Shown here: piece by piece, positions 1 to 42,812 of the stretch | Layout: the number at the start of each line of letters is the position of its first letter | How positions within the stretch are numbered: position 1 is the first letter of the stretch | DNA from: a virus | Length of the DNA stretch: 42,812 bases | Direction: 5' to 3' (one strand) | Virus record (IMG/VR): IMGVR_UViG_3300037316_000011 | Coordinates: 1-42,812 of that record | The notes under the pieces: generated by a model | Told to the model about the DNA's origin: nothing | Databases searched by the model: none | Seen by the model: only the letters and a program-made list of their open reading frames with translations | Program-made: the position numbers and the translations under genes

Positions 1-126
1 ATCAGGCTACGAAACTAGCACTAGAGACGGTGAAAGTCGCTTCAGATAATACGGCTGTGCGGGAAAACCAGCGTTCCACACAGATGATATCAATAGTCTC
101 GCTAATCGTTACTATCGCACTTGGCG
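1..126. repeat. Terminal direct repeat, left copy
   Basis: Bases 1-126 are identical to 42678-42803. The repeat lies inside one open reading frame that reads correctly across the join, so it is an assembly overlap of a circular or circularly permuted molecule, or a short terminal redundancy. Sequence alone cannot separate these. A 126-bp length equal to an assembler k-mer would favour the overlap explanation. Confidence 0.95.
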
Positions 127-152
127 TGTATATGCTAGCGAGGCATCTGTAA
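1..152 (+). CDS. 3' part of small C-terminally anchored membrane protein (starts at 42590)
   Basis: This is the last 49 codons of the gene that begins at 42590 and continues across the join; the stop is TAA at 150-152. The segment carries a charged, probably helical stretch, then one hydrophobic segment (MISIVSLIVTIALGVYMLA) and a short basic tail (RHL). The full protein would be about 79 aa. Its plan, a soluble N-terminal part followed by a C-terminal membrane anchor, is seen in XhlA-like and similar lysis-associated phage proteins. That role is inferred from architecture and from lying upstream of the ejection and lysis genes. It could equally be a virion membrane protein. Confidence 0.8.
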   Translation, partial: QATKLALETVKVASDNTAVRENQRSTQMISIVSLIVTIALGVYMLARHL

Positions 153-157
153 AGGTT

Positions 158-224
158 GAGGCTACGGCCTCGGGGCACATATCTGATATAGGTTCCTCTC
201 CCCCTAAATTGGGTATGTTGCCCC
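158..224 (+). other. Hairpins in the leader of the ejection-protein genes
   Basis: The 84-bp gap before the next gene has a 5-bp stem at 158-171 (GAGGC, loop TACG, GCCTC), which gives a C(UACG)G tetraloop in RNA. A longer imperfect pairing joins GGGGCACATA (172-181) with TATGTTGCCCC (214-224), with one bulged T. There is no T-run after either, so they look like mRNA leader or processing structures rather than a terminator. Confidence 0.45.
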
Positions 225-236
225 TCTGAGTGATAT

Positions 237-2408
237 ATGGCTGTTACCGTACTAGATCCACATGACACGCAGGCTCTTACACAAGATGCTAGCACAGCCA
301 TCAATGATCTAAATGCTAACAACTTTAGCGGAGCATGGCAGACAGCCTTGGCTTCATCTGGCATGTATAACAAGCCAGGACAGGCTGGTTACAATGCAGC
401 AATGGGATCTGCTACGCAAGATCCACTATTGGCAGCCATGGAGTCCAGTTCTGGATTGAAGGCGTTAGATCCTAGTAAGCAGTGGACAGGCGCACAAACA
501 AGTCAATTTTATAATGCCTTCAACCAGCAAGGTGCCTATCATGGGCAACAGATAGCTGGACAGGGTGGTGGCGCGGAATCCCTAGGGAAGAATCCCTACG
601 GCAACTGGGGAGATGCCTCGAAGATAGGTGGTGATGCGACGGCTAATATAGCCCAGGAAGGGGCTACACCAGATATCCAACGCTTTGCCGGAGCAACTCC
701 CACAAAAAGCTTCCTAGGCAAGTATGGCATGGATATAGCGGCTCTTGTGGCGACAGTTGCTACTATGGGCGCAGCCACACCGCTTCTGGCGGCAGCCATA
801 GGCGCCGGTACGATGGTAGCTGGTAATGCTGCAGCTGGGAATGCAACTACTTGGAAATCAGCGGCAGAGGATGCTGCCGTAGGCGCTCTAGGGGCGGCTG
901 TCCCAGCGGCAGGCAGTTATATAGGCGGAGCTGGCGGATTAGGGATAGGAACGGCAGCAGGAACCGCCCTGGCGGGCGCTGGGGTAGGGGCTGCTAGAGG
1001 CGCCGTGACTGGCGGCAATATCGGCATGGATGCCCTCGTAGGAGGCGCAGCGGCGGGTGCCGCCTCCGCCTATGGCTCAGGAGCAGGGCGAGTAGCTGGT
1101 TATGCGGCTGGACAGGCAGGAAACGCGGCAGGGTTGAATAATGCTCCCACAGGGGGAAGCGGTGGCAATATGATGAGTTCTGGCGGTAATACGCAATCTC
1201 CCAATTATGGTTCAATGTTCAGTGGTCTAGCTGGCATGGCTGCACCTATCCTGTCCGGTATAGGCGCCAATAACCAGGCCAGCATGCAGAATAATGCCTA
1301 CACTACGGCAGGGAATGCCGCTAATTCTGGCAATATGTTCGGCACAATGGGCATGAATGGGATGAATACCCAATTCAATAACGGCCAACTTAATATGGAC
1401 CCAGGTTCCATGGGTGGCGCTGCTAGCGGATTCAACAACTTCGCAGGCAACCAACTTGGAATGGCAAATGCATACGGTCAGGGCGGAGTTCCACAGAACG
1501 TATCACAGGGATTTGGCAACTACAATAACCAGCTCAATCAGTCCAGCATGTTCAACGGTATGGGACAGAACACAGCCGCTGGTGTGATGGGCCAAGGTGC
1601 CAATATGCTTGGCACAGCCAATGCCAATATGCAAGGCGCCTATAACACCGCTCTTACATCTGGTCAACAGGCATTGAATCCACAGATCCAGCAGCAGTCC
1701 AATGCGTTGCTAAATAGCAACTTTGAACGTGGCATGAGCGGCACCAGTGGTGGTGCTCTACAGACACAGGCATTGCAGAATAGTTTCAATACGGCAGAAC
1801 TACAGAATCAGAGCAACGCCCTGAATACAGGGCAGAACATATTCAATAGTACGGTTAATGCTGGCAATAGCATGTTCAACTCTGGTGCAGGCCAGATGGG
1901 CAACTTCAATAATGCCGGTGCTAATTATGGCAACCAGGGCATGCAGGGCGCTATGAACTATAATGCCTTCTCACCACAGCTTGCTGGTATGTATAACAAT
2001 AATGCTAATAGTGCTACGACAGGGATGGGCAACATCAATAGTATGATGCTCAATAATGCCAACATGGGATTGCAAAGCACGGCCAACATGGGTACTCAGA
2101 TGAATCGCGGCGCTATGACACAGACTAGTGGTGCTAATACTTACAATGGGGGATTGGCTTCCTATGCCGGCGGAGTACTCGGTGCACCTGGTGCAACAAA
2201 CAATCTCATGAATGGTGCTAGCAGTCTATTCAGTGGTATGAGTGGCTTGAGCAACATGTTTGGTAATAACACAGCCAGTAGTGGGACATATGGTGGCAGT
2301 ACAAGTAGCAATCCCGCTAACTTCAGCGGCACAAACTATGTAGATCCGAGTATGTCACAGGCGCCAGTCTTTGATCCTAATAGTGTCTCTATGCCGAGTG
2401 GCTTCTAA
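237..2408 (+). CDS. Large internal virion / DNA-ejection protein, Asn/Gly/Met-rich
   Basis: This 723-aa protein has an N-terminal soluble part, then an Ala/Gly-rich hydrophobic block at about residues 165-290 with several potential membrane helices. A long low-complexity C-terminal half is dominated by N, Q, G, M, A and S. Ejection proteins of short-tailed phages are expelled into the envelope and commonly show such amphipathic Ala/Gly-rich stretches. No enzymatic motif is visible. The stop overlaps the next start (TAATG), so the next two virion genes are translationally coupled to it. The start has only a weak GAG about 9 bases upstream. Assignment as an ejection protein rests on position (after the tail genes, before lysis), size and composition; a specific homologue was not recognised. 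Confidence 0.75.
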   Translation: MAVTVLDPHDTQALTQDASTAINDLNANNFSGAWQTALASSGMYNKPGQAGYNAAMGSATQDPLLAAMESSSGLKALDPSKQWTGAQTSQFYNAFNQQGAYHGQQIAGQGGGAESLGKNPYGNWGDASKIGGDATANIAQEGATPDIQRFAGATPTKSFLGKYGMDIAALVATVATMGAATPLLAAAIGAGTMVAGNAAAGNATTWKSAAEDAAVGALGAAVPAAGSYIGGAGGLGIGTAAGTALAGAGVGAARGAVTGGNIGMDALVGGAAAGAASAYGSGAGRVAGYAAGQAGNAAGLNNAPTGGSGGNMMSSGGNTQSPNYGSMFSGLAGMAAPILSGIGANNQASMQNNAYTTAGNAANSGNMFGTMGMNGMNTQFNNGQLNMDPGSMGGAASGFNNFAGNQLGMANAYGQGGVPQNVSQGFGNYNNQLNQSSMFNGMGQNTAAGVMGQGANMLGTANANMQGAYNTALTSGQQALNPQIQQQSNALLNSNFERGMSGTSGGALQTQALQNSFNTAELQNQSNALNTGQNIFNSTVNAGNSMFNSGAGQMGNFNNAGANYGNQGMQGAMNYNAFSPQLAGMYNNNANSATTGMGNINSMMLNNANMGLQSTANMGTQMNRGAMTQTSGANTYNGGLASYAGGVLGAPGATNNLMNGASSLFSGMSGLSNMFGNNTASSGTYGGSTSSNPANFSGTNYVDPSMSQAPVFDPNSVSMPSGF

Positions 2409-3946
2409 TGGCATCACAACAACAGAATCAAGATACATACGGGATTCCAGATCCTAACGATCTGCTATCACAACAACAGGAAGAATATGCGCAGAATATG
2501 CGCAATCCTAACCTGATGGGTAGGGCTATTACTTCGGCTGTTGGTGGACTACAGAATGCCGCTGGTGGTGGTCCGCAGATGATGCAAGCACAGGCTGTAT
2601 CAGCACGCATGAAGTCTATTATGGCAGACGTTAGTCAGTCCGACAACCCGGACGAAGATCCGCTTACAAGGCAGTTACGCATGGCTAAAGCCATGTCGAC
2701 GGGTCTGGCAGATGTTTCCCCCAAGGCCGCTGCGGCAGCCAATGCGCAGACTGTACAAATACAGCAAGCACAAACGCAACAGAGGTTGTTAAATTCTCGT
2801 ACAGATCAGGAACAGACGCTAGCAGAAGAGGGGCAATTAAAATTAGCACAAGGCAAGACCAACGCTAACTATGTTGTATTCGATGCGGGTGCTGGCAAAG
2901 ACGGTATCCCCAGTATGAAACCATTCGGTGAACCCATATCTATGTATGGATCTGATGGTAAGCTAGATCCAGAATTTAATCAGAAGTTAGCGAAGGCAAT
3001 GGCAGATGCCAAGGCGCAAGGTATGCAGAGTCCTATGTATCTACAATCCGATGCATATAGCAATGGTAAAGGTACAGTAGCTGATACAAGAGCTAAGGTC
3101 CAGATAGATGACACTAATGCGAAGATACAGGCTAAGGCAGCTGCATCTAATGCGACTGATCCTTCAGTCATTGCTATGAATGCTGGGGACTATCTGCTGC
3201 ATGGAATGGCTGCTTTGGCTAGGTTGCCACCAGAAGAGCGCGATGCTACGCGGATGTTCGCCGCTGCTCATGGGCTTAATCCTATGGACGGCATACAGGC
3301 GCAAGCTGAGATTAAACAAATGAACGCGGCGGCTACCGCCACTGGGCGCAGAGAAGGTAATGTGGAATTCTTGGCTGCCTCCGTACCTAAACTAGGTGAC
3401 AATGTGTTGAGTACACTGGATGGCGTGACTCGAACACGATTCCCTATGATTAATGCTGGCATTATCGCCGGTAAGGATTTCTCTGGTGATCCAGGAGAAC
3501 GCGCTTATAGTGCGGCTATTCAAGGTTATGTAAATGAATATGCTCGTGTTATCTCCGGTGGGACTGGTGTAACCTCAGATGAAGCTAGGCGGCAAGCTAA
3601 CGATTTGATTCGCAAAGCTGACAATCCTGATGCAGTCAAAGCATCTCTGAAGATATTATCAGGTAAAGAATTAGATGCTATCAAAGGAGCAGGACCTATA
3701 GCAGCGGAGTTACTGCGTAACCCACAGAACTATCCCGTATCTACGAAGATTATGGGTGCACTGGGGATGGGACATCTAACCAGTTTAGGCGCTGATCCCA
3801 ATGTACAGCAATTGCCGCCATCACAGGCGCAGCGGCCAGGACAGGGTTCTAGCGGCGGAAATGTGCAACCACCTCATGGCATGAATTCCCACTCGGCCAG
3901 CGGCAAACCTATGCACTGGGTTACTGACCATTATGAGTATGATTAA
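2408..3946 (+). CDS. Internal virion / ejection protein
   Basis: This 512-aa protein begins one base into the stop of the preceding gene and ends in the same TAATG fashion at 3946. The N-terminal third is Gln-rich and helical (repeated QAQTQQ-type segments at about residues 115-135), the middle is Ala-rich, and the tail is Pro/Gly/Ser-rich. No membrane segment or catalytic motif is evident. As the second of three consecutive long structural proteins it fits the second ejection protein of podoviruses. It could alternatively be an internal core protein; no family was recognised. Confidence 0.7.
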   Translation: MASQQQNQDTYGIPDPNDLLSQQQEEYAQNMRNPNLMGRAITSAVGGLQNAAGGGPQMMQAQAVSARMKSIMADVSQSDNPDEDPLTRQLRMAKAMSTGLADVSPKAAAAANAQTVQIQQAQTQQRLLNSRTDQEQTLAEEGQLKLAQGKTNANYVVFDAGAGKDGIPSMKPFGEPISMYGSDGKLDPEFNQKLAKAMADAKAQGMQSPMYLQSDAYSNGKGTVADTRAKVQIDDTNAKIQAKAAASNATDPSVIAMNAGDYLLHGMAALARLPPEERDATRMFAAAHGLNPMDGIQAQAEIKQMNAAATATGRREGNVEFLAASVPKLGDNVLSTLDGVTRTRFPMINAGIIAGKDFSGDPGERAYSAAIQGYVNEYARVISGGTGVTSDEARRQANDLIRKADNPDAVKASLKILSGKELDAIKGAGPIAAELLRNPQNYPVSTKIMGALGMGHLTSLGADPNVQQLPPSQAQRPGQGSSGGNVQPPHGMNSHSASGKPMHWVTDHYEYD

Positions 3947-5538
3947 TGGGCACTAGCGTTCCACAAGAGGATATGCCACAGCAAACGCCATCTGGCGGCG
4001 GGCAGGCTGTACCTCAGAGTGATATGCCGTCACAATATTCGGCCCTGTCAGATAATACCGGCGAGAATGTCCTAGCTGGTGCCGGTAAAGTATTCCATGA
4101 TCTGTACCAAGGCATAAAGCAGCGAGGCGCTCAAGCCCAGGATTGGGCCACTAAAGGGACGCCCTTCGCCACGCATAACTCGGCCGCTATGCAGACCGCA
4201 ATAGACCAGGATCGGCAGACCGATAAGGAATTAGCCACGTCGCGGGCAGGGCAAGCTGGCGGACTATTAGCTAATGCCGCCCTAATGCTAGCCGCGCCGG
4301 AAGGTATGGCAGGCGCGGCGGCTGGGGGAGCCGCCCTGGGAGCAGCACAGCCAACTAGTGGCGACGAATCTGCCCTCGGTAATACCGCATTAGGAGCCGC
4401 AGGTGGGGCGATTGGTCAGGGTGTAGGGCAACTAGCGGGCAAGGCCATAGGCCGCGTTATACAGCCTTTCCGGAACGCTGGCAGTCCACAGATGGATGCA
4501 GATGTGTTGCGGATGGCATCAGAAGGCATTCCTATGAACGCAGCCCAGAACCTGGGTTATGGCTCCAAAGCTATTACGCAAGAGCAAAAGGAAGCTTTTA
4601 GTCAGGCTGTCCTTAAACATATAGGCGTGGATTCAGAGACGGCAGATCCTGCTACTATGACAGCAGCACGAGGTACGATGGGTACGACGTTTGATGCCCT
4701 TGCCGCCAGAAATCCTATCAAAGTTGATCCTACCCTTATAGGACACCTATCTGCTATAGAAGCATCCGCAGCTAAAGAGCTTAATCCGGATCAGATGAAA
4801 GTATTACAGAATCAGATTGATAATATTCATATCAATGGCGCCAGCAACCAGGGTACCATACCAGGCACGGCGTTTACCAATATGCGCCAGGTATTGGCGC
4901 GATTACAGACGGATCAGACGCAACCTGTGCGCAATTTCTGGTTAGATGAGGTAGAGGGATCGCTGCACAGTGCTATGAGTCGCAGTGCACAACCAGGGGA
5001 TGCTGCGCTATTAAACAATACGAAGCAGCAGTGGCGCATGCTTAAGCAAGTAGAGCCATCATTGGACTCTCAGAATTACGTGTCGCCATCTGCCCTATAC
5101 CAGACAATGGATAAAGTCAAGAATGCCAATCAGAGTATTTATGGACAAGGGCCGCAGTCTCTCATGTCATTGGCACAGGCTGGCAAGAATGTAATGACTA
5201 ATTCTAGGCCAGACAATTTCTACAATGCCTCGCGCCTTATGGCTTATGGTCAGATAGCCGCCACGCTAGGTGGCGCAGAAGAAATGATGAGAGGCAATGT
5301 GAAGGGCGCAGGGGCGCTGATCGGCATAGCTGGAGGTAAGGCGCTACTGGAGACGGCTACGCAAAACCCCAAACTAGGCGCTATGCTCGGCGGCTGGGCT
5401 AAGAGCCAAGTGCTGAGCAGTTGGCGGAAGACTATTGGAGATAGCGCCACGCGACTGGGCGGACAAGTCGGCGGAAGCGTGGTGCCCACAGCAGGAGAAC
5501 AAAATGGACTTCCAGGCCAGCCTAGTAGCGGTCCTTAA
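3946..5538 (+). CDS. Internal virion / ejection protein with Ala/Gly-rich hydrophobic segments
   Basis: This 530-aa protein is the third of the ejection-type set. The N-terminus is Pro/Gln-rich and contains a near-repeat (VPQEDMPQ and VPQSDMPSQ). Ala/Gly-rich hydrophobic stretches lie at about residues 100-165 (LLANAALMLAAPEGMAGAA and a glycine-zipper-like GGAIGQGVGQLAGKAIG), followed by a helical, mostly soluble remainder. Glycine-zipper stretches suit membrane insertion during DNA ejection. The 3' end overlaps the endolysin gene by 35 bases. No enzymatic motif was seen. Confidence 0.7.
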   Translation: MGTSVPQEDMPQQTPSGGGQAVPQSDMPSQYSALSDNTGENVLAGAGKVFHDLYQGIKQRGAQAQDWATKGTPFATHNSAAMQTAIDQDRQTDKELATSRAGQAGGLLANAALMLAAPEGMAGAAAGGAALGAAQPTSGDESALGNTALGAAGGAIGQGVGQLAGKAIGRVIQPFRNAGSPQMDADVLRMASEGIPMNAAQNLGYGSKAITQEQKEAFSQAVLKHIGVDSETADPATMTAARGTMGTTFDALAARNPIKVDPTLIGHLSAIEASAAKELNPDQMKVLQNQIDNIHINGASNQGTIPGTAFTNMRQVLARLQTDQTQPVRNFWLDEVEGSLHSAMSRSAQPGDAALLNNTKQQWRMLKQVEPSLDSQNYVSPSALYQTMDKVKNANQSIYGQGPQSLMSLAQAGKNVMTNSRPDNFYNASRLMAYGQIAATLGGAEEMMRGNVKGAGALIGIAGGKALLETATQNPKLGAMLGGWAKSQVLSSWRKTIGDSATRLGGQVGGSVVPTAGEQNGLPGQPSSGP

Positions 5539-5905
5539 GGAAGAGGGCGGTTATGTCAATGACCCAAATGATCCGGGTGGTGAAACGAACCTCGGTATAT
5601 CAAAGCGCGCATTTCCGGATGTCGATATTAAAAGTCTTAATGCTACGACTGTTGCTCCTATTTATAAAAGGCAATATTGGGATACCATCGGAGGCGATTC
5701 TCTTGCCTCACCGATTAACTACATTGCATTTGATTGCGCTGTTAATCAAGGGCCTGCCTTCGCAAGAATGCTCTTAGCTTTAACGCACGATCCAGCTAAG
5801 TTCGTAGCTGCACGCATGTTGCGTTATCGCAACAACCCTAATTGGGCTAAGTATGGAGATGGTTGGACTAACAGAGTTATACGTGTATTATGTAATTGTC
5901 TCTAG
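5504..5905 (+). CDS. Endolysin, GH108 family muramidase-type
   Basis: The 133-aa product would cut the glycan backbone of peptidoglycan at lysis. The GH108 signature is near the N-terminus: EEGGYVNDPNDPGGETNLGI at residues 13-32, with Glu14 in the EGG motif as the expected catalytic residue. It is followed by a helical region with YKRQYWD and the FDCAVNQGP segment typical of the family. The ATG at 5504 was chosen because it has a clear AGGAGA ribosome site; an in-frame ATG at 5435 lies deep inside the upstream gene. At 133 aa it is shorter than common GH108 plus C-terminal peptidoglycan-binding versions (about 170 aa or more) and ends just after a GWTNRV motif, so the binding domain is shortened. 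There is no signal peptide, so export depends on the holin. Confidence 0.9.
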   Translation: MDFQASLVAVLKEEGGYVNDPNDPGGETNLGISKRAFPDVDIKSLNATTVAPIYKRQYWDTIGGDSLASPINYIAFDCAVNQGPAFARMLLALTHDPAKFVAARMLRYRNNPNWAKYGDGWTNRVIRVLCNCL

Positions 5906-5914
5906 GAGAGAGTA

Positions 5915-6349
5915 ATGTTTCCCATACTGGATATTATATCGAAGGTTGGCGATGTAATAGATAAAGTCATTCCTGATAAGAATGCCGCTGCCGCTGCTAA
6001 AGCTGCGATGAACGAACTAGCGTTAAAAGGACAGCTTGACGATACGCTAACGCAGCTTCAATCAGTAACGACTGACCAATCTGGTGTGGATAAGGTAGAA
6101 GCCGCCAATAGTTCCATGTTTGTCGCAGGGTGGCGGCCCATGATAGGATGGGTATGTGGTGTGGCTCTAGGAAGCCAGTACATAGTGCGTCCACTAATTC
6201 AGTGGGGATTCGCATTTGCACATCAATCAGCGCCCACATTGCCCGGTATAGACGATCAGTTGTGGCAATTGATGTTTGGACTCCTGGGAATGGGCGCACT
6301 CAGGTCCTTTGACAAGGTGAAGGGAGTAGCAACTATTGGACTAAAGTAA
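5915..6349 (+). CDS. Holin, 3TM family
   Basis: This 144-aa protein follows the endolysin and starts behind a strong TAGGAGAG ribosome site. It has an N-terminal amphipathic stretch (PILDIISKVGDVIDKVIP), a charged helix, then the hallmark WRPMIGWVCGVALGSQYIV followed by further hydrophobic segments (QLMFGLLGMGALRS). The WRP(M/F)IGW motif and spacing match the GTA/3TM holin family (PF11351). Its job would be timed permeabilisation of the inner membrane to release the endolysin. The stop overlaps the start of a 33-aa ORF (TAATG). Confidence 0.88.
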   Translation: MFPILDIISKVGDVIDKVIPDKNAAAAAKAAMNELALKGQLDDTLTQLQSVTTDQSGVDKVEAANSSMFVAGWRPMIGWVCGVALGSQYIVRPLIQWGFAFAHQSAPTLPGIDDQLWQLMFGLLGMGALRSFDKVKGVATIGLK

Positions 6350-6450
6350 TGCGTAGCAAAATAGTCTGCGCTGCTGACTGCGACTGGTACGAGTACGATC
6401 CCATCTACGAGGGATCTCGTGAAGGTAGCGAAGATGGTGACGACTATTAG
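6349..6450 (+). CDS. Small acidic protein at the end of the late operon
   Basis: A 33-aa reading frame starts in the stop of the holin gene (TAATG) and ends 4 bases before the terminator stem. It is rich in Asp, Glu, Tyr and Ser, with two Cys (VCAADCDW), and ends EDGDDY. The one-base overlap, the same coupling used by other genes here, and the exact fit before the terminator argue that it is translated. No function can be assigned. Confidence 0.5.
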   Translation: MRSKIVCAADCDWYEYDPIYEGSREGSEDGDDY

Positions 6451-6453
6451 ACA

Positions 6454-6477
6454 AAACCCCCCCGAATTGGGGGGTTT
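6454..6477. terminator. Bidirectional intrinsic terminator between converging operons
   Basis: AAACCCCCC (6454-6462) pairs with GGGGGGTTT (6469-6477) around a 6-base loop. On the plus strand TTT and CTCATTT follow; on the minus strand the stem ends in TTTTGT. It therefore can stop both the rightward late transcript and the leftward early transcript. Confidence 0.85.
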
Positions 6478-6482
6478 CTCAT

Positions 6483-6779
6483 TTATAGCGTAACCGTTGG
6501 CGGTCCCGGAGGGGACTGCGGTGCTGTATCCTGTGCAACAGGCTCATCAGGGATAACACATTTAGAGTTATATTCCTTAACTAGCTTCTGCCATCGCTCA
6601 ACTTCAGTTTCAGTTACGAAGCATCTATCCAGCGTCCCGCAGGTTACGTATGCGTGTCGAATCTGTGACAATTCTGTGCACCGGGACCCCACTGGGTACT
6701 TCACTTCCCACCCCAGGCACCCCGTCGTTATGACGAGTATCACGGTTAAGAGCGGCAGCCAAAATCTTCCACTTCTCAT
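6483..6779 (-). CDS. Small lipoprotein with Pro-rich tail (spanin-like candidate)
   Basis: This 98-aa protein has a basic N-terminus, a hydrophobic signal (FWLPLLTVILVITTGC) with a lipobox ending at Cys21, three to four further Cys, and a proline-rich C-terminus (APQSPPGPP). It should be lipidated and sit in the outer or inner membrane. The start has a strong TAGGAGAGATT ribosome site although it lies inside the 3' end of the upstream gene in another frame. Proline-rich, short, out-of-frame lipoproteins are typical of Rz1-type outer-membrane spanins. However, no membrane-anchored Rz partner was found next to it and it sits on the early strand, so spanin is only a hypothesis. Confidence 0.75.
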   Translation of the reverse strand: MRSGRFWLPLLTVILVITTGCLGWEVKYPVGSRCTELSQIRHAYVTCGTLDRCFVTETEVERWQKLVKEYNSKCVIPDEPVAQDTAPQSPPGPPTVTL

Positions 6780-7359
6780 AATCTCTCCTAGCTGTTAAGA
6801 CTTCTCGGGTAATGTCTTGTTGGGCCTGTTCGGCGGCTCGCAAACGTTCTCTGGTGATTTCCAATTGATCTTCGACATAGCTTGTTGGATCGCTAGACTG
6901 CGCTGTAAGTCTAGGAGGATCTGTTCGCTGATCTGTCTGGCGTACCACTTGCCGAGATGGTGCACTAACAACGACTTCTGAGACTGCTGTTTCGTCATCT
7001 TCTAGCTGCTCCTTCTGTAGCGCTTTAAGCTTCTCTTCTATCGCAGCTTCTTTAGCTTCTCTCAATCCAGCTTGGCCCCGGCCAATGAGAGCATCTTTAA
7101 CGCCGTCCACCCATCCACGTAATACTTTCTTCTTGAAATCTTGCCCAATCCAATCGCTTGTAATAGGCTCCCCGGATTCGGGGATATAGACGAATTGAAA
7201 TTGACCATTAGTGTTAACGTTTTCTCGTGTTCTGGTAAGAATATCACCATCATTAAGGTCCGACATTTCGATGCCTGGTACACTAGTGTCTCCCATTGCC
7301 ACAAGGGCTTCTAAGTCTTCTCTGTTCTTACTTTGCACTCCACTGGCTAATTTACTCAT
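6625..7359 (-). CDS. Hypothetical protein with coiled-coil C-terminal half
   Basis: This 244-aa protein starts at an ATG that overlaps the preceding stop (ATGA) and has GGAGGA upstream; an earlier in-frame start at 7434 lies inside the upstream gene. Residues about 1-110 look globular. Residues about 115-145 and 185-215 are charged and heptad-like (KEAAIEEKLKALQKEQLED; ITRERLRAAEQAQQDITRE), suggesting coiled coils. The last 50 residues are encoded in a stretch that also encodes the lipoprotein at 6483-6779 in another frame. There is no signal peptide or membrane segment. It is a soluble, possibly oligomeric protein of unknown role at the distal end of the replication operon. Confidence 0.7.
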   Translation of the reverse strand: MSKLASGVQSKNREDLEALVAMGDTSVPGIEMSDLNDGDILTRTRENVNTNGQFQFVYIPESGEPITSDWIGQDFKKKVLRGWVDGVKDALIGRGQAGLREAKEAAIEEKLKALQKEQLEDDETAVSEVVVSAPSRQVVRQTDQRTDPPRLTAQSSDPTSYVEDQLEITRERLRAAEQAQQDITREVLTARRDYEKWKILAAALNRDTRHNDGVPGVGSEVPSGVPVHRIVTDSTRIRNLRDAG

Positions 7360-8138
7360 GCCAAAAGGCTCCTCCGTTTCTTTAAGTCTAATAGCATCAA
7401 CTTCCCCCTGCTCCAACCGCCACAGTCCTGACATTGGTACCGCGTGTATCGGCCTTGTTGCGTCGTGGCAGTTCCACGAGACTGCTGATTAACACTGGCG
7501 CACTTAGGGCATTGGGGTACAGGCGAAAGGTTATACGCTCCCATATTTGGATGGTTGGTGATCCAGGGGCGGAGTTTAACATATAATTCCTCTGTTGCTA
7601 TTACATCCTGTATATTGTACTTCTTCATCTCTGCCCATGCTTTCGGATTATCCTTCAGACATTCCAACCATAAATCGAAGCCAGGGAACTTCTTGTGCTC
7701 TGATTTCGGAGTAGCTGTTAGGTACTTGCTTAGCCAAGCCAACTTGTTGCTTGTAAATCCAAAGTGATTTTTGGATACTTGCAGTGTATCCACCACCCTC
7801 ACTGGGGAGTAAGGCGGCAAGTTGTGCATGAGCAAGCGCGCGTTGATCTTCTTCATGTCGAATCTCTTGCCGTTCTGTGCAACCACAATGTCCGCAGCAT
7901 CCAGTATTGTCCATAAATCCTCCAATAGCTTCTTGTCATCGCGAACGCGCTTTACGCCGCGGCCACTTGTATCCTTATAGATCATCTTCTTCTCGCCAAA
8001 CCATTTAGCTGCATAACTGAGAATAGTCCACTCAGTCTTGATCTGCTCTAGTCCGACATTCTGTTCCCATAGTCCCCAAGTATATGATTCTATTGGACTT
8101 GTTTCGATGTCAATCGTTACTATGCGAGGATGGTTCAT
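7356..8138 (-). CDS. DEDDy-type 3'-5' exonuclease (RNase H-like) with zinc ribbon
   Basis: This 260-aa protein has an RNase H-like exonuclease fold. The Exo I motif is TIDIETSP at about residues 8-15, Exo II is around AQNGKRFDMKKINARL, and Exo III is YNIQDV, where Tyr and Asp four apart define the DEDDy class. A C-terminal zinc ribbon (CPKC near residue 210, CQDCGG near 236) may bind DNA. Such stand-alone exonucleases trim DNA or proofread in phage replication modules. It overlaps the upstream gene by 29 bases and has an AAGGAAATCG ribosome site. The family-A polymerase here carries its own exonuclease domain, so this is a second 3'-5' nuclease. Confidence 0.85.
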   Translation of the reverse strand: MNHPRIVTIDIETSPIESYTWGLWEQNVGLEQIKTEWTILSYAAKWFGEKKMIYKDTSGRGVKRVRDDKKLLEDLWTILDAADIVVAQNGKRFDMKKINARLLMHNLPPYSPVRVVDTLQVSKNHFGFTSNKLAWLSKYLTATPKSEHKKFPGFDLWLECLKDNPKAWAEMKKYNIQDVIATEELYVKLRPWITNHPNMGAYNLSPVPQCPKCASVNQQSRGTATTQQGRYTRYQCQDCGGWSRGKLMLLDLKKRRSLLA

Positions 8139-8628
8139 CGATTTCCTTAAGGATCAATTCGAGTCTGGCAAGTGCATTCCATGCCACTTCTGAAGCATGC
8201 AGAACATCTTCGCCCAAACCTCCAGCTCCGCTATCCCTAGCATAAGGCTCATAAACAAGATGCCTAGCCAAAGCAGCCCCGTACCTGTTAATACCATCTG
8301 GGACAGTACGCCACCCATCCCATGCGTACTTTCTAGCGCCGAGTTCAGAGACACGCGCCACAGCTTCGAGAGCCTTCGGAAAGTAGCGAATCGTCCCCCT
8401 AAGTACGTCGATTTTTCCTGAATCAAGTTTCGCTCCCGGTTGATTGGGTAGTATCCGGTACGGGTCCGTCTCGCATGGCGTCGAGAATAGTTGCTTTAAG
8501 CTTGCTTCTGATAGATCCTCGAAATTGAGTGTGCCTTGCAGGGGATTTGAGGCTCCGTTTAACTCTCTGATAGAGCCCACGTGGGCACGTTGGGGTGAGA
8601 ATTGCGGTGATTCCAGAAGAAAATCCAT
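8110..8628 (-). CDS. dATP/dGTP diphosphohydrolase-like protein (DUF5664 type)
   Basis: This 172-aa protein has an N-terminal 60 residues that look variable, followed by the conserved block beginning KLDSGKIDVLRGTIRYFPKA, then GARKYAWDGWR, INRYGAALARH and an EDVLHASEVAWNALARLE segment. This pattern is that of phage proteins known as DUF5664 or dATP/dGTP diphosphohydrolase N-terminal domain, which are related to MazG-like all-alpha pyrophosphatases. The conserved E, H and D residues in helices would bind Mg-nucleotide. It probably adjusts dNTP pools during replication. The start follows a GGAG at 8-base spacing. Substrate is inferred from family only. Confidence 0.75.
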   Translation of the reverse strand: MDFLLESPQFSPQRAHVGSIRELNGASNPLQGTLNFEDLSEASLKQLFSTPCETDPYRILPNQPGAKLDSGKIDVLRGTIRYFPKALEAVARVSELGARKYAWDGWRTVPDGINRYGAALARHLVYEPYARDSGAGGLGEDVLHASEVAWNALARLELILKEIDEPSSHSND

Positions 8629-8631
8629 TAG

Positions 8632-9294
8632 TTATACTCCTATGTTCGATATACTTATATTCGCTTGCGCGCTCTGGGTTTTTTGCGCCGCTGAACTGCT
8701 TGAGTCCTTGCCTGAGCGCTTTGGCTTTTTTGCTGTTAATGGTATAGTAATCCATTCGTTATCATGTGGTACACTGCCTGTCCAAAATGCATAAGTCAAC
8801 CCTTGACATTTCTTATTCAACCAGTCAGCAAGACTACCCCGCTTGCCGGTGCGTTTGGAGGCGACCCCAACGGGGAAGTTCCTTTGGAATAATACACGGA
8901 CAAGAGCATCCGGGTTTTCTTTGTGGAAACAAGCGAAAAGCGTACGTTCTTTAGGTCGTAGGAAGCCTTTAATCTCTGTATAATAGTGCTCGGCTTTATA
9001 TTCGTCATTAATGGAAATAACATGTAAATCTGGCGTATAAGTCCGCTGTTGACCAACTTCAGTTGATCCACAACTTGCACACTTTCCCCGTTTAATGGGC
9101 AGAGTAAAGGAAAACGTATCACTTTTGGTCGTGCGTCTGACTTCGTGAGACTTTGCGAATTCCCTATATACGGTATACTCATAGCGTGAATCCCATTTAT
9201 TCCCATCTGGATCTGTCCAATGACGATCTGATTTCTTAGTACCGGTTTTATGACCGAGATCTACAGGTTTGCGAATAATGCGCTTTTTACCCAT
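8632..9294 (-). CDS. Endonuclease I-like Holliday-junction resolvase
   Basis: This 220-aa protein has the PD-(D/E)XK pattern of phage T7 endonuclease I: a Glu in WDSRYEY (about residue 39), TYTPDLHV (about 86-93) and YYTEIKGFLRPKERTLF, where EIK supplies the catalytic Glu and Lys. A CASCG knuckle sits just before the catalytic Asp. The C-terminus is Ser/Gln/Lys-rich and probably disordered. In T7-like phages this enzyme resolves branched DNA before packaging. The gene overlaps the upstream DUF4406-like gene by 34 bases. Confidence 0.8.
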   Translation of the reverse strand: MGKKRIIRKPVDLGHKTGTKKSDRHWTDPDGNKWDSRYEYTVYREFAKSHEVRRTTKSDTFSFTLPIKRGKCASCGSTEVGQQRTYTPDLHVISINDEYKAEHYYTEIKGFLRPKERTLFACFHKENPDALVRVLFQRNFPVGVASKRTGKRGSLADWLNKKCQGLTYAFWTGSVPHDNEWITIPLTAKKPKRSGKDSSSSAAQKTQSAQANISISNIGV

Positions 9295-9689
9295 TCTCTA
9301 TCAAGCTGTGTAATGCCTGTTCCTGTATGATATTCGTAGATTGGCTTGCCTGTGATAAGCGCGCACGCAACTTCCAGCTTAGCTCCCTTTGAGTAGAGCC
9401 AATCGGAAAGGACGATGATACCATCAACCTCGTCAGCCACAATCTTAATGTCTCTTGCGAGGATATCTCCCCACGTCTCTCCACCGATCTTTCCATCGAT
9501 AAGTTTGCCATCTTTACTCTCTAATGATGCCACCCTGATAGCCTCACTATCCTGTTCGGCGGGATTAATAATCTCCATACCCTGTCCGCGTAATATAGCT
9601 GCAGCTTCATCAAAAGCGGGAAAATTAAACTGTGGGAAATTGGACATTGGCCCACACAAGTACAACCTAGCCTTCTGGGTAGATGACAT
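9261..9689 (-). CDS. DUF4406 / nucleoside 2-deoxyribosyltransferase-like protein
   Basis: The 142-aa product starts at an ATG preceded by GGAGG (an upstream in-frame start at 9728 is less likely). It opens with the family signature LYLCGPMSNFPQFNFPAFDE at about residues 8-27, a Rossmann-like nucleotide-sugar binding start. DIKIVADEVDGIIVLSDW and GAKLEVACAL follow, resembling the D...LP.W..S.GA..E...A motif of the 2-deoxyribosyltransferase/DUF4406 group. It may cleave or exchange a nucleoside N-glycosidic bond. Within a replication operon this suggests nucleotide salvage, or cleavage of a nucleotide signal. The exact substrate is unknown. Confidence 0.72.
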   Translation of the reverse strand: MSSTQKARLYLCGPMSNFPQFNFPAFDEAAAILRGQGMEIINPAEQDSEAIRVASLESKDGKLIDGKIGGETWGDILARDIKIVADEVDGIIVLSDWLYSKGAKLEVACALITGKPIYEYHTGTGITQLDREWVKSALFANL

Positions 9690-9831
9690 GCTGGTAGTCC
9701 TCCGCTCGCTGCTGTAGCTCAATATCAATAATAGTTGACAGTTTTACTAAGTCGGCTGTGGCCCATGCTACAATGGGATAGTTGTAACGGCTAAGCAGAT
9801 CTTCGAAATCTATCAAATGCGAATCAGTCAT
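9667..9831 (-). CDS. Small hypothetical protein
   Basis: This 54-aa frame starts at ATG 9831, overlapping the 3' end of the 5'-exonuclease gene and running 23 bases into the next gene. It begins MTDSHLIDFEDLLSRY, is acidic and probably helical, and shows no membrane segment or motif. The tight overlaps on both sides and the match to the operon's spacing style support translation. Function unknown. Confidence 0.6.
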   Translation of the reverse strand: MTDSHLIDFEDLLSRYNYPIVAWATADLVKLSTIIDIELQQRAEDYQHVIYPEG

Positions 9832-10762
9832 CCTGATAACCCTCTATTAGGCCATGTGGCGTTCCTGGTGGATTCCAAAGCTCCCCTTCCTTCTGTTGGA
9901 GATATACAAGCCTGGCAGTAATCAGGGCAACGGCAGCGGGGTCACAACCCACATACGAGCAACCTGCGACTTTCGTGGAGGCTGCGTATACGCTGACGAT
10001 GGATCGCCACAAAGCCTCATCACTGGATTGCCCATGTTTAGATATGAAGGCACGCGCCTTTGCCTCTCCAATCTTCCAGCAACCGGGGATTCCGTCTGTA
10101 GAGTCGCCAGAAAGGCACTGTTGCCAAAAGAATAATCTTGCGTCGGCAGGTGACTGAATGTAATGAACCTGTTTGAGATAGTTATAGTGTCGTCCGGGGA
10201 TCTGATCGAGATCCTTGTCGATTGTTGCGATAACATAGCTCGACTTGCCCAGTTGGGCGTGGGCAAGGATTGCGCATTCGTCATCTGCTTCTCTCCCATG
10301 TACTACGCGGGCTGCCCATTGATGCGTAAGGTGATCTCGTATTGCTTGGTACCAGTAAGGCTTATGGTCTGGATCGCGATTTCCCTTGTATGGAAAGACA
10401 ATCGCAAGCTTTTCTCGATAGTTCCCAGGTCCAGATAGAACCACGGTAATGTGCTCGAAACTGCCAATCCCGAGATTGTCACGGACTTCTTTTTCAATGC
10501 TCTGGAACTGCGTATCAACGGCATTTAGCGCTTCCTCTTTGGAATCTGGATGTACATCCTTAGTCTTCTCAATAACGATCCAACCAGGATGATCCGCAAT
10601 CCATTCCTTTACTTGCCGACCTGCGTGGGCTTTCGGTTTAGGCGTGAAATGCAGTTCACGGATCTCCCCTTCGGGGGACTCTACTACTAGATAGTAGTCA
10701 GTCCGCTCTGAAGCGAAGCCACAACGGTAAACTATGGGATCGGCATCCACGATTAGGTGCAT
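9824..10762 (-). CDS. 5'-3' exonuclease / flap endonuclease
   Basis: This 312-aa protein is of the T5-exonuclease and Pol I N-terminal (FEN) superfamily. It has an N-terminal metal site (LIVDADPIVYRCGF, residues about 3-16), an acidic cluster GREADDECAILA, VIATIDKDLDQIPG, and a helix-3-turn-helix DNA-binding segment around GDSTDGIPGCWKIGEAKA. The role would be primer removal and processing of replication forks, complementing the family-A polymerase, which lacks its own 5' nuclease domain. The ATG at 10762 directly follows the upstream stop (TAATATG) and precedes the conserved region without extra residues. Confidence 0.88.
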   Translation of the reverse strand: MHLIVDADPIVYRCGFASERTDYYLVVESPEGEIRELHFTPKPKAHAGRQVKEWIADHPGWIVIEKTKDVHPDSKEEALNAVDTQFQSIEKEVRDNLGIGSFEHITVVLSGPGNYREKLAIVFPYKGNRDPDHKPYWYQAIRDHLTHQWAARVVHGREADDECAILAHAQLGKSSYVIATIDKDLDQIPGRHYNYLKQVHYIQSPADARLFFWQQCLSGDSTDGIPGCWKIGEAKARAFISKHGQSSDEALWRSIVSVYAASTKVAGCSYVGCDPAAVALITARLVYLQQKEGELWNPPGTPHGLIEGYQDD

Positions 10763-10763
10763 A

Positions 10764-11057
10764 TTAGAAGAGATCCTTTTGCCCAACATCTATCACATTC
10801 TTATCCGGTCCTACGAATCCATTCATCTCCCCTGAGAACGCCTTATCTAGCATCTGCTGTTGATTCTGCATGATAACTATACAAAGGCTCAGTGTAAGGC
10901 CGCGCATCTCAACTATACCTGTGATGTTGTTGAGTAGTCCATACATCGGACTAACTCCATCCACACATGCTTCATTGACAACGTTCTCAATAATAAGTTC
11001 GAAGTCCTTAGTATGCGCATATGGTAGATGTGTCAATAGGCGACGATTACTCGTCAT
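10764..11057 (-). CDS. Hypothetical protein between SSB and exonuclease
   Basis: The 97-aa product starts at ATG 11057 with a GAGGAAGAG-type ribosome site that is itself part of the codons for the acidic SSB tail, so the two genes overlap by 11 bases. It is helical, with MRGLTLSLCIVIMQNQQQMLDKAFSGE in the middle and no clear membrane span. It carries no recognised motif. Its place between SSB and exonuclease suggests a replication accessory protein. Confidence 0.65.
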   Translation of the reverse strand: MTSNRRLLTHLPYAHTKDFELIIENVVNEACVDGVSPMYGLLNNITGIVEMRGLTLSLCIVIMQNQQQMLDKAFSGEMNGFVGPDKNVIDVGQKDLF

Positions 11058-11676
11058 CGCTTTCCTCTTCCTCGTCGTCATCCTCGTCCACAGACTCTTC
11101 TTCATCGTCGCCATCTGAATCCTCCGGTAGTGAACCAGCAGCGTCTGGCGCGATAGCGCCCGCATCTGCTACAGTAGCCAGCAAGCGATGTGTCTGCGCA
11201 TCATAGAAGAACTGTACAGTTAATTTGTCAATCAGTGCAAGAAGTTCCACATAGCGCTTAGCTTCACCTGCTTTAGTCTTAGCTGCGGATATAGGCAGAG
11301 CATCACTTTTGATAAGGATATCAATAGCTTGCAGCGCATCCTTACGTGCACTCTGATAGTGAATGCTAACCTGTGTTGATGTGCTCACATTTTGATTGGT
11401 GCCCTCAGCTCCTTTAGCGACCACGCGAGCAGGTGCGTTCTTGAGGCGTTTGACTTCCTTGACTTGGAGGTACTTGCCATCTTGCTCGGCCGTGATTTTG
11501 ACGTAATCTCCTTCTTTGATTTCCGGCTTGGTGAAGCCAAATGAGATCCAGTTGTCGTATTCCGTGCCGTCTTCTTTTTCAAGCTTAGCGCTCCATAGTG
11601 TATACGGACGACCAGACTTGGCTTGACCATCCTTACTATTCAACTTCTTGACCCAACCTTTGAAAACTTCACTCAT
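11047..11676 (-). CDS. Single-stranded DNA-binding protein with acidic tail
   Basis: This 209-aa protein has an N-terminal half with alternating beta-strand pattern and many Lys/aromatic residues (VFKGWVKKLNSKDG, YTLWSAKLEKEDG, WISFGFTKPEIKEGDYVKI) compatible with an OB fold. A helical middle part follows. The C-terminal 30 residues are almost all Asp/Glu/Ser (EEESVDEDDDEEEESDDE). Acidic C-tails are a hallmark of SSBs, including T7 gp2.5, which use them to recruit polymerase and helicase. It starts inside the polymerase stop region (ATGA-like overlap at 11673-11676), so it is coupled to the polymerase in reverse operon order. Confidence 0.8.
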   Translation of the reverse strand: MSEVFKGWVKKLNSKDGQAKSGRPYTLWSAKLEKEDGTEYDNWISFGFTKPEIKEGDYVKITAEQDGKYLQVKEVKRLKNAPARVVAKGAEGTNQNVSTSTQVSIHYQSARKDALQAIDILIKSDALPISAAKTKAGEAKRYVELLALIDKLTVQFFYDAQTHRLLATVADAGAIAPDAAGSLPEDSDGDDEEESVDEDDDEEEESDDE

Positions 11677-13616
11677 TTACGTCTCTCCGATTTGCCGTTA
11701 AAGTGTTCCCATATCTGTTCCTCGCCTTCGCCCCAATGCTCCGCTATTTTAATCCCTATACCTAGTGGTACGCTGTAGTCCATCTTGTATACATCTCGTA
11801 AATAGTTATATGTGCACTGTCCGAAACTCTGCACGGCTATATCCTTGAACGCATCTACATGTTCTGGATGTATTTCACAGACTAGGGAGTCATGTATGGT
11901 GTTGACAGGGATAATGTACCCATCCAAGCCGCGCGCTTTGACCATATGCCAAAAATAAGTGATTGCGATTGGTATAATCTCGGCTGTAGCCAAAGCTTGA
12001 ATAGGATAATTGTAAACGCTCGTGCCAACATTAACGTACCCCGAGTTCGAGATAGAAACGTGAGGGAAGTAATAGCGTAGTCCCCAGGAGGTGACCAGGC
12101 GCTTCGTAGAAAGAACTTCATATACCCAATCCTCCTGTGTCTTAGCTAATCCACTATATCGCTCTTTAAATGCTGCTGCCCATCGCTGCGATTCCTTAGT
12201 GCTTCCCTTACCGCCATAAAGCGGTCGAAATGTGTACGCTTTCGCCACTTGCCGTAGGTCAATGGCGTACTTCTGTCCCGCCAAGTAATCCATTCGTAGT
12301 TTAGTGTAGTCTTTCGCATGCATTTCGCTCGCAGACATTAGATGGCTGTCGAATCCTGGATCTCCAATATCGGACTTAGCTTGACTATCGTTTCCGAGAT
12401 GGGCGGCAACTCTGAACTCAATCTGTGCTCCATCGACTTCACCAATAAGCCAACCAGCTCGCTTAGCATTGAAGAGACACTTGAAATCTCTCGGTATGTT
12501 CGTGAGTTGTACGGACTTCGTAGAAACTTCTCGGATGCCTGTGCATGAGAGTCTATGCGTTGCTGTAACTGTCTGATTGAATTCAGCTCGGAAGATTCCA
12601 TCTCGCTCATTACATATCTCCTGGAAATACTCTAAGTTCTTGCTAAGCGCCGCCGCAACGCGCCCAACAGCCGACTTGAGCGTAATAAAATCTAGTTGCT
12701 GCTCCGTTGTAGGTCGAAGCTTGTCAAGCACTTTTTTATTTGCTTGTCTTGCTCCTGTAGCTGTGCGTCTAGGATTTCCATTTCTGTCTGTAAACTCAGC
12801 AAATCCGAGCGTATCGTAGAGATATCCGGCGACTTGCTTGGGACTTCGGAAGTTAATCCCTCCGGTAAGTTCTCCAAAGCGCGTCGTAAGTTCTGCCAAG
12901 TCGGCTCGATATCGCGTAGTTGTGCTATTAACTCGTTCTTTGTCAAGGTGTACTCCTTCTCTTTCGATGGCTGCGAGGACCGGTGTGAGTAAGCATCTAG
13001 TGTAGAGAACTGGTAGTCTATTAGTCCGTCGTAGTCGCTCGCGCTGGTCGAGAAACAAGGATTTAGTGGACAAAACATCTTGTGTGCACCTAGCTTGCAC
13101 CCATTGTTTAGGCATCTGTGAGACTTTAATTCCATGCTTCATCCATATATCGACTATAGGATCTTTAGGATTATAGCCACGTCTAATGCAGCAACTATCA
13201 AGAGCAGTAGAGATGCGCCTAACGCCAGTGCCTGGGTCACTCGCCGCAAGATTGCCCAAAAGAACGTATTCGGCAATTCTGGTGTCAAAGCAAAGAAGAT
13301 TGCTAATATCCACACCGCAGCGAATAAGCCAGCCCAGCTCGTACTTGATGTTATGTCCAACTATGAAATCCGCTTCTGAAATAGCCTGTACAAGAGCGGC
13401 CTGATCGAATTCTCCACCCCAATGAGAATGTACACGAGCGCTGTTATCGCACCAACAAGCCAGATTAAGGTGGTTACGAGCGTCAATAGCAGATCCGTAG
13501 CGTCCATCTAGTACCTCAGTTTCAAGATCGCATACAATATAATTATCCCCAAGAAAGTTACTGGGGGAAGGATTGCTGATAAAACTAGGTAGGTCATCAA
13601 GTCTCTTCTTCGACAC
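11673..13616 (-). CDS. DNA polymerase, family A, with 3'-5' exonuclease domain
   Basis: This 647-aa replicative polymerase has an exonuclease domain with IVCDLETE (Exo I, about residue 28), FIVGHNIKYELGWL (Exo II) and QARCTQDVLSTKSL (Exo III). The polymerase domain has motif A GEVDGAQIEFRVAAHLG, motif B RQVAKAYTFRPLYGGKG and motif C NTIHDSLVCE. All catalytic acids are present. Motif A reads DGAQIEFR where DYSQIELR is usual, and motif C is HDS where HDE is common, so it is a divergent branch. There is no 5' nuclease domain; the exonuclease gene downstream supplies it. The GTG start at 13616 overlaps the upstream gene by 20 bases and has a weak ribosome site. Confidence 0.95.
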   Translation of the reverse strand: MSKKRLDDLPSFISNPSPSNFLGDNYIVCDLETEVLDGRYGSAIDARNHLNLACWCDNSARVHSHWGGEFDQAALVQAISEADFIVGHNIKYELGWLIRCGVDISNLLCFDTRIAEYVLLGNLAASDPGTGVRRISTALDSCCIRRGYNPKDPIVDIWMKHGIKVSQMPKQWVQARCTQDVLSTKSLFLDQRERLRRTNRLPVLYTRCLLTPVLAAIEREGVHLDKERVNSTTTRYRADLAELTTRFGELTGGINFRSPKQVAGYLYDTLGFAEFTDRNGNPRRTATGARQANKKVLDKLRPTTEQQLDFITLKSAVGRVAAALSKNLEYFQEICNERDGIFRAEFNQTVTATHRLSCTGIREVSTKSVQLTNIPRDFKCLFNAKRAGWLIGEVDGAQIEFRVAAHLGNDSQAKSDIGDPGFDSHLMSASEMHAKDYTKLRMDYLAGQKYAIDLRQVAKAYTFRPLYGGKGSTKESQRWAAAFKERYSGLAKTQEDWVYEVLSTKRLVTSWGLRYYFPHVSISNSGYVNVGTSVYNYPIQALATAEIIPIAITYFWHMVKARGLDGYIIPVNTIHDSLVCEIHPEHVDAFKDIAVQSFGQCTYNYLRDVYKMDYSVPLGIGIKIAEHWGEGEEQIWEHFNGKSERRK

Positions 13617-13839
13617 TTTTGCCTGTCTGCTTTGCTAGCTTAGCATATCGTGCGTTGGATGCGGCGAATCGCCTATTCGCTAATGTAGCTATATCCTCCA
13701 ATACCTTAAATTGCAATAGCAGAGCGCTCAGAGCATCGCCCATCTCATGCTGCGAATACGGAAAGTCTGCCATATGGCCGGCGATGCGCCTACAGCGCTC
13801 ACAATCCTTCGTAATCGTAATAGCTTTGTCGAGATTCAT
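13597..13839 (-). CDS. Small helical hypothetical protein
   Basis: This 80-aa protein starts inside the stop of the preceding gene (TAATG) and ends inside the polymerase gene. It contains DCERCRR near the N-terminus and an amphipathic helical remainder (LSALLLQFKVLEDIATLANRR). It could be a polymerase accessory factor by position, but no family was recognised. Confidence 0.65.
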   Translation of the reverse strand: MNLDKAITITKDCERCRRIAGHMADFPYSQHEMGDALSALLLQFKVLEDIATLANRRFAASNARYAKLAKQTGKSVEEET

Positions 13840-14090
13840 TAAACTATATCCACAAGTGTTAAAGCCTGTGTAGCGTCCAGATTCTTATCCTCATGTCCTA
13901 CAATTTCATATCTCTTCGCTACACCGGCATCATGTAGTTGCTGCCAAATGCCATTAGCCAGATGGCCAGGCTTATTGTCACCTGTTACCATGCCAGTAAG
14001 TGCACGCAATACACCGGCCTCTTTCGGCCCAAGTGTAAGCTTATATAGAAATTTAGACTCTGGTGTACGTTTAACTTTAACTGTTGCCAT
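13839..14090 (-). CDS. Small hypothetical protein
   Basis: The 83-aa product has a strong ribosome site (AGGAGAGTAAATA before ATG) just after the helicase stop. It is basic at the N-terminus (MATVKVKRTPESKFLYKL) and contains GPKEAGVLRALTGMVTG, which looks like a small alpha/beta fold. No motif identifies it. The helicase-polymerase position implies a replication context only. Confidence 0.65.
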   Translation of the reverse strand: MATVKVKRTPESKFLYKLTLGPKEAGVLRALTGMVTGDNKPGHLANGIWQQLHDAGVAKRYEIVGHEDKNLDATQALTLVDIV

Positions 14091-14093
14091 TAT

Positions 14094-15311
14094 TTACTCT
14101 CCTGTTACCATAGATCGTTGGAAATCAAAACGAAGCATTAGAGGCTCTCGTGCGCCTGGCGCGGAACTAAGCTTATTTTTACATAGCGAAATCATACGTA
14201 ATCCCCTGCTTAACATGTCCTGACTGCCGCCTACGCCTAGCATTAGGTCACAAGTACCTGGCAACCCTACACGGCTAGAATCAACATCACCCGCAGACAG
14301 ATATATAGGTCCGCTCTGATTATGACCTTGGCTTCTATCGCCCGCTTGTGTCACAGTTATCCCGATTAGATGATTCTTGTTCAATAATGACCGTAACCGA
14401 CTGGCGTTGTGTTCCATCCGCTGAGTAATGCCATCCTCTGAACCCGCTAGGTTCCTGATCTGATCTATTACTAGGATGGTAGGTGAATGCTTGGCCGTTA
14501 GATCCTCTAACTCTGAGATAGAGCCCGGTGTCACGCCCACCATTACTAGTTTGTCCGCTGGATACTCCATCAGTCGGCGTAAAGCTTTCTTTGGATGTTC
14601 GTCTATCCATACCTGTGGTTGCTGTAGAATCGAGCATCTTAACCTCGCTTTCAGTACATTTACAGATTCTTCGTTCCCCGCATATAATACAGATTGTCCC
14701 TGTCTTATAAGATTTGCGGTAAGTGCAATCGTGAGACATGTCTTGCCTACTTCAGTTCGTCCAAAAACAAGAATGTGATGACCAGGAAGAGCGCCGCCTC
14801 CAATGCGAGAATCAAGGCTCCCAATCCCAAGAGGGACACGATTATCACGTCCGACCACACTATCAATTTCGTCCCATCCTTTTGCATATTCTACTTCCGC
14901 CGTATCCGTGAGAGTAGTGCGCTCCCATATGATATTAATCTCATTAAGTAGCTTGTTAGCCTTCGCCATGTCCTTAGCCATGCTTGCAGCGGCGAATTCT
15001 GCCGAAAGATTGTATCTCCTAAGATCAAGTACATGTTGTACTACATTCGCCGGAGAGGCGCCCGGTAGCGCCTCGATAACGGCCAATAGCGATTGCGTAT
15101 GCTTAGGATTAGGTATCGCAGCTTCGCCCAGTGCACGAAGCGTAGCAAAATCCACGTGCGTACAAGCGGCGTCGCGCTCATAGTACTCACGTACAAGTTT
15201 GAGCCAGAAAGCAACTTGTGGACTCGCATCGCTATCCTTGAAGTAATCTTTGATCCGATTATAGGCGTCTCTAGACGCCACAACGGTTGCCAATATTTCC
15301 TTGTCTAACAC
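14094..15311 (-). CDS. Replicative DNA helicase, DnaB-like RecA-fold ATPase
   Basis: This 405-aa protein has a helical N-terminal half and a RecA-like core. Walker A is GRTEVGKT at about residues 185-192, followed by a strand with YAGNEESVNVLKARL (the DnaB H1a-H2 region), and Walker B is TILVIDQI at about 281-288. A polar region TVTQAGDRSQG (sensor-like) and a basic C-terminal segment follow. With the separate primase gene just upstream it forms the unwinding and priming pair that T7 fuses in gp4. The start is GTG; the ribosome site is weak. Confidence 0.88.
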   Translation of the reverse strand: MLDKEILATVVASRDAYNRIKDYFKDSDASPQVAFWLKLVREYYERDAACTHVDFATLRALGEAAIPNPKHTQSLLAVIEALPGASPANVVQHVLDLRRYNLSAEFAAASMAKDMAKANKLLNEINIIWERTTLTDTAEVEYAKGWDEIDSVVGRDNRVPLGIGSLDSRIGGGALPGHHILVFGRTEVGKTCLTIALTANLIRQGQSVLYAGNEESVNVLKARLRCSILQQPQVWIDEHPKKALRRLMEYPADKLVMVGVTPGSISELEDLTAKHSPTILVIDQIRNLAGSEDGITQRMEHNASRLRSLLNKNHLIGITVTQAGDRSQGHNQSGPIYLSAGDVDSSRVGLPGTCDLMLGVGGSQDMLSRGLRMISLCKNKLSSAPGAREPLMLRFDFQRSMVTGE

Positions 15312-15312
15312 G

Positions 15313-15495
15313 TTATAACCGGCACTCTAGGAAGAATTTGTGCATATCTGCATATACGTAATATGCAGTTGTCCCAGGTTGCGAAGCACAATCAGTCTGT
15401 GAATACTTGCCCTGGATAGCCCAAGATTGCCAGTCGTAGTGCACTGTTGCGGTGCATCCACCGAGTGTGATTAGAGCTAATAGAACTGGTTTCAT
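15313..15495 (-). CDS. Small predicted lipoprotein
   Basis: The 60-aa product starts at an ATGA overlap with the primase stop. The N-terminus MKPVLLALITLGGC is a short lipoprotein signal with Cys14 as the likely lipidated residue. The mature part is about 47 aa with aromatic residues and two more Cys. Its place between primase and helicase is unexpected for an envelope protein; superinfection exclusion is one possible use, by analogy with other small phage lipoproteins. That is inference. Confidence 0.65.
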   Translation of the reverse strand: MKPVLLALITLGGCTATVHYDWQSWAIQGKYSQTDCASQPGTTAYYVYADMHKFFLECRL

Positions 15496-16409
15496 AATGG
15501 CAGCGCGGCTATTTCTTCATCAGTACTATCTTTGATATCTTTTCCTAAGACAATGACCCTACATGCGTAGAAAGCGCCATGCCATTTACGTGCCATTGCG
15601 AATGCATGTCCTGTTGCATCCTTATCGAGCGCAATGTGCACTGGATGTGTGCAGGCCACTCTCTGTATTTCGCCAACCTTCTCAGCGTTGAACCCAGTGC
15701 CCATAAGGGCACAGACTGAGGCATTGTGTCCCGGCCATTTGTCTGAGAAGTATTCGGCCAATCGAATGGCGCTAATGGGATCTTCGACAATGTAAACGCC
15801 TCTATCCTCTTCCTCAATGGAACCGTATGGGTCATACCATGACAAGCAAGGCTCATCCGCTTCCAAGTATGTCAATACTTTGTACGACCATTGTGGATCG
15901 TTCCGGTTCGCTGGTGTGTCTGCTGGACTCCCATCCCAGGGCCTTCGAGTTATCCACCCACGGACTTTGCCATATGGCCCCTGAATCGGAATCGCATATC
16001 GTGCACTTGTACGTCGAATGGCTTGAGCGTGAGCACCATATACACCGAATCGCTCTTTCAACCATTTTCGCTCCTTATCACTCAATGGATGTAGGTCCAC
16101 TGTTAGCGGGTTTAAATGATTAGCAGCAGGGATTGCGCCTTCCCTATGTGGCGCCATACATGGCGTGGTATAGGCGCTACCCTGGAAGCCGCAGGACGCT
16201 CTGTGACAGTAAAACTTTATGACCCCCGATACAGCTACATCTAAGCTGAGAGAACGCTCCTTAGTGGTCCCTCCTTCGCAATCAGGGCATAGTTGAGAGC
16301 CATACGCGCCCACACCTAGTTGTTGCGCCATACTGACGATAATGGCCCGAGCTGTCAGATTCTCGTCAGGGGCTTTACCGGACTTGAATACGTCGCCAAT
16401 TCGCGTCAT
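15492..16409 (-). CDS. DNA primase with zinc-binding and TOPRIM domains
   Basis: This 305-aa protein has a zinc-binding N-terminus with CPDC and CHRASCG. The catalytic half has VYIVEDPISAIRL (TOPRIM Glu motif) and HIALDKDATGHA (DxD-like TOPRIM motif). It would synthesise RNA primers for the helicase-polymerase fork. The start at ATG 16409 is supported by GGAG at 8 bases and a one-base TGATG overlap with the preceding gene; an earlier in-frame GTG at 16430 exists. The organisation resembles T7-type primase modules but without the fused helicase. Confidence 0.88.
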   Translation of the reverse strand: MTRIGDVFKSGKAPDENLTARAIIVSMAQQLGVGAYGSQLCPDCEGGTTKERSLSLDVAVSGVIKFYCHRASCGFQGSAYTTPCMAPHREGAIPAANHLNPLTVDLHPLSDKERKWLKERFGVYGAHAQAIRRTSARYAIPIQGPYGKVRGWITRRPWDGSPADTPANRNDPQWSYKVLTYLEADEPCLSWYDPYGSIEEEDRGVYIVEDPISAIRLAEYFSDKWPGHNASVCALMGTGFNAEKVGEIQRVACTHPVHIALDKDATGHAFAMARKWHGAFYACRVIVLGKDIKDSTDEEIAALPL

Positions 16410-16735
16410 CAATATTTCTCCACTGGCCACGGCTGCGTCTCGCCGCCGAATGTAAACTCAGGCTCAACTACAGGATTCTTGTATCGATATGGACTCCATG
16501 GGCAGATGTTCCAGTCGCCGCCTTTCCTGCTTTCACTGCCGCCTGGGATGAGCCGCAAGTAGGGTTCGCTGACTGCAAGATGCACGCTGTCAACCAAGAC
16601 GTCCCACGCATTATCTACAATGCGGTGCTGCCCTATGTACTCAACAACGATCCCCACCATACCCGCATGCAAACCAACAGCGTAACGTCCACTAAGCAGC
16701 TCGACCATGTCGCCGGCTTTGAACTTAGCGCTCAA
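16409..16735 (-). CDS. Hypothetical protein with SH3/KOW-like N-terminal domain
   Basis: The 108-aa product starts with TTG 5 bases after a GGAGG site. Residues about 4-60 have a beta-rich pattern (FKAGDMVELLSGRYAVGLHAG, VGIVVEY, YLRLI) typical of small SH3-like or KOW-like barrels seen in many phage accessory proteins. The C-terminal 45 residues are Trp/Pro/Gly-rich and probably extended. A nucleic-acid or protein-binding role is possible; none is proven. Confidence 0.6.
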   Translation of the reverse strand: MSAKFKAGDMVELLSGRYAVGLHAGMVGIVVEYIGQHRIVDNAWDVLVDSVHLAVSEPYLRLIPGGSESRKGGDWNICPWSPYRYKNPVVEPEFTFGGETQPWPVEKY

Positions 16736-16856
16736 AGTAGCCTCCCGCCCATAGGGCGAATAGCGTTAGCGCTATAGCCAGTACCATGGACACATTAAGC
16801 GTGCGCATCATAATCTTGACTGCTAGGTCGAAGTCTGGTGTATTGCGCTTCTTCAC
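16725..16856 (-). CDS. Small single-span membrane protein (GTG start)
   Basis: The 43-aa frame starts GTG inside the stop of the upstream gene (GTGA overlap) with GAGG 7 bases before. It has a charged N-terminus (KKRNTPDFD) and one strong hydrophobic segment (VSMVLAIALTLFALWAGGY), then FER. The stop overlaps the next gene's start by 11 bases. It is a likely inner-membrane peptide of unknown purpose. Confidence 0.6.
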   Translation of the reverse strand: MKKRNTPDFDLAVKIMMRTLNVSMVLAIALTLFALWAGGYFER

Positions 16857-17134
16857 TCGCTATCCTCGTGCGGTGCATCAAGTTCATCCTGAACATATCT
16901 ATTGCTGCGACTAGCTCGATTCATCATGCGTTCGCGCATCAAACGCGCGGCCCTATTGGCTGCTACTGTGTCCGGTACGTTATCAATCTGCAATCGGCGC
17001 AATGCGCCTTCGTTACTGTGCATATATTCGTAGTATTCTGGTAATGCGTTAGCATACTCCGCTGCATCGCGTAGCGTAGCGAAGCGCTCTTGCCAGTGTG
17101 GTATTACTTCCAATATCTCGAATAACTCATGCAT
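16853..17134 (-). CDS. Hypothetical protein, first gene after the leftward leader
   Basis: This 93-aa, mostly helical, charged protein begins MHELFEILEVIPHWQERF and contains an Arg-rich stretch (ANRAARLMRERMMNRASRSNR). It is the first gene downstream of the structured leader at 17154-17323. No clear Shine-Dalgarno sequence precedes the ATG, so the leader structure may affect translation. No family was recognised. Confidence 0.65.
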   Translation of the reverse strand: MHELFEILEVIPHWQERFATLRDAAEYANALPEYYEYMHSNEGALRRLQIDNVPDTVAANRAARLMRERMMNRASRSNRYVQDELDAPHEDSE

Positions 17135-17153
17135 AGCTGTTACTGTGTGTTAT

Positions 17154-17323
17154 CGCAGGGTACCGTAAGGTAAACCCTGCGTCCTGTTATATGAAGATAT
17201 GCTCATTATATGTCCTATTAATCTTAATAATCTTAGCTCTAAGAGTAGAAAGCTAGTAAACTTTACTAGCGACTTTCCTGTAGGGGCTCTCTTGGTGAGA
17301 GCCCTGGAAGGAAATTCTACTCT
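17154..17323 (-). ncRNA. Structured leader element, copy 1 (branched fold plus hairpins)
   Basis: Read on the minus strand from 17323: an outer stem pairs 17323-17315 with 17250-17242 (9 bp, AGAGTAGAA/TTCTACTCT). It encloses hairpin P2 (lower stem 17314-17310 with 17278-17274, 4x4 internal loop, upper stem GGGCTCTC around loop ACCAA at 17304-17284) and hairpin P3 (17270-17252, GCTAGTAA/TTACTAGC). Then comes a weak hairpin P4 (17210-17188, CATATCT in the loop) and a strong hairpin P5 (17181-17154, CGCAGGG and CCCTGCG arms with core TACCTTACGGTA). P2 loop, P4 loop and P5 core recur in the same order at 22060-22251 on the plus strand. It is non-coding and lies in the sense strand of the replication operon. 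Folds were found by eye; no energy calculation was done. Confidence 0.7.
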
Positions 17324-17340
17324 CTTATCAATCACTTAGC

Positions 17341-17408
17341 GCGGCGTGTATCGCCGCAAGACACAACAACGATTAAGAGCCCCCAGCCTAGCGGGTAGGT
17401 TTGCTAGG
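17341..17408 (-). other. Two extra hairpins between promoter and leader
   Basis: CCTAGC/GCTAGG pair at 17387-17392 and 17403-17408, and GCGGCG/CGCCGC pair at 17341-17346 and 17352-17357 around a 5-base loop. They lie between the promoter-like box and the branched leader and have no counterpart in the second copy. On the minus strand the first is followed by CTGGGGGCTCTTAA, so a weak terminator for the first early segment is possible. Confidence 0.45.
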
Positions 17409-17442
17409 TCATTGTATACACCACATGTGCTTGCATGCTCGT

Positions 17443-17473
17443 ATATTTACACTATGACAAATCAGCATTAGTT
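17443..17473 (-). promoter_or_regulatory. Promoter-like repeat, leftward copy
   Basis: The minus strand carries CATAGTGTAAATAT (17456-17443), identical to 22034-22047 on the plus strand. AACT stands exactly 13 bases upstream in both places (17473-17470 here). TGTAAAT or TAAATA would serve as a -10; no TTGACA-like -35 is present, which suits a weak or activated promoter or a phage sigma. It overlaps the stop codon of the sigma-like gene and points into the leader and replication genes. Confidence 0.6.
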
Positions 17474-18078
17474 AGCCCTGTCTCATGCCATAACCGCAGT
17501 CTGGCGCCCTGTGGTAAGCGCTTTAATTGCTGCAATGCAATAGTAGCTTCCTGTATAGCTATACACTCGTCCAATGGGTCGCGAAAGCCAAACGGCGCAA
17601 CATCATATGGATCTAATTCACCATCCCCAGAATCCACCGCAGTATCATCATATGCGGATGGGCCGTCAGTGGCTACATCCTTTAACGGCTCTACAGTCAG
17701 CCCATCACCACGGGCAAAATCCGTTCCGCCTTTAGCAACTGTCCATAAATAGCTCTTTATAATCCGGCGGAATGCCACATTGGCATAACTGACATACTTA
17801 TGTGTTGGATTAGCTAGCCAGTTGCGTGTAATTGGTACTACTTCTAGCTGACATTCTTGCATTGCATCAATTAAATCTGTGTCATCTGTGTCAAATGGCA
17901 ATTGGTTCCTATGCTTAGCTATCATCTCACTAACACAGAATGCTGCTATGCGATGACAGTACAGCCGTATAGGCGCATAAGCGCCCTTATGAGCGTATCC
18001 TGCGATAGCATCGTCAGGTAGTATGCTTGAGCCGGCTATCGCCGCCTTACAAGCGTCTGCGAAGGTTATATCACTCAT
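17452..18078 (-). CDS. Divergent sigma-70-family-like protein
   Basis: In this 208-aa protein, residues about 70-118 follow the region 2 pattern: DLIDAMQECQLEV, then HKYVSYANVAFRRIIKSYLW, comparable with DLIQEG..GL..A......FSTYA...IR.AI. After an acidic linker, residues about 168-208 (DECIAIQEATIALQQLKRLP and RLRLWHETGLTNADLS) resemble region 4 up to its first HTH helix. The protein stops there, so the usual recognition helix is missing. It may redirect host RNA polymerase to the phage promoter boxes, one of which overlaps its own stop codon. It could instead be a decayed sigma or an anti-sigma-like binder. Start supported by GGAGG about 10 bases upstream. Confidence 0.55.
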   Translation of the reverse strand: MSDITFADACKAAIAGSSILPDDAIAGYAHKGAYAPIRLYCHRIAAFCVSEMIAKHRNQLPFDTDDTDLIDAMQECQLEVVPITRNWLANPTHKYVSYANVAFRRIIKSYLWTVAKGGTDFARGDGLTVEPLKDVATDGPSAYDDTAVDSGDGELDPYDVAPFGFRDPLDECIAIQEATIALQQLKRLPQGARLRLWHETGLTNADLS

Positions 18079-18079
18079 A

Positions 18080-18208
18080 TCAATATCCCCTCCAAAGTAA
18101 TCGAATGAAGTAATAGAGACCCCAACCAGACCATGATACGAAGATCAGTAGCACAAGGGCTGCTAATGATGCATCGACAACAGTCGGAGCGAATCTTGAT
18201 GTAAACAT
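18080..18208 (-). CDS. Small single-span membrane protein
   Basis: The 42-aa frame starts at ATG 18208, two bases after the glutamine amidotransferase stop, with GGGAG 8 bases upstream. It has one hydrophobic helix (ASLAALVLLIFVSWSGWGL) followed by aromatic and basic residues (YYFIRLLWRGY), a typical small inner-membrane peptide. It is placed directly between the amidotransferase and the sigma-like gene. Function unknown. Confidence 0.6.
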   Translation of the reverse strand: MFTSRFAPTVVDASLAALVLLIFVSWSGWGLYYFIRLLWRGY

Positions 18209-18209
18209 A

Positions 18210-19115
18210 TCACATACTCCCTGCATAACTTAACATACCATCATCCATATCGATATATCCGCATATAGGGCATTGAACATGTGCGCCTTGGATATCATCC
18301 TCATTAATCGTGCTAATAGCCTCACAGGATTCGCATATGAAGTTACCGTCACCATCCTGTATATGCTCAGCTAAAGCTGCGTCTAGCGCCTCAGCGTCAG
18401 TGTCATGCGTGAGCAATAGCGGCTCATCACGCTGTGTCTGATAATACGTGCCGCGTTCCATATAGTGGGTGTGTCCAGCACCCTCTACTACGCGCCCCCA
18501 ACCGCCTTCATATGTTGGCTTATCCTTGAATATGCGCGTGTAATTGTCCTCATAGTTGTTGAACCATCTAGCATTAGTCGCTGGCAAACTATACGTCTGC
18601 GAATACCAGACTCCATTAATCCAATCTCCCATCTCTGCATTGACAAGCTTGAATCTACCATCCCAGGACATTACGCATAATTTGTTATGCGAGCCTATAT
18701 GATCGGCCATTTTGTCCCAATATTCGCTATCAGCTACGTCTGCCATAGGCGATTGATGTTTAACGAATAGCTGCGTATCACTTTGCATACCATTTCTATC
18801 TTCAGGTATGTATTGTCCCAAGATACCGTTATGCATCACATATGCGTCATTCTGAGGTGTAGCAAACGGATGTACATTAGCTAATGCAATACGACCGTGC
18901 GTGGCATAGCGGAAGTGTACGGCAAACTCATGTCCGCCAGCATTCAGGCGCTTGATATGGCGCCAAGCACGCTTAACCATCTTGCTCCCTAGGAATCTAT
19001 GTACGCCTTCGTCTTTAGACATGACTCCTATGCCGTCATTATTATCATGCGCTGCGCATCTCATGTATTCCTCGGGTAATTGCTGCCCTGCGGGCACATA
19101 GCAGATCAAACACAT
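18210..19115 (-). CDS. Class II glutamine amidotransferase (Ntn hydrolase) with C-terminal zinc ribbon
   Basis: In this 301-aa protein, Met1 is followed directly by Cys2, the expected N-terminal nucleophile once Met is removed. HFRYATHG (67-74) and MHNGIL (94-99) match the conserved substrate-binding and oxyanion segments of class II amidotransferases, as does LANVHPF. It should hydrolyse glutamine and pass ammonia to a partner. The partner is almost certainly the amidoligase encoded one base upstream. A C-terminal zinc ribbon (CESC near residue 260, CPIC near 281) is an unusual addition and may contact the partner or substrate. The gene and its neighbour look more AT-rich than the replication genes, suggesting later acquisition. 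Confidence 0.85.
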   Translation of the reverse strand: MCLICYVPAGQQLPEEYMRCAAHDNNDGIGVMSKDEGVHRFLGSKMVKRAWRHIKRLNAGGHEFAVHFRYATHGRIALANVHPFATPQNDAYVMHNGILGQYIPEDRNGMQSDTQLFVKHQSPMADVADSEYWDKMADHIGSHNKLCVMSWDGRFKLVNAEMGDWINGVWYSQTYSLPATNARWFNNYEDNYTRIFKDKPTYEGGWGRVVEGAGHTHYMERGTYYQTQRDEPLLLTHDTDAEALDAALAEHIQDGDGNFICESCEAISTINEDDIQGAHVQCPICGYIDMDDGMLSYAGSM

Positions 19116-19116
19116 A

Positions 19117-20259
19117 TTAGATTTCCTCTTTAATTTGATAGCCTGGTATCTTACCTAGTCGCTTAACGCTCTTAGACTCCGCCAGGAATGCAACTAGATG
19201 CTTATATGTCCCTCGGCGCTTATTGATCCAAGCTAAGAATCCATTATACCCTGTTACATCCTGCATACTAGCATCGCGGCAATAGTTTACCATGGCATGG
19301 CAGAATTCAATATTCTTTAATACGCGATCCGGACGCATATTACCTTTGAATATGCGACATTCAATAGTCTTGGTGCTGACATGCAGCGCTTCATATTTAT
19401 CACTATCTGGCTTTGAGCCGTCGAGTAGCGTCTTAGGTATGCGCTTAGCCCATCGTTCAGGATTACGCTGTGCAATCAGGTTAATCAATGTTGTGTTGGG
19501 TTCACTATTGATAAACACTAGCATCTTGCCGAGCGTAAGCGCGGATATAGCCTTGCGATTGATATGCACGTGCATACCGCAAGCATCTGTGCTCTTACCA
19601 GACATGCCTATATCCTTCACGCTCCCTAATATCTTATCCCACCCAAACGCGCCTTGGTGTGCTTCCAGCGTGTAGGGTAGCGTAATCAATTCAACGCCGG
19701 ACTTATTGAGACTGCCATCACACATGAGAATGTATGTGCCATTACCATCGCGCCCATCAAGGGCGCTGGACAGCTCTTTCATACCATCCTTACTTTCATC
19801 TCTAGTATGTTCCATCTCCAGCTCAACACCAAAGCATAAACTATTCTTAGGGGTAATAGCGGGCCATCCATGCGTATCTAATACATCGGTATCGTGATAT
19901 TGATAGATAGCATCACTATGCGAGCCATTCTCATCATCATATGTATCTCTATCCGACGCATATTGGAACCATAGGTCACTATTCTCTGATGATTGATAGC
20001 AGTTATGACGCCTGTAGCTCAGGGATATATAATCCCCATCACTACCGTCGCCGCGTAGCGTACATGCTGAACTACTGTCAATGAGGGTTTCCTGTATATC
20101 AGAGTATATATAGTTAGCAGCGCAACTCTCACATATTATGTCGTTATTCTCTGTCTCATAGAATGAGATTACATCACTATCATATGCTTCGCCACAATCA
20201 GGACATGTCCGCATATTGACTAGCTCATCATCATCCTGTTGTTCTACGGTGGCGCTCAT
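19117..20259 (-). CDS. Amidoligase (glutamine synthetase-like COOH-NH2 ligase) with N-terminal zinc ribbon
   Basis: In this 380-aa protein, residues 19-46 form a zinc ribbon (CPDC and CESC). From about residue 143 it carries the Amidoligase_2 type signatures: FGVELEME (143-150), a CDGSL...GVELITLP strand pair, CGMHVHINR, and TIECRIFKGNM, which supply the Glu, Asp, His and Arg residues used for Mg-ATP and carboxylate activation. Such enzymes join an amine or ammonia to a carboxylate. With the amidotransferase one base downstream it forms a two-gene amidation unit. The target could be peptidoglycan peptides, a protein or a small metabolite; the sequence does not say. The start overlaps the upstream stop (ATGA). 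Confidence 0.75.
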   Translation of the reverse strand: MSATVEQQDDDELVNMRTCPDCGEAYDSDVISFYETENNDIICESCAANYIYSDIQETLIDSSSACTLRGDGSDGDYISLSYRRHNCYQSSENSDLWFQYASDRDTYDDENGSHSDAIYQYHDTDVLDTHGWPAITPKNSLCFGVELEMEHTRDESKDGMKELSSALDGRDGNGTYILMCDGSLNKSGVELITLPYTLEAHQGAFGWDKILGSVKDIGMSGKSTDACGMHVHINRKAISALTLGKMLVFINSEPNTTLINLIAQRNPERWAKRIPKTLLDGSKPDSDKYEALHVSTKTIECRIFKGNMRPDRVLKNIEFCHAMVNYCRDASMQDVTGYNGFLAWINKRRGTYKHLVAFLAESKSVKRLGKIPGYQIKEEI

Positions 20260-20483
20260 ATAGCACCATTTAAGGCATTGCGAATAGCCATAGCTTCGTC
20301 AATAGCACGCTGTATAGGCTTATCCTCGTCGGCGCAATCGCATACTACATAGGGAAATACATGCATACGATAGCGCTCTTCGTTACCATCCGGGTAACAT
20401 AGCTCATTTACTTCTACGCGACTCAATGATATATCTAAGCTTATCACTTGCGTACCCATTACGGCATATTTAGGTTTATTCAT
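20256..20483 (-). CDS. Hypothetical protein upstream of the amidoligase
   Basis: The 75-aa product starts MNKPKYAVMGTQVISLDISL at ATG 20483, chosen for the one-base TAATG overlap with the upstream gene and a GGAG about 9 bases away. It looks like a small alpha/beta domain (beta-rich N-terminal 45 residues, helical C-terminal PIQRAIDEAMAIRNALNG). It ends in an ATGA overlap with the amidoligase, so it may be translated in a fixed ratio with it. Family not recognised. Confidence 0.65.
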   Translation of the reverse strand: MNKPKYAVMGTQVISLDISLSRVEVNELCYPDGNEERYRMHVFPYVVCDCADEDKPIQRAIDEAMAIRNALNGAI

Positions 20484-20752
20484 TAGCGTAGACTCCAGAT
20501 GGTGATAAGCGTATATGGCGTAGCGACTGCAATCCATACGCAGCTACAGATAATCAGTGTGCGCTCAAATATCGTCAAGTTAGAGAATACTAGCGGCTCG
20601 AATCCCTCCTTAATTGGTGTGAGCGTGCCGACCAGGTGTTGATAGCTTAATCGCGCATATGTATCTGTGCAATTAGTGCAATCACAGCCAGTTATATATG
20701 TATGTTTCATGTTAATTACCTCAGATTGTCCATCGTGAATAGCTAATATCAT
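20483..20752 (-). CDS. Small membrane protein with cysteine cluster
   Basis: This is 89 aa from ATG 20752 (AAAGGA upstream) or 75 aa from ATG 20710 (GAGG 8 bases upstream); either start is plausible. It has CDCTNC near the N-terminus of the shorter form and a C-terminal hydrophobic segment (TLIICSCVWIAVATPYTLI). A Cys-rich head and one membrane anchor are the only visible features. It is coupled to the next gene by TAATG. Confidence 0.6.
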   Translation of the reverse strand: MILAIHDGQSEVINMKHTYITGCDCTNCTDTYARLSYQHLVGTLTPIKEGFEPLVFSNLTIFERTLIICSCVWIAVATPYTLITIWSLR

Positions 20753-20753
20753 A

Positions 20754-20849
20754 TCATTTTCCTTTCAATTCGGCGATAGCGCAAATTGCGTCAACAAGTA
20801 TAGCTATTAGTATTCTTGTACCGAGTAACCAGATAAAGAAGGTTATCAT
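20754..20849 (-). CDS. 31-residue transmembrane peptide
   Basis: The frame starts in the stop of the upstream gene (TAATG) and encodes almost only a membrane helix (MITFFIWLLGTRILIAILV, then DAICAIAELKGK). The overlap makes chance less likely. Function unknown. Confidence 0.5.
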   Translation of the reverse strand: MITFFIWLLGTRILIAILVDAICAIAELKGK

Positions 20850-21007
20850 TACAGCGCTCCTATTGCCAATGTTACCGATCCGAATGATGCCATATCTTGG
20901 GCTGCTATATGCGCCTCATCCTGTGATTTGAAGCTGCGCGACTCCCACAACACGCCGTTGAATTTCACTTTGTAATAGCCATTAACTTTGATGATATCGA
21001 TCTTCAT
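20849..21007 (-). CDS. Small basic hypothetical protein
   Basis: The 52-aa frame has an excellent ribosome site (GGAGATCAAA before ATG). The sequence begins MKIDIIKVNGYYKVKFNGVL and is beta-rich, then has WESRSFKSQDEAHIAAQDMA, resembling a small beta-beta-alpha fold in which a DUF-type domain binds nucleic acid or protein. It is coupled to the 31-residue membrane peptide by a TAATG overlap. Confidence 0.65.
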   Translation of the reverse strand: MKIDIIKVNGYYKVKFNGVLWESRSFKSQDEAHIAAQDMASFGSVTLAIGAL

Positions 21008-21213
21008 TTTGATCTCCGCAATTCCAGTGTATGTTGATTCTCAGTATAGTATATGCGTGTGGTATGCCAATCATATATCATTAAGCAATCGTAATATTGA
21101 TTGATTGAGCGCGCAACTGATTGATTTGGTTTGACATATAATACCATTGATATATCATATTGCATTGCAGTTACAATTGTGTCACATGTTGACGCTATTG
21201 CTGGTCTGCACAT
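21004..21213 (-). CDS. Possible small hypothetical protein
   Basis: A 69-aa frame begins 5 bases after the HTH gene stop and ends in an ATGA overlap with the next gene. It has a Tyr/Ile-rich sequence (YYDCLMIYDWHTTRIYY) but no ribosome site, and its 3' end contains the next gene's ribosome site. It fills an otherwise empty 210-base stretch. Real coding is uncertain. Confidence 0.4.
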   Translation of the reverse strand: MCRPAIASTCDTIVTAMQYDISMVLYVKPNQSVARSINQYYDCLMIYDWHTTRIYYTENQHTLELRRSK

Positions 21214-21218
21214 GCCAT

Positions 21219-21413
21219 TTATTTACCATCGAATAGCCGCGCTTCAATAGCTGGTCCTCGGATCTTCATCAGATATCTGAGTTGCCTGAATGTAATGCCG
21301 AGGATATGTGCAGCTTGTGTCCAATTGTTTCCAGTCTTACGCAATGCATCAACAATCTCTGTCTCAGCAGCAACTGATTGCCGTAAGATAGCTGCTCTCA
21401 ATAGCTTATTCAT
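21219..21413 (-). CDS. Fis-type HTH regulator, first leftward gene
   Basis: The 64-aa product starts at ATG 21413, chosen over an in-frame ATG 8 codons upstream because GGAGATCAAT stands directly before it. Residues about 19-54 (EIVDALRKTGNNWTQAAHIL, then GITFRQLRYLMKI) match the HTH_8/Fis DNA-binding motif found in Fis and at the end of NtrC activators. As the first early gene beside the divergent control region, it may bind the palindromes at 21580-21598 and 21759-21775 and steer early or late transcription or origin use. Those targets are inferred. Confidence 0.75.
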   Translation of the reverse strand: MNKLLRAAILRQSVAAETEIVDALRKTGNNWTQAAHILGITFRQLRYLMKIRGPAIEARLFDGK

Positions 21414-21443
21414 ATTGATCTCCGTTGGTTGTGACACTAATGC

Positions 21444-21474
21444 TTACACTGACAACTATGGCATTCAATGTCAA
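21444..21474 (-). promoter_or_regulatory. Possible leftward early promoter
   Basis: On the minus strand TTGACA (21474-21469) is followed 18-20 bases later by AGTGTAAGCAT (21450-21440), which shares AGTGTAA with the two repeated promoter boxes. Spacing is longer than ideal for sigma-70. Imperfect dyad symmetry (TACACT-GACA and TGTC-AAGTGTGTA, about 21445-21480) overlaps it, so an operator is possible. Start codon and ribosome site follow about 30 bases downstream. Confidence 0.35.
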
Positions 21475-21579
21475 GTGTGTATTCTAGTTATACACAGTTT
21501 ATCCACAGGTTATACGCACCACCATGTTGTGCACCATAACAGTGCATGATTGTATTGCATTGCATCAATTACATATTAT

Positions 21580-21598
21580 TATATTGCAATGCAATATA
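21580..21598. promoter_or_regulatory. Palindrome, candidate operator
   Basis: A perfect 9+1+9 palindrome, TATATTGCA-a-TGCAATATA. Related half-sites occur nearby: TATTGCATTGCA at 21553-21564 and ATATTGCATTGCA around 21158-21170. A dimeric regulator such as the Fis-like protein could bind here. Confidence 0.5.
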
Positions 21599-21758
21599 TT
21601 GTGCTCGAATATATTATGTCAATTCATATATGTTAACTCTGATTATGTTATATTGCTGTTGTGCAGCATTATATAGCTAGGGGTACCGGTTGAATAAGCA
21701 TTCTGGCTGGGCCGGGCCCTTAACACACTCGCTAGAAAAGTGAAAAAGGGTCATATAG

Positions 21759-21775
21759 TGATTGCTATGCAATCA
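21759..21775. promoter_or_regulatory. Palindrome, candidate operator
   Basis: TGATTGC-tat-GCAATCA, a perfect 7+3+7 dyad sharing the TTGC/GCAA arms with the palindrome at 21580-21598. Confidence 0.45.
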
Positions 21776-22016
21776 ATCTGCGCGCGCTTATAAGTATCCT
21801 GCTAGTTCGCCGAAGATCGACGAAGTTTCAACATGCAATTATTAGAGGACAAATTGACCAATTGGCTAGGGATATCTAGCATGACCATCAGACGGACAGC
21901 TTGTCCTACAACACATTAAGATTTCATTAAGTTTTAGTTAGATCTGTGGATAACTATGCCATTATCTGTGGATAACTCTGCTGCAGTGCGATTAAGCCCC
22001 CTAGTTGACCTGCGGT

Positions 22017-22047
22017 AACTTGCGGAAAAACGACATAGTGTAAATAT
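22017..22047 (+). promoter_or_regulatory. Promoter-like repeat, rightward copy
   Basis: AACT (22017-22020), 13 bases, then CATAGTGTAAATAT (22034-22047). The 14-base box and the spacing are identical to the leftward copy at 17473-17443. It lies 12 bases before the branched leader and points at the late operon. A separate TATAAT at 22063-22068 lacks a good -35 and falls inside the leader stem. Confidence 0.6.
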
Positions 22048-22059
22048 GGGAGATAGATT

Positions 22060-22251
22060 ATATATAATTTCTTCTCTTAGGTTGAACCTCTGTAGAGGTT
22101 CTCCCCAAGAGAACCGATAAATAGTCTTAAACAGTGTTTAATCCTATTTATCTGAAATTATATATTAAGAATCAATAACTTATGAGTATGCCGCATATCT
22201 GCGGCACATAACTTGTAATATACGGAGTCGCTACCCTTACGGTACGCTCCG
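22060..22251 (+). ncRNA. Structured leader element, copy 2 (branched fold plus hairpins)
   Basis: A 12-bp outer stem pairs ATATATAATTTC (22060-22071) with GAAATTATATAT (22154-22165). Inside are a hairpin region at 22072-22115 and hairpin P3 at 22116-22152 (GATAAATAG/CTATTTATC with inner TTAAACA/TGTTTAA). The first region can form two exclusive folds: GAACCTC-TGTA-GAGGTTC (22084-22101, extended by TTCTCTT/AAGAGAA), or GGTTCTC-CCCAA-GAGAACC (22097-22115). The second matches P2 of copy 1. P4 follows (22187-22210, TATGCCGCA/TGCGGCaCATA with CATATCT), then P5 (22223-22251) with core TACCCTTACGGTA. No gene overlaps it. Function unknown; folds by eye. Confidence 0.7.
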
Positions 22252-22280
22252 ATCCTCAGAGAACACAATAGATCAACATG

Positions 22281-22333
22281 CCACAGGGCGCTATACGCTA
22301 CCCTGTGGAACTGTCTTGCACTGCGTAAGCAGT
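22281..22333 (+). other. Two further hairpins before the first late gene
   Basis: CCACAGGG (22281-22288) pairs with CCCTGTGG (22301-22308). ACTGC (22320-22324) pairs with GCAGT (22329-22333) around a GTAA loop, a GNRA tetraloop in RNA. Neither is followed by a T-run, so they are more likely mRNA leader structures than terminators. The rest of 22252-22367 shows nothing else. Confidence 0.5.
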
Positions 22334-22367
22334 AATATATACATAATAATCTTAGAGATATACACAC

Positions 22368-22817
22368 ATGCCGAAGGCTAAAGACTTCGCCCGCACCAAC
22401 CCAGTATTTGCCCGCGCCCAAATGGGCGTCGAGGCGAACCATAGCTCCGCTGTGCCCTCCACAGACCACACCGAGAATTTGGGGCACGAGCAGAACGATG
22501 AGGACCTACAGGACGTGGGTCCACCAGAAGATCCAAATATCTCTGGTAATCGTCCCACAGAGGATTGTTACACATTCGTTGCTGGTTCTATGGATGGTTG
22601 GAGAGAGAACGATGATTACAGGCGCTACTTCGAGAACTCCATCGGATGTGATGGAATGTTGGTCTGCGATCCCAACGACGGCGACTACGATGACAATGGT
22701 GGAATACCTACCGCAACTGGACACGATTACGGAGTTCATGGTCCCTACCGGGATGAGACGGCAGAGTCCGAATCTCGTGAAGTCTATCCATTGGGCCCCA
22801 TAACGAGATATATATGA
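22368..22817 (+). CDS. Hypothetical acidic protein, first late gene
   Basis: This 149-aa, hydrophilic protein is rich in Asp, Glu, Asn, Pro and Gly, with an N-terminal basic start (MPKAKDFARTNPVFARAQMG) and a low-complexity acidic remainder. No motif or membrane segment. It ends in an ATGA overlap with the next gene. As the first gene of the late unit it might be regulatory or a minor virion protein. Ribosome site weak. Confidence 0.65.
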   Translation: MPKAKDFARTNPVFARAQMGVEANHSSAVPSTDHTENLGHEQNDEDLQDVGPPEDPNISGNRPTEDCYTFVAGSMDGWRENDDYRRYFENSIGCDGMLVCDPNDGDYDDNGGIPTATGHDYGVHGPYRDETAESESREVYPLGPITRYI

Positions 22818-23203
22818 AATCGTATACTAAGCAGAACTTTGGACAGGAACCTACGGAATTCAACCATGCCGTCGCGCCCAGCGCATTCCCAGAACATTCC
22901 GATCATCCTGATTTCCAGAAGGATCTAGGGGATGATGGCCTTATCGGCCAGCATCGCAATGATAAGGTGACACTTCATAACGCCCATCCGCATCAGGAAC
23001 ACAGCAAAGGGCATGATGCTCATCATCCCACCCATCTCAACCATGGTTTCGCCGGGTTCCATATTGCGCATGGCCGGCGCGATAAAGGATCTGAGCATCA
23101 CCCGCCCAAAGGTTTGATGGAGCACAATGCAGTGCAACATAGGGGTGACATGGCTAAGGAGACTGGTGTCTTCGGCGGCAATGGCATCAACGCATCTACA
23201 TAA
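22814..23203 (+). CDS. Histidine-rich hypothetical protein
   Basis: This 129-aa protein has 19 His (about 15 percent), mostly between residues 48 and 110 (for example LHNAHPHQEHSKGHDAHHPT). Such density suggests metal (Zn, Ni) binding or a pH-sensitive disordered region. Starts by ATGA overlap with the previous gene. No family recognised. Confidence 0.65.
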   Translation: MKSYTKQNFGQEPTEFNHAVAPSAFPEHSDHPDFQKDLGDDGLIGQHRNDKVTLHNAHPHQEHSKGHDAHHPTHLNHGFAGFHIAHGRRDKGSEHHPPKGLMEHNAVQHRGDMAKETGVFGGNGINAST

Positions 23204-23212
23204 GAGAATAAT

Positions 23213-23491
23213 ATGGGCAGTGCATTTACACCAACAATTGCGAGCTCGCATACGAGCGCACCAGTCAGGAATCCAACGAACATGCCATTAGCAGGAACTA
23301 CACCCATGACGGGTTTCGGTGGAAGTCATTCCCCGACGAACATTCACACAGGCAATGGCGTAAAAGCTTTTGCCAATCCTTCACAGGCAAAGAACTTTGC
23401 GGCGCCGAAAGGCGCTGCCGTTACGCATGAGCAGCGTTCTGGGCCTATTCCACATATGTCTATGCATCCCGGTGGTAAGGGCGGAATGTAG
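23213..23491 (+). CDS. Small Gly/Pro/His-rich late protein
   Basis: The 92-aa product is low in hydrophobics, probably disordered, and ends HPGGKGGM. The KGG-type end recurs in two other small late proteins (28407-28589 and 30356-30568). It sits between the His-rich protein and the fibre gene. Possibly a virion-associated or DNA-binding peptide; unknown. Confidence 0.6.
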   Translation: MGSAFTPTIASSHTSAPVRNPTNMPLAGTTPMTGFGGSHSPTNIHTGNGVKAFANPSQAKNFAAPKGAAVTHEQRSGPIPHMSMHPGGKGGM

Positions 23492-23494
23492 GCG

Positions 23495-25057
23495 ATGTTA
23501 AAGTCTCTAGGTGGCAGTGGCGGCGCAGGCACCGTATCCCAGATTACCAGTACGGGTGGTACGATCACGGTTTCACCACCTGGTGGAACTGGTATAGTTG
23601 ATATCTCACTTCCAGCAAGTGGCGTTACTGCCGGCTCATATACGAATGCAAATATTACTGTCGCTGCAGATGGTATCATTACTGCTGCACACAGTGGCAG
23701 TGGTGGATCTGGAACTGTTACCAGTGTCTCGGTAGTCTCTGCTAATGGTCTAGCTGGCACAGTCGCCACGGCCACTACAACTCCTGCAATCACGTTGAGT
23801 ACTACTGTTACTGCACCAGTATTAGCAGGTAATGGCACCGCGATTATCGCGGCGACTACTACAGGCAGTGGTGCTGTTGTTCTTGCCAATTCCCCAAGTC
23901 TAACGACACCAGCCCTGGATACGCCGTCATCTCTCATTCTGACGAATGCAACAGGTACGCCTGCTTCTATTGGCTTGGCGAACGGTACAGGACTGCCTCT
24001 TGCAACTGGTGTCACAGGAACGCTAGCAGCTGCACAATTTCCAGCACTCACAGGTCCTGTAACGACGACTGCTGGTTCTCTTGCCACTTCTATTAATCTA
24101 GCAGGTGGAAGTATATCTGGCACATTACCTGCCGGTAATGGCGGTTTTACTGCAACGATTGTGCAGATATTTACTGCCAACGGTACTTGGACAAAACCCG
24201 TTGGTGCGGTAGCAGTTAGAATATTTGTAGCCGGTAGCGGCGGCGGGGGCGGTTCAGGTGCCCTGGATGCCACGGCAGTACTAGCGAGTGGCGGAGGTGC
24301 GGGCGCAGGCGGGGGCTTCTCTATAACAGACTATCCCGCATCAGCACTCGGTGCGACAGAATCTGTATTTATAGGTTCAGTGGGGACAGGCGGTGCAGCC
24401 GTCTCCTCCAATGGGCCAGGTAATACAGGTACAGCAGGGGGCGCGTCGGCCTTCGGTGTGTCCGGTAAGGCTTGGGGCGCCGGGGGCTCGGCAGGTGCTG
24501 GTGGTCAGGCTGCCGGTAACTCTGGCGGTGGCGGCGGTGGGAATACTCTTCTTGCTGGCAGCAATACTGGAACCAACGGTACTAGCAGTGCAGGTGGCAA
24601 CGGCGCTTTTGGCGCTGGAAGCGGCGGTTTTGGCACTGTAGGGGTTAGTGTCTCTTTCACTGGGGGCGGTGGCGGTGGCGGAGGTGGACTCAGCGGTGGC
24701 GTCGGCCAAATAGGCGGCGTATCTATGTGGGGGTCGCCTGGTGGGGGTAGCGGCGGTGGCACATCAACGGTCGCCGCCTTTGCTGGAGGGCAAGGCGCCA
24801 TTAATTCATGGGGGAACAATTACACAGTAGCCGGAGCAATTAACGGTAACGGCAACACTGGAACTAGTTTAGATCCCTGGTCTCCTGGGAGCGGAGGCAG
24901 CGGCGGCGGCGGAAGTATTACTACGAATGGCGGTACGGGCGGCGCTGGTTTTCAAGGATCTGGGGGTGGCGGTGGTGGTAGTGCTGTAGGAGCCTTCTCC
25001 AGCGGTGCTGGCGGCAATGGCGGTATTGGCATCATTGTCGTGAAGACGTTCTTTTAA
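23495..25057 (+). CDS. Glycine-rich tail fibre / adhesin
   Basis: In this 520-aa protein, residues about 1-220 are beta-rich Thr/Ser/Ala repeats of fibre type (TVTSVSVVSANGL and similar). Residues about 228-250 (FTANGTWTKPVGAVAVRIFV) are the common entry to the phage glycine-rich domain. Residues about 250-505 are packed with GGGGG and GGNGG motifs compatible with polyglycine-type adhesin folds, and the C-terminus GGIGIIVVKTFF is the usual closing strand. It probably binds a host surface receptor; the Gly loops would be the variable tips. It begins an adhesin block extending to 30356. Confidence 0.8.
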   Translation: MLKSLGGSGGAGTVSQITSTGGTITVSPPGGTGIVDISLPASGVTAGSYTNANITVAADGIITAAHSGSGGSGTVTSVSVVSANGLAGTVATATTTPAITLSTTVTAPVLAGNGTAIIAATTTGSGAVVLANSPSLTTPALDTPSSLILTNATGTPASIGLANGTGLPLATGVTGTLAAAQFPALTGPVTTTAGSLATSINLAGGSISGTLPAGNGGFTATIVQIFTANGTWTKPVGAVAVRIFVAGSGGGGGSGALDATAVLASGGGAGAGGGFSITDYPASALGATESVFIGSVGTGGAAVSSNGPGNTGTAGGASAFGVSGKAWGAGGSAGAGGQAAGNSGGGGGGNTLLAGSNTGTNGTSSAGGNGAFGAGSGGFGTVGVSVSFTGGGGGGGGGLSGGVGQIGGVSMWGSPGGGSGGGTSTVAAFAGGQGAINSWGNNYTVAGAINGNGNTGTSLDPWSPGSGGSGGGGSITTNGGTGGAGFQGSGGGGGGSAVGAFSSGAGGNGGIGIIVVKTFF

Positions 25058-25066
25058 AAGGCTATT

Positions 25067-25675
25067 ATGACAATCCATGCAGCTGTAACGGCCCCAGGGA
25101 CTGTTATTAATTTGGTGAACTTTCTCACACCACCAGATAATTCGCTGGGAGTCACATATGTACCTACTGCAGGTAATCCTAATGCACAGGTTGGCGGCAC
25201 ATACGTAAATGGAATCTTTACTCCGCCAGGCGCAACATCCCCGGTAGTATTGATTGCCACGGCGGCACTAACCTCGGCGCAACTCCTGGCACTTGCCACA
25301 TCATCTGTACCTATCATCCCGACACCGGGTGCGAGTTTATATATCCAACCGTGGGACTATGTTCTTGAATTAGTCTTCGGCGGGACAGCATATGCAACAG
25401 CAGCTAATACGAATGCTTGCTACCTGGGATACCAGTCGCCATTCCCATCTTCCGCAGTAAATTACGCAATGCTATTTACTTGGGGCGGCCCTACGCTCGC
25501 AACAAGTTTTGTTGAAACAACTGCAACGAGTATTGCTACCGGACCTTGTGGTAATGCGCCTATCACACTATCTGCCATCACCAATCAACCACTTTATTTT
25601 GGTGCTCCGCACTCTCTAACAGCAGGTAATGGGACTCTGAAAGTTACTGTAACCTACTCAATTCTAGCAGCCTAA
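25067..25675 (+). CDS. Virion surface / tail-associated protein
   Basis: This 202-aa protein is beta-rich and Thr/Ala-rich with few charged residues. The C-terminal strand GNGTLKVTVTYSIL resembles the end of jelly-roll phage structural domains, and QPWDYVLELVFGGTAY resembles similar proteins in tail modules. It may be a fibre-accessory or decoration protein. No enzymatic residues stand out. Confidence 0.6.
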   Translation: MTIHAAVTAPGTVINLVNFLTPPDNSLGVTYVPTAGNPNAQVGGTYVNGIFTPPGATSPVVLIATAALTSAQLLALATSSVPIIPTPGASLYIQPWDYVLELVFGGTAYATAANTNACYLGYQSPFPSSAVNYAMLFTWGGPTLATSFVETTATSIATGPCGNAPITLSAITNQPLYFGAPHSLTAGNGTLKVTVTYSILAA

Positions 25676-25682
25676 GACAGGC

Positions 25683-26450
25683 ATGTCTATAACAATTCCA
25701 ATATTCAACGCAACCGGGTATCTCGACTCAACGATGCCCTTTCCGTTGATGCAGCCACCGCGCAATCATTATAACGGGTTGATAGATTTGCCCTTCCCTG
25801 GCACTATGGGCTATATCTTCATCGATTATGAACCCACTATCGCCACTGTCGCAGATGCGAATGCATTTGTAGTAGATGGATTAGCTTACCTTACGGCGGC
25901 TCGGGCAGTTGCGCCTTTAGCTAAATACGGCTTTTTCGGCATCCCTCCAGGATTAAACGCCGCCATAGATGATGCTTTCGCGCCATTGTTGGCTCAATGT
26001 GATTTCATTTTACCTCAGTTATATAACTACGAACCTTCGACAGATTCAGGTTTCAATAGTTATGCAGCAGCGCACATTACTGAAAGTCGGCGTGTGGCCC
26101 CTGGAAAGCCTGTTTATCCATTCATCTATCCACAGTATAGTTCAGCAGGTGGATACGCATTTATTTCAGCGGCCCAGTGGACAGCGCAATTGCTCTATCT
26201 GGCAACTATTAGTGATGGCTTGGTAATCTGGGGCGGCTACACACTTAACTCACCACACAATCCACCAATGGAATGGGACCCTAATGCTCCCTGGTGGCTC
26301 GCAACACAAGCGCTATTACCGATTACGCCTCCACCTCCGCCCCCGCCCCCTCCTCCATTAGGCATCACAGCATTAACACAGCCAACACGCATTACAATTA
26401 GCACTGATGAATGGAAACCTGAACCTCAAAATGTGTATTTCTCTTGGTAG
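25683..26450 (+). CDS. GH56 hyaluronidase-like TIM-barrel depolymerase
   Basis: In this 255-aa protein, YIFIDYEP at 44-51 gives the D48-x-E50 pair that matches the catalytic DxE of hyaluronidases (GVIDWEEW in the eukaryotic family). ILPQLYNYEP, PVYPFIYPQYSS and the late strand DGLVIWGGYTL follow in the same order as in GH56. This is an alpha/beta barrel that probably cuts a host surface polysaccharide. A run of ten prolines (about residues 215-224) then links to a short tail that may anchor it to the virion. Assignment is by motif, not search; another barrel glycosidase is possible. Confidence 0.65.
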   Translation: MSITIPIFNATGYLDSTMPFPLMQPPRNHYNGLIDLPFPGTMGYIFIDYEPTIATVADANAFVVDGLAYLTAARAVAPLAKYGFFGIPPGLNAAIDDAFAPLLAQCDFILPQLYNYEPSTDSGFNSYAAAHITESRRVAPGKPVYPFIYPQYSSAGGYAFISAAQWTAQLLYLATISDGLVIWGGYTLNSPHNPPMEWDPNAPWWLATQALLPITPPPPPPPPPPLGITALTQPTRITISTDEWKPEPQNVYFSW

Positions 26451-26456
26451 GATATA

Positions 26457-26819
26457 ATGGCATCAAATCTCGTATTTAGTAATATTGGCGCAGGCGGTAC
26501 ACCGCCTAATGTATTAGGTTTAACCTATGTCCTAAGTGTAACTGCCTCCAACAGTCAGGCTACGTTACCGACAGGGTTTGCCTCTGGCGGATTATCTGCC
26601 CGTATATTCAATTTTGGCGCTGCTGCTGTACAAATTGTCTTCGGTATAGGTGCGCAGGTTGCTGTTCTATCTACAGCAGGAACTCCACAACCGGGGTATG
26701 TAATCGCTCCTAATGCAGTGGAGGTTGTGGGCATTCCTGCAACCTGTGACAGTTTTGCAGCTATTGGCACAGCGGCCGGTCCATCTGTAGTTTATGTAAC
26801 TCGCGGAGATGGCCTCTAA
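26457..26819 (+). CDS. Small beta-rich virion protein
   Basis: This 120-aa hydrophobic beta-strand protein has almost no charged residues (VQIVFGIGAQVAVLSTAGTP, AVEVVGIPATCDSF), like small phage decoration proteins. AGGA ribosome site at proper distance. Function inferred from composition and neighbours only. Confidence 0.6.
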   Translation: MASNLVFSNIGAGGTPPNVLGLTYVLSVTASNSQATLPTGFASGGLSARIFNFGAAAVQIVFGIGAQVAVLSTAGTPQPGYVIAPNAVEVVGIPATCDSFAAIGTAAGPSVVYVTRGDGL

Positions 26820-26820
26820 T

Positions 26821-27468
26821 ATGGCAAATATCAATTTTACAGTGCCCTACACATTCGCAACATTCACAGTCGATGTGACGCTTGTGGCTAATGCTCTCAC
26901 AGCCGCAGGATATACTGTCACAGCACCACAAGTTGCGCCACCTGTTGTAATTCCGCCAGTCGTGCTGCCAGCGGGCAATGGTGCAGTATTTGTGAATGGC
27001 AAGTATAACTGGGCCGGCGACTGGAATGCCGTTCCGTTCAATTACGTATATCCAGATCATGGGGTCACTGGACCAGGACCAGTCATCAGTATGCCAGGTT
27101 CACAAGCATTTGAATATTGGCTGCCATATCCGCCTAACAATGTAGCAGGACCAGCTACTAATGGCGTGAATTTCGATCTTACACCATTCACAAAGTTTAC
27201 GATCTCTATCAAACCTACGGTTGCTGGCGCAACGGCACAGATGCAATTCTTTAAATCTAGCGGCGGAGTCAATGATATTGACTACGGCAATATGCTAAAT
27301 TTGACGCAAGCGAAGTATGGACCGGCGACTATGGTCGCTGGACAGTGGAATACTTACACAATCCCACTTACAGATTTTGCCGTATCTGGCTGGATCTACA
27401 AGTTCATCGTGCAGCAACAAGGTGTCACACCACAAGCGTGGGAGATAGATCAAGTTGAGTTTTTGTAA
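26821..27468 (+). CDS. CBM-like carbohydrate-binding virion protein
   Basis: The 215-aa product starts at ATG 26821, just after the previous stop (TAATATG); an ATG at 26809 is the alternative. The N-terminal 45 residues and a Pro/Val linker (APQVAPPVVIPPVVLP) lead into a jelly-roll pattern from about residue 65. That includes FDLTPFTKFTISIKP, GQWNTYTIPLTDF, IYKFIVQQQG and the ending WEIDQVEFL, which is typical of carbohydrate-binding modules and galactose-binding-like domains. It may hold the phage on glycans for the neighbouring glycosidase. Confidence 0.6.
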   Translation: MANINFTVPYTFATFTVDVTLVANALTAAGYTVTAPQVAPPVVIPPVVLPAGNGAVFVNGKYNWAGDWNAVPFNYVYPDHGVTGPGPVISMPGSQAFEYWLPYPPNNVAGPATNGVNFDLTPFTKFTISIKPTVAGATAQMQFFKSSGGVNDIDYGNMLNLTQAKYGPATMVAGQWNTYTIPLTDFAVSGWIYKFIVQQQGVTPQAWEIDQVEFL

Positions 27469-27524
27469 GGGATAATCTCTGCTAGTTCAATCCCCTAGCA
27501 TTCAATAACACAAGGAATTAAAAC

Positions 27525-28403
27525 ATGGCCGCAGGTCCTCTCGTCGCCGCACAGGCGCAATCTACTACGACTACTACTGGTACGGGACCATTGACTATTG
27601 TCAATACGGTACCACTTAGTGCTCCACAAGGCTCCACTACATTCCAGCAAGCTTTTGCGCCGTTCACTGCAGCCAATCCTACTGGCCTGTTTCCCGTATC
27701 TAACGTTTTCTATGCTATTATCGATGCTTCTAGCAACATCGAGGCTGGTTATGGAACTCTTACGAGCGCTACTAATCTAACTCGCGATTTCGTGATTTTC
27801 AGCGGTATTGCTAGCACCACTGTTCCATATGTACCTGGATTTGTTGCTACGGCTACTGCTTCATTCTTGAATCTAGCCACTGGTACGGCCAGCGTTTATA
27901 GCAATCCGAATTTGCTCTCGCAGATGTCTGCATATCAGGCGCGTTTCCCTAACTTCACCAGTTTGGGACTGTCTGGTAATTCGGTTGGTGGTTTTACTGA
28001 CGATATCATGCAAGGTAGCTTCGGGGGTGTTCTTACTGATGGTGTCGGTACTACTGCTGCTACGATTAACTACAAAGTTAGTTCTGCTGGTGTTGTGCAA
28101 TTCTTCTTGCCGACTGCTACGGTCAATAATACGGGCACGACTCTCGCCATTACTGGTGTTCCGTCATATCTCAGCAATGTTACTACGCAATCAGTTTCGG
28201 CGCTCGTGACGGGTACGGCTGCTGGTGGTGTAACTGTTCCTGGTATTGCTACGCTTGCTGGCGGCGCTACGCCGACGTCTACTGGGACGCTCACGTTCCA
28301 GCAATATACAGGTACCTCGTTTCCTGGAGTGTTCACGCCGACCTTTACGGCCTCTGTGGTCCGCGGTACGATTGCTCAAGTTCTGACATTCACGCTGCAC
28401 TAA
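27525..28403 (+). CDS. Virion / tail structural protein
   Basis: This 292-aa protein is Thr/Ala/Ser/Val-rich beta sequence throughout, with no catalytic motif. AAGGAATTAAAAC before the ATG is a good ribosome site and the 56-base gap before it may carry its own signals. Repeated TVPGIATLAGGATPTSTGT-type segments suggest a beta-sandwich. Probably a surface or tail protein; family not recognised. Confidence 0.6.
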   Translation: MAAGPLVAAQAQSTTTTTGTGPLTIVNTVPLSAPQGSTTFQQAFAPFTAANPTGLFPVSNVFYAIIDASSNIEAGYGTLTSATNLTRDFVIFSGIASTTVPYVPGFVATATASFLNLATGTASVYSNPNLLSQMSAYQARFPNFTSLGLSGNSVGGFTDDIMQGSFGGVLTDGVGTTAATINYKVSSAGVVQFFLPTATVNNTGTTLAITGVPSYLSNVTTQSVSALVTGTAAGGVTVPGIATLAGGATPTSTGTLTFQQYTGTSFPGVFTPTFTASVVRGTIAQVLTFTLH

Positions 28404-28406
28404 ACC

Positions 28407-28589
28407 ATGGCAGATACACATAAAGTTGGTTCATTCCAAGGTAAGTCTAATGAACTTGGGCATGGTGGCCGTGCGGCCCAATTGAAATCGCAAGGAGTTC
28501 CGGGCGGGGTCATAGGGGCTATTGCGCGATCAAAGCACGCAGGACCGGGGCAAGTTAATTACCATTCTGGTCACCACAAGGGTGGCTAA
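28407..28589 (+). CDS. Small Gly/His-rich late protein
   Basis: The 60-aa, basic product is Gly/His/Ser-rich and ends in HKGG, like the KGG endings of two other small late genes. It starts 4 bases after the previous stop. No fold predicted by eye. Its 3' end overlaps the small terminase gene by 8 bases. Confidence 0.6.
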   Translation: MADTHKVGSFQGKSNELGHGGRAAQLKSQGVPGGVIGAIARSKHAGPGQVNYHSGHHKGG

Positions 28590-28977
28590 AACCAAATCCG
28601 CAACCTCTTGGGTTCCTGGAAAATCCGGTAACCCGAGAGGTCGGAGACCAGATGTTCGGACGATCAGCGTCCTAAAGAATGATCTTGAGTTATGCGTACG
28701 TGAACATCTGTCTGCGACAAAGGTGACACAAGTCATCAATCGCATGCTAGCAATTGCCACAGAAAGTAAAGATGAACAGGCAGCTATCGCTGCGAGCAAA
28801 GTCATACTCAATATGGCAGTGAGCAAAGCACACGTACAAGAACAGCAATCTGGCCGGACTGGTTTCACAATCGTGATCGAGAATGCAACGCTACAGGCGT
28901 TGACAAAACAACAAGAAAAACCTGTAGACGCATCGTACAAACAAATCGAGGTAGATTCAAATGGCATCGGCAGCTAA
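28582..28977 (+). CDS. Terminase small subunit-like protein (DUF5681 type)
   Basis: This is 131 aa from GTG 28582. An N-terminal PGKSGNPRGRRPDVR motif matches the G-x-SGNP-x-GRP hallmark of DUF5681 proteins, which sit beside large terminases. It is followed by helices with LKNDLELCVREHLSA and QVINRMLAIATESKDEQAAIA. The motif is likely DNA-contacting. A TTG at 28522 would give a longer form without support. TerL is 2 kb downstream, with adhesin-type genes in between, an unusual separation. Confidence 0.7.
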   Translation: MAKTKSATSWVPGKSGNPRGRRPDVRTISVLKNDLELCVREHLSATKVTQVINRMLAIATESKDEQAAIAASKVILNMAVSKAHVQEQQSGRTGFTIVIENATLQALTKQQEKPVDASYKQIEVDSNGIGS

Positions 28978-29329
28978 AGAAGTAAATGGTAAAGCGTTCA
29001 CCACGCCAAGTGGTGATGTGGGTGGCGGGGCGCGAGAAGCTGCCTCATCTAAGGGACCGAGTGGCGCCTATAAAGAACAAACTGGTCCCAGTCCTAATGG
29101 TCGCGAAGGTTGGACTGGCGGCTATTCTGACACGGACTGGTTGGGTAATCCAGCGAATATTAAGGATAGGCAATTCGCCTCTGAAGGCGGCAAAGCCTAC
29201 AATGATCCTGTGAATATTGCTTGGCCTGTGAATGAAGTGGAAGCAGACATCTACATGGTTCCTGACTTCCAGGAAGCATCTGGACAGGGCGCAAATCAAA
29301 GTACTCTGCGCCCGATAGGGAGCACCTAA
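28961..29329 (+). CDS. Hypothetical hydrophilic late protein
   Basis: The 122-aa product is Gly/Ser/Pro/Asp-rich and mostly disordered, with a charged NIAWPVNEVEADIYMVPDFQ stretch near the end. Overlaps the terminase small subunit gene by 17 bases. No motif. Confidence 0.55.
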   Translation: MASAAKEVNGKAFTTPSGDVGGGAREAASSKGPSGAYKEQTGPSPNGREGWTGGYSDTDWLGNPANIKDRQFASEGGKAYNDPVNIAWPVNEVEADIYMVPDFQEASGQGANQSTLRPIGST

Positions 29330-29330
29330 C

Positions 29331-30356
29331 ATGTTGCAAACTAGACAAGTACTTGATGTTTATCAACAACTCGAAGTTAGCAAGTCCGGTCTTATAACTC
29401 CGGGTGCTATTGCTGGTGGAAGTTCTGCTAACCAGGTAATGACACTATTAGGTGCCGCAGGCACTTTTGGTGTGTTGGCTGGTTCTACTACTACTAACAC
29501 TGGTACTACAACCATACAAGGTGATGTAGGCGTATCTCCCGGTACGTCCATCACTGGGTATAATACGGCGACTATCACAGGCGCCTTTCACTCAGCAGAT
29601 ACGGTTGCTGCAAATGCACAACTTGGTCTAACTGCTGCATATAACTATGCCGCATCGCAGATCAGTACGGGAGCAATTGTCGCCGATCTCGGTGGACAGA
29701 CACTAACTCCTGGTGTCTATACTACGGCTAGCGGTATCGGTATTACTGGCACGCTAACGCTAAATGCGCAGGGCAATCCCAACGCTATCTGGATATTCCA
29801 GGCGGGCAGTACACTGACGACAGCTTCCAATAACAGCAATATTGTATTGACTGGCGGAGCCCAGGCTGGCAATGTCTACTGGCAAGTTGGCAGCAGTGCT
29901 ACACTTAATGGTGGTGCTACTAGTAACTTTATTGGTACGATACTGGCTCTTACATCCATTAGTGTATCAGCTGTCTCGCCAGCTATTAATGGTCGATTAC
30001 TTGCACGCAATGGCGCAGTTACGTTGATTACGACGACACTTACGCAACCCACGTCTACGAGCAGCGCATCTGGTACTGTCTCCAGTGGTTCCTTTAATAT
30101 ACTTGTGCCATTCTATGTGGGTAACGGTTCAACACAATCTCCGGCTATCTTTCCGGCCACGTTTGCATTAGGCGACGATCTTAAGATCATTGGGCCAGCT
30201 AGCGCCCTGCTTAATGGTATCAGAATGGAAGGTAGTGTTTCTCCCATTCCTGGTTCAGCCTATGTGACTTGGGTTAATGGTACGGGTACTGCTATTACAC
30301 CAGTTGCTGCATCTTACACGGCTATTGCAATTCGTATTAATCCTGAACTGCTCTAA
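29331..30356 (+). CDS. Ice-binding-like (DUF3494) virion protein
   Basis: In this 341-aa protein, residues about 40-235 match the DUF3494 ice-binding-like beta-solenoid. Visible are FGVLAGSTTTNTG, TTTIQGDVGVSPGTSITG, DLGGQTLTPGVYTTASGI, PNAIWIFQAGSTLTT and QAGNVYWQVGSSATL, and the final GRLLARNGAVTLI with TTTLTQP. The remaining 100 residues are a Ser/Thr-rich linker and a beta domain (FNILVPFYVGNG to the end), perhaps the virion anchor. In bacteria this fold binds ice or serves as an adhesin. In a phage adhesin block it more likely decorates the particle or binds a host surface polymer. Ice activity is not shown by sequence. Confidence 0.75.
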   Translation: MLQTRQVLDVYQQLEVSKSGLITPGAIAGGSSANQVMTLLGAAGTFGVLAGSTTTNTGTTTIQGDVGVSPGTSITGYNTATITGAFHSADTVAANAQLGLTAAYNYAASQISTGAIVADLGGQTLTPGVYTTASGIGITGTLTLNAQGNPNAIWIFQAGSTLTTASNNSNIVLTGGAQAGNVYWQVGSSATLNGGATSNFIGTILALTSISVSAVSPAINGRLLARNGAVTLITTTLTQPTSTSSASGTVSSGSFNILVPFYVGNGSTQSPAIFPATFALGDDLKIIGPASALLNGIRMEGSVSPIPGSAYVTWVNGTGTAITPVAASYTAIAIRINPELL

Positions 30357-30568
30357 TGCCTTCTAAGACGGAACGCCAGGCCCATTACATGAGTGCAATA
30401 GCTCATGGATGGCATCCTGGCGGTAAACAGGTACCTGTTTCCGTCGCTAAGGACTTCCACAGTGCGGATAAAAAAGTTGGCCGGTGGGAGCATGCTACGA
30501 CAGCACATACTGGTAATAAGCAGAGCAGCGATCATATGAACGGATACGATAAGGGCGGAAACATGTAA
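30356..30568 (+). CDS. Small basic KGG-type late protein
   Basis: The 70-aa protein contains ERQAHYMSAIAHGWHPGGKQ and ends YDKGGNM. His/Lys/Gly-rich and likely disordered. Starts on the previous stop and ends in TAATG with the next gene. Confidence 0.6.
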   Translation: MPSKTERQAHYMSAIAHGWHPGGKQVPVSVAKDFHSADKKVGRWEHATTAHTGNKQSSDHMNGYDKGGNM

Positions 30569-30759
30569 TGGCTGAAGATTACGGTCATGTAACAATTCAG
30601 AGCGGCCCTCGTGCTGGTACGACTATCCAGAAAGGGCCACCTGGTGGATCTCGCACTATTACTGGTAATGCAAATGAAGATCAGCAATTGCGCGACTCTG
30701 AAGAGTCGGAAGCGCGTGTAGCTAATCAATCTACGAATAAGCAGAATGGCTACCCGTAA
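30568..30759 (+). CDS. Small hypothetical late protein
   Basis: 63 aa, Gly/Asn/Glu-rich (ITGNANEDQQLRDSEESEAR), coupled by TAATG to the gene before and overlapping the next by 14 bases. No motif. Confidence 0.55.
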   Translation: MAEDYGHVTIQSGPRAGTTIQKGPPGGSRTITGNANEDQQLRDSEESEARVANQSTNKQNGYP

Positions 30760-30925
30760 CCCGCCAGAACTTAAGCGCGAGCGCATGTCGCAATTAACTG
30801 GTCCGCCAGTTGCACCACCTAATGGCCAACCAGATCCAGGGCAAGATACAGAAGCACACAGCTCTACTGTGTCCAGTAATCCTGGACGACAAGCACAGAG
30901 CACTGACGCTTGGAATCAATATTGA
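30746..30925 (+). CDS. Small Pro/Gln-rich late protein
   Basis: The 59-aa frame begins MATRNPPELKRERMSQLTGP and is Pro/Gln/Ser-rich. Its start overlaps the preceding gene by 14 bases, and GAATAAGCAGA precedes the ATG. It ends 43 bases before TerL. Probably disordered; function unknown. Confidence 0.5.
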   Translation: MATRNPPELKRERMSQLTGPPVAPPNGQPDPGQDTEAHSSTVSSNPGRQAQSTDAWNQY

Positions 30926-30968
30926 CCTAAGTCATTGATTTATTTGATTAAACAGCCTGGAGAGACTG

Positions 30969-32330
30969 TTGACACAACCGACCCTGAAGATAAGTCTGCA
31001 TCCAGCGCAGGCTGCTATATTCAACTCGAAAGCACGCTTCGTAGTGTGTGCGGCAGGCCGCCGGTTTGGCAAGTCATGGTTCGCTAGTGTAAAACTAGGA
31101 ATCGCAGCCTTAGCGGAGTCTAATAGATTTGGACACAAACTTACCGCAGAACAGCCAGTCTACTATGTTGCTCCAACATTTGACCAAGCTGTCAGAACAA
31201 TGCGACCTAAGCTTATCCGACTACTGGGCTGGAGTCGCGATGGCGGCTTCATTGCTAACGAAAATATCAACGGCGGCTGGATCGAACTCATCAATGGAGT
31301 CAAGATATACCTAAAAGGGGCTGAGAATGACGATGCTCTCCGGGGCGAGGGTAACAGGTTGGTGGTTCTGGATGAGTATGCCTCCATGGCTCCACATGTA
31401 TGGCCCGAGATCCTTGAACCTACTCTTATGGATGTTGAGGGCGACGCTCTCTTCATAGGTACGCCAAAGGGCAAGAATCACTTCTACAGACTCTTCATGG
31501 ATGCATTAACGCATCCTGAACCATACTGGGATGATTGGGAAGCCTTTCATTTCAAGTCAAACGATAACCCATTCCTGAAAGAGCGCGAGTTAAAGCGCAT
31601 AGTCAGTCGAATGAAAGGAGCGGAAGGACTTGACCCAAGAGACAGGAACAAGCAAGAGATCGAAGCCGACTTCATATCTGGCGGTTCGCGCATCTTACGA
31701 CCAGACTCCTTCCCTATTGTTAAATCGTACAACTCTAGAACTGCTCGCTATTTCGTTACTGTCGACCTTGCCGGCTTCAAGAAGGCCGAAGGGAACCAGA
31801 TTCTCAAGACTGATGAATCGGTTGTCGCGGTTACAGCGACAGACGATGACATGTGGACAGTTCTCCGAATACGACATGGACATTGGGAAGTCAGGGAAAC
31901 AGCCACGCAAATCCTTCTGGCGTGCAAGTCCTTCCCAGGTAGCAGACTGGGGATTGAAGAAGGCGCCCTTGAAGCGGCAGTCAGGCCCTACTTAGAAGAT
32001 TTGATGAGGGCGTATTCCCGCTACGTCAATATCGAACCTCTCAAACATCACAATGCACGGAAACAGGATCGCATCAGTTGGGCGCTTAGCGGACGTAGCG
32101 AACGCGGACTCATCCAGCTCCTCACAGATCAACCCGAAGCGTACGACGGGCCAAGCATCCAGCCCTGGAACCGCTGGCTGCTCGATCAAATCTCAGATTT
32201 TCCAGACCCTCTCTCACATGATGACGGACTCGATGCCCTCGCATATGTTGATCAGATTGCAGAAACTTCCTACACTGATACGACTGACATCCCTGAGTGG
32301 TCTGCTTTAGATTCGTATTCGGGTTACTGA
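30969..32330 (+). CDS. Terminase large subunit
   Basis: This 453-aa packaging ATPase/nuclease has Walker A AGRRFGKS at residues 29-36, Walker B RLVVLDEYA near residue 133 with Asp and catalytic Glu, and IGTPKGKNHFYRLF as the coupling motif. The C-terminal RNase H-like nuclease shows VTVDLAG, IEEGAL and SHDDGLDALAYVDQI with the expected acids. It would bind portal and small terminase and cut concatemers. TTG start at 30969 supported by GGAGAG 6 bases upstream. The stop overlaps the HNH gene (TGATG). Confidence 0.95.
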   Translation: MTQPTLKISLHPAQAAIFNSKARFVVCAAGRRFGKSWFASVKLGIAALAESNRFGHKLTAEQPVYYVAPTFDQAVRTMRPKLIRLLGWSRDGGFIANENINGGWIELINGVKIYLKGAENDDALRGEGNRLVVLDEYASMAPHVWPEILEPTLMDVEGDALFIGTPKGKNHFYRLFMDALTHPEPYWDDWEAFHFKSNDNPFLKERELKRIVSRMKGAEGLDPRDRNKQEIEADFISGGSRILRPDSFPIVKSYNSRTARYFVTVDLAGFKKAEGNQILKTDESVVAVTATDDDMWTVLRIRHGHWEVRETATQILLACKSFPGSRLGIEEGALEAAVRPYLEDLMRAYSRYVNIEPLKHHNARKQDRISWALSGRSERGLIQLLTDQPEAYDGPSIQPWNRWLLDQISDFPDPLSHDDGLDALAYVDQIAETSYTDTTDIPEWSALDSYSGY

Positions 32331-32731
32331 TGCTCTGCCGTATTTGTAAAATAGAAAAATCATCTGATGATTTCTATCTTCGTCCTGATAGCAAGAGCAA
32401 TAAGCGGCGTACAGAATGTCGTCAATGTCTAATTGCTAGTCGTGTAACACAACGACCCAAGACTAAAGAACAGAATAGAAAATATCTGGTTGAAAGTTAT
32501 GGTATAACTCTCGATGACTATGAGGTTATAAGAGTCAAACAAGAATTCCGTTGTGCCATCTGCGGATTACACGAACAAAACAATAGGCACGGTCGATTAT
32601 TCATTGACCATGACCATGACACAGGAAAGGTACGCGGTTTACTGTGCAATGATTGTAACACAGGCGTAGGTAAATTTAGAGATAACCCTATGCTATTACA
32701 TAAAGCAGCAGTTTACGTGGAAGGCAAGTAA
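32330..32731 (+). CDS. Endonuclease VII-like HNH protein
   Basis: The 133-aa product starts ATG 32330 in the TerL stop. The N-terminal CRIC and ECRQC pairs form a zinc knuckle. FRCAICG, then FIDHDHDTGKVRGLLCNDC and NTGVGKFRDNP match the recombination endonuclease VII family of beta-beta-alpha-metal nucleases (His-Asp-His active site with Cys4 zinc). Possible roles are branch resolution at packaging, or a free-standing homing endonuclease lodged between TerL and portal. The tight coupling favours a resident function. Confidence 0.8.
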   Translation: MLCRICKIEKSSDDFYLRPDSKSNKRRTECRQCLIASRVTQRPKTKEQNRKYLVESYGITLDDYEVIRVKQEFRCAICGLHEQNNRHGRLFIDHDHDTGKVRGLLCNDCNTGVGKFRDNPMLLHKAAVYVEGK

Positions 32732-32733
32732 CC

Positions 32734-34833
32734 GTGTCGCTATTCCCGACCCAAGGTAACTCCATATTGGTGGAGAGCCGCGATAGTATTGCAGCAGATA
32801 GACAGAAAACAAGACCTTACGAACCAGGATCGGCCCTTTGTGGGTGGATTTACAGTAGAGTAACTATCTGGGAAGACACCAGAAACCGGGGCTATATGCA
32901 GCTCTGGGGCGAGTACTGGCGCATGTGGCGCGGTAAATGGTCCATACAAGAGATCAACAGACTGTCTGAACGGTCTAAGTTGATTATGCCTGCCCTGTCA
33001 CAAGCCATTGAGCAGACAGTTTCGGAGATAGAGGAAGCTGTATTCTCCAAAGCTGAATGGTTTGATGTGGCCGTTGAAACGGCTAAAGACATGGCAGCAC
33101 TTGCTATGCGAGACCAGTTGCTCTCGGATCTGGATAAAGTCAATGCTGCCGATCAGATTATGGAAGCAGTACTTAATGGAGCTATATTTGGCACTATGGT
33201 CGCCAAGGTTAACACAAGTCTCCAGAGTGACCAGAAGCCAGAACGCGACCCTATTACCTACGCCCTCAAAGCAAAAAACAAAGAACAAGTCCAAGTTGCT
33301 ATTGAGGCCATACGGCCTGACCAGTTTATACCTGATCCTTCAGGTACGACTATTCAGAACATGCTGGGATGTGCTCATCGTGTTCAAAGAACCGTCAACT
33401 ACATCGCTGAAAAGTGTCAGCAAGGTATCTATAACAAAGACGCGCTAGGTCAGGTATTCCCTACGCGTAGACTCAAGAATTCGGATGTGGATTTGGAAGA
33501 CCCCATGTCTGTCAATACGACCTATGAAAGCGAGCAGTGTGACATTATCGAATACCACGGTAAAGTCCCTGCTCGTTTTCTTTTGCAGTGCACAGAAGCA
33601 CGTAATATTGCAGATGAGTTACTGAAGCTTGATGTAGAAGAGATTGAAGAACGTGGTGGTAATGGCCCTATGATAGAGGCTATTGTCACACTTGCCAACC
33701 AGGGTATACTCCTGCGCGCCATACCTAATCCGTTTACATTGACGGATCGTAGTATTGTTGCAGCGCAGTTCGAGAAAGTACCAGCACGATTTTGGGGAAG
33801 GGGTGTAGCAGAAAAAGGCTATAACCCGCAGAAAGCGCTAGACGCAGAAGTAAGATCCAGAATGGACGCATTGGGTTATATCTCCGCACCCATGTTAGGT
33901 GTGGATTCCGGTAGAATCCCGCGTGGCTTCAAAATGGAAGTCAAGCCTGGCAAGGTGTGGTTAACACAAGGCAACCCAGACGAGGTACTTCGTCCTTTCC
34001 CCGCTTTAAATTTCAACACCATGACGTTCCAGCAGGCTTCGGAGATGGAGCGCATGGTACAGATGGGCACGGGAGCATTAGATGTTGCATCTGCTATCAA
34101 GAATCAATCTCAGTCTGGGGCTAATAGCATGTCTAGCAATAGCATGCTTATGGGCGCTTTTGTTAAGAGATCTAAGCGTTCTATCGCGAACATATCGCGC
34201 AACTTTATCGGCCCTCTACTTCAGAAAGTTATTTGGCGATACATGCAATTCGATCCCATCCGATATCCGCAGGACTTTGATATCAAACTCAAGCCGACGC
34301 TGGGCATTGTTGCGCGCGAGGTAGAAGCTGGGCAGATGACGCAACTCATGGGAATGATGCCACAGGAGTATCACCAAGTTCAGTTATTGCTGGCTAAGGG
34401 CGTTATAGAACATACTGCTTTGAGTAACAAGAGCGAGTTATTGCAAGCTATTGAGCAGGCATTACAACCCCCACCGCCAGAAGAACAACAGAAGCAGAAA
34501 CAAATGCAAGACTTAGCCCAACAAGCTCAGGTAGCCGGGCTGCATGCACAGGCTATTGGTTATCAGTTGACCAATGAAAAGACCAAGGCAGAGATCAAGA
34601 AGATCCTGTCCGATGCTGGTAAGAAGGGTCATGAAGCTAATATCGAGGATACTAAGGTACAGCAAGAGTGGGCGCGCATCCAGGCGTCTGGTCAGGAAGC
34701 TGAGCAGTTTGCCGATCAGAATAAGATTGCAGCGGCTCGTCTACCGATTGAGTGGTTGGTGGCGCAGGCTAAGATGATCTCAGCTAAAGCACAGGAGCAT
34801 ACGGCAAAACATCCGCCCGTTAGGGCGAAGTAA
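32734..34833 (+). CDS. Portal protein
   Basis: This 699-aa protein has the size and sequence style of podovirus portals: helical N-terminal body, IRPDQFIPDPSGTTIQNMLG (the D-P-x-A/G region), a long wing, then NPFTLTDRSIVAAQFEKVPA and RFWGRGVAEKGYNPQKALDA, and a long helical C-terminal part rich in Gln/Lys (QKQKQMQDLAQQAQVAGLHA), the likely barrel. It forms the dodecameric DNA gate and contacts the terminase and tail adaptor. GTG start after AAGG. The strongly helical last 150 residues are longer than in minimal portals. Confidence 0.9.
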   Translation: MSLFPTQGNSILVESRDSIAADRQKTRPYEPGSALCGWIYSRVTIWEDTRNRGYMQLWGEYWRMWRGKWSIQEINRLSERSKLIMPALSQAIEQTVSEIEEAVFSKAEWFDVAVETAKDMAALAMRDQLLSDLDKVNAADQIMEAVLNGAIFGTMVAKVNTSLQSDQKPERDPITYALKAKNKEQVQVAIEAIRPDQFIPDPSGTTIQNMLGCAHRVQRTVNYIAEKCQQGIYNKDALGQVFPTRRLKNSDVDLEDPMSVNTTYESEQCDIIEYHGKVPARFLLQCTEARNIADELLKLDVEEIEERGGNGPMIEAIVTLANQGILLRAIPNPFTLTDRSIVAAQFEKVPARFWGRGVAEKGYNPQKALDAEVRSRMDALGYISAPMLGVDSGRIPRGFKMEVKPGKVWLTQGNPDEVLRPFPALNFNTMTFQQASEMERMVQMGTGALDVASAIKNQSQSGANSMSSNSMLMGAFVKRSKRSIANISRNFIGPLLQKVIWRYMQFDPIRYPQDFDIKLKPTLGIVAREVEAGQMTQLMGMMPQEYHQVQLLLAKGVIEHTALSNKSELLQAIEQALQPPPPEEQQKQKQMQDLAQQAQVAGLHAQAIGYQLTNEKTKAEIKKILSDAGKKGHEANIEDTKVQQEWARIQASGQEAEQFADQNKIAAARLPIEWLVAQAKMISAKAQEHTAKHPPVRAK

Positions 34834-34851
34834 TAGACAATAGGAGAGTGT

Positions 34852-35043
34852 ATGAATAATGTGATGCGTCACGATTACCGGCCGCTTAATAGCGCTCAAG
34901 TTAAGAGCATGATCGATATGAAAAATGCCGGTTTATGTTTTTATGAATTATGTACTGCTCTAGGTACGTCCAGGGAACTGCATCTAGCAAAGACAAAGAT
35001 AGAGGAAGCTGTATTCTGGGCTACTAAGCATATCACAGCGTAA
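34852..35043 (+). CDS. Acb2/Tad1-hairpin-like small protein
   Basis: The 63-aa product has a strong AGGAGAG site. The sequence reads HDYRPLNSAQVKSMIDMKNA, then a GTSRELHLAKTKIEEAVFWATKHIT helix. This two-helix plan with a Tyr-Arg start, Lys in the first helix and A-K-T-K-x-E-E-A in the second resembles the Acb2/Tad1 hairpin domain family, some members of which bind cyclic oligonucleotide signals and block CBASS or Thoeris. Many relatives are untested phage proteins, so counter-defence is plausible, not shown. It sits among head genes and could be a minor structural protein. Confidence 0.55.
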   Translation: MNNVMRHDYRPLNSAQVKSMIDMKNAGLCFYELCTALGTSRELHLAKTKIEEAVFWATKHITA

Positions 35044-35063
35044 GTGTAATAGGAGAGGATTAC

Positions 35064-35381
35064 ATGTTAGATTTGAATCAGATTAATGCATTGCCCAACA
35101 ATGCCAAAGTGCGCTATCTAGCGCTTGAGAAGTTGTTTGGGCATTCTAGTTATAAGTTCCTTATCGACTGGGCAGCAGCCCAGGTCAAGGATAATGAACA
35201 GCGTGTTCTCACGGCAACCAATTGGGATCAACATTGCTTCCATACTGGTGCTAGGTGTGCCTTCGAGAACATAGTGAAGTTCGAAGAATTTTCTGAAGCT
35301 GAATTTGCACAAGTTGCGGCGGAAGCGCAAGTAGCCGCGAAGGAAGCTGAAGAGGAAGAGCAGAATGGGATGGATGATTAG
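35064..35381 (+). CDS. Hypothetical protein with acidic C-terminus
   Basis: The 105-aa product has a globular helical N-terminal 70 residues (ALEKLFGHSSYKFLIDWAAA) and an Ala/Glu tail (AAKEAEEEEQNGMDD). Good AGGAGAGGA ribosome site. It lies between the portal and scaffold genes; a head-assembly helper is possible. Family not recognised. Confidence 0.65.
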   Translation: MLDLNQINALPNNAKVRYLALEKLFGHSSYKFLIDWAAAQVKDNEQRVLTATNWDQHCFHTGARCAFENIVKFEEFSEAEFAQVAAEAQVAAKEAEEEEQNGMDD

Positions 35382-35382
35382 C

Positions 35383-35667
35383 GTGTCAAAGCTAATCTTG
35401 TTCCAATTTGCCTGCACGAAGTGCGGCAACTCATTTGAGGATTTAGCTAAACCAGGGGATTACTGGTGCAAATGTCCTGAATGTGGAGCGAACGCAAAGC
35501 GTGAAATTACCCCTGTCCGGATTGATAATACGGCATTTGCGACCCAGGAAGGCGCTACACCAACCAGTATTGATCGATGGGACAGGATGCACCAACAGAG
35601 AAAGAAAATCGAAGAGAAGCGCATGCGGGACCATGGAGACTATGGCAAAGCCGCAGGCAGCGATTGA
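35383..35667 (+). CDS. FmdB-type zinc-ribbon protein
   Basis: This is 94 aa from GTG 35383 (just after the previous stop); an ATG at 35365 is the alternative with a GAGGAAGAG site. FACTKCGNSFE and CKCPECGANA form an FmdB-like zinc ribbon; the C-terminus is basic and helical (RMHQQRKKIEEKRMRDHG). Similar small zinc ribbons lie beside capsid genes in many podoviruses; function is unclear. Confidence 0.7.
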   Translation: MSKLILFQFACTKCGNSFEDLAKPGDYWCKCPECGANAKREITPVRIDNTAFATQEGATPTSIDRWDRMHQQRKKIEEKRMRDHGDYGKAAGSD

Positions 35668-35727
35668 TCTCGACCTTTCTCACCCAGATGGCTAAGCGCG
35701 TAAGCGACGCCAAAGGACGTTACCAAA

Positions 35728-36567
35728 ATGGTTAGACTCGTTGATGTTCCCCTAGACGCGGGTGATCCCACGCGGGCTATCACTGATATAAATGAGGCAA
35801 TTACGGAGTCCCGTAATGCGCCGACTACGCAGACTCACACTACACGTCGAGAACCTATGGACGATCCGCGCTTCGCGGGGAAATCGGCCGCAGATGTTGT
35901 TGATATGTACAAGAATCTGGAGAGTCATAGTGGTAGACTGGCTTCTCAATTAGGAGAAGCACGCAATTCAGTTAACGCGCTAATTCTAGGTAAGAGAGAA
36001 AACGATCTCCGTCAGAACACGCAACCCACTGAAGCCTATAAGGTTCAGCCTGCTGATCTGATGGTCAACCCCACCGAAGCTCTTGATCGCTACCTGCAAG
36101 GACGGACTAGCCCTGAAGTCAGTCGCCTGCAGGAACGTTTAGGGCAACTCGAACAGCAATTACATTCATCTACGTTCACGATGAAGCATCCAACGGCAGA
36201 GACGATTACGTCAGATCCAGCGTTCAGCGCATGGGTAAAACAGACTCCTCTCCGTCAACGGTTGGCTCAAAGCGCATCGCAGAACAACATGATAGATGCG
36301 GATCTATTGTTGACCGAATGGCAGAGCGCACAGACGACACAGACAGATACCGTAAACAACACTGGGGACAAAGCGAGAGCGCTTGCCCGAGCCGTAACAC
36401 TGGAATCCGGTGGACATGGCACGGAATCCGGCACAAGAAAAAGTGGTAAGGTATTTCGACGTGGCGATTTGATTGCTCTGCGCCAGCGTGATCCAGACAA
36501 GTATGAATCACAGGAATTGCAGAACGAGATTGTCAAGGCGTATCTTGAGGGGCGCGTAGTAGATTAA
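35728..36567 (+). CDS. Capsid scaffolding protein
   Basis: This 279-aa protein has an acidic/Thr-rich N-terminus, a central coiled coil (SHSGRLASQLGEARNSVNAL and VSRLQERLGQLEQQL), and a basic helical C-terminus (GKVFRRGDLIALRQRDPDKY) suited to bind the coat protein. The position directly before the coat gene is the usual one. 35668-35727 before it holds only very short frames and the leader. Confidence 0.8.
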   Translation: MVRLVDVPLDAGDPTRAITDINEAITESRNAPTTQTHTTRREPMDDPRFAGKSAADVVDMYKNLESHSGRLASQLGEARNSVNALILGKRENDLRQNTQPTEAYKVQPADLMVNPTEALDRYLQGRTSPEVSRLQERLGQLEQQLHSSTFTMKHPTAETITSDPAFSAWVKQTPLRQRLAQSASQNNMIDADLLLTEWQSAQTTQTDTVNNTGDKARALARAVTLESGGHGTESGTRKSGKVFRRGDLIALRQRDPDKYESQELQNEIVKAYLEGRVVD

Positions 36568-36600
36568 GATTTAATAACGCAATAACATAAGAGAAAAATA

Positions 36601-37650
36601 ATGGCTACTGCATTAGTTCTCAGCAATGACATTGCGACAAGCCTCACTGGTGGCCCTGGTAGTCCTAATGACGTCCATGCCGCTAATTTCGTTCCCGCAT
36701 TGTGGAGCGATGAAGTTGTCGCCGTATACAAATCGAATTTGGTTCTTGCCAATCTAATTCGTAAGCTGAATCATAGAGGCAAGAAAGGCGATACTATTCA
36801 CATTCCGACGCCAGCTCGTGGCACGGCAGTGAACAAGGTCGCGCAATCGGTTGTTACACTACAGCCGTTTGTCGATCAGTCAGGTGTCGGTGGTATCACT
36901 ATCACCATCAACAAGCATAAGGAATACTCGCGCTTGATTGAAGACATTGTTGACGTGCAAGCACTGCCTTCCCTGCGTCGGTTCTATACGGACGATTCGG
37001 GATATGCAATTGCGAAGCGCGTTGATAGGGATATCTTCTTCCAGTTGGCTTCTGGTACGGCGGTCGCCGGTCCAGCCGGAACTGCGATTGAAGATCCTGC
37101 TACGGGTAACGTGTTGGCCTCCAGCACGTGGCAACCGTATGCCGGTGACGGACTCACGATCTGGAATCCTGCGGCTAATGCCAATGTTGGTAATGCTACG
37201 GATTTGACTGATCTGGGTATCCGTCGAGTCATCCTAAAGCTAGACCAAGTTGATGCGCCGATGGCGGCTCGTTACCTAGTCCTGCCTCCGGTGGCTAAGG
37301 CTCTCCTATTGGGCGTTGCGCGTTTCACGCAGCAAGCGTTCACTGGTGAGGCTGGTCCTGGCAATAGCATTCGTAATGGCCTTGTCGGCAATGTGTACGC
37401 TGTTGAAGTGTACGTGTCCAATAACCTTCCGAACGTGTTTGCAGCGAATGGTACGGTTGGCGGATCAGTTGCCTGGCTGTTGCAGCGGGATGCTACTGTT
37501 CTAGTTGAGCAAATGGGTATCCGTACTCAACAGCAATATAAACAAGAGTTCCTGGCGGACTTGTTTACTGCTGATATGATCTACGGTACTGGTATGCTGC
37601 GCGGCGGTTCTGCCGTTGGCATCATCACCAATAACCTGTTGGATGCCTAA
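36601..37650 (+). CDS. Major capsid protein
   Basis: This 349-aa protein opens with the HK97-fold style of podovirus coat proteins: FVPALWSDEVVAVYKSNLVL and KKGDTIHIPTPARGTA, then a spine helix region LVEQMGIRTQQQYKQEF near the end and GMLRGGSAVGII. It is followed immediately by an intrinsic terminator-like hairpin, as expected for a gene needing the highest late expression. Ribosome site AAGAG is weak. Confidence 0.92.
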   Translation: MATALVLSNDIATSLTGGPGSPNDVHAANFVPALWSDEVVAVYKSNLVLANLIRKLNHRGKKGDTIHIPTPARGTAVNKVAQSVVTLQPFVDQSGVGGITITINKHKEYSRLIEDIVDVQALPSLRRFYTDDSGYAIAKRVDRDIFFQLASGTAVAGPAGTAIEDPATGNVLASSTWQPYAGDGLTIWNPAANANVGNATDLTDLGIRRVILKLDQVDAPMAARYLVLPPVAKALLLGVARFTQQAFTGEAGPGNSIRNGLVGNVYAVEVYVSNNLPNVFAANGTVGGSVAWLLQRDATVLVEQMGIRTQQQYKQEFLADLFTADMIYGTGMLRGGSAVGIITNNLLDA

Positions 37651-37657
37651 TAAGCAC

Positions 37658-37677
37658 GGAGGGGACTAACACCCTCC
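37658..37677 (+). terminator. Terminator-like hairpin after the coat gene
   Basis: GGAGGG (37658-37663) pairs with CCCTCC (37672-37677) around an 8-base loop, followed by TTCTCT. Probably a partial terminator that lowers expression of the tail genes relative to the coat. Confidence 0.65.
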
Positions 37678-37696
37678 TTCTCTAAGAGGATTTACT

Positions 37697-37852
37697 ATGA
37701 TTACTGATATCATTTTCTTTGTTGCTGGGGCGGTCGCCGCCGTTGTCAGCACGACAGTCTATAAGTTTGTTACGAAGCAAGTTACATCTGTGGAAGCGAA
37801 AGCTCCGGCAGTCGTTACTGCTGTGGTAACGGAAGTCAAGAAAGTAGTGTAA
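37697..37852 (+). CDS. Small single-span protein between coat and tail genes
   Basis: The 51-aa frame has GAGGATTT upstream. N-terminal hydrophobic helix (IIFFVAGAVAAVVSTTVY), then a Lys/Val-rich tail (VTAVVTEVKKVV). A similar small membrane protein follows the coat gene in several podoviruses; role unknown. Confidence 0.65.
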   Translation: MITDIIFFVAGAVAAVVSTTVYKFVTKQVTSVEAKAPAVVTAVVTEVKKVV

Positions 37853-37853
37853 T

Positions 37854-38906
37854 ATGGCTGCGGTTACGCTGAGACAAATGCTGGTCAAGGTGCTCACCAA
37901 TATTGGTGAACCGCAGCTTGCTGCCAATGTCCCAGCAATAGGTCAACCTATTACAGATGTGTATGAGTTGCAGCTCTGCAACTACATCAATCACATAAAA
38001 GAAGAAGTTGAACAGACACATCAATGGTCTAGCCGCTGGCAAACGTATACTATGTCCTATGTGACAGGCAATCTGTCGCAGCAGATATACGATCAAGGCG
38101 GTTTCTTTTTACCGGCAGGGGCGACGCCGAACTCTGGTTGTCAAGTAGTACGGCTACACAATCCTAAGTTTAATCGCGAAGTAGCCCTTGTCTTTGACAT
38201 CACTACATTCGGCATCCCGTTCGTACTAGATGAGATGCCCTTGCCAGATATCATGTACTATAACACCGTACTCAATCAGACGCCTGTGGCGTATAGTACG
38301 AACTTCACTGTACAGGATCTAGGTAATGATGTAGTTCAATTGCTGATGTATCCCGGTGCTAATACCACACGGAATATACAGATTACACTATATAATCCAC
38401 AGAGTTATCTGGACCCTACTAATGGTGTAGGCAATCAGACTGATCTGTGGAATACGGGAACCGTACTACAGTCCCTTAATACAAGTCCATCTTTCGGGCA
38501 ACTATCCGGTGGCCTTGTGGCACCGTGGCTACTCCCTTCTGGCGTCTTTCCAATAACGTTTAGCGGTCAAGCAAGTACAGGACAAGGCAATGTTACCCAG
38601 ACCCTCAACGGGACGTTCACGCAAGGAAGCACAGCAATCGCTTTTGGAACATCTCTATTGTACAATATTCTTAGTGCTAACATTAATATTGCTGGGCTCT
38701 ACAGTGGTGGTATGGGGGCTGATAGCCCTATCATCGTACCTTCAAGAGTCGTAGAGATAGGTACGAGTTGGTGGGCATTAGAGGAAAGAGGCGAGGAGTT
38801 AGGCGCCAATTCGATGTTTACAGAGGATAGATATCGTAGATCATTGGATGACTTGGCTACCAAGGATCGGGCCATGCAGGGCGATCTGGTGATGGTTGTT
38901 GCGTAA
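37854..38906 (+). CDS. Tail tubular protein A / T7 gp11-like adaptor
   Basis: In this 350-aa protein, the N-terminal helical part (TLRQMLVKVLTNIGEPQLAA, VYELQLCNYINHIKEEVEQT) and C-terminal helices (FTEDRYRRSLDDLATKDRAM) match the gp11-like head-tail adaptor. An inserted beta segment lies at about residues 215-275 (FSGQASTGQGNVTQTLNGTF, then TQGSTAIAF). It would ring the portal and support the nozzle. Confidence 0.8.
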   Translation: MAAVTLRQMLVKVLTNIGEPQLAANVPAIGQPITDVYELQLCNYINHIKEEVEQTHQWSSRWQTYTMSYVTGNLSQQIYDQGGFFLPAGATPNSGCQVVRLHNPKFNREVALVFDITTFGIPFVLDEMPLPDIMYYNTVLNQTPVAYSTNFTVQDLGNDVVQLLMYPGANTTRNIQITLYNPQSYLDPTNGVGNQTDLWNTGTVLQSLNTSPSFGQLSGGLVAPWLLPSGVFPITFSGQASTGQGNVTQTLNGTFTQGSTAIAFGTSLLYNILSANINIAGLYSGGMGADSPIIVPSRVVEIGTSWWALEERGEELGANSMFTEDRYRRSLDDLATKDRAMQGDLVMVVA

Positions 38907-39229
38907 TGAGTGTCGATCACAGATACTCCCTATTACAGCAGTATCAGACTAATGTCCATATTACGACGCAACCATACACGCTTATTGGCACTGATTCTGG
39001 GCGCGCATTTACTAACACAGGAGCCCTCGCTTCTACCACGATTACACTACCTAAAGCCGCACCGAGCCTTACATACGTATTTCTCGGAAATGCGGCATCC
39101 CCTCTGGTAGTGCAGCCTAAAGTTACTGACACTATAAGAGGATCATCTGTAGGAGTGGCAACCTCCCTAACTGCCGGTGTAGTGCTAACACTACTCTGTA
39201 TAACACCGGGATTCTGGGAGATTATGTAG
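38906..39229 (+). CDS. Small beta-rich tail protein
   Basis: The 107-aa product is made of short beta-strands (TTITLPKAAPSLTYVFLG, LVVQPKVTDTIRG) typical of tail or fibre accessory domains, and ends just before the nozzle gene (TAGTG overlap). No catalytic motif. Confidence 0.6.
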   Translation: MSVDHRYSLLQQYQTNVHITTQPYTLIGTDSGRAFTNTGALASTTITLPKAAPSLTYVFLGNAASPLVVQPKVTDTIRGSSVGVATSLTAGVVLTLLCITPGFWEIM

Positions 39230-41703
39230 TGCCTTCTTCTCTAGCACGTATACCAATCAATAAACAGTTGCAGATACTGGACTTGGTTACGCCTGGGAAC
39301 CATGGCGTCAATACGGTACAAGCAGCCAGTTTGCTCGATCCATCGTACTGCATAACGGCTAATAATGCAGTTATTGATACGAGTGGACGTCTAGCTGCTA
39401 GGGGCGGTGTAGTCACACAGACTACTGTTCCTGTAGGGATAGACGTAAATCTGTTCCCTTTGGCCGGAAATAGTGGACCGTCGTTGCTGCTGCACTTTGA
39501 TGGCACTAACGGACAGACCAGTACAATTGATTCATCGACAAATAATTATACGATGACTAATGTTAATGCTGCCTCTCTCTCTACAACGACTCCAGAATTC
39601 GGCAGTGCTTGTGGCAATTTTGGACCTAATAGTGGTAGTGGTTGGTATGTTACAGCGGCGCAAGCAGGTCCAGGTAGCCCACTCGACCTGCACCAAGCCG
39701 TATTCACAGTTGAAGGTTGGATGCGAACAACCACGACCGCTACTGGTAGAATATGGAGCGATCTAACCTTTCCTACTGGTGACACCTCTTATATACGTGC
39801 TTACTCAAGTGCTGGCACTGTAGCAATGCAGGCCAACTTTCCTACTGCCGAGACCTGCGCTGGTCCTGTCAGTATCAACGTATCAGACGGTAACTGGCAC
39901 CATTTTGTATGTTCGGCCGACCCTTCTGTAGGTTGTGGTGTTGCTATTGATGGTACGTGGGGACCTCTTAATACTTATTCATTTGATACAGCGCCGATGA
40001 CTTCGCCGCAATGCATGCAGATCGGGTTCGACGGTCTCACTGGCATTCAGAATAATGCATTCGTCGGTCAACTCGATGAGTTGCGTATTACCAAAGGTAC
40101 TGTTCTTTATCCTATCGGTACTAGTTTTACGCCGCCATCTGCACCATTTAGCAGTGCGATTGCCAATTTACAAGGACAAACTTCTGGTTTCCTGGCAACG
40201 CCGTGGGCTGGGCTAAGCGGTGTTTATACTATTCTGTGGGATACAGGACAGCAGACGACAGGGACATTTGTCAATGGTAGTGCGCTCGTCACATGGACAC
40301 CTGCACTATTCTCTTCTACAGCGGGTTCAGGCGTAGTCCTAACTACGCCAATCCTGACCAGCTTTGAATATAACATGGGCAATGGTACCTATCAGGAGAT
40401 TGTAGCCTGGTCTGGAGGTATAGCCAATAGTGTTATCAATCCCATGGCTAATGAGATACAAGGATCTGTCAATGTCACTAATGGACAATGGTACTTCCAG
40501 AACTTTAATAACAAAGTCATTGGACTACAAGCCGGTCAGAAGCCGATTGTATGGAACGGAAGCGGGAACTTCGCTACAGTTGTGGAATCTGCTGGTACAG
40601 CGCCTAGCGGGGGAATTGGCACGAGTGCCTTCGGCAGGATGTGGGTCGTTGGGACAGATGGACAAACGATCCAATATTCCGGGCTATTAGATGAGACTGA
40701 CTGGAGCACCACAGATGGCAATGCTGGTCTCATCGACATGCACACTATCTGGTCTAATGGTACAGACACAGTTACGGCTATTGCCGCATTCAACGCCTCT
40801 CTTGTAGTGTTCGGTACGAACCATATTGTCTTCTTCACAGATGGACGAGGATCGCTACTTGGCTTAGATCCAACACAAGCATACGTATTTGATACGATCT
40901 TCAATACGGGATGCTATAGTCAGTGGACAGTACAGAATATAGGTCAAGGTGATATGCTGTTCCTGGGACCTAACGGTGTCCAGAGTCTCAGCAATCTTTC
41001 CACTTCGCGAGCATTCCCGCAAGGCAATGTCACTAAGTACATACGCGATACGCTACTATCACAGGTAGCAGCGGAAACTACTGCTACAGTCCGCAGTACC
41101 TATAATACCTATTTGGGACAGTACTACTTATCTCTACCCACTACGGGTGTCATCTGGTGCATAGACATGCGCCGCAAGTATACGGATCAGATGGGTGATA
41201 TGTGTGCTGTATGCACACAGTGGCTTATGCGTGTTACAGCTATGAATACGACGCACGCTAACATAACCTATTTTGCCCGTACACAGGGTCTTATTGGTAT
41301 CTATTCTGGCAATACTGATGAGGGTGTTCCATTCATCTTTAACTATCTGTCTCCCTGGCTCAATCTGGGTGAACAGGTAGCACAACATTTGAAAATGTTA
41401 AAGCGCATGGAAGCCATTATATTCACTGGTGGTGCGCAAGAAATAACGTTTCTGTATAATACAGATTTCAATAAGACTGCCCAGACTGTCATGATACAGG
41501 TTACAGCATCTGGACACAACTCCCAGTATGGCATTGGGCAATATGGATTAGCTCAGTATGGTGGCGGATCTACATTAGCCCTTATCAAATATCCTTCGCA
41601 TGCCCGAGGGCAATATTATCAGGTAGGCATCACTTCTACCGTATCTAATCTCTTTTCTCTTCAACAGATCCAACTAGCTGTCAAGGTTGGTAGAGTAGCG
41701 TAA
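39229..41703 (+). CDS. Tail tubular protein B / nozzle with LamG-like insertion
   Basis: This 824-aa protein resembles the T7 gp12 family in length, position after the gp11-like gene and beta-propeller-like sequence (VVFGTNHIVFFTDGRGSLLG). Residues about 80-305 form a concanavalin/LamG-like jelly-roll insertion (SLLLHFDGTNGQTSTIDSST, VFTVEGWMRTTTTATGR, NWHHFVCSADPS, AFVGQLDELRITKGT). This may bind glycans at the tail tip. GTG start overlaps the previous stop. Confidence 0.82.
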   Translation: MPSSLARIPINKQLQILDLVTPGNHGVNTVQAASLLDPSYCITANNAVIDTSGRLAARGGVVTQTTVPVGIDVNLFPLAGNSGPSLLLHFDGTNGQTSTIDSSTNNYTMTNVNAASLSTTTPEFGSACGNFGPNSGSGWYVTAAQAGPGSPLDLHQAVFTVEGWMRTTTTATGRIWSDLTFPTGDTSYIRAYSSAGTVAMQANFPTAETCAGPVSINVSDGNWHHFVCSADPSVGCGVAIDGTWGPLNTYSFDTAPMTSPQCMQIGFDGLTGIQNNAFVGQLDELRITKGTVLYPIGTSFTPPSAPFSSAIANLQGQTSGFLATPWAGLSGVYTILWDTGQQTTGTFVNGSALVTWTPALFSSTAGSGVVLTTPILTSFEYNMGNGTYQEIVAWSGGIANSVINPMANEIQGSVNVTNGQWYFQNFNNKVIGLQAGQKPIVWNGSGNFATVVESAGTAPSGGIGTSAFGRMWVVGTDGQTIQYSGLLDETDWSTTDGNAGLIDMHTIWSNGTDTVTAIAAFNASLVVFGTNHIVFFTDGRGSLLGLDPTQAYVFDTIFNTGCYSQWTVQNIGQGDMLFLGPNGVQSLSNLSTSRAFPQGNVTKYIRDTLLSQVAAETTATVRSTYNTYLGQYYLSLPTTGVIWCIDMRRKYTDQMGDMCAVCTQWLMRVTAMNTTHANITYFARTQGLIGIYSGNTDEGVPFIFNYLSPWLNLGEQVAQHLKMLKRMEAIIFTGGAQEITFLYNTDFNKTAQTVMIQVTASGHNSQYGIGQYGLAQYGGGSTLALIKYPSHARGQYYQVGITSTVSNLFSLQQIQLAVKVGRVA

Positions 41704-42588
41704 ATGTCCAATTATTATCAAACTACGTTCTTTACTCCTAAAGACTTCCTACCTGCCACAGATCCTAATAAGACGATCTTCGGTGCGGCATACGATATAG
41801 AGTTCGGGAATATCTCTACGGCTGTTGCTACTAAGTTAGACTCTGTATCTATAGCAACACTACCTATAAACTTTGCCATTGGCACGGTAGGAGTGCCAGG
41901 TATCTCCTTCGCTACTAAGTTTGGTACGGGACTATCTAGTAATGCCACTGGTGATCTTAACTTTTCAGTTAATGGCATCCTACAGGCATCTCTACCCGTA
42001 GTTGGCGGATTGACTATGGCTGGCGCCACTGGCGGTGCACAGGGCATTGGTACCATTAATGCTACGGCTATATACGTAAATGGGGTACTAATAGGGGGCG
42101 GTGGGGGAAGTTTTGCTCCGCTGAATAGTCCAGCATTTACTGGTATACCAACGGCGCCCACAGCCTCGCTCGGCACTAATACGGCGCAGTTAGCTACAAC
42201 TGCGTATACGATGGCGCAGATAGCAAGTAGCGTTGGTACATTTGCAACACTGAATAATCCATCCTTTACAGGGATTCCTACAGCGCCTACAGCTGCGAAT
42301 AGCACTAATACTACGCAGATTGCTACGACAGCGCAGGTCTTAGGAACAGTCACTGCCGCATTAGCGAACTTTCCGGCTAAGATTTATACGGGAGTCTTTA
42401 CCTGTATCAATGGTACAACTGCCGTCTCATTTGGTCATACATTTATTAGTAACCCGTCAGTGTTTGTCCAATGGGCATATACCTCTCCTTCGGTGGGTTA
42501 TGTTGCATCAGGGTCTGTAACTACTACGGGTTTCAGTTATACCAATTCTAATAGTGGTACGTGCTTCTGGCTGGCAGTTGGAAACTAA
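41704..42588 (+). CDS. Tail fibre with two collar-type repeats
   Basis: In this 294-aa protein, two tandem repeats at about residues 135-170 and 180-215 share the pattern F-x-LN-x-P-x-FTGIPTAPTA followed by NT(A/T)Q(L/I)ATTA. This pattern is frequent in phage fibres. The C-terminus is a short beta domain (YTGVFTCINGTTAVSFGHTF). The N-terminus YYQTTFFTPKDFLPATDPNK suggests a tail-attachment segment. Confidence 0.8.
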   Translation: MSNYYQTTFFTPKDFLPATDPNKTIFGAAYDIEFGNISTAVATKLDSVSIATLPINFAIGTVGVPGISFATKFGTGLSSNATGDLNFSVNGILQASLPVVGGLTMAGATGGAQGIGTINATAIYVNGVLIGGGGGSFAPLNSPAFTGIPTAPTASLGTNTAQLATTAYTMAQIASSVGTFATLNNPSFTGIPTAPTAANSTNTTQIATTAQVLGTVTAALANFPAKIYTGVFTCINGTTAVSFGHTFISNPSVFVQWAYTSPSVGYVASGSVTTTGFSYTNSNSGTCFWLAVGN

Positions 42589-42589
42589 C

Positions 42590-42812
42590 ATGAGCGACGA
42601 TAATGAGGATCATGTCGGTATGAATGGCAGTTATGTCTCTTTGAAAGAGCACATGAATGCTCGCTTTGCTGCAATGGATCAGGCTACGAAACTAGCACTA
42701 GAGACGGTGAAAGTCGCTTCAGATAATACGGCTGTGCGGGAAAACCAGCGTTCCACACAGATGATATCAATAGTCTCGCTAATCGTTACTATCGCACTTG
42801 GCGAGACTATTG
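42590..42812 (+). CDS. 5' part of small C-terminally anchored membrane protein (continues at 1)
   Basis: ATG 42590 follows the fibre stop by one base. It reads MSDDNEDHVGMNGSYVSLKE, then HMNARFAAMDQATKLALETV and on into the membrane segment, in frame with bases 1-152. The last nine bases (42804-42812) depart from the other copy, so the true end is the TAA at 150-152. An XhlA-like or holin-associated role is possible by architecture. Confidence 0.8.
   Translation, partial: MSDDNEDHVGMNGSYVSLKEHMNARFAAMDQATKLALETVKVASDNTAVRENQRSTQMISIVSLIVTIALGETI
42678..42803. repeat. Terminal direct repeat, right copy
   Basis: 126 bases identical to bases 1-126; the gene reading through them continues correctly only with the left copy's downstream sequence. 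Confidence 0.95.
42768..42812. repeat. Terminal inverted repeat, probable fold-back artefact
   Basis: CAATAGTCTCGC (42768-42779) is the exact reverse complement of GCGAGACTATTG (42801-42812), separated by 21 bases. The other copy of this region (91-126 onward) lacks the second arm beyond GCG. This is the signature of a strand folding back on itself at the contig end. Confidence 0.8.

Follow-up and report, generated by a model that had tools for sequence, protein, structure and literature searches.

Two adjacent minus-strand genes of a phage genome encode a predicted amidoligase (AL) and a predicted class II glutamine amidotransferase (GAT). The two proteins probably act together as one glutamine-dependent amidating enzyme, a reading to which we give a probability of about 0.6. 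The DNA analyzed, referred to here as the window, is the whole of IMG/VR virus record IMGVR_UViG_3300037316_000011 (42,812 bases). The AL-GAT pair itself is already known, and our basic interpretation repeats an established prediction. New here are the numbers that back joint inheritance of AL and GAT as one unit, the zinc ribbon as a trait of the AL subfamily, and a possible membrane microprotein.

Genomic setting of the pair

An exact 126-bp direct repeat was found at window positions 1-126 and 42678-42803, with 9 unmatched bases after the second copy. The repeat suggests a circularly assembled or terminally redundant sequence, and the genome is therefore probably complete. The minus strand carries the replication block, and most structural genes are on the plus strand. 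The AL and GAT genes stand beside the replication genes in a tightly packed minus-strand run, with the following features.

19117..20259, minus strand: AL, 380 aa, carboxylate-amine ligase of the GS/GCS fold (PF12224 profile, AlphaFold model, PDB fold matches)
20122..20205, minus strand: AL N-terminal LIM-like zinc ribbon, CPDC(19-22)-x20-CESC(43-46) (sequence; C46 at least 90% conserved)
19183..19848, minus strand: AL catalytic domain, residues 138-359, with ExE 146/148, D181, E190, HxH 230/232, R265 and ExR 300/302 (conservation)
18210..19115, minus strand: GAT, 301 aa, with N-terminal nucleophile Cys2 (sub-threshold GATase_4/6, PHROG, GlmS structures by sequence and fold)
18573..19115, minus strand: GAT catalytic domain, residues 1-181, with C2, R69, T72, G74, H82, N96, G97 and D113 (pLDDT, conservation)
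18261..18335, minus strand: GAT C-terminal zinc ribbon, CESC(261-264)-x17-CPIC(282-285) (sequence; Zn_ribbon_4 E=0.02)
18080..18208, minus strand: 42-aa ORF with a single TM helix, 1 base after GAT, with SD GGGAG (read from sequence)
17452..18078, minus strand: 208-aa gene at the end of the run, without a Pfam or PHROG match

A 93-aa gene upstream of AL overlaps the AL start by 4 bases, and single bases separate GAT from the 42-aa ORF and this ORF from the 208-aa gene. An earlier reading made from the sequence alone (the sequence-only reading) had placed the AL and GAT genes one base apart. The junction agrees: it reads ...GAAATC TAA T ATG TGT..., with a single T between the AL stop and the GAT ATG and a GAGG upstream. 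Homologues of the 208-aa gene were found downstream of AL-GAT in three other loci (L019, L020 and L095; phmmer 2.5e-39, 2.8e-18 and 3.5e-19). A pattern scan for a promoter or terminator of the AL-GAT unit gave nothing above shuffled sequences.

In the closest clade, AL-GAT lies upstream of the primase gene, of which homologues were found in L019, L020, L006, L027 and L021. The position upstream of primase/helicase genes is common to the window clade, LUZ24, phiEco32 and MEP401/402. From this position beside the primase and helicase genes we infer that the pair may be expressed early in infection.

The window proteins were also scanned for DNA hypermodification genes. No matching gene was found among them, and only ordinary nucleotide-metabolism genes were present. 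Reading the pair as a defense system was rejected, as no PADLOC model matched.

The amidoligase

AL scored 25.3 bits against Amidoligase_2 (PF12224), above the gathering threshold of 22, with no single stretch passing alone and no report over the cut-off in a genome-mode search. It also matched PHROG amidoligase families. The AlphaFold model of AL has a pLDDT of 89.4, and its best PDB fold matches are YbdK (a GCS-type ligase), Dop/PafA and glutamine synthetases; a search of PDB by sequence with the AL profile gave no hit. Weak hhalign alignments place CGMHVHIN of AL against GSGMHCHMS of GS, and FGVELEME against LGIELEMQ of YbdK.

Among 58 sequences, E146, E148, D181, E190, H230, H232 and R265 were invariant, and E300, R302 (the ExR motif) and C46 were conserved in at least 90%. 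AL thus combines the traits of Amidoligase_2: the GS/GCS (COOH-NH2 ligase) fold, the ExE, HxH and ExR metal/ATP motifs, and a GAT or AIG2/GGCT neighbor, which here is the GAT 1 base downstream. By sequence and model, AL is predicted to be an ATP-dependent carboxylate-amine ligase of the glutamine-synthetase/GCS type.

The glutamine amidotransferase

In Pfam, GAT fell below the curated cut-offs of GATase_4 (19.0 of 23 bits) and GATase_6 (16.4 of 27 bits). It matched class II GAT models, GlmS models in NCBIfam, and phrog_25883 at 8e-11. The GAT of L019, which is 52% identical to the window GAT, passes GATase_4 with 25.3 bits; the family assignment is therefore right and the window GAT is divergent. 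The top PDB fold matches are 1xff and GlmS (E 7e-8), and GlmS structures were matched by sequence as well. The pLDDT of the model is mostly above 90 over residues 1-180. The last 120 residues, including the ribbon, were modeled with low confidence (about 60 for the ribbon).

Of 76 homologues, 75-76 keep the nucleophile and the glutamine-binding residues. GAT has the class II features, namely a Cys nucleophile after Met removal, the R, the N-G and the D, in a GlmS/PurF Ntn-hydrolase fold. Sequence and model together predict a GlmS-like Ntn fold that holds all the parts of a class II glutaminase active site. In both GAT and AL, the invariant residues and the fold matches suggest that the active-site residues cluster.

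These results confirm the identities that the sequence-only reading had given to the two proteins: the profile search that was named beforehand as a check, the AlphaFold models and the PDB fold searches all place both of them. The ORFs have the coordinates given there. The motifs quoted from them are all present in the translations (Cys2, HFRYATHG and MHNGIL in GAT; FGVELEME, CGMHVHINR and TIECRIFKGN in AL), as are the CxxC pairs at the AL N-terminus and the GAT C-terminus.

Linkage of AL and GAT in phages and bacteria

AL-GAT pairs are widespread in phages: viral scans found at least 501 relatives of the window AL in IMG/VR. The viral census comprised 90 distinct amidoligases. A GAT gene was found near AL in 83 of them. 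Most of these GAT genes follow AL directly, at distances of -13 to +90 bases, and the gene order was nearly always AL then GAT. The other seven include some cut by contig ends. On bacterial genome contigs, mostly of Oscillospiraceae, a GAT was present in the same locus for 80 of 88 amidoligases and lay downstream in 79.

The divergence of AL correlated with that of GAT (r=0.93, 73 pairs), a value that none of 2000 permutations reached. Since both divergences also reflect phage ancestry, the correlation shows joint inheritance and not physical contact. Apart from AL and GAT, no fixed third gene was found in all viral loci, and GGCT was present in a minority. Linkage, gene order and co-divergence, taken with the predicted active sites, point to a two-protein enzyme as the likeliest interpretation. 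The functional pairing that the sequence-only reading had supposed is well supported by the same evidence and by the predicted folds. Against the two-protein reading, some phages have AL without GAT (L014).

Several loci had other arrangements. Two amidoligase genes lie around or near one GAT gene in L010:3405-6912, L055:73-5762 and L062:241-5720. The AL of Clostridioides phage AR1086-1 (L014:5719-6831) has neither a ribbon nor a recognized GAT neighbor. In Stenotrophomonas phage StenR_269 (L015:4199-12357), the amidoligase belongs to a large cassette that also encodes GGCT, two proteins of GAT type, a glutamine-synthetase-like protein and a D-Ala-D-Ala-ligase-like ATP-grasp protein. Among the Oscillospiraceae genomes, some species, such as Butyricicoccus pullicaecorum and Ruminococcus flavefaciens, have several AL copies per genome.

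Zinc ribbons

At least two CxxC motifs precede the AL domain in 74 of 90 viral amidoligases, compared with a mean of 6.4 and a maximum of 11 in shuffles. Ribbon-type CxxC pairs were present in 82 of 83 bacterial AL. The spacing from CxxC to CxxC is typically 22-24 residues. Some homologues gave weak scores against LIM or zinc-ribbon models, and some carry many ribbon repeats. The cysteine pattern suggests that the ribbons bind zinc. Because it is near-universal on AL, the ribbon belongs to the AL subfamily, of which an N-terminal LIM-like ribbon, as judged from sequence, is a hallmark. AL, and not GAT, is the protein to truncate when seeking the substrate-binding part.

The sequence-only reading had proposed that the paired ribbons dock the two enzymes. 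As a rule this was rejected, because 62 viral loci have a ribbon on AL and none on GAT; the C-terminal GAT ribbon was found in only 10 of 83 viral and 1 of 72 bacterial GATs. Viral AL with at least four CxxC motifs had a GAT ribbon more often (5/14 vs 4/64; Fisher 0.008, a statistic that ignores kinship). The bacterial set is rich in multi-ribbon AL and has almost no GAT ribbons. Docking of ribbon to ribbon is possible within the window lineage, and it cannot explain the AL ribbon in general.

Another zinc-ribbon protein of the window (35365-35667, plus strand; 100 aa; Zn_ribbon_8 E 2.4e-07, below the cut-off) is encoded a short distance upstream of the gene for the major head protein.

A small membrane ORF after GAT

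In the window clade, an ORF of 29-48 aa with one strong hydrophobic helix directly follows GAT in 7 of 9 loci, compared with 4 of 82 cases after the remaining ORFs there (Fisher 1.3e-6), in a test that was devised after the window ORF was seen and on loci that are related. In L003 a hydrophobic ORF begins 64 bases after GAT. Outside the clade there was no enrichment (2/58 vs 17/557). The clade ORFs are dissimilar in sequence, and the one in L021 lies within a longer ORF in another frame. For these reasons, together with the relatedness of the loci and the post hoc test, the membrane ORF is treated as a lead only. The 42-aa ORF is a possible third member of the operon, and its helix hints at work near the membrane.

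A bolder reading takes the clade pair as a membrane-tethered amidating complex of three parts, in which a single-helix microprotein would bring a LIM-ribbon AL and GAT to lipid-linked wall precursors, with the ribbon defining a large unnamed AL subfamily common to phages and bacteria. We consider it quite improbable as a whole.

Proposed mechanism and target

In the two-protein enzyme, GAT would cut glutamine and pass the ammonia to AL. AL, with ATP and Mg, would activate a carboxylate as an acyl-phosphate and convert it to the amide. The AL ribbon may recruit the substrate or shape the complex and would not serve solely to dock a GAT ribbon. More speculatively, the target could be a precursor of the envelope, for example a carboxylate of a muropeptide, so that wall chemistry would be altered during infection, and the product of the small ORF behind GAT may keep the complex at the membrane.

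A cell-wall target is a published prediction (PMC10580990, PMC5498523 and PMC11945000). The sequence-only reading had named peptidoglycan, a host protein or a metabolite as possible targets. For the window pair we regard peptidoglycan as a tentative candidate. The peptidoglycan argument partly rests on the other genes of the LUZ24 cassette, which the window lacks; a weak amidoligase fold match in Catovirus, a giant virus of eukaryotes, indicates that the superfamily at large has no fixed link to peptidoglycan. The same two-protein mechanism is compatible with a target other than peptidoglycan, namely a side chain or C-terminus of a host or phage protein or peptide, which we hold possible but doubtful. 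LIM-type domains commonly bind proteins, and the N-terminal ribbons are near-universal, LIM-like by Pfam and much repeated in some homologues. Fold matches of AL include the protein ligase PafA and the deamidase/depupylase Dop, but these are no better than YbdK.

The reaction itself might also differ. Class II GAT folds also act as gamma-glutamyl hydrolases (EgtC), so ammonia transfer is a probable, not a certain, role of GAT. AL could protect an amine by adding glutamate or a gamma-glutamyl group, which the GAT-fold protein would remove later; EgtA and EgtC work in this way in the synthesis of ergothioneine. The fold matches of AL to GCS-type YbdK and to plant glutamate-cysteine ligase agree with such a cycle, as do the match of GAT to EgtC with a gamma-glutamyl substrate and the occurrence of GGCT, which removes gamma-glutamyl groups, in the LUZ24/phiEco32 cassette and several census loci. 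However, the window has no GGCT, and in both sequence and fold GAT matches GlmS glutaminases best, with EgtC clearly behind; we therefore judge gamma-glutamyl protection unlikely. A nitrogen or amino-acid metabolism set that aids ammonia assimilation by the host, as proposed for Phage-ZRK32 (PMC10945688), appears very improbable. That source describes growth promotion by a phage with these genes plus GGCT and glutathione synthase, but its available part gives no single-gene test. Moreover, a GAT that supplies ammonia from glutamine does the reverse of net assimilation, and LUZ24 and phiEco32 are among the lytic phages that have the pair.

Relation to known systems

Earlier papers describe an amidoligase and GAT in LUZ24-like phages (PMC3890496, PMC3517423). 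For RIO1-like podoviruses a "peptidoglycan modification cassette" was described (PMC5498523), and a LUZ24-like phage has a module of similar kind (PMC11945000). OM43 phages also carry the pair, for which superinfection exclusion was suggested (PMC10580990). These papers credit the idea to Iyer et al. 2009 and Hardies et al. 2013. In the portions of the open-licence literature that were available, we found no biochemical test of the AL-GAT pair and no experimental target for it. We also found no open-licence paper on an amidoligase with a LIM domain.

The cassette of LUZ24, phiEco32 and RIO-1 resembles the window in having Amidoligase_2 beside a class II GAT, upstream of primase/helicase genes (PMC5498523). 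It differs in having a COOH-NH2 ligase, an ATP-grasp protein and GGCT, none of which matched any window ORF; the window is therefore not filed as a full member of the LUZ24/phiEco32 cassette. Unlike the window AL, phiEco32 AL has about 24 residues before the domain and no ribbon there, and the GATs of LUZ24, phiEco32 and RIO-1 are larger than the window GAT. With only the two genes, in a phage of 42.8 kb that lacks the additional LUZ24 ligases, the window pair would be the easiest form for purification and assays.

The OM43 phages MEP401 and MEP402 and MW202733 (Caudoviricetes sp., Manatee Spring) have adjacent AL then GAT genes with CxxC pairs upstream of the AL domain, as in the window. In MEP401/402 the pair likewise lies upstream of primase and helicase genes. 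Compared with the window, MEP401/402 and MW202733 are 25-33% identical in the matched parts and have no C-terminal GAT ribbon. Chromosomal DUF960-AL-GAT operons of Oscillospiraceae/Ruminococcus share a LIM-ribbon AL directly before a class II GAT. They are bacterial records, typically with six CxxC motifs on AL, DUF960 upstream in the loci read, and a GAT without a ribbon. Such an Oscillospiraceae operon, with a LIM-like AL, was seen in L118:4681-7020, L142:4683-7039 and L148:4642-7050, and DUF960 was confirmed in L118 and L148.

Mycobacteriophage Marvin gp105/gp106 is also an AL and GAT with ribbons on both proteins, in a different phage and host, and its GAT tail has four CxxC motifs. Marvin gp105 (L016:4560-5921) is annotated as "glutamine amidotransferase domain protein" but is the AL, and gp106 is the GAT.

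In comparisons with the window terminase, OK094664.1 (Shewanella phage vB_Sb_QDWS) and OP650936.1 (Hujiaoplasma phage zrk29-1) gave the same score and have the same length (47,902) with very different stated hosts. They are possibly one genome that was deposited twice or mislabeled.

Follow-up and report, generated by a model that had tools for sequence, protein, structure and literature searches.

The sequence that we analyzed is IMG/VR record IMGVR_UViG_3300037316_000011, 42,812 bases in length and here called the window, which comes from an uncultivated tailed phage. Its first ~127 bases are repeated at the end of the record, and this terminal repeat suggests that the genome is complete or nearly so. 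As listed in Table 1, the plus strand carries a packaging and virion module with terS, TerL, portal, major head, tail-module, and tail fiber genes; the minus strand encodes a DNA polymerase A, a KaiC/RecA-type ATPase, a Toprim protein, and a 5′-3′ exonuclease-like product. Also on the minus strand, at 18210 to 20259, two adjacent genes gave weak matches to class-II glutamine amidotransferase (E 7e-4, under the cut-off) and Amidoligase_2 (E 1.7e-5), a pair that might act in peptide or cell-wall modification. No close TerL was found among named phages, all of which fell below 60% identity (best ~29%). In IMG/VR we detected a large group of phages related to the window, with identities of 88% for the best TerL and up to 95% for the major head protein.

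Several further features of this phage group were recorded along the way. Between the TerL and portal genes, at 32297 to 32731 on the plus strand, lies a gene for an Endonuclease VII (PF02945 E 6.5e-23), possibly a homing endonuclease. A 520-aa glycine-rich protein is encoded at 23495 to 25057 (plus strand) in a GC-rich stretch (59% versus 48%), and a glycine-rich ORF resembling it was found just 5′ of TerL in L078 (3612 to 4634). Third-position G+C is low across 29331 to 30353 of the window (0.24 to 0.39 depending on the part, against ~0.5 in the TerL, portal, and head genes). In L016 (10780 to 12511), the major head gene is split near codons 31 to 39, with ~640 nt between the pieces, in what looks like an intron or mobile element insertion.

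Table 1. Features of the window that bear on the DUF3494 gene and its setting.
Feature	Coordinates	Strand	Evidence
Terminase small subunit, terS (DUF5681)	28522..28977	+	PF18932 E 7e-7; phrog_2538 E 8e-5
Conserved small gene, 122 aa, immediately 5′ of the DUF3494 gene	28961..29329	+	60-69% identity, same place in relatives
341-aa protein, small phage carrier with inserted DUF3494	29331..30356	+	PF11999 E 1.4e-53; alignment with 17 carriers; carrier HMM E 8.9e-15 over whole ORF
Carrier N-terminal part, residues 1-32 (helix and first strand)	29331..29426	+	tblastn to L014, L010, and L013, E 1e-4 to 5e-3; 17-carrier alignment
Insertion with linkers, residues ~33-252	29427..30086	+	Gap in 17/17 aligned carriers
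DUF3494 (PF11999) domain, residues 48-237	29472..30041	+	Profile search; structure matches
Carrier C-terminal part, residues 253-341 (remaining beta-sandwich)	30087..30353	+	Carrier HMM i-E 6.4e-14
Small gene conserved in relatives; overlaps the DUF3494 gene at its stop codon	30356..30568	+	59-77% identity in L005, L019, L025, L022
Terminase large subunit, TerL	30969..32330	+	PF03237 E 2.7e-7; phrog_2 E 3e-34
Portal, SU10-type	32734..34833	+	PF23899 E 8e-13; phrog_332 E 2.8e-30
Major head protein	36601..37650	+	phrog_267 E 6e-40
Tail-module protein with Laminin_G_3 at 39688-40095	39229..41703	+	PF13385 E 5.2e-9
Tail fiber protein	41704..42588	+	phrog_2631 E 3e-18

The gene under study lies between those of the small and large terminase subunits, where a preliminary description of this DNA had placed it, and the phage structural setting given there holds. 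That description had also read a DUF3494 solenoid pattern over some 200 residues and suggested a PF11999 search as a check. The search bore the pattern out with a score of 182.1 bits, far above the cut-off of 28.7, and a match over 207 of the 208 profile positions; the same search of 14 control genomes returned no match. Among solved structures, the best match of the ORF was the ice-binding protein EfcIBP (6EIO; phmmer E 5.7e-44), which was also matched by the AlphaFold2 model of the window protein (Foldseek E 4.6e-15, TM on target 0.79). The model had a mean pLDDT of 73, with values mostly above 80 in the solenoid and low ones in both linkers, and it shows a helix at residues 91 to 109 together with strands, as in the discontinuous beta-solenoid with a long helix that solved DUF3494 members have. 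The domain is 46% identical to EfcIBP and 43% identical to AnpIBP, and its nearest cellular relatives (~51 to 64% identity) belong mostly to Actinomycetota, e.g., Streptomyces. It shares the full-length domain and the predicted solenoid of the DUF3494 ice-binding proteins EfcIBP, AnpIBP (7BWX), and SfIBP_1 (6BG8). Those proteins are secreted or tethered, however, whereas the window domain interrupts a loop in a phage protein that has no signal peptide (maximum mean hydropathy over 12 residues, 0.98 within the first 35).

The ORF starts with ~32 residues and ends with ~89 residues of a different phage protein family, which the preliminary description had overlooked. In related phages, the slot just 5′ of TerL is occupied by a protein of ~115 residues, which we call the carrier, in one to three tandem copies (three in L010, L014, and L016). 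When aligned with 17 carriers, the two flanking parts of the window protein showed 21 to 38% identity with a single interruption, and all seven invariant residues were kept. We defined the insertion by aligning the window protein and carriers alone; adding many DUF3494 rows pulled the carriers onto the solenoid. A profile built from 19 carriers, with the window excluded, matched the C-terminal part with 58.8 bits, compared to at most 16.7 bits in 2000 shuffles; the N-terminal match was weaker, with a tblastn E of 1e-4 at best. The window protein is thus a carrier with DUF3494 inserted in one loop, and its relatives have the carrier without the insert.

The fusion of carrier and DUF3494 was seen in one genome only. 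PF11999 matched none of 83 related records, many of which are fragmentary, and scans of viral contigs with single carriers returned only contigs that were already known. IMG/VR contigs are metagenome assemblies, and a fusion found once might have arisen by misassembly or recombination within the contig. We consider such an artefact extremely improbable, however, as the reading frame is open over both joins, both halves of the carrier and all of its invariant residues are intact, and the G+C content of the insert (0.495) is similar to that of the genome (0.483).

The carrier itself gave no significant family match in Pfam or PHROG. Its model is a small beta-sandwich (pLDDT 84), in which the insertion point falls between strands E14-21 and E34-43. 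Of known structures, it most resembles the C-terminal beta domains of phage tailspikes and depolymerases, with VIA Z scores of 7.4 for Kp32gp38 and 5.6 for HK620, and in BFVD it matched phage proteins (E 1e-4 to 1e-3) that are stand-alone products of ~105 to 125 residues from uncultured phages. Neither Foldseek nor VIA-align yielded a solved structure that is convincingly equal to the carrier (Foldseek PDB E ~0.1; Z below 8). With such middling scores, the predicted resemblance to tailspike domains is a lead rather than proof: sequence identity to the Kp32gp38 and HK620 domains is only 8 to 15%, the carrier, in contrast to these domains, is a stand-alone protein of ~115 aa, and the likeness may only reflect a common arrangement. 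The carrier gene is located in the terminase cassette and not beside the tail genes, which, like the lack of a family match and the middling fold scores, counts against the binding-module reading given below.

How a solenoid can enter a loop is suggested by its topology. The coils of DUF3494 are ordered 1-6-5-4-3-2, so that the two chain ends are neighbors (PMC7277481). Since its N-terminal coil is thus adjacent to its C-terminal one, we infer that the domain can enter a loop with the carrier left unbroken, and that it could also be circularly permuted.

We also surveyed DUF3494 in other viruses. The preliminary description had called the domain unusual for a phage structural protein, which is accurate for named phages: tblastn with three DUF3494 queries against 50,697 records, run with the BLAST low-complexity filter on, returned no match. 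PF11999 likewise did not reproduce the ice-binding-like homologue reported in the literature for Synechococcus phage S-SKS1. The statement does not extend to uncultivated phages, as relatives turned out to be encoded on at least 136 IMG/VR contigs when a small DUF3494 alignment served as the query. All 50 of the whole records tested passed the PF11999 cut-off, and 11 of the 50 have a Terminase_6N gene. Genes adjoining the viral DUF3494 matched families of major head, head decoration, head maturation protease, tail fiber, and baseplate proteins, as well as endonucleases and others. In several cases, the domain is part of a recognizable structural protein. One 2326-aa ORF matched baseplate J (phrog_6 E 8.5e-23, PF04865 E 9e-12) as well as PF11999 (E 1.5e-35), and a 943-aa tail sheath protein (L239; phrog_279 E 9.7e-28) contains an unpermuted DUF3494 at residues 416 to 597. 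In five further sheath homologues (L247 to L251; records G113, G128, G114, G110, and G121), the domain is circularly permuted and sits at a different site from that in L239, with profile positions ~34-52 to 190-195 coming first and 1 to ~46-82 following (39-190, then 1-46, in L249, where the insert spans residues 160 to 371). With permuted halves joined, the large phage records G110, G113, and G128 each carry four DUF3494 domains in three different large proteins. In the open-access PMC literature that we searched, no paper reported DUF3494 as part of a phage structural protein.

We built a tree of 103 domains, in which the viral sequences clustered, with 7 label changes compared to 33 expected by shuffling. 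The domains of one phage-only group come from sheath, baseplate, and other carrier proteins, a distribution consistent with a single module that moves between phage proteins. The window domain stood by itself on a long branch among mostly bacterial sequences, a placement that was not strongly supported; its insertion thus looks like a separate one. Overall, DUF3494 in phages has the appearance of a module for surface binding that is reused on virus particles.

The published reading of viral PF11999 genes differs from this. Three such genes on Arctic viral contigs were proposed to be auxiliary genes for host cryoprotection (PMC11515562), and a product of this kind would shield the host from freezing. 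These vOTU genes belong to the same Pfam family as the domain studied here, but in our data the domain lies within phage proteins. We applied a simple hydropathy rule to a nonredundant set of 62 viral DUF3494 proteins whose start could be read. A signal-peptide-like start was present in five, as a cryoprotective product would have it, and absent from the other 57, several of which are sheath or baseplate proteins. The scarcity of signal peptides argues against host cryoprotection (PMC11515562), at least for these proteins. For the window protein, we rejected a secreted, auxiliary-gene product on the lack of a hydrophobic start; the protein is moreover fused into a phage-specific protein and encoded in the packaging cassette, and protection of the host is a very unlikely function for it.

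A different question is whether the insert binds ice. Were it a true ice binder, particles adsorbed to ice might stay with ice-associated hosts or survive freezing. In keeping with this, the closest structural match, EfcIBP, is an active ice binder, and S188 and T191 of the window protein align with S153 and T156 of AnpIBP, whose mutation cuts thermal hysteresis to 17% (PMC7277481). We compared these residues with a view to the regular Ser/Thr rows that an ice binder would have on its flat B face. The matching residues are weak evidence for ice, however, because the VGSSATL stretch is widespread across the family, and the window protein has a 2-residue insertion right after this stretch and another close by. 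Moreover, the predominance of Actinomycetota such as Streptomyces among its nearest cellular relatives speaks against ice binding, as does the occurrence of DUF3494 proteins in the tropics and hot springs (PMC7783341). On balance, we regard ice binding by the insert as a minority possibility. We give similarly low odds to the broader proposal that uncultivated tailed phages of freezing habitats repeatedly build DUF3494, in part as circularly permuted copies, into sheath, baseplate, and small surface proteins and thereby adsorb to ice or other ordered nonhost surfaces.

The setting in the window offered a further comparison. The preliminary description had placed the gene inside an adhesin block, which is partly correct; the genes adjoining it match no family, but the 824-aa product of the gene at 39229 to 41703 does contain a Laminin_G_3 domain. 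This domain is in the N-terminal third of the protein. Relatives keep residues 4 to 69 and ~318 to 824, and their middle part is shorter or absent, either lacking Laminin_G_3 or containing other short segments. The presence of this domain in a variable middle region suggests a wider tendency of the phage group to change binding-type domains within loops of its virion-module proteins. This supports display of the DUF3494 insert on the particle. In another tail-module protein of the window (37854 to 38906, plus strand), residues ~190 to 287 are missing from the more distant L022, L024, and L025, in an apparent loop insertion.

Phage Ig-like domains are a useful parallel. Those of lambda gpV, T5 pb6, and YSD1 face outwards and have been proposed to bind surface carbohydrates weakly (PMC8718954). 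They and the DUF3494 insert are both accessory domains grafted onto structural proteins, but DUF3494 has another fold and lies within a loop, whereas the Ig-like domains are appended at the C terminus. Some Ig-like/FN3 tail domains are dispensable, as in SPP1 (PMC8718954), and the DUF3494 insert could, like these deletable domains, be a structural spacer or particle stabilizer that has no ligand; the permuted sheath copies, which form part of an assembly protein, would fit such a role. We nevertheless judge a ligand-free role rather unlikely, as DUF3494 is a flat-faced binding fold in the cases studied and the window phage has the lectin-like Laminin_G_3 in another of its proteins.

Taken together, these data suggest that the DUF3494 insert is probably a binding module held in a loop of its carrier and turned outwards on the virion, analogous to the phage Ig-like domains. 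Three lines of evidence make the carrier a putative virion component, namely the position of its gene, the tailspike-like fold of its model, and the finding that other phages have DUF3494 within sheath and baseplate proteins. The carrier would then be part of the particle, and the domain would face outwards and bind. In the arrangement that we propose, the beta-solenoid interrupts the loop that follows the first strand of the small beta-sandwich. The core of the carrier would be anchored on the particle, with the solenoid displayed on the outside, and the flat face of the solenoid would attach the virion to a surface with a repeating structure, such as the host envelope, exopolysaccharide, mineral, or ice. 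Given the analogy with Ig-like domains, a role in attachment is plausible, and we consider an ordered polymer or cell surface a likelier target than ice.

These results move viral DUF3494 from antifreeze cargo for the host towards the protein machinery of the phage itself. They also provide objects for experiments in the form of a sheath protein, a baseplate protein, and a small carrier whose versions in closely related phages either have or lack the domain. In the permuted sheath copies, nature offers a clean case of how a solenoid can be adapted for insertion into a protein that assembles. Should the domain bind to ice or to an ordered polymer, it would be a dedicated phage tool for environmental attachment, and adsorption to ice, if true, would give the phage a hold on its environment rather than on its host. 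Such attachment would in turn bear on how well phages survive in freezing habitats and on their encounter rates there.
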